A stretch of 22,541 nucleotides of DNA from a virus: positions 1-22,541 of IMG/VR virus record IMGVR_UViG_3300030090_006763; one strand, written 5' to 3'. Positions 1-22,541 of this stretch are shown one piece after another. Under the pieces are notes generated by a model. The model was not told where the DNA came from and ran no database searches. It saw only the letters and a list, made by a program, of their open reading frames with translations. How positions within the stretch are numbered: the first letter of the stretch is position 1; each line of letters begins with the position of its first letter. A program made the translations under genes and the position numbers.

Positions 1-11
1 AATATATTAAC

Positions 12-329
12 ATGGAGCCGGAAAAATCCCTACTTAAAGAGTTCCTCCAAGGAGGTTGGGTCGTGCCTTTAATCGGCGCCGGCGCCATGCTCGCTCGTTT
101 ATTGTCAGGTGAAAATAATTACACATGGTGGCAACAACTCAAAAAGATATTTACAGCTGGTCTCTCTGCAGGTATTGCATGGTTTATTTTAGAGCAAACA
201 GAAATATCTTCTCTTTATAAAGCTGTTACATATGGTATTATCGGTGTTATCTCCCCTGAGGTAATTGCTGGTATTGTTAAACTAGGTAAAAAATTTGCAG
301 ATAACCCTGAGAAGGTGCTTAAAAAATGA
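12..329 (+). CDS. Putative holin (LydA-like, holin superfamily III type)
   Basis: A 105-residue membrane protein with about three hydrophobic segments: residues 15-31 (starting GGWVVPLIGAGAM), 46-62 (IFTAGLSAGIAWFIL) and 71-90. It ends in a short, lysine-rich cytoplasmic-type tail (KKFADNPEKVLKK). The glycine/alanine-rich first segment followed by LARLL resembles the LydA holin family, which forms holes in the inner membrane at the end of infection so that the endolysin can reach the peptidoglycan. No endolysin gene is visible in the window. The frame is open to the left edge, so the start is not certain: ATG at 12 is the first possible one, and any promoter lies outside the window. It overlaps the next membrane gene by 4 bases (ATGA), which fits a lysis pair. 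A generic small membrane protein is the alternative. Confidence 0.55.
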   Translation: MEPEKSLLKEFLQGGWVVPLIGAGAMLARLLSGENNYTWWQQLKKIFTAGLSAGIAWFILEQTEISSLYKAVTYGIIGVISPEVIAGIVKLGKKFADNPEKVLKK

Positions 330-565
330 AACCTAGATATTTAGTATATATCCTATCGGCTATCATTTTAGCCTTTGTTGTGAGGGGGTATACTTGCGCA
401 GAAGAAATGAAACTCTCATTAGATGCCATTCAAAATGGAGGAAGTAAAGCAGTTGACTTTAAAGGTCTCTGTACATCAGTTGATGGATTTAAGAGGCATT
501 TATTATTCTCTGGTGTTTTTGCAATAGTTATTGCTGTTTGTTGCAGGTTAAAAGCGCCAAAGTAA
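326..565 (+). CDS. Small two-helix membrane protein, possible lysis accessory protein
   Basis: A 79-residue protein, not recognised as a known family. It has an N-terminal hydrophobic segment (about residues 4-20, after MKPR) and a second one near the C-terminus (about 58-74, starting HLLFSGVFAIVIAV). The roughly 35-residue polar stretch between them holds two of its four cysteines. The first segment could be a signal anchor. It starts inside the stop codon of the holin-like gene (ATGA at 326-329), so translation is probably coupled. A weak purine-rich stretch (GAAGG at 311-315) is the nearest thing to a ribosome binding site. Position and topology suggest a role in lysis such as antiholin or spanin component, but this is inference from context only. 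It has no late-promoter octamer of its own. Confidence 0.5.
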   Translation: MKPRYLVYILSAIILAFVVRGYTCAEEMKLSLDAIQNGGSKAVDFKGLCTSVDGFKRHLLFSGVFAIVIAVCCRLKAPK

Positions 566-572
566 ATAAATA
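565..572 (+). promoter_or_regulatory. Late-promoter-like octamer of the tail-fibre gene
   Basis: AATAAATA followed by 5 bases (TAAGT) and then the ATG of the tail-fibre gene. With T4 late-promoter spacing, transcription would start on the A of ATG. Its first base is the last base of the preceding stop codon. Confidence 0.6.
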
Positions 573-577
573 TAAGT

Positions 578-2998
578 ATGGGAAAGAAGATTACTCAGCT
601 TAACGCTAATCAATTACCTTACGACGGAAAAGAACTAGTAGCTATTGTTGAAGCAGGTGAAACCCGGGGAGGTACGCTTAGCTCATTTATGAATTACTTG
701 ACCGGTGGGGTTTACAACGCGTTAGGGGGTACGCCTGGTGTTCAGCCAATTGCTTCTCCTCTCAAAAATAATCATTTTCGGTTTACACAGACCATAGCTG
801 CTGATTTAAGCGCTACAGGAAAAATGACTATAGGTTTTGCTAATACCAATACTGGGACTCGATCAACAGTTACCGGTGGATCTACAAATAGCGTAACAGG
901 CAACTGCGCTTTTATTGGAGCGGGGAATAGTAACATAGCGAATGCTAACAATGCTTTTATAGGAGGTGGGTTTAGTAATACGGCGTCCGGAGTATGCGCT
1001 GTTGTAGGAGGTGGTCATGACAATACTGCTAGTAGTACATGTACAACAGTTGGTGGTGGTAGGTCAAATACTAGTGCCGGTACAACAGCCACGGTAGCTG
1101 GGGGAATGCTCAACGTAGCAGACGACGCAAGAGCTTTTGTAGGAGGGGGCGTATGTAATTACTCTACAGCTGCAGATTCTACAGTAGTTGGTGGAGCATG
1201 CTTATCTGCTGCAGCTGTTGAAGCGTTTGCAGGAGGTGGTAGATTAAACGCTGCCTGTGGTGTACAATCTACAGTGGTCGGTGGTCTAAGTAATATAGCA
1301 ACATCTGCTAATGCATTTATTGGTGGTGGTAGTATAAATGCTGTGCATGGATTAAGTGCAGCTGCTGTAGGCGGTCAATTAAACATAGCGAAAGGAATTA
1401 CTTCTTTTGTAGGAGCAGGTCGTTTGAATAAGACTACAGCAGATTATGGAGTAGTAGTAGGAGGTCTCTGTAACTCAGCAACTGCTTTAAGCGCTACAGT
1501 TGTTGGTGGTAAAGGTAATTCTGCTGGAGGTCAAGGTGCTACTGTTGTAGGTGGTTTAGGTAATACAGCTTCACATGATGGTGCTTTTGTAGGAGGTGGG
1601 TTTAGTAATATAGCATGTGCTAATAGAGGTGCTGTTGGAGGTGGATTTAGTAACATTGCTGGAGCTAATTGTTCTGTAGTAGTTGGAGGTGAATGTAATG
1701 ATGTAAATAATTTAGGAAATTGGGGCACTATTGCTGGTGGTTTACGAAATGCAATTCGAGGAGCCGGGGATTGTTCTTTTATAGGCGCAGGATGTGGAAA
1801 CGAAAGCTCTGGAGATGCAGCTGCTATAGTAGGTGGTGAAAAAAATTGCACGTCTAATCATTGTTCTGTAGTAGCTGGAGGTGAGAGTAATTTAGCTGCT
1901 GCAACACGCTCTTTTGTAGGTGCGGGTTTCGGAAATAGAAATAGCGGTTCAAGCTCAGTTATAGGTGGAGGAGATTCAAACTGCATTACTGGTAATCATA
2001 GTGTAGTTGCCGGCGGGCTGAGTGGTTTGACCTGCCAGGAGGGGGATACATTAGCGGGAGGTACAAACAATAGAATATGCGGTTGTTATGGTTATAATGT
2101 TATTGTCGGAGGTCATAGCAATACATTAATTACAAATGCAAGTGGTTCATTTATTGGTGGAGGTAGAGGTAATGTTTCAAATGGTATAAATTCTTTTATA
2201 GGAGGAGGAACACAAAATAGAGTTTGTGCAACTATATGTCAAGCTACTATTGGTGGAGGTGCTCTTAACCAGGTGTGTGCCAATTTTGGTACTATAGGAG
2301 GAGGATTTCAAGTACTAGTAAAAGGCGCATGCGCTACAGTGGGTGGAGGACAGAGAACTGAAGCTTGTGGGATGCATAGTACTATAGGAGGAGGGTGCTG
2401 TAATGAAATAACGAGCGCTGGTTCTTGCGCGACTATCGCCGGGGGGAATGGTAATTGTGCCACCGGAGCTCAATCTTTCATTGGTGGTGGTTGCGGTAAT
2501 CTCACCAGTAGCGATCAGGCGACGGCTGCTGGTGGTCAGGATAATACAGCATCTGCTTGTACAGCAACAGTCATAGGAGGATGTGGAAATACTGCTAGTG
2601 GTGATTTTTCAACTGTAGCAGCGGGTTGCTCAAACACTACTGGAGGCTCTCATTCCTTTATTGGAGGAGGTTCTAGAAATACATCTCCATGTCAATATAG
2701 TACAGTAGGGGGTGGAGATCAAAACTGTGCATGTGGCAACTACGCTCTTATAGGTACAGGTAAAGTGAATAGAATAGTAGCTCATTATGGCTTTATAGGA
2801 TCAGGTCATAATAATACCTTATCAGCAGCTCATGCACATTCAACCATTCTAGGTACTGGTCTGCAATCAGTATCTGCAAATATGCTACACACGGGATTAC
2901 TTCAGCTAAGTGGGTTACCTACATCCGATCCCGGGGTTGGTGGCGTTGTTTGGAATTCAAGTGGTACATTAAAAGTATCTACTTGCCCTAGACCGTAG
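578..2998 (+). CDS. Tail fibre / adhesin with about 40 YadA-head-like GGG-N repeats
   Basis: An 806-residue protein and the likely receptor-binding fibre. Residues 1-95 form a non-repetitive attachment domain. Residues 97-760 are a run of about 16-residue repeats with the pattern [S/T/A]-x-[V/I]-[V/I]-G-G-G-x-x-N-x-A/S, like the left-handed beta-roll head repeats of trimeric adhesins (YadA/Hia type). The last 50 residues carry a typical phage fibre tail of the type 'GLPTSDPGVGG-VW' and end in PRP. About 40 cysteines occur, most within the repeats and often just before the GGG core (for example GNCAFIGAG, GVCAVVGGG), which is unusual for a cytoplasmically assembled fibre. The long repeat array implies an elongated trimer binding a surface polysaccharide or protein. 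It has its own late octamer, and a glycosyltransferase gene follows 31 bases downstream. Which part of the virion it belongs to is inference. Confidence 0.75.
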   Translation: MGKKITQLNANQLPYDGKELVAIVEAGETRGGTLSSFMNYLTGGVYNALGGTPGVQPIASPLKNNHFRFTQTIAADLSATGKMTIGFANTNTGTRSTVTGGSTNSVTGNCAFIGAGNSNIANANNAFIGGGFSNTASGVCAVVGGGHDNTASSTCTTVGGGRSNTSAGTTATVAGGMLNVADDARAFVGGGVCNYSTAADSTVVGGACLSAAAVEAFAGGGRLNAACGVQSTVVGGLSNIATSANAFIGGGSINAVHGLSAAAVGGQLNIAKGITSFVGAGRLNKTTADYGVVVGGLCNSATALSATVVGGKGNSAGGQGATVVGGLGNTASHDGAFVGGGFSNIACANRGAVGGGFSNIAGANCSVVVGGECNDVNNLGNWGTIAGGLRNAIRGAGDCSFIGAGCGNESSGDAAAIVGGEKNCTSNHCSVVAGGESNLAAATRSFVGAGFGNRNSGSSSVIGGGDSNCITGNHSVVAGGLSGLTCQEGDTLAGGTNNRICGCYGYNVIVGGHSNTLITNASGSFIGGGRGNVSNGINSFIGGGTQNRVCATICQATIGGGALNQVCANFGTIGGGFQVLVKGACATVGGGQRTEACGMHSTIGGGCCNEITSAGSCATIAGGNGNCATGAQSFIGGGCGNLTSSDQATAAGGQDNTASACTATVIGGCGNTASGDFSTVAAGCSNTTGGSHSFIGGGSRNTSPCQYSTVGGGDQNCACGNYALIGTGKVNRIVAHYGFIGSGHNNTLSAAHAHSTILGTGLQSVSANMLHTGLLQLSGLPTSDPGVGGVVWNSSGTLKVSTCPRP
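866..2857 (+). repeat. Coding tandem repeat array (about 48-base period, GGG-N protein repeats)
   Basis: About 40 degenerate repeats of roughly 16 codons, each centred on a [V/I]GGG or [V/I]AGG core and an Asn three residues later. DNA identity between units is modest because different glycine and alanine codons are used. The array is therefore old or selected at protein level rather than a recent slippage expansion. Neighbouring units such as those near 1590 and 1640 are the most alike and may be recent duplicates. Confidence 0.8.
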
Positions 2999-3015
2999 AT
3001 ATTTGCTCTACTACA

Positions 3016-3023
3016 CATACATA
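3016..3023 (+). promoter_or_regulatory. Variant late-promoter-like octamer of the glycosyltransferase gene
   Basis: CATACATA, one mismatch from CATAAATA, then 6 bases (TAATGT) and ATG. The whole block closely matches CATAAATA-TAATAT-ATG at 8727-8743. A sigma70-like TATAAT (3022-3027) overlaps it but lies only 2 bases from the start codon. Confidence 0.4.
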
Positions 3024-3029
3024 TAATGT

Positions 3030-3920
3030 ATGGCTAGTACTATTTTTCACATTGAAGGAGGCATAGGTAAAAATGTTGCAGCTACTGCAGTAACAGCTGC
3101 TTATAAAAAAACTTACCCCAAGCGTAAAATTATTGTTGTTACAGCTTGGCCAGAAGTTTGGATAAAAAATCCTGATATATTTAGATTCTATCGGATTGGT
3201 AATACTCCTTACTTTTACAAAGATATTATTAAAGATAAAGATGTAGAAATATTTCCTCAAGATCCTTATAAGACTACCGAACACATTACTAAGAAAGGAC
3301 ACCTTATTAAAAATTGGTGCAACATGATAGGTATTAAGCATAAGGGTGAGGCTCCTATTTTAAATTTTAATTTAAGAGAAATGGAAGAAGGTAGAGCATA
3401 CGTTACGCAATTTGCAGATGGTAGACCTACTTTACTCTTTCAGCCATTTGGGGGCCCTGGGCCAGATCACCAGCAACATCCCTACGCATGGTCAAGAGAT
3501 ATACATCCAACAGTAGCTCAAAATTTAGTAAATGCATTACAGCAAAAATATAACATTATTCATATCTGTTATGAATTTCATCCTAAGTTAGATAACTGTC
3601 ATAGATTTGATAGGATAATTGGAAAAAAAGCTTTATTTGCTATGGTAGCTAATTGTGATAAAAGGTTATTTATTGATTCATCTCTACAGCATGCTGCAGC
3701 AGCTTTAAAGCTTAAATCTACTGTTAGTTGGGTAGCTACACAGCCAGAGGTATTTGGGTATAAACTACATGATAATATTAAACCGGTTAAAGAGTATAGA
3801 GATGGTACTATAGATTCGTATCTTTATGATTACGACTTTACTGGAACTATATATCAATGCCCATACAACTCTTTAGAAGAGCTCCATGACGCGCAAGCGA
3901 TGGTAGACTCTATAGGTTAA
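3030..3920 (+). CDS. Glycosyltransferase, GT9/heptosyltransferase-like (GT-B fold)
   Basis: A 296-residue protein. The N-terminal strand-loop HIEGGIGKN (7-15) and the C-terminal block from RLFIDSSLQHAAAAL to SWVATQ (212-238) match the layout of ADP-heptose/GT9 transferases. There, a D-S-x-x-x-H-x-A-A pattern lines the nucleotide-sugar pocket; the key residues here are D216, S217, S218 and H221. Another strand, LLFQPFGG (135-142), starts the second Rossmann domain. The predicted role is transfer of a sugar from an activated donor to a phage structural protein or host surface glycan. Acceptor and donor cannot be read from the sequence. Its position directly after the fibre gene suggests fibre decoration or modification of the receptor. 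It is slightly short for a heptosyltransferase (about 320-350 residues). The gene converges with the neck gene, and their stop codons overlap in TTAA (3917-3920). Confidence 0.55.
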   Translation: MASTIFHIEGGIGKNVAATAVTAAYKKTYPKRKIIVVTAWPEVWIKNPDIFRFYRIGNTPYFYKDIIKDKDVEIFPQDPYKTTEHITKKGHLIKNWCNMIGIKHKGEAPILNFNLREMEEGRAYVTQFADGRPTLLFQPFGGPGPDHQQHPYAWSRDIHPTVAQNLVNALQQKYNIIHICYEFHPKLDNCHRFDRIIGKKALFAMVANCDKRLFIDSSLQHAAAALKLKSTVSWVATQPEVFGYKLHDNIKPVKEYRDGTIDSYLYDYDFTGTIYQCPYNSLEELHDAQAMVDSIG

Positions 3921-4747
3921 TAGTAAGAGCCGTAAATATCGGTGTCATTTACATCCATATCCATTACATCGTCTTTAGAGCTGTTATCTATGTTATATGG
4001 ATCTTCAACTGTTGGGTAAGTCTTACCGTCAGATGTAAGCTGGTCAACAAGTGTAGTAGACAATATACCACTAAATGAATTATCGTATATCTGCTCATTA
4101 GCTTTCTCACTAGATAAGCCGCTCTCGAAAGAATATTCGTAACGCTTGCCTCTTAATCTATATATGTAGTGACCTAATATAGGATTAAGAGCTGAGACAT
4201 CTTGATCCATTCTTTCTGTTATTTCATATTTAACAGAGCCTCTTCCATTAGGTCTATCACATCCTAATACTTTTAAGTCTATAACATCACCAGCTTTAGG
4301 TTCAATAGATTGACCAACTGAAGCGTAATTAAAATAATCTCCTGCTGCAGATGCAAATGTACTTATATGCACAAAAGCGGTAAATTCATCTCCAGGGTCA
4401 AAACCAAATTTACTTAAATTAACAGCATCATCTGATAACTCAATATACATTTGTACGCTTGATAACGGACCCTTAAACTGAGCATCACCTGTTGATACAT
4501 TAGCTTCACCAAAGTCTTCACCATACAATAAATCTGCTGCAGATAAATTAAATGTGTTAATATAATAATCAACTGGTATACCAAAATTGTTTATTAGATC
4601 GTTAAACGCTTGGTCGAAAACAAGTTGCTCTGCTTGTAAATTAGATGGACTTACGAACTCACCACATGATGGTATCATAGTTGCAGCTAAAACCTTATCA
4701 GGTGTGCAATTTAAGCGATTTTCATTACATGGAGGTGATGTTGCCAT
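3917..4747 (-). CDS. 14: Neck protein, T4 gp14-like
   Basis: A 276-residue protein (T4 gp14 is 256). Matches to gp14 remembered from the family run in order: VDYY (59-62, cf. ECYY), ADLLYGED (71-78, cf. DLIFGED), SKFGF with a following DE (112-121, cf. SNFGM..DE), EPKAGDVI (149-156, cf. EPKEGDLI) and YEI (174-176). gp14 caps the portal after DNA packaging and forms the connector to which the preassembled tail binds. The C-terminus (about 235-276) is strongly acidic and ends in GSYY. Four cysteines lie in the first 30 residues or thereabouts, with others further on. The gene starts 2 bases after the stop of the nucleotidyltransferase gene and has no octamer at the usual spacing, so it is probably the second gene of that minus-strand unit. 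The assignment rests on motif spacing only. Confidence 0.62.
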   Translation of the reverse strand: MATSPPCNENRLNCTPDKVLAATMIPSCGEFVSPSNLQAEQLVFDQAFNDLINNFGIPVDYYINTFNLSAADLLYGEDFGEANVSTGDAQFKGPLSSVQMYIELSDDAVNLSKFGFDPGDEFTAFVHISTFASAAGDYFNYASVGQSIEPKAGDVIDLKVLGCDRPNGRGSVKYEITERMDQDVSALNPILGHYIYRLRGKRYEYSFESGLSSEKANEQIYDNSFSGILSTTLVDQLTSDGKTYPTVEDPYNIDNSSKDDVMDMDVNDTDIYGSYY

Positions 4748-4749
4748 AT

Positions 4750-5790
4750 TTACATATTTTTATTCTTTAGTATACCACAATGATTACGTTCTTCATCCTC
4801 AAACATAGTAACTTCTACTCCGGAATTTCCGAGATTTTTGGTAGCACCAGGAACAAAGTCTACCTGGTATGTATTTAATGTGCTATGTAGAGGCATTCCC
4901 ATTAACTTTATTTGATGAGCTCCTCCATTTAGTAAATTACGTACATGAGGACATTCGTGGTTATGTTGTTTAGGGACCGTGTTTAAATGTTTTTTAGCTA
5001 AACCTACTCTGTTTACATTCTTTCCAGCTCTCATATGTGGATTTAAGAGCTCTTCCCCTTGATAATATTCGAAGAACGTTTTAAAGTTTTCAGTGTATAT
5101 TCTATCGTATGATGATGAAATAAGATCAATTAAATCTCCTATAGCCTCAGTATTACGAAGAACTTTGAAAGCTAAATTTTCCACACTAAATTCACCCTCT
5201 CTAGCCAAACCACGTTTTCTCATTTTGGATATTTTTTCTTTTAATCTTTTAGCTCTTTCATGCAATTGCTGCGCTTCTTCTCCTTTTGCTGTAGCTATTT
5301 TTTCCTTTAGTAGATTTATATCAGTTTCTATTGTTTTCGCTTTTTTAAATATATCATTAGTATCAATAGAAGGAGGATCATATGATGGCTTTGTAATCCA
5401 CTTATCATCCTTTAGCGAATATAATCCAGACGCCACATGCGGTTCATCTTTATCTTGAACATACATTTCAACATCATGACCTCTTAAATTAACGTTATGC
5501 CTGAGATTCCATACAAACCGGTCACCATCTAATGCTCTTTTTACTAAGTCCTCGTCTTCATTTATTTCTTTAAAGTCGATTAATACGTGGACATCTAAAT
5601 CGGAATACTCATTATAATTATAATTACTATTGCTACCTGTAAGTGTTATATCATCTATTTCAACTCCCTGTAAATCTAAATTTTCTACAAAATCACTTGT
5701 AATTGACAGAAGTTTTTCTCTAACATCTGGGTCAAATTTGTTATCCTCTGACCAGAATTTTTGATTAAGAGTATTATTGTAGAACCTCAC
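4750..5790 (-). CDS. DNA polymerase beta-type nucleotidyltransferase domain protein
   Basis: A 346-residue protein starting at GTG 5790; the start is fixed by the late octamer 5 bases upstream. Residues 50-72 carry the signature of the minimal nucleotidyltransferase superfamily: hG-S (G52, S53), then S-D-L-D-V-H-V-L-I with the metal-binding pair D64 and D66. A third acidic residue is plausible at E108 in HDVEMYV. All three catalytic positions appear intact, so an active nucleotide-transferring enzyme is likely. Residues 145-195 form a charged coiled coil (KKAKTIETDINLLKEK and onwards). The rest (200-346) is unfamiliar, with a His/Cys-rich patch HNHECPH (276-282). Substrate is unknown: an RNA, a protein side chain or a small molecule are all possible. 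Co-transcription with the neck gene suggests late expression or even a virion role. Confidence 0.6.
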   Translation of the reverse strand: MRFYNNTLNQKFWSEDNKFDPDVREKLLSITSDFVENLDLQGVEIDDITLTGSNSNYNYNEYSDLDVHVLIDFKEINEDEDLVKRALDGDRFVWNLRHNVNLRGHDVEMYVQDKDEPHVASGLYSLKDDKWITKPSYDPPSIDTNDIFKKAKTIETDINLLKEKIATAKGEEAQQLHERAKRLKEKISKMRKRGLAREGEFSVENLAFKVLRNTEAIGDLIDLISSSYDRIYTENFKTFFEYYQGEELLNPHMRAGKNVNRVGLAKKHLNTVPKQHNHECPHVRNLLNGGAHQIKLMGMPLHSTLNTYQVDFVPGATKNLGNSGVEVTMFEDEERNHCGILKNKNM

Positions 5791-5795
5791 AATTA

Positions 5796-5803
5796 TATTT
5801 ATT
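5796..5803 (-). promoter_or_regulatory. Late-promoter-like octamer of the nucleotidyltransferase gene
   Basis: On the minus strand, AATAAATA is followed by TAATT and then the GTG start at 5790 (5-base spacing). It directly adjoins the T-tract of the terminator at 5804-5836. Confidence 0.6.
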
Positions 5804-5836
5804 AAAAAAGCCCGAAGAGGTTAACTCAACGGGCTC
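5804..5836 (-). terminator. Rho-independent terminator after the acidic EF-hand protein gene
   Basis: Read on the minus strand: AGCCCG, TT, GAG, loop TTAAC, CTC, TT, CGGGCT, then a run of T's. The six-pair outer stem (5830-5835 with 5809-5814) plus a three-pair inner stem and the T-tract (5808-5804) fit an intrinsic terminator. It lies 25 bases past the stop codon of the 5862-6938 gene. The plus-strand reading has a weaker T-tract (CTTTT) and no plus-strand gene to serve. Confidence 0.75.
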
Positions 5837-5861
5837 TTTTATTAGTTAATTTTTGAGCGAC

Positions 5862-6938
5862 TTAATTTTCGAAAGCGTTCTTACCAACAGGCAAAGTACC
5901 TACTTTGTTGTTGCCACCTTCCCCTTTGTTGACTTTATGATGTAAGGTTGATCCAGCATCTACACCGTATCCTCCTCCATCTTTCTGCTTAGCCCCACCA
6001 GTTGGTTTTAAGTTACCGACTTTGTTTTTACCACCGTGTCCGTAATCAACTGTGTGCTTAAGAGTTGAACCAGCGTCAATTCCATATCCACCTCCATCTT
6101 TCATGGCTGCCTCTTCATCCTCTTCTGGATGCTCTTGGTCTTCAAACTCTGTGTCGGTTACTTCTTCAACATCAACATCAATGTCAACTTCTGTGTCTTG
6201 TTGTGCAATGGCTGTTTGTAAAATATCACAAAGTGTCTGTGCTAATTCACCAGGAATGGAAACTGTGATTTCTTCAGGAACATCATCGACAACGTCTGTT
6301 TCAATTCCTAAAGCTTCAATGTCTGTAATGTCTTCAGCGTCTTCGCCAAAGTTTTCATTAACCATTACCTTGTTATAAAGTTTATCAAATACTGAAGTCT
6401 TGCTCATAAAATTATTTAGGCCATCTCGTGCAATTTTCTCGTGTTCTGCTAAAAATTCTTCATCTTCTTCATTTTTATCTTCATGTTCCTCATCAGAAGA
6501 CTTCTTCTTTTTGCTTTTAGCCATAGATTTTTGTATGGCTTTACCTCTTTTCTTCTCATATGGTGAAAGATCACCATCTTTATTTAGATCAGCTTTTGGA
6601 TCTATTCCTTCTTCATCTTCTTCAGGCCCTACATTACCAGAATAAGCTACTTGACCGTATGTTGGACCTGTTGGATCAGGTCCATCGCAATCACCAGGAT
6701 CATTGCCGTCGCCATAAGTATAACCTTTTATATTGTAAATGTTATCTTTTTTATCTTTGTCAGATAATTTTGTAATATCAACTAAAGGTTGTCTAAACCC
6801 TCCCTCTTCTTCAGGGCCGCCTTTTGTTAAAGGTGCATCCCCTACTGTACCAGCTGGTACATCTTCATTGACTACTACTTTACTGAAGACATCTTTATAT
6901 GCTTCACCTAACGATATCCAGTCTTTCTTTTTTGACAT
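5862..6938 (-). CDS. Acidic, low-complexity virion-associated protein with EF-hand loop and internal duplications
   Basis: A 358-residue protein, very rich in Asp/Glu, with a Lys-rich patch (about 129-146). Function is not recognised. Residues 117-128 (DLNKDGDLSPYE) are a textbook EF-hand/dockerin-type calcium loop: D117, N119, D121, G122, D123, L124 and E128 all fit. Two pairs of internal repeats are visible. VFSKVVVNED (17-26) recurs as LYNKVMVNEN (187-196). A 31-residue block beginning KDGGGYG occurs at 280-310 and again at 319-349 with about 70% identity. The compositional bias suggests a disordered, Ca2+-binding structural or scaffolding/core protein. It sits divergent to the large terminase, has its own late octamer and is followed by a terminator, so it is probably a single-gene transcript. 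Confidence 0.65.
   Translation of the reverse strand: MSKKKDWISLGEAYKDVFSKVVVNEDVPAGTVGDAPLTKGGPEEEGGFRQPLVDITKLSDKDKKDNIYNIKGYTYGDGNDPGDCDGPDPTGPTYGQVAYSGNVGPEEDEEGIDPKADLNKDGDLSPYEKKRGKAIQKSMAKSKKKKSSDEEHEDKNEEDEEFLAEHEKIARDGLNNFMSKTSVFDKLYNKVMVNENFGEDAEDITDIEALGIETDVVDDVPEEITVSIPGELAQTLCDILQTAIAQQDTEVDIDVDVEEVTDTEFEDQEHPEEDEEAAMKDGGGYGIDAGSTLKHTVDYGHGGKNKVGNLKPTGGAKQKDGGGYGVDAGSTLHHKVNKGEGGNNKVGTLPVGKNAFEN
5892..6101 (-). repeat. Two-copy coding repeat in the acidic EF-hand protein
   Basis: Copies at 6009-6101 and 5892-5984, each 93 bases. Each encodes KDGGGYG[I/V]DAGSTL, a short variable stretch and G-G-x-N-K-V-G-x-L, separated by 24 bases. The copies have diverged at DNA and protein level, so this is an old duplication kept in frame. 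Confidence 0.8.
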
Positions 6939-6943
6939 GTAAT

Positions 6944-6951
6944 TATTTATG
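6944..6951 (-). promoter_or_regulatory. Late-promoter-like octamer of the acidic EF-hand protein gene
   Basis: On the minus strand, CATAAATA is followed by ATTAC and then ATG at 6938 (5-base spacing). It stands back to back with the terminase octamer, with only 6 bases between them. Confidence 0.6.
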
Positions 6952-6957
6952 CTCTTT

Positions 6958-6965
6958 ATTAAATA
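6958..6965 (+). promoter_or_regulatory. Late-promoter-like octamer that sets the terminase start
   Basis: ATTAAATA followed by TTTCT and then GTG at 6971 (5-base spacing). This spacing picks GTG 6971 over the in-frame ATG codons at 6899, 6989 and 6998. Confidence 0.55.
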
Positions 6966-6970
6966 TTTCT

Positions 6971-8731
6971 GTGGCTGCTAAAGATAATATGTTCTATATG
7001 GGTAATAGAAACTTACCCAACGTTAACTGGAAGGGTGAATATACTAAAGAACAAGTAAAAGACCTTAAAAAGGCTAGTAGTAATATACTATACTTTGCTG
7101 AGAATTTCTTCCATATTGTTAATCTTGACAGAGGTAAAGAAAAGATTCAGTTATATAAACCTCAAAAAAGAGCTTTAAGAAAGATGAGAGATAATCGTTT
7201 CTTTTGTCTTCTTGCTTCTAGACAAATAGGTAAGTCTACTATGATGACCATATACATATTATGGCAAGCATGTTTTAATAATGATCAACGTATCTTATTA
7301 GTAGCAAACAAAGAGGCTACTGCAATTGAAATCTTTCAAAGAGTGAGAATGGCATACGAAGAGCTGCCTAACTGGTTAAAGCCACCTGTAAAAGAATATG
7401 CTAAGACATCTATGACATTAGAGAATGGCAGTAGAATAGGTATTACAACTACTACCGGTACTGCTGCTCGTGGACAATCTGTTAACTGTCTGGTTATTGA
7501 TGAGATGGCTTTCATTGAGCCTCATTTGGTTGAAGAGTTTTGGAAGTCTGTTTTTCCTATTATTACCTCTTCTAAGAAATCTAAGGTGTTTGTATGTTCA
7601 ACAGCTAATGGTACTGATAATTTATTTTATAAATTATACCACGGAGCTATAGAAGGTGAAAATGGCTGGGCTCATGATAAGATAAAATGGGACGAGATAC
7701 CTGGAAGAGATCAAGCTTGGGCTCTTGCTACTAAAACTGCTATTGGTTCAGCTGATGCTTGGTTGCAAGAATTTGAATGTGAATTTATTCACTCAGGTGA
7801 ATCAACTCTCGATGATGAACTATTTGAAGAGATGATGGGTAAGGTTTCTGACCCAAAAATTATTTTAGACGATGGACATTATAAGTTATGGGAAGAGCCT
7901 GATGAAGCTAAGCTTTATGTAGCAGGTGTAGATATATCAGAAGGTGTGGGCGTTGATTCTTCTGTTATTCAAATATTAGATATTACTGATATCAAAGATA
8001 TTAAACAAGTAGCTGTCTACAGAAACAATAAGATCCCGCCTTTAGAGTTTACTAATAGATTATACAAAATTTTACGTAACTGGGGGTCTCCCTTAGCTCT
8101 CATAGAGAGAAACAATTGTGGCGCACAGGTGGTGGATAGGTTAGCAGTAGATTTAGGTTATGAAAAAATAGTCTCATATGGAAATAAAAACGCTCATCGC
8201 CGTAATGTAATGAGAGGTATGATAGCACATACTAATACAAAATATAAAGGTGTTCTAAACATGCGATATTTCATGAATGAAGTAAGAGTGGTTAACATTA
8301 ATGAAGAAGAAACTGTAGCCGAGTTAAGAAATTTTGTAAGATACCCTAATGGTACCTGGAAAGCTCGAGCAGGGTTTCATGATGATAGAGTAATGGCTAT
8401 GTTATATGGCTTGTTTATATTAGAAAAAGAGATAACGGAGCGATTCTTTGAAATAGTAGAAGTTGATGATATGGGAAAACCTTCTGTAATAGAACCAATG
8501 GATTTTGGTGTAGATTATTTTGAAGATCCTACATCAATATATCTAGATAATGATGTAGTAGGATCTAATAACCATGAAATGAATGCTTTAGTATGGGGCA
8601 TGAACTTAGGTGGTCAAAGTGAACTAGAAACTGAAATGGATGAATTAAGATCATTTGGATATCAACTTGTAGGAGAAAAACCTCCAGAGAACTGGCAAGC
8701 TGGAATACCAGGAACTGATAAACAACCATAA
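6971..8731 (+). CDS. 17: Terminase large subunit (T4 gp17-like ATPase and nuclease)
   Basis: The motor that pumps DNA into the prohead and cuts concatemers. From GTG 6971 the protein is 586 residues (T4 gp17 is 610). The N-terminal ATPase domain shows Walker A SRQIGKST (83-90), Walker B CLVIDEMAF with D177/E178, and the coupling motif STANG (210-214). The C-terminal RNase H-like nuclease domain shows VAGVDISEG with D321, LIERNNCG with E379, and GFHDDRV with D471/D472 as the metal-binding triad. The frame is open upstream to 6899, but that extension would overlap the divergent gene and both promoters. GTG 6971 is chosen because it lies 5 bases after the late octamer; ATG 6989 is the alternative. 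The stop codon lies within the next gene's octamer. Confidence 0.95.
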   Translation: MAAKDNMFYMGNRNLPNVNWKGEYTKEQVKDLKKASSNILYFAENFFHIVNLDRGKEKIQLYKPQKRALRKMRDNRFFCLLASRQIGKSTMMTIYILWQACFNNDQRILLVANKEATAIEIFQRVRMAYEELPNWLKPPVKEYAKTSMTLENGSRIGITTTTGTAARGQSVNCLVIDEMAFIEPHLVEEFWKSVFPIITSSKKSKVFVCSTANGTDNLFYKLYHGAIEGENGWAHDKIKWDEIPGRDQAWALATKTAIGSADAWLQEFECEFIHSGESTLDDELFEEMMGKVSDPKIILDDGHYKLWEEPDEAKLYVAGVDISEGVGVDSSVIQILDITDIKDIKQVAVYRNNKIPPLEFTNRLYKILRNWGSPLALIERNNCGAQVVDRLAVDLGYEKIVSYGNKNAHRRNVMRGMIAHTNTKYKGVLNMRYFMNEVRVVNINEEETVAELRNFVRYPNGTWKARAGFHDDRVMAMLYGLFILEKEITERFFEIVEVDDMGKPSVIEPMDFGVDYFEDPTSIYLDNDVVGSNNHEMNALVWGMNLGGQSELETEMDELRSFGYQLVGEKPPENWQAGIPGTDKQP

Positions 8732-8734
8732 ATA
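8727..8734 (+). promoter_or_regulatory. Late-promoter-like octamer of the first tube-fold gene
   Basis: CATAAATA followed by TAATAT and ATG at 8741 (6-base spacing). The terminase stop codon TAA (8729-8731) is part of the octamer. Confidence 0.6.
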
Positions 8735-8740
8735 TAATAT

Positions 8741-9334
8741 ATGGCTAGAAATACTATGCAGCAAGCTATGCTGAACAAATCAAGAGCAGATAAGTTCTTG
8801 TTAGTTTTTGATATACCGCCTATTTTAAAAGATATAAATAAAAATTTTACGCAAGAACAAAACAACTCTACTATCATAAGTGATACTGTACAGTTTTCTA
8901 TATTTGGTGCTGCAGTACCAGCTGTAACAGTACCAGCTCAAGAAACACGATACGCTGGAAGTACGTTGTATGTATCATCTCATTCTAAAAATCCTTTTCC
9001 TCCTGTAACAGTTAGATTTAATATCGATAATGAATATAAAAATTACTGGGCAATATATCAATGGATTAATCTACTTCATAGTCAATATGAAGGAAGATAT
9101 AATGAGAGAGAGCTTAATAACGAAGAAAGAGAGCCAAGTTTTAAGGATTATCAGACAGATTTAACCATATATGGTAAAGATGAATTTAATAATAACAGAA
9201 TTAAATTTACGTATACAAAAGCTTTTCCCACTACAATAGAAGCAATCAATTACAATTATCAAACCGCTGATGAAATCACGTCAGGATTTACATTTGTTTA
9301 TTCCCAACTACATACGGAAGTTATTAATTTTTGA
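8741..9334 (+). CDS. Tail-tube-fold structural protein (upstream of sheath)
   Basis: A 197-residue protein between the terminase and sheath genes, where T4 has none. Its layout resembles T4 gp19-type tube subunits. An early strand is followed by a 'GAAVPAVTVPAQETRYAGS' loop, comparable with the ALPAG-type loop of gp19. Then comes a VTVRFNIDNEYKNYW strand and helix. It closes with ITSGFTFVYSQLHTEVI, comparable with the closing beta-strand of tube proteins. An insertion rich in Glu/Asn/Arg (about 107-128) separates the halves. Possible roles are a tube terminator/tail completion protein, an alternative tube ring, or a baseplate tube initiator. It has its own late octamer. Confidence is good that it is a tail component but only moderate for the fold. 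Confidence 0.55.
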   Translation: MARNTMQQAMLNKSRADKFLLVFDIPPILKDINKNFTQEQNNSTIISDTVQFSIFGAAVPAVTVPAQETRYAGSTLYVSSHSKNPFPPVTVRFNIDNEYKNYWAIYQWINLLHSQYEGRYNERELNNEEREPSFKDYQTDLTIYGKDEFNNNRIKFTYTKAFPTTIEAINYNYQTADEITSGFTFVYSQLHTEVINF

Positions 9335-9353
9335 ATTAATTTGGTTGGAAAAG

Positions 9354-9361
9354 GATAAATA
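9354..9361 (+). promoter_or_regulatory. Late-promoter-like octamer of the sheath gene
   Basis: GATAAATA followed by ATTTT and ATG at 9367 (5-base spacing). A purine run (GGAAAAGGA) lies just upstream, but at 12 or more bases from ATG it is too far for a normal Shine-Dalgarno. Confidence 0.6.
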
Positions 9362-9366
9362 ATTTT

Positions 9367-11754
9367 ATGGCACAGCGTACTATTACCTCTCCTGGAGTAG
9401 AAATTAGAGAATCAGATCTTTCACTTACGGCACCGGCAAATGTAGGAACTAACATATATGTTACTGGTTTCGCTCAACAAGGACCAATTGATGAAGTTTT
9501 AAGAATTACAACAACACAAGAGTTAGTTCAAGTATTTGGAACTCCTACTAACTCTTCTGAAAGATATTTCCATTACACTTTACGAGAGCTTTTAAACTCT
9601 CCTTCAAACGTATATGCAGGGAGGTTGCCTTATGGTGCTGATACAGGTGATGGGTTTGGATCTAAATACTCAGCTTTAATGTACCCTGTTACTGCTGTTG
9701 GAAGTACCGGTATACTAGGATCTCTTAACCAATCAGGTTCTGCTGTATACATACTCGGTAACCCTACTTATAGAGATTTAACTGAATCTGAATATTTATC
9801 TGCAGTAGCAGGTGCCGGTTTTACATGGCAGACTGAGAATACTGATGAAATGAAAATGGTAACATCGGATAAAACCAATTCAGTCGAAAACCTAGGCTAT
9901 GCCGGCCTTGTTATTATTAATAAAGCCCAAACAACTATTAATCAACAGTTTGAAGGTCTTTATGTTGGTATATCTGATAATATAAACACGCAACCAGCTT
10001 CCAATTTCAATAGTATATCAAGTATAAGAACTCACAGTAATGCAGCCGGCATCGCTTTTTCTACAGATCTTACAACTATTCCTAACGGTACACTGACATT
10101 TGATCTTACTGCTAATTATAAAGACGGTACAAATAATAGTATATCAGAAGTGATAGATAATTTAGTTGATTACGATATAGATAGCAGAGACTTTGACGAT
10201 TATCTTAGCTTAGGAGTATTTAAATTACGTAAATCAATATACGCTAATGAAGCATTTAAGCTTGATTATACGTTAACAGACGGTATAGTTGGCTCGATTA
10301 ATTCATTTAGAAAGCAACTTAACCCGAACGGAGGGCCTGATGTTTCATCTTATATAAGTAACAGGGCAAGTGGTTCTAGCAACATAACAGTTTTAGTTAA
10401 TGATTATCTTTCTAATCGTCTAGCCGGGGGTGAAGCTCTAAATGATGACGGTACCCCGAAAAAGAGGATACGAGTTGCTTCCAGTAACTTAGCAGGAGCT
10501 AGTCCTTCAACTTTAGGTGTTTCTATCTCAACAGTTGGTGCTGCTGGAGCATTAGATTTAAAAGTATTAGCTAAATCGTTAAGAGGTCATTCTCCCGGAT
10601 CCATAGGCACTGAAGATGCAACGCAGTTGAACCCGCTTGGTGCTTTCACTAACCAGACAATAACGGATAAGACACTTGGTAATATACCGAGTAAAATTGA
10701 AAGAGCGTTAGATAATATAAAGAATGACGAAGTTTATAATATCGACGTCGTTGTAGAGGCTGGCTTAGGAACGATCTACTCAGTAGCATGTGCCGCATTC
10801 GCAGGAGATTATTACGATGAATATGCACAAAATAATAAAACTGTGCAAGCTGTAAATGGACTTAGAACCTCAAGTGACATTTCTGGGACTGCAGCTACTC
10901 TTAGAAACGATTATGCCGCAGTGTTTAATAAGTTTGAAAAATTTGTTAAACCACCGTATGAAGGTGGTGATAGAGGTGATTGCATATTTGTTGCTGATCC
11001 GATTAGACAGATCTTTGTACAAGGTGAAAATACTAAGATTCTTGATAATAAGAATAATAACTTCCAGACAGATGTTTATTGGCCAGTTAAGCACCAGTTC
11101 GAAAATGAAAATACTTCGTACGCAGCAGTATATGGTAACTGGGCATTAGTAAATGATGAATATACTGGTAGAAATGTATGGGTACCATTCTCTGGTTTTG
11201 CTGGAGCAGCAATGGCAAGAACAGATGCGCAAGCATTTCCATGGTTTGCACCAGCAGGATTTACAAGAGGTTTAGTTTCAAATGCTCTTGATATATGTGT
11301 TAATCCGAATCAAAAACAACGCGATGAGTTTTATAAAGCTAATATTAACCCAGTAGCTCAATTCCCTAATCAGGGATTAGTTATATTCGGTCAAAAGACA
11401 TTGCAGAAGAAACCAAGTGCGTTTGATAGAATTAACGTAAGAAGGTTATTCTTATCACTTGAAAGACCTACTAAGCAGTTAGCAAGACAATTTGTATTTG
11501 AGCAAAATTCTGAGTTTACCAGAACTAGACTAGTAAATGCTTTAACTCCAATATTTGAGAGAGCTAGAAATAACGAAGGTTTATATGACTACTTGATTGT
11601 TTGTGATGAAAGAAACAACACACCATCAGTAGTAGATGCTAATGAGTTGGTTGTTGATATATACATTAAACCAACTAGAACAGCAGAGTTTATCTTAGTT
11701 AACTTTTATGCAACAACTACTGATGCTAATTTCCAAGAGTTAATTGGGGGTTAA
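9367..11754 (+). CDS. 18: Contractile tail sheath protein (T4 gp18-like)
   Basis: A 795-residue protein, longer than T4 gp18 (659). The N-terminus SPGVEIRESDLS (8-19) is the conserved sheath opening that exchanges strands with neighbouring subunits. The C-terminal part from about residue 560 (EGGDRGDCIFVADP, then NVWVPFSGFAGAAMARTDA, then NVRRLFLSLE and KPTRTAEFILVNF) is the conserved sheath core. The extra length lies in the middle (about 150-520), the part that in T4 makes the surface-exposed variable domains. The sheath assembles around the tube in the extended state and contracts to drive it through the envelope. The tube gene follows 24 bases downstream, as in T4. Confidence 0.95.
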   Translation: MAQRTITSPGVEIRESDLSLTAPANVGTNIYVTGFAQQGPIDEVLRITTTQELVQVFGTPTNSSERYFHYTLRELLNSPSNVYAGRLPYGADTGDGFGSKYSALMYPVTAVGSTGILGSLNQSGSAVYILGNPTYRDLTESEYLSAVAGAGFTWQTENTDEMKMVTSDKTNSVENLGYAGLVIINKAQTTINQQFEGLYVGISDNINTQPASNFNSISSIRTHSNAAGIAFSTDLTTIPNGTLTFDLTANYKDGTNNSISEVIDNLVDYDIDSRDFDDYLSLGVFKLRKSIYANEAFKLDYTLTDGIVGSINSFRKQLNPNGGPDVSSYISNRASGSSNITVLVNDYLSNRLAGGEALNDDGTPKKRIRVASSNLAGASPSTLGVSISTVGAAGALDLKVLAKSLRGHSPGSIGTEDATQLNPLGAFTNQTITDKTLGNIPSKIERALDNIKNDEVYNIDVVVEAGLGTIYSVACAAFAGDYYDEYAQNNKTVQAVNGLRTSSDISGTAATLRNDYAAVFNKFEKFVKPPYEGGDRGDCIFVADPIRQIFVQGENTKILDNKNNNFQTDVYWPVKHQFENENTSYAAVYGNWALVNDEYTGRNVWVPFSGFAGAAMARTDAQAFPWFAPAGFTRGLVSNALDICVNPNQKQRDEFYKANINPVAQFPNQGLVIFGQKTLQKKPSAFDRINVRRLFLSLERPTKQLARQFVFEQNSEFTRTRLVNALTPIFERARNNEGLYDYLIVCDERNNTPSVVDANELVVDIYIKPTRTAEFILVNFYATTTDANFQELIGG

Positions 11755-11765
11755 CGAAAAAAATA

Positions 11766-11773
11766 ACTAAATA
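11766..11773 (+). promoter_or_regulatory. Late-promoter-like octamer of the tail tube gene
   Basis: ACTAAATA followed by ATTAT and ATG at 11779 (5-base spacing). It differs from the commoner forms by C in place of A/T at position 2. Confidence 0.55.
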
Positions 11774-11778
11774 ATTAT

Positions 11779-12321
11779 ATGGCAACGACAATACAAAACT
11801 TCTTTACTAAAGCAGCCGCTAATCAATTTTCGCGAGACTTTTTATTCAGAGTTAAACAAATAACTTTAACTGGTGGAATTAATTTTAATGGTGAAGGGGA
11901 CCTGGTATATGCTAAAACAGCTACATTACCTGGAAGAAACATTGAAGATAAAGTAGTAAATTATTTTGGTCAAGAGTTTCATTTACCAGGTAAATCAACA
12001 TACCCTGGCGCAGCAGGATATTCAATAGAATTCTATCACGATGAAGATTGTCAGTTGAGAACAAAATTCGAAGCTGCTTCGCGAATAGTTTTCAATAATG
12101 AAACTTCACTTGGTCAATATGGTATGCCCGGAGATGAATCAGTAATTGATTTAGTTCAAATTGATAAAGAGCTAAATGAAGTAAGAAACATACAACTGGT
12201 TGGTGCTTCTATAAGAGACATTGGTGATATCGCGTATGATATTGCTGGTGGTACAGGTGAAGTTACAAACTTCTCAGTAACGTTTGCTTATCATTTTTAC
12301 AGAGATTTTGCTATAGCTTAA
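11779..12321 (+). CDS. 19: Tail tube protein (T4 gp19-like)
   Basis: A 180-residue protein (T4 gp19 is 163), placed directly after the sheath gene as in T4. Tube-type features are the KTATLPGRNIEDKVVNYFGQ loop with its LPG turn (residues 46-51), the YSIEFYHDED strand followed by a helix (LRTKFEAASRIV), and the closing strand from VTNFSVTFAYHFY. Hexameric rings of this protein stack to form the inner tube through which DNA passes. It is the most gp19-like of the three tube-fold proteins in the window and is taken as the main tube subunit. It has its own late octamer. Confidence 0.85.
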   Translation: MATTIQNFFTKAAANQFSRDFLFRVKQITLTGGINFNGEGDLVYAKTATLPGRNIEDKVVNYFGQEFHLPGKSTYPGAAGYSIEFYHDEDCQLRTKFEAASRIVFNNETSLGQYGMPGDESVIDLVQIDKELNEVRNIQLVGASIRDIGDIAYDIAGGTGEVTNFSVTFAYHFYRDFAIA

Positions 12322-12340
12322 TTCTCTACACGGGTTGCCG

Positions 12341-12348
12341 ATTAAATA
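12341..12348 (+). promoter_or_regulatory. Late-promoter-like octamer of the second tube-fold gene
   Basis: ATTAAATA followed by ATCTTA and ATG at 12355 (6-base spacing). Confidence 0.55.
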
Positions 12349-12354
12349 ATCTTA

Positions 12355-13023
12355 ATGGCGTTTATTACCCAACCTAGGTCCGGACCTGTATACGACTTTC
12401 TTCATAATTATAGTCAACATGAAGAATTTTTTCTGTCTCATCCGTTTCTTTGGAAAGTATCTTTTCTTTATGAACAGTCTTTAATTTCTTCTATAAATAG
12501 AACGCTTGAAAAAAGTCCTGATGAAAAATGGCGCGCTATAAGGCAGCCTAACGACTACACGGATAGAGGAGGTAATATATTAGCTGCGAGATCTGTTACT
12601 GTACCTAATGAAAATACACAGTTTGATATAGCGGGTAGTATGAATTTAGGAGGTTTCTTACCTGGTTACGCAGTTACAAAGAGAGTCGATTTTTTAAGTA
12701 AAAATCTAGTAATTAATTTCTTTGAAAACAATGATGACATAGAGCATATGTTTTTCAGACCATGGATGGTATCAGTTGGTATAGATGGTTTAATGATGAG
12801 AGATTTGCTATGCCCGACTGTAAGATTAACACAATATAATAACGTAGGTGAAAGGCGAAAGGGATATGAATTTATTGATGTGTTTCCTACAAACGTTGAA
12901 GGGTATACAGTATCGTATAACGATGAGGAGTTTATAGAAAAGTCTGTCACTTTTGCTTTTAAAAACTATCGACCAATTCAAATATATGGATCGATACCTC
13001 AGTCCAGTATTAGACGACGCTAG
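12355..13023 (+). CDS. Tail-tube-fold protein, possible tube initiator or baseplate tube protein
   Basis: A 222-residue protein following the tube gene. The middle (LAARSVTVPNENTQFDIAGS, about 76-95) resembles the tube-protein loop, and VDFLSKNLVINFFENNDDIEHMFF resembles its strand-helix unit. The close from YTVSYNDEEFIEKSVTFAFKNY matches the last strands. A Trp/Arg-rich N-terminal extension (about 1-70) is absent from gp19 itself. In T4 the baseplate-proximal tube rings are made by gp54 and gp48, larger relatives of gp19. This protein and the 16220 gene product are the candidates for those rings here. The exact T4 equivalent cannot be decided by eye. It has its own late octamer and ends in SIRRR. 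Confidence 0.55.
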   Translation: MAFITQPRSGPVYDFLHNYSQHEEFFLSHPFLWKVSFLYEQSLISSINRTLEKSPDEKWRAIRQPNDYTDRGGNILAARSVTVPNENTQFDIAGSMNLGGFLPGYAVTKRVDFLSKNLVINFFENNDDIEHMFFRPWMVSVGIDGLMMRDLLCPTVRLTQYNNVGERRKGYEFIDVFPTNVEGYTVSYNDEEFIEKSVTFAFKNYRPIQIYGSIPQSSIRRR

Positions 13024-13040
13024 TATATTCTACTATTCTA

Positions 13041-13048
13041 CATAATTA
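13041..13048 (+). promoter_or_regulatory. Variant late-promoter-like octamer of the first gp26/gp51-type gene
   Basis: CATAATTA, one mismatch from CATAAATA, followed by TTTGT and ATG at 13054 (5-base spacing). Confidence 0.4.
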
Positions 13049-13053
13049 TTTGT

Positions 13054-13818
13054 ATGCATATTAATATTACTCTCCCTAATAATAAGGAGGTAGTTGTAAA
13101 GCCATTTTTATACAAACACATAAGAGATTTATTATTTTTAAATTCTTCTTTGGAAAGTAAATTATTATATTTAGAAGACTTTATACTAACTAAAAATTTA
13201 AACGTAGTAGAAAAGTTTATAACACTACTTAAGTTACGCGCAATATGTATTAAACCTACCGTATCATTGAATCTTGATAAAACAGGAAAAGATGTTGATA
13301 TTGACTACATTACTGAGTCGTTTGAAGAAAGTATAGATATTAGAACTACCACTGAATGTGATGGCATAGAGATAACTTTAGATTACCCTACTAAATTTTG
13401 TATTAATACAGATAACATTCTAAGTGTTATAAGAGAAGTAAAGATACAAGATCAATTTATTGTAGTAGATTCGTTATCAAAAAATGAGTATGAACAAGTT
13501 ATGTCAAAGTTACCTGCTCAAGTATTAAATGCCGTGAGTGAATTTGTAGAAGATAAAAAAGATGCATTTACTTTTCGGTTACTTGAAGGCCGAAAAGATA
13601 CTTCAGAGCTCAATTTTTTAGGACCTGCACCTTTTGAGTTTATAAACACTATCTATGCCTGTATAGATGTAAATAGTTATAGGGAATACATTTATGTTTT
13701 GAGTAAACGAATAAAAGATGTAAACTTTTTAATTAATAGTACTATGGCAGATGTTCTTGATTATATTGAGTTGTATAGAAGAGAGTGCGAAGAAGAGAAG
13801 GAGAAGTTGAAAAACTAA
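13054..13818 (+). CDS. Baseplate hub assembly protein, gp26/gp51 type (first copy)
   Basis: A 254-residue, mostly helical, Leu/Lys/Asp-rich protein. It shows the features of the T4 gp26/gp51 baseplate protein family: a short N-terminal beta element (INITLPNNKEVVVKPF), a helical bundle, and the segment from QDQFIVVDSL to SKLPAQVLNAVSEFVED (about 144-184). A related segment occurs in the next gene (VFNDIKVQDRVKIVEKLPLELYEKITTF). In T4 these proteins act during hub assembly. Their position just before a tape-measure-like gene is also that of tape-measure chaperones in other tailed phages. Cysteine residues are few. The C-terminus is highly charged (RRECEEEKEKLKN). Whether it corresponds to gp26 or gp51 is open. 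Confidence 0.5.
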   Translation: MHINITLPNNKEVVVKPFLYKHIRDLLFLNSSLESKLLYLEDFILTKNLNVVEKFITLLKLRAICIKPTVSLNLDKTGKDVDIDYITESFEESIDIRTTTECDGIEITLDYPTKFCINTDNILSVIREVKIQDQFIVVDSLSKNEYEQVMSKLPAQVLNAVSEFVEDKKDAFTFRLLEGRKDTSELNFLGPAPFEFINTIYACIDVNSYREYIYVLSKRIKDVNFLINSTMADVLDYIELYRRECEEEKEKLKN

Positions 13819-13825
13819 ATAACGC

Positions 13826-13833
13826 GTTAAATA
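13826..13833 (+). promoter_or_regulatory. Late-promoter-like octamer that sets the start of the second gp26/gp51-type gene
   Basis: GTTAAATA followed by ATTAT and ATG at 13839 (5-base spacing). This excludes the upstream in-frame ATG at 13785, which would overlap the previous gene by 34 bases. Confidence 0.55.
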
Positions 13834-13838
13834 ATTAT

Positions 13839-14579
13839 ATGAGCAACTCTACTAGCGAATTTCTAGATAAGCTAACTTCTTTAAAAAATGATGTAAAGGT
13901 ATTTGTACCTTCTGTTGGTAAAGAGTGTGTAGCGGCTCCTTTAACACTAAAGCAACAAAAAGATATTATTTCAACTACTGTTAACGGTGTATTAGGAGCT
14001 TTGCAATTTAATCACGCTCTCAACAAAATTATTATCGATAATGTAGAAGGTGAGCAATTTTATTCCTTTGATAGAGTATCAATTATATTAGGGCTACGCG
14101 CTAGTTCTTTAGGGGATAAAGTTAAAGCTGAAAATGGTGACATAGTGTCAATTAATACTTGTATAGAAAATGCTAAAAATGTTCCTAAATTTAAATTAGA
14201 GAAAAAGGTTAGTATCGATACCATTAAAGTAAGTCTTAGAATTCCTACTCTTGAGCAAGAAAATCAAATTATCAAAAAATGTATTTTCGAAGTAGATAAA
14301 ATAGAAACTGCTGAGTTATCAAAAGCCATGGGTCTTATTTATATTTTTGAAATATTAAAGCACATTGAGAGTGTATCCATAGGAGAACAAACTGTTGTTT
14401 TCAATGATATAAAAGTACAAGATAGAGTTAAAATTGTTGAAAAGTTACCGCTCGAGCTTTATGAAAAGATAACTACGTTTTTGTATGAAATAAACAAATT
14501 TGATCGCTCAGTGTTAAAAGTCGATGAAACTCAAATTACTTTAGATGCTACTTTGTTTGACGCTACTGCTGTAGTATAA
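13839..14579 (+). CDS. Baseplate hub assembly protein, gp26/gp51 type (second copy)
   Basis: A 246-residue protein starting MSNSTSEF; start chosen from the octamer spacing. It has the same overall plan as the preceding gene product: an N-terminal KVFVPSVGKE strand pair, a helical region (LTLKQQKDIISTTVNGVLGAL), a beta section (KKVSIDTIKVSLRIPTLEQE), and the shared closing element around EKLPLELYEKITTFLYEINKF (about 205-226). The two genes look like diverged paralogues, matching the pair gp26 and gp51 in T4. The likely role is assembly of the baseplate hub or folding of the tape measure. The gene ends inside the octamer of the tape-measure-like gene. Confidence 0.5.
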   Translation: MSNSTSEFLDKLTSLKNDVKVFVPSVGKECVAAPLTLKQQKDIISTTVNGVLGALQFNHALNKIIIDNVEGEQFYSFDRVSIILGLRASSLGDKVKAENGDIVSINTCIENAKNVPKFKLEKKVSIDTIKVSLRIPTLEQENQIIKKCIFEVDKIETAELSKAMGLIYIFEILKHIESVSIGEQTVVFNDIKVQDRVKIVEKLPLELYEKITTFLYEINKFDRSVLKVDETQITLDATLFDATAVV

Positions 14580-14582
14580 ATA
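14575..14582 (+). promoter_or_regulatory. Perfect T4 late promoter octamer before the tape-measure-like gene
   Basis: TATAAATA, identical to the T4 late consensus, followed by TATAC and GTG at 14588 (5-base spacing). The stop codon TAA of the previous gene (14577-14579) is inside the octamer. Confidence 0.65.
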
Positions 14583-14587
14583 TATAC

Positions 14588-16192
14588 GTGGCAGATGAAC
14601 TCCAGAATGAAGTTGAAGATTTACTTAGTGATTTAGACGTAGCTAATAAAGAAAATGGCAGAGACACTGCCGGTGATATAAAAAAACCGCCTAAGATTAA
14701 CCCGGTTTTAAAGTCGCCTGAAAAATCACGTCTATTTAATATTGGTGTGGTTTTAGGAGAAGCTCTCACAAAAGTATTTGATAAAAATAAAAAGGATACG
14801 TTTGAAGAAACTGCTGTAACGCCTGCTGCACAAGCACAGCAGCAAATGGTAAAACAAGAGCAAGAAGCTAAGAAGCCGTTTAAAATACCATTAATGGCAA
14901 CACTTGCAATTGGTATTGCAGCATTTGCAGATTGGATAGCAAATTTCTTAGGACCGGTTGGTGAATTTATATCTAAGACTTTACCAAAACTCTTTAGACC
15001 TATGAGCAAAATAGCTAGTGGATTTTTTAGCGCGCTTAAAGGAGGCAAGCTTTTAGCTACGCTAACCAAACTCGGAGGAACCTTTGGTAAAAAGCTTTTG
15101 AAATTTGGTAGGTTTATTCCTTTTATAGGATCTTTATTCAATTTTGGATTTGCTATAGATAGATTTAAAAAGAAAGAGATAATACCTGGTATATTTGAAA
15201 TTGTTTCTGGTCTTTTAAATTTAACAGGTGTTGGAGCTTTTCCGTCTATGCTTATTGACGGGGCTTTGTTACTGTATGATTTAAATAAGGATAAGAAGAA
15301 AGATGAATCTATGCCACCAGGTGGAACTGGAGAAAGCTGGTGGGAATCAATTTATAATTGGGCTATGGATACCCCTGTTATGAAATGGTTCGTATCGGTT
15401 GGTAAAGGTATTGGTGCTGTATTTACTGGAAATTGGGAAGAAGCAGGAAAGCAATTTGATATGGCTTTTCCATTTATTGGGTGGGTAATTAACTGGGTCT
15501 ATGAAGCAGGTAAATCTACTGGTGATTTCTTAGAGCAAGCTGGAATTAATTTTGGATCACCAAGTGAATTTTTTAGTAGTTTAGTTGATGCGTTTGTAGA
15601 TGTTTTCCGTAACATGTTAGATAGTATATATGACTGGTTAACTGGAGCAGCAGACTGGGTTGTAGAAGGAGTTAAGGACTTAGGAAGTGGGGCTTGGGAA
15701 GGAATAAAAGCTGTAGGATCCTTTTTAAATCCGTTTGACGATGTAGTTATTAAGGGCGATAAGATTATACCAATTAGTAAAGATGATGATATTGTTGCAG
15801 CTAAAAAAGGTGGCATTCTTGATAATATATTCAATACAATAACAGCAACCATGCGTAGCGCTGGTCAGACAATGGGTGAAGAAAAATCTATATTAGGTAA
15901 AGCTATAGCAGGTGTAACTGATATTGGGAAAAATGTATTTGGAGGCATTGGAAATATGGCACAAGATTTTATGGGTGTAGATCAAATTGTGGGTGAGTTA
16001 AAAGCTTCTAATCAATACTTAAATCAGTTAGTGAGATTAACTGCGCAACTAGTAGAAGGTCAAGGACAAACTGCAGCTCAACCTAATATAGTTATGTCAC
16101 CAAGTAACAATGATATGAGCGGAGGCATGGAAGGACAGCGATATACAGATGGTAGATATGATTATACAAATTCTGGATACCATATAGGTTAA
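14588..16192 (+). CDS. Tape-measure / baseplate hub protein, gp29-like
   Basis: A 534-residue protein starting at GTG (T4 gp29, tape measure and hub subunit, is 590). After a charged N-terminus (1-98, EQEAKK-rich at the end) come hydrophobic helices at about 100-125 (PLMATLAIGIAAFADWIANF), 172-190 (FIPFIGSLFNFGF) and 199-231 (IIPGIFEIVSGLLNL and onwards). Trp-rich helices (about 245-390) and a polar, Gln/Asn-rich C-terminus follow. Buried hydrophobic helices in a long helical protein, after the gp26/gp51-type pair and before baseplate tube genes, fit a tape measure that sets tube length and leaves through the tube on infection. The hydrophobic helices could insert in the host inner membrane. 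gp29 identity is inferred from size, composition and position, not from clear motifs. Confidence 0.55.
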   Translation: MADELQNEVEDLLSDLDVANKENGRDTAGDIKKPPKINPVLKSPEKSRLFNIGVVLGEALTKVFDKNKKDTFEETAVTPAAQAQQQMVKQEQEAKKPFKIPLMATLAIGIAAFADWIANFLGPVGEFISKTLPKLFRPMSKIASGFFSALKGGKLLATLTKLGGTFGKKLLKFGRFIPFIGSLFNFGFAIDRFKKKEIIPGIFEIVSGLLNLTGVGAFPSMLIDGALLLYDLNKDKKKDESMPPGGTGESWWESIYNWAMDTPVMKWFVSVGKGIGAVFTGNWEEAGKQFDMAFPFIGWVINWVYEAGKSTGDFLEQAGINFGSPSEFFSSLVDAFVDVFRNMLDSIYDWLTGAADWVVEGVKDLGSGAWEGIKAVGSFLNPFDDVVIKGDKIIPISKDDDIVAAKKGGILDNIFNTITATMRSAGQTMGEEKSILGKAIAGVTDIGKNVFGGIGNMAQDFMGVDQIVGELKASNQYLNQLVRLTAQLVEGQGQTAAQPNIVMSPSNNDMSGGMEGQRYTDGRYDYTNSGYHIG

Positions 16193-16205
16193 CCGAGGTT
16201 TAAGG

Positions 16206-16213
16206 CATAAATA
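16206..16213 (+). promoter_or_regulatory. Late-promoter-like octamer of the baseplate tube gene
   Basis: CATAAATA followed by TTATTA and GTG at 16220 (6-base spacing). Confidence 0.6.
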
Positions 16214-16219
16214 TTATTA

Positions 16220-17725
16220 GTGTCTAAGTATAAATATGAGCCTAGTTATGATTTAGTCAATCAGTACGATTGGACTTCAGTAGCTCCTGGTTCAGAAATG
16301 CGAAACGAAGCTCCAGCAGCATATATATCAGCGTATGAATTGCAATTTTCTCAACTAAGATCTTTTATCGATGGGTACTTAAACATACTGTCGCCTACAC
16401 ATTTTGGTAATATAAATAAGAAGGGTACTAAAAGCGCTACACCAGGATTAGATTTTTACAAAAGGTTATACGGCACAAGCACTGATCCAATAACGAGATT
16501 AAGTTTCCCGTTTTTTTCTGATAATATAAGATCTTTCAGTACAGAATTTGCTGATACATTTTCACCCGTAAGTCAACGAGGTGCTAAAATGCTTGGAGGT
16601 GAATTCCTTGAAGGTTTAGGCGGGGCAGGTGAATCAGTAGTTGGTGGGGCGGCTGCTCTTGCTAGTGGAATAGTAAATATTGGAGCTGCATCGGAAAATG
16701 CTGGAGATAAATCTCTAATAGATAAAGTATCAAAAGCTGGTATTAGAGGTGCTAATAGTCTTTTCAATAAAGCATTTGGTACAAATGTAGATTTTGGAAA
16801 CCCGGGTATGCAGACTATAGGTGCACCTGGAACGTATATAGAAACTCCTAAATTTTATCAATATAGCAATACAGATAATGGACTAGAGTTGTCGTTCGCT
16901 CTATCTAATACATTACATGATTATGCAAAAGATCAAAATTATAAATTTATAAAAGACTTTACCCGGATGAATAGACCTTTCAGAACTGGGTCAATTGGAA
17001 TGACTTTCCCGGCTATCTATAACATAGTTGTACCAGGACAACGATATATTATGTGGGCTTATTTAGAAGATTTTAATGTAGGTCTTTTAGGAATGAGAAG
17101 AAGAATAAGGTTACCTAATGGAGGTTCAAGAATAGTCCCTGAAGCATATTCATGTCAATTTAGTTTTAGATCTTTAACTATAGAGGCGGCTAATTTTATC
17201 GATGAGATGGATAAATTTGGTAGCTTTGGAGATGAAGGAGATGAAAATTCGTATATAGCTTTAAAGAAGGCTGAAGAAGCTAGTTTAGAAGGTACACGAC
17301 AGCGTCAAGATACAGCAGCGAGAGAAAGGTCTGAACGAAATAAAATAGATATACAACGTAGAGAAGGTATATCTGATATTTTAGCTCAAAATATATCAGA
17401 TAAAGAAAAAGAAAATCAAATAGCGGTCTACAATGCAAATAATTATCTTAATGATATACCAGACGAACAGAAACGCGATCTGGCGCGGCAGTTAGGAATA
17501 GAGCCGGATATGGCTCTTCCAGGATTTGGTGCTCAAATGTCACAGCTTGCATTAGAGCTTGGTAGAAGACGATTTCCTAATAAAACTGACGAGGAACTTA
17601 TAAACTTAATAAAAGGGGGGCTAAAACTCAGTAGAGGAAGTGATTCAAATGAATGGAAAAGAGAAGCTTTAAATAAGACCTGGAAGCCAGGAAACCAGTC
17701 GAGTGAGGACGACGCTTTAGAATAA
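16220..17725 (+). CDS. Baseplate tail-tube protein, gp48/gp54-like, with long helical C-terminal extension
   Basis: A 501-residue protein starting at GTG. The N-terminal region (1-110) is followed by a Gly/Ala-rich, weakly hydrophobic helix (about 125-155, GGAGESVVGGAAALASG). Residues 205-330 form a tube-like domain: ELSFALSN (223-230), then FPAIYNIVVPGQRYI (263-277), then LEDFNVGLLGMRRR (282-295) and EAYSCQFSFRSLTIEAANF (308-326). The P-x-x-Y-x-I motif and the closing beta-strand are like those of T4 gp48 and gp54, which polymerise on the hub and start tube assembly. The last 160 residues are charged and helical (EEASLEGTRQRQDTAARERS and onwards), an extension not found in the T4 proteins (about 320-364 residues). 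It precedes the wedge gene gp53 by 4 bases and they are probably co-transcribed. Confidence 0.6.
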   Translation: MSKYKYEPSYDLVNQYDWTSVAPGSEMRNEAPAAYISAYELQFSQLRSFIDGYLNILSPTHFGNINKKGTKSATPGLDFYKRLYGTSTDPITRLSFPFFSDNIRSFSTEFADTFSPVSQRGAKMLGGEFLEGLGGAGESVVGGAAALASGIVNIGAASENAGDKSLIDKVSKAGIRGANSLFNKAFGTNVDFGNPGMQTIGAPGTYIETPKFYQYSNTDNGLELSFALSNTLHDYAKDQNYKFIKDFTRMNRPFRTGSIGMTFPAIYNIVVPGQRYIMWAYLEDFNVGLLGMRRRIRLPNGGSRIVPEAYSCQFSFRSLTIEAANFIDEMDKFGSFGDEGDENSYIALKKAEEASLEGTRQRQDTAARERSERNKIDIQRREGISDILAQNISDKEKENQIAVYNANNYLNDIPDEQKRDLARQLGIEPDMALPGFGAQMSQLALELGRRRFPNKTDEELINLIKGGLKLSRGSDSNEWKREALNKTWKPGNQSSEDDALE

Positions 17726-17729
17726 TACT

Positions 17730-18137
17730 ATGAGTTTAACAGGAAAAACAGGAAAGTATCAAGATGAGGTAAAGGTTTTACCTAAACTACCTCTCAATAG
17801 GTATGAACGAATTTTTAAAGTTTATACTGAAGGGAAAGATAATAAACAATTTTACTTTTACAATCTACTTAATAAAATGGAGTTTCCTCCAAACATAGAT
17901 AGTAATATTCTTGAAACTCATGAAGTAAAGACTAGACAAGCTTTGACTATAACTTCATATGACATTTACGGAGATATTTTTAGTTGGTGGATTATATATC
18001 TTTTAAATAAAGACGTGATAGGTAATAGTTTTTTTGCTGAAGGAGGTACACAACTAAAATATATTATACCTAGTAAACGGGGATTGATATATCAGCAAAT
18101 AACTGAAGCTACAGTCTTTAACAATAAGCATTTTTAA
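17730..18137 (+). CDS. 53: Baseplate wedge protein, gp53-like
   Basis: A 135-residue protein (T4 gp53 is 196). The diagnostic part is YDIYGDIFSWWIIYLLN (77-93). It parallels the A-x-x-[I]YG-x-x-x-[W/Y]W-x-x-[L]-x-x-N motif of gp53, with N-terminal elements of the RYERIFKVY type (24-32) before it. gp53 links neighbouring wedges around the hub so that the baseplate can close. The protein is shorter than T4's, lacking most of the C-terminal helical part. It begins 4 bases after the preceding stop and its own stop overlaps the next start by one base (TAATG), so the three genes 16220-19837 form a tight unit. Only a poor octamer match (TTAGAATA, two mismatches) precedes it. Confidence 0.62.
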   Translation: MSLTGKTGKYQDEVKVLPKLPLNRYERIFKVYTEGKDNKQFYFYNLLNKMEFPPNIDSNILETHEVKTRQALTITSYDIYGDIFSWWIIYLLNKDVIGNSFFAEGGTQLKYIIPSKRGLIYQQITEATVFNNKHF

Positions 18138-19837
18138 TGAATCCACTTTCACTACCTTCTGGCCTAGTAAAGGCAGCACAAAATAAAGCAGCAAAAATAG
18201 CTAATACATCAGAAAAGCAAGAAAGCTTAAATTCTGCTAATAAATTTAAAATAAACGGTACAGATTACTATTGTTATTTTGAAATATCTAATTCTGAAGT
18301 TCCAGAAAATGAGATCGACCCTTCTGATACTGATCCAACTAACAAAATAAGATTAACTAAGTCTGCTATAATTGACTTAGATATTCAAGAAAATATTTTT
18401 GAGCCTTTTTGCGCAGGGTCTATAACTATTAATAATCCCTTCGATTATATTGAAGATAACCACTATACAACCGGCGACGGAAACGATTATCTCCATATCA
18501 AGCTAGCTGAGTGGTCGGAATATCAAATTGACCCTACTTCAGCTTTAAGTTATTCATTCGTTATAACGGATGAAGGTAATAGTGTCTCAAAAACAGATAG
18601 ATCAAATAATTTTAAATCTTATAAATTAATAGATAAAAATTTTTATAAACTTAGTGAGCAGGTACCGTATGGTAAAAAATACCCCACTGAGGCGATGATA
18701 AAAGACGGTAATACTACTGTAGGTGCTGCTATAAAGCAGATGTTAATTGATGTATTAGGAGAAGAAGTTATTGGTGATCCTTGGGATAATGGTGATCATG
18801 AAATAGGTGCCCCTTCAGGAGAGTTTGCAGCAGCAAGTGAATTTATTACAATACCTATGAACTGGAGATATTCAGATTTATTAAAGTATTTACTTAGAAT
18901 AAATTATTCTTTAGGAGGCGAGGGTCAATCTCTTCCTGTACAATCACTTCTAATATATAATCGTGATAAACAAACCTATACTCTTGAACCAATAGATTTA
19001 ATTTTTAAAGATAATGAAATTCTTGCTATAGAAGGGTTTGGTTTAGGGGATTTAACTGCTGGGGCGGAAGGAGATACAGGATCTCTTGGTGAATTGGATA
19101 CAAATAAAAATAATCCAAAAGATTCAAAAGTACCAGTTAATGAAAATGAAGGCATGTTAAAAAATGCTAACATAACTACACCTATGGTAAATTATGGAAA
19201 TCAATATTTTACAAATTACTCTGCCGGTTTTTACAATCCAATTGGAGGTACGCAAGGTCAACACCAGGTATCTATTGAAGAAATTGCTCCCGAATGGGCT
19301 AAATCTTTTGTAGATATATTTAAATTAGTTGGAGGTAAGCCTCAATCGTTTGTACCTGTAAACAAAATAAGGAGTACAACTATAAAACCATTTCAATTTC
19401 CATTTCAAAAAGAGCAAATAGTTAACATAGCTAAAGCTCAAATGGTTTCTAATCTCACCTTTTTAAATCTACAGCTATCTATAGATAACCAGGGGGATAC
19501 AAACAGACAGCCAGGTAGGTTTATTGATATTTTTAAACTTGTCGGAGGTCTAGCTGCTAAAGAGTCTTACTCTGATGGTAAAATGCTAGGTAGATGGTTT
19601 GTAACTAAAGTACATCATAGATTTTTTAAAGATAGTTACCAGAACGTAATGCAGTGTGTTAAGACATACGTTGGGCCTGATATAGATCAAAGATTTGATG
19701 ATGCATCTTTAGGTGATGATCCACTAAAAGGTAAGCAGATTAAAAAATATGATAATATAGGGAATCCAGCAGATAAAAAAGAGTCTTTCGATAAAGGATT
19801 AACACGCCCAGGAGGAGATATACAGGTGTTAACTTAA
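18137..19837 (+). CDS. Baseplate hub protein, gp27-like
   Basis: A 566-residue protein (T4 gp27 is 391). The hub features visible are beta-rich N-terminal domains (about 35-180) with repeated IDLDIQENIFEPF / SITINNPF strands, a helix-strand unit MNWRYSDLLKYLLRINY (241-257) typical of hub proteins, and the strand-rich end GRWFVTKVHHRFFKDSYQN (485-503), the 'W-x-V-x-x-V-x-H-x-F' type close of hub domains. gp27 trimers form the centre of the baseplate, adapting the threefold spike to the sixfold tube. An insertion rich in Asp/Asn/Gly (about 300-350) accounts for part of the extra length. It starts inside the stop of gp53 (TAATG), so translation is probably coupled. No gp5-type spike gene follows it in the window. 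Confidence 0.6.
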   Translation: MNPLSLPSGLVKAAQNKAAKIANTSEKQESLNSANKFKINGTDYYCYFEISNSEVPENEIDPSDTDPTNKIRLTKSAIIDLDIQENIFEPFCAGSITINNPFDYIEDNHYTTGDGNDYLHIKLAEWSEYQIDPTSALSYSFVITDEGNSVSKTDRSNNFKSYKLIDKNFYKLSEQVPYGKKYPTEAMIKDGNTTVGAAIKQMLIDVLGEEVIGDPWDNGDHEIGAPSGEFAAASEFITIPMNWRYSDLLKYLLRINYSLGGEGQSLPVQSLLIYNRDKQTYTLEPIDLIFKDNEILAIEGFGLGDLTAGAEGDTGSLGELDTNKNNPKDSKVPVNENEGMLKNANITTPMVNYGNQYFTNYSAGFYNPIGGTQGQHQVSIEEIAPEWAKSFVDIFKLVGGKPQSFVPVNKIRSTTIKPFQFPFQKEQIVNIAKAQMVSNLTFLNLQLSIDNQGDTNRQPGRFIDIFKLVGGLAAKESYSDGKMLGRWFVTKVHHRFFKDSYQNVMQCVKTYVGPDIDQRFDDASLGDDPLKGKQIKKYDNIGNPADKKESFDKGLTRPGGDIQVLT

Positions 19838-19840
19838 ATA
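19833..19840 (+). promoter_or_regulatory. Late-promoter-like octamer of the Cys-rich structural gene
   Basis: CTTAAATA followed by TAATAT and ATG at 19847 (6-base spacing). The stop codon TAA of the hub gene (19835-19837) lies inside the octamer. Confidence 0.55.
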
Positions 19841-19846
19841 TAATAT

Positions 19847-21139
19847 ATGTCGGCTTGTTTAAATCAAATAGTACAAGGGCTTACTGGAGACATAAACGGT
19901 TTCTTCAATAATAAAGCACAGATCTTAAGATCTTTATTTGTAACTAAAAAACAATTTGAGAATCTCATTCAAAGAGATTGCGACGGTAATCTTTCTGGTC
20001 CTATAATGGGTCATGTATATACAGAACATGAGTTAGACTTCATGGATTCATTTCTGAAAATTTTCGAATTAGGTTTAGATCAGTTATCTGACTTTATGTT
20101 AAAACTTAATTCAGTGCAAGATTTATTAAGATTAGATGAAATGTCAATTTTGTACTATTTAAGGCAAATATTTAATGGTCCTTATGCTTGCGCCGCAGAA
20201 GACATATCTAGTATTCTATCTGGGGATTTTAATTTACTTCGATCCACCAACGATGCAATAGGTACTCTTGGTAACTCAGTTAGAAACAATATATCTACAG
20301 TAGTATATGGGCTGGAGCCAGTAAACGCAGCTTTAGATCTTTATAATCACTTACCGCCTAAGATGCAAGAGAATATTAGCGCAGGTGTTAAAACTGCGAC
20401 TAATGTATTTAATTTTAATCAAGAAGGTAGCGTCGCAAATGATAATACCTTACCTTATATAGATAAATTTCCTATCTTAAGAGTAAATACAGAGTGGGCT
20501 AGAGGATTTACAAATTTTGCTTCTGGTAACTTAATGTTAAAAGATGTACAATTTTTTAATACCTTGAGAGATATGACTGATACTATTTTTAGTGAAATAG
20601 AAGGTGCTTTAGGAGTTGTTTCAAGTAAAATTTATAAGTTTCAAAAATTAACTAATATGTTTGCCTCAGATTTAAACAAAGCTTATGGGGTACTAGGCGC
20701 TGTTAATAGATTACTGTTATCGCTAGATAGAACAGAGTATACTACTACTAATAAGATTATTCAACAAAAATGCGAATCTATAAAAACAGACGTTTTTGGC
20801 AATACTATAGTAGATAACGAAACATATACTCAACAGATGCAGACAGGTGACGGTACTTATGATATGTGGACTATAGGTGGGCAAGGAGGTTTGAGAACTG
20901 ATCCTAAGCCTCAACCTGGCCCGGATTCATATAGACCACCAGGTGTATTTGATACATGTGAAGAAGCTACTAACAGAGGAAGAGAGTTGGGTTGTGATGG
21001 TTGCCATGAGCATGTTACTGCAGATGGGAAAGTTTATTTTATGCCATGTAATTCAATGGAGGAGTATTTAAGACTACTTGCAGGTATAAAAGAACCTGAT
21101 TGCGATATTGTTGAAGATTGTGAGCAGTTTGTTTACTAA
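19847..21139 (+). CDS. Unidentified tail/baseplate structural protein with Cys-rich C-terminal domain
   Basis: A 430-residue protein, family not recognised. Residues 1-330 are mostly helical (for example from DFMDSFLKIFELGLDQLSDF at about 64-83 onward), with a Cys in MSACLNQ and others at about 44 and 113-115. A Gly/Pro-rich linker (about 345-365, ending PGPDSYRPPG) leads to a compact domain of about 60 residues. It has C371, C383, C386, H387, H389 and C401 (the last in YFMPC), then C419 and C425. The C-x2-C-H-x-H group suggests a zinc site or disulfide-rich knob. It is the last plus-strand gene of the tail module, next to the gp27-like hub, so a hub, tip or spike-associated role is plausible but unproven. 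Its stop overlaps the convergent small terminase gene by 4 bases. Confidence 0.5.
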   Translation: MSACLNQIVQGLTGDINGFFNNKAQILRSLFVTKKQFENLIQRDCDGNLSGPIMGHVYTEHELDFMDSFLKIFELGLDQLSDFMLKLNSVQDLLRLDEMSILYYLRQIFNGPYACAAEDISSILSGDFNLLRSTNDAIGTLGNSVRNNISTVVYGLEPVNAALDLYNHLPPKMQENISAGVKTATNVFNFNQEGSVANDNTLPYIDKFPILRVNTEWARGFTNFASGNLMLKDVQFFNTLRDMTDTIFSEIEGALGVVSSKIYKFQKLTNMFASDLNKAYGVLGAVNRLLLSLDRTEYTTTNKIIQQKCESIKTDVFGNTIVDNETYTQQMQTGDGTYDMWTIGGQGGLRTDPKPQPGPDSYRPPGVFDTCEEATNRGRELGCDGCHEHVTADGKVYFMPCNSMEEYLRLLAGIKEPDCDIVEDCEQFVY

Positions 21140-21576
21140 ACGTCTATAACATCGTCTTCCTTCTCTACTAAAGCTTTTAGAACATCATCACGAGAAAGCA
21201 GCATTTTTGTTTGGTTGTCTGCAATGTTTAGTCTTTCTTTACTTTCTATATCCATCTGCTTAACTGCTACTTGTGTCTCATTTCTTTCCTTAGCAGTATG
21301 AAGTTTATTTAACGCTTCAATAGCTCCAGAAGACGCTTTAATTAATTCTGCCATAGCCGCAACATCTCTATTCTCCGGAGCTGATTGAATGTAATCATTT
21401 ACATTATCTACTATAGATAGAGATTTTTTTATCAACTTGCTAGAATTCTGTATGAGAAAATCTTCTAAGTCTTCTTTATTGAGAACACTTTCTTCTACAG
21501 GCGCTTTGCTAGCTTTATTATTTTGCTTCAACTGAGCTATAATATCGTTAACAGCCTCATCTAATTCTTCGGCCAT
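21136..21576 (-). CDS. 16: Terminase small subunit, gp16-like
   Basis: A 146-residue protein (T4 gp16 is 164). It has an acidic N-terminus and a central helical hairpin from LIKKSLSIVDNVNDYIQSAP (48-67) through NRDVAAMAELIKASS to IEALNKLH (86-93). This aligns with the gp16 central region (AAKIFLETAKNADSP, EVFATLMGQM and EILKLHKDM). A charged helix and an acidic tail ending DDVIDV follow. gp16 oligomers form rings that help the large terminase recognise DNA and regulate its ATPase and nuclease. In T4, gene 16 lies just upstream of gene 17. Here it is more than 12 kb away and on the opposite strand. It has its own late octamer and converges with the preceding structural gene. Assignment rests on helix pattern and size. 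Confidence 0.58.
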   Translation of the reverse strand: MAEELDEAVNDIIAQLKQNNKASKAPVEESVLNKEDLEDFLIQNSSKLIKKSLSIVDNVNDYIQSAPENRDVAAMAELIKASSGAIEALNKLHTAKERNETQVAVKQMDIESKERLNIADNQTKMLLSRDDVLKALVEKEDDVIDV

Positions 21577-21581
21577 ACATA

Positions 21582-21589
21582 TATTTAAT
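21582..21589 (-). promoter_or_regulatory. Late-promoter-like octamer of the small terminase gene
   Basis: On the minus strand, ATTAAATA is followed by TATGT and then ATG at 21576 (5-base spacing). Confidence 0.55.
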
Positions 21590-21595
21590 CTCTAC

Positions 21596-21623
21596 TTGAA
21601 TATTTTACAATATATCTTATTAT
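21596..21623 (+). promoter_or_regulatory. Possible sigma70-type (early/middle) promoter of the dUTPase gene
   Basis: TTGAAT (21596-21601), a 16-base spacer and TATTAT (21618-21623) resemble -35 and -10 elements. The gene has no N[A/T]TAAATA octamer at 5-6 bases. Predicted transcription start is around 21629-21631, again close to the ATG at 21630. AT-rich sequence makes such matches common, so support is modest. Confidence 0.35.
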
Positions 21624-21629
21624 AGATGT

Positions 21630-22052
21630 ATGGTTGTAAAGTTTAAAAAGACGAATGATAAAGCTGTAATACCGTCTAAAAATCATGAAAGTGATACAGG
21701 GTTAGATGTTACTTCAGTAGAGGATAAAATTATTCCTGCGCGTGGTTCTGCTGTAGTTGATGTTGGGCTTAAATTTGCATATATCGATTTTGGATTCTGG
21801 GTAAAGGTTGAAGGTCGATCAGGCTTAGGTTTTAAACACGGTATTATTCCACATCCTGGTATTATTGATCAAGGATATCGTGGAGATGCTGGTATTAAGT
21901 TATATAATAATACTGATAAAGATTACGAAGTTAAAGCTGGAGATAGAATTGCTCAGTTTGTAGTTTATAGAAACTATACTGTAGAAGTATCGGAAGGCGA
22001 AATTATGGAATCTAAACGCGGTGAAAAAGGCTTTGGTTCATCTGGTAAATAA
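21630..22052 (+). CDS. dut: dUTP diphosphatase (trimeric dUTPase)
   Basis: A 140-residue protein of normal length for the trimeric family. It hydrolyses dUTP to dUMP and diphosphate, keeping uracil out of phage DNA and feeding dTMP synthesis. All five family motifs are present: motif 1 SDTGLDVTS (21-29, D26); motif 2 EGRSGLG (61-67, R63/S64); motif 3 GIIDQGYRGDAGIKLYN (77-93), with catalytic D80 and uracil-stacking Y83; motif 4 VKAGDRIAQFV (101-111); and the C-terminal motif 5 RGEKGFGSSG (130-139), which closes over the active site. In motif 3 the usual acidic residue after the catalytic one is Gly (Q-G-Y instead of S-D-Y). It precedes the clamp-loader gene by 2 bases, and both are expected to be early genes. 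Confidence 0.95.
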   Translation: MVVKFKKTNDKAVIPSKNHESDTGLDVTSVEDKIIPARGSAVVDVGLKFAYIDFGFWVKVEGRSGLGFKHGIIPHPGIIDQGYRGDAGIKLYNNTDKDYEVKAGDRIAQFVVYRNYTVEVSEGEIMESKRGEKGFGSSGK

Positions 22053-22054
22053 TT

Positions 22055-22541
22055 ATGATAGATTTTGATAAAATATGGGTAGAGAAATACCGTCCTGCTA
22101 AGTTAGAGGATGTTATTTTAGATGAACGTACTCTTAATATAGTAAAAGAGTTTAAAGATGAAATACCTAATCTGCTTTTTGTTGGTAATCCAGGTACTGG
22201 TAAGACCACACTTGCTAGAGTTATTGTTAACGATATACTCAAATGTAATTATCTTTATATTAATGCTTCTGATGAGTCTGGTATCGATACCATCCGACAT
22301 AATATCACTAACTTTGCTCAAACTAAGTCATTTGATGGGGGTGTTAAGGTAGTAATATTAGACGAGGCCGACGGTCTAACAGCTCAAGCGCAAGCTGCTT
22401 TGCGTAATACTATGGAGACGTTTGCTAAGTATTGTAGGTTTATTCTTACTGCTAACTACAAGCATAAAATTATACCGGCCTTGCAATCAAGGTGTCAGGC
22501 TTTAGATATTAAGCCGGTTGTAGAACTCGCTGTAAAGCGTT
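22055..22541 (+). CDS. 44: Sliding-clamp loader ATPase subunit (T4 gp44-like), truncated by window edge
   Basis: The first 162 residues of an AAA+ clamp loader; the gene runs past the right edge (T4 gp44 is 319 residues). Visible are the N-terminal WVEKYRP (8-14) that defines the RFC/clamp-loader family, Walker A GNPGTGKTT (44-52), Walker B VVILDEADG with D103-E-A-D (99-107), sensor 1 LTAN (131-134), and the SRC motif (145-147), whose arginine completes the neighbour's ATP site. The complex with gp62 opens and loads the sliding clamp (gp45) for DNA synthesis. It starts 2 bases after the dUTPase stop and has no octamer at the usual spacing (a TAAATA lies 3 bases before ATG). It is probably co-transcribed with the dUTPase as early genes. 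Confidence 0.95.
   Translation, partial: MIDFDKIWVEKYRPAKLEDVILDERTLNIVKEFKDEIPNLLFVGNPGTGKTTLARVIVNDILKCNYLYINASDESGIDTIRHNITNFAQTKSFDGGVKVVILDEADGLTAQAQAALRNTMETFAKYCRFILTANYKHKIIPALQSRCQALDIKPVVELAVKR

Follow-up and report, generated by a model that had tools for sequence, protein, structure and literature searches.

The question raised by this locus is what a cysteine-rich roll is doing in a phage fibre. The window, by which we mean the whole 22,541-nucleotide stretch analyzed (positions 1 to 22,541 of IMG/VR record IMGVR_UViG_3300030090_006763), is part of a 66-kb virus record, in which the terminase and tail sheath genes are of T4 type. The observation of a cysteine-rich fibre is real and general; the result that matters is a two-gene module, and the glycosyltransferase (GT) gene downstream is the best clue to the role of the fibre. 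The features concerned are as follows.

12 to 329, plus strand: holin-like gene, the conserved neighbour upstream of the fibre (Pfam 4.3e-4, below the cut-off; PHROG holin 9.7e-4; synteny).
326 to 565, plus strand: conserved 79-aa ORF in the gap between holin and fibre, without a family match.
578 to 2998, plus strand: cysteine-rich beta-roll, putative virion fibre, 806 aa (44 coils; UspA1, 7.6e-20; BpaC head, Z 22.8, residues 88-407).
578 to 856, plus strand: N-terminal part of the fibre, residues 1-93, MGKKITQL...ELVAIVE...TR (49-95% identity in five relatives).
857 to 2878, plus strand: residues 94-767, parsed into 44 coils of 15 aa that contain 33 of the 35 cysteines (cysteine-blind parse and register table).
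2785 to 2995, plus strand: final coils with the C-terminal cap, whose terminal motif LPTSDPGVxGxVW..xGxLK[IV]S is common to other phage structural proteins.
3030 to 3920, plus strand: predicted GT9-fold glycosyltransferase, 296 aa, 31 nt past the fibre (Foldseek, VIA, and Pfam GT9 in family members).

A Viterbi parse in which cysteine carried no weight divides the fibre into 44 coils of exactly 15 residues, with the consensus x x [SA] [TFV] [VI] [GVA] G G x x N x A x G and seven two-residue insertions. The roll was matched by phmmer to the head of UspA1 (3pr7, E 7.6e-20), and an AlphaFold monomer model (16-row alignment, mean pLDDT 78.5, mostly 76-93 in the roll and low across residues 1-93, pTM 0.51) was aligned by VIA to the BpaC head (7o23) across 288 residues (Z 22.8, rmsd 8.8). 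Plain Foldseek of this model gave no match below 0.001, and UspA1 is absent from the VIA list, which covers Foldseek candidates only. Pfam UspA1_rep was found in 1 of 16 fibre family members, and LbR_Ice_bind reached 15.7 bits on the window fibre, under its curated cut-off of 30. Searches of phage records with tblastn found nothing for the window fibre and one weak match for the L008 fibre, with low-complexity masking that may hide relatives in both cases. The UspA1 and BpaC heads have the same 15-aa GGG..N repeat and left-handed parallel beta-roll, but the window fibre carries surface cysteines and gives no match to the C-terminal membrane anchor of trimeric autotransporter adhesins, having phage-type termini, including the C-terminus, instead; UspA1 has no cysteine within the stretches that phmmer aligned to it. 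The product of ORF 578-2998 is a YadA/UspA1-type (trimeric-adhesin-type) beta-roll in a phage protein with phage-type termini, and is probably a left-handed beta-roll trimer. Because of its conserved N-terminal part and the cap motif common to phage proteins, we read it as a likely virion fibre, of which residues 1-93 are presumed to serve virion attachment. The preliminary description had placed a YadA-like beta-roll of about 40 GGG-N repeats in a phage fibre at 866-2857. The fold stands on the UspA1 and BpaC matches and the roll (857-2878) takes up that interval, but the gene is larger (578-2998, 806 aa), and the repeat array, real as it is, counts 44 coils and only 18 literal GGG.

Cysteine makes up 4.34% of this protein (35 of 806 residues, 33 of them within coils), against 0.82% in 21 other ORFs of the window (54 of 6567 residues; binomial P 5e-15). 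The sheath and tube of the same phage have 4 cysteines in 795 residues and 1 in 180, and the fibre and the 79-aa ORF are the only cysteine-rich proteins among those of the window that were checked. Within the coil, cysteines fall at positions 2 (8), 14 (8), 9 (5), 10 (5), 12 (4), 1 (2) and 15 (1), with none at positions 3-8, 11 and 13. The same pattern holds across 14 family members including the window (540 coils), where cysteine takes 11, 15, 18, 15, 19, 17 and 5% at positions 1, 2, 9, 10, 12, 14 and 15, and the remaining eight positions hold 2 cysteines altogether. An independent DNA-pattern search yielded 109 viral rolls (3942 coils), in which these seven positions again take nearly all cysteines. 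They are the variable positions of the coil, and the roll fold suggests that they point outwards and are exposed. All nine cysteine motifs quoted beforehand occur in the fibre, and cysteine-richness is a family trait, with 30-70 cysteines in each relative of 747-820 aa. The count of about 40 was right as to richness and high as to number (35 over the whole protein and 34 in the stated interval 866-2857, which is residues 97-760); the register flanking the hydrophobic-GGG core is real but broader than described, positions 12 and 14 having been missed.

Regular spacing had been taken to suggest cysteine ladders that form disulfides or bind metal. Pairing was assessed by shuffling cysteines among coils within each register. 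Same-register pairs in successive coils numbered 71 against 80.9 expected in the 14 family members, while 72 distinct rolls from viruses gave 247 against 221, a ratio of 1.12, so that the two sets differ in sign; any pair of cysteines in neighbouring coils gave a ratio of 1.06 in the 72 rolls. Pairs within one coil numbered 204 against 234 expected (14 members) and 472 against 511 (72 rolls). Several in-chain neighbour pairs are depleted in the 72 rolls (positions 1-2, ratio 0.30; 10-12, 0.56; 14 to the next 1, 0.38), and therefore there is no signature of disulfide pairs. Ladders and disulfide pairs thus found no support in these shuffles of either set. At a distance of two coils, same-register pairs exceed expectation in both sets (99 against 75.5 in the 14 members, 229 against 194.6 in the 72 rolls), which may reflect repeat history or regional composition. 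Mutual repulsion of glycans was also considered and would be expected to cause avoidance along the stack if every cysteine bore a bulky group; cysteines in the same register of adjacent coils are not avoided (72 rolls), and so do not look spaced to make room for large glycans.

Oxidation in seawater could still harden the fibre through disulfides, formed either inside one trimer or from fibre to fibre, while the GT acts elsewhere, for example on host LPS. We regard this as quite unlikely to be the whole explanation. A precedent exists in Agrobacterium phage Milano, for which the available text of PMC10811340 describes cysteines forming disulfides across sheath, tube and baseplate, structural proteins with 2.1% cysteine, and disulfides that block contraction; the exposed positions of the roll would likewise be accessible to oxidation. 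Both phages have cysteine-rich tail parts, but in the window phage, among the proteins checked, cysteine is abundant only in the fibre and the 79-aa ORF, and the sheath (4/795) and tube (1/180) are cysteine-poor. Several pairs of cysteines close together in the chain are rarer than expected, stacked pairs reach a ratio of just 1.12, and the number of cysteines is odd in 8 of 14 family members, all of which argue against hardening by disulfides alone. So does the lack of a glutaredoxin in the window's record and of a thioredoxin in the four records searched, all of which may be fragments, and the link between GT and cysteine described below would go unexplained.

Metal binding fares worse. Surface cysteines might ligate Fe, Zn or Cu for stability or for host recognition, as in the Trojan-horse idea of iron in tail fibres. 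Such binding has been proposed for marine phage fibres with HxH motifs, and the motif is linked to iron in T4 gp37, in the available text of PMC11705849. The 806-aa fibre has two CxC, one CC and one HxH, so that the suggestion of metal-binding cysteines finds no clustered ligands, and in-chain neighbours are depleted. Repeated HxH motifs of the iron-binding fibre type do not occur in the window fibre; its single HAH (residues 752-754) lies in the C-terminal cap and is retained in some relatives. We consider this the least supported reading and a very improbable one.

The gene at 3030-3920 is shown by its predicted structure to encode a GT9-fold glycosyltransferase. The model (pLDDT 79.1, pTM 0.78) matched the GT9 protein 3tov (9.5e-9), WaaC (6.6e-8) and TibC (4.8e-5) in Foldseek, with VIA Z scores of 19.4 for the GT9 protein, 17.0 for WaaC, 16.9 for heptosyltransferase II (1psw) and 15.7 for TibC. 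Pfam Glyco_transf_9 was detected in 9 of 19 GT family members (best E 3.8e-4), the window's own copy being without a match. A single profile alignment with WaaC/WaaF in hhalign (E 2.5e-5, probability 75%) sets the D-S...H motif of the GT against the D-T-G..H of these LPS heptosyltransferases. We take the catalytic base of WaaC to be D13. In the same alignment (probability 75%), the G-D pair of WaaC is replaced by an invariant G-K in the GT family, with Lys in 31 of 31 rows, and the catalytic Asp of the WaaC D13/TibC D110 site is absent. Asp-110 is given as the catalytic base of TibC in the available text of the TibC paper.

This gene is coupled to the fibre. It was found in 15 of 15 records searched, and close relatives share the order holin, 79-aa ORF, fibre, GT and head-closure gene (reverse), with the length and N-terminus of the fibre varying. 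A scan of viral contigs with the GT profile gave 561 relatives, of which the best 80 loci were analyzed; in 73 of these 80, a fibre-type ORF lies 31-151 nt upstream of the GT. Nearly all of these upstream ORFs have a fibre-type end (the motif or a variant) and, wherever the sequence reaches far enough upstream, a start of the KI[ST].L type. Five of the other seven loci have too little upstream DNA, and two share one fibre about 850 nt away. Bacterial and archaeal genomes scanned with the same profile gave a sole match, a Bacteroidetes MAG contig (L072) in which a roll ORF with 16 cysteines in 657 residues precedes the GT by 1.4 kb. By eye, that contig also has a secreted-type protein.

The presence of the GT goes with cysteine. 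Among 66 distinct GT-linked upstream ORFs of at least 100 aa, which include near-identical sequences, cysteine content is 2.86-8.67% (median 5.25), compared with 0-1.53% (median 0) in 27 GT-less fibres with the same C-terminal cap motif (p 3e-14). The association extends beyond the roll, since 18 of the 66 have fewer than 8 coils and still contain 2.86-6.12% cysteine; between these 18 and the 27 GT-less fibres cysteine rises 16.7-fold and every other residue changes 0.41-1.54-fold, Ser (11.3% of the GT-linked non-roll fibres) by 1.18-fold and Thr (11.2%) by 0.99-fold. All 120 cap-motif stretches together gave 35 GT-less fibres, 25 of them without any cysteine, and a single GT-linked fibre with 17 cysteines in 375 residues, after stretches were dropped that were not C-terminal (34), were under 100 aa (32), lacked a preceding P (12) or ran off the end (6). 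A control within one genome is offered by the contig of L007, which also encodes a 1273-aa GT-less cap-motif protein with 11 cysteines (0.9%); cysteine-richness is therefore not genome-wide.

Roll figures in the comparison that gave the sets of 66 and 27 came from 80 of 120 stretches; the roll set was then redone on all 120, keeping the 109 with at least 8 coils and dropping the other 11. Scored per record and not by adjacency, coil cysteine under 1.5% was seen in 0 of 60 rolls from GT-bearing records and in 17 of 49 from others (p 2e-7), or in 0 of 60 and 7 of 29 when GT-less records were limited to those of at least 30 kb (p 2e-4). GT-bearing and GT-less fibres differ in lineage, and the p-values for GT and cysteine ignore kinship. 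Many GT-less rolls are cysteine-rich all the same: 32 out of 49 reach 1.5% or more in the coils, and 22 of these 32 come from records at least 30 kb long. A Pfam scan of six ORFs downstream of cysteine-rich GT-less rolls gave no glycosyltransferase match.

Named phages repeat the arrangement. Pelagiphages HTVC111P and HTVC112P encode YadA-type fibres with 12 cysteines in 811 residues and 14 in 756, respectively; the very next gene in each is GT9-like and carries the annotation "putative glycosyl transferase". The three other structural proteins that were checked have 0-0.4% cysteine. Their GT copies match the GT profile at 8e-27 and 9e-28 for the pair, and the HTVC112P copy scores just past the Pfam GT9 cut-off. 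The gene pair is that of the window, but these fibres are of another repeat type with an S74 chaperone end and fewer cysteines, and their GT is distant. Among 18 named YadA-type records, again scored per record, the five with a GT have 3.01, 1.85, 1.48, 1.10 and 0.51% cysteine in the fibre, the last value, from P-SSM5, measured on one of two CDSs that seemingly split one gene; the 13 without a GT have 0-1.38% (p 0.01). In AG-345-L05 the GT lies about 15 kb from the cysteine-rich fibre, and the nearest large ORF upstream of the GT has 1.0% cysteine. This single-cell genome (MH319754.1, Marine virus AG-345-L05, Kyanoviridae) encodes at about 104093-111566 (L397) a 2491-aa YadA-type protein of NNVFIG..AG repeats with 75 cysteines, and its GT9-like gene, within locus L059 (118618-135439), sits amid ORFs that by eye resemble other glycosyltransferases, a sulfotransferase, oxygenases and a carbamoyltransferase. 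Distant GT9-like matches (2.8e-17) were also seen in the cultured cyanophages P-SSM2 (AY939844.2, 235291-236025) and P-SSM5 (HQ632825.1, 103352-104086), a few kilobases past the cluster of tail-fibre genes. In the open-access literature, no paper was found on cysteine-rich phage beta-rolls or their GT9 neighbours.

Conservation of cysteine positions among relatives, proposed in the preliminary description as a check, proved strong in one pair and weak in four. In the diverged part of the L003 fibre, aligned with cysteine masked, 18 of 26 cysteines are kept compared with 45 of 168 other residues, where register frequencies predict 5.3 kept cysteines; 7 of these 18 show a synonymous codon change between window and L003. 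Four other pairs give a small excess (OR 1.39, p 0.09), and so the family trait is cysteine-richness at variable positions, the exact sites drifting. The window and L003 fibres are 89-96% identical over the first 225 residues, 34-71% per 75 residues thereafter and 75% at the end, with nearly equal length and conserved flanking genes; the divergent stretch is a hypervariable block, perhaps produced by recombination. The same cassette houses fibres of 553-558 aa with the N-terminus MA[IV]KISQLPVG in seven other loci (L048, L049, L055, L104 and L108-L110), which suggests exchange of fibre modules while the neighbouring genes stay in place.

It is improbable, in our judgement, that the cysteines have no function, exposed sites merely tolerating them under a lineage bias and the GT link reflecting shared ancestry or local gene order. 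The drift of sites between most relatives (OR 1.39, p 0.09) and the frequent cysteine-richness of rolls without a detectable GT speak for this reading, but the retention between window and L003 (18/26 against 45/168, 7 of the 18 with a synonymous change), the cysteine-poor state of other window proteins, and the recurrence of the association in named pelagiphages, cyanophages and non-roll fibres speak against it.

We propose that fibre and GT form a two-gene host-recognition module in which the enzyme glycosylates the fibre and cysteine is the likely acceptor, a reading that we put a little short of an even chance. Its parts differ in strength. The enzyme would probably modify the fibre, by analogy with TibC/AAH, which act likewise on beta-helix adhesins. 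That the acceptor is mainly cysteine, giving an S-linked sugar, is a more tentative suggestion; cysteine is favoured because it alone is enriched with the GT, lies only at variable, presumably exposed positions, and forms neither pairs nor ladders. In the proposed mechanism, the inward residues of the roll would be held fixed while the outward residues vary fast; the GT9-fold enzyme would act in the cytoplasm, before the tail is assembled or while this happens, and attach sugar to the fibre surface; surface cysteines would be the acceptors; and the resulting glycan coat, on a fibre of the roll or another type, would serve host recognition or protection. A thiol acceptor might dispense with the Asp base. 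The full picture, in which fibres of marine and other phages are S-glycosylated by a phage-encoded GT9-fold enzyme that has Lys where the catalytic Asp would usually stand, acting on outward cysteines to build a fast-changing glycan coat, is possible but doubtful.

The main rival, which we hold to be rather unlikely, is that the GT sugars Ser, Thr or Asn and the surface cysteines are put to another use, such as cross-linking and hardening the fibre by oxidation after lysis. The relative TibC heptosylates Ser of beta-helix adhesins (available text of PMC4358343), the tails of Milano show that many disulfides are possible (available text of PMC10811340), and Ser (11.3%) and Thr (11.2%) are abundant in GT-linked non-roll fibres. 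Yet Ser and Thr change 1.18- and 0.99-fold with the GT where cysteine rises 16.7-fold, and the cysteines show no pairing signal.

Glycosylation of the fibre, the reading preferred here, brings the module close to the bacterial autotransporter heptosyltransferases (BAHT) TibC/AAH, where an adhesin-like repeat protein likewise has its dedicated GT9-fold enzyme next door (TibC matches the window GT with Z 15.7). The window GT, of phage lineage, differs in aligning only from TibC residue 96 on, the N-terminal barrel going unmatched, and the iron finger of four cysteines described for TibC (available text of PMC4358343) has no counterpart in its 296 residues, where five cysteines are spread at 97, 180, 190, 209 and 277. 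The module resembles known adhesin-plus-glycosyltransferase pairs, but the features that were tested do not make it a BAHT.

If the proposal is true, a large group of environmental phages would carry a dedicated enzyme that decorates the receptor-binding fibre, a phage counterpart of TibC-TibA. S-linked sugars, which to our knowledge have been described in small bacteriocins and few proteins besides, would then possibly occur on phage fibres as well. With two cultured pelagiphages carrying the gene pair (HTVC111P and HTVC112P), the proposal is testable now. Were it borne out, it would explain the cysteine-richness of these fibres and would alter how contacts between fibre and receptor are modelled from sequence.
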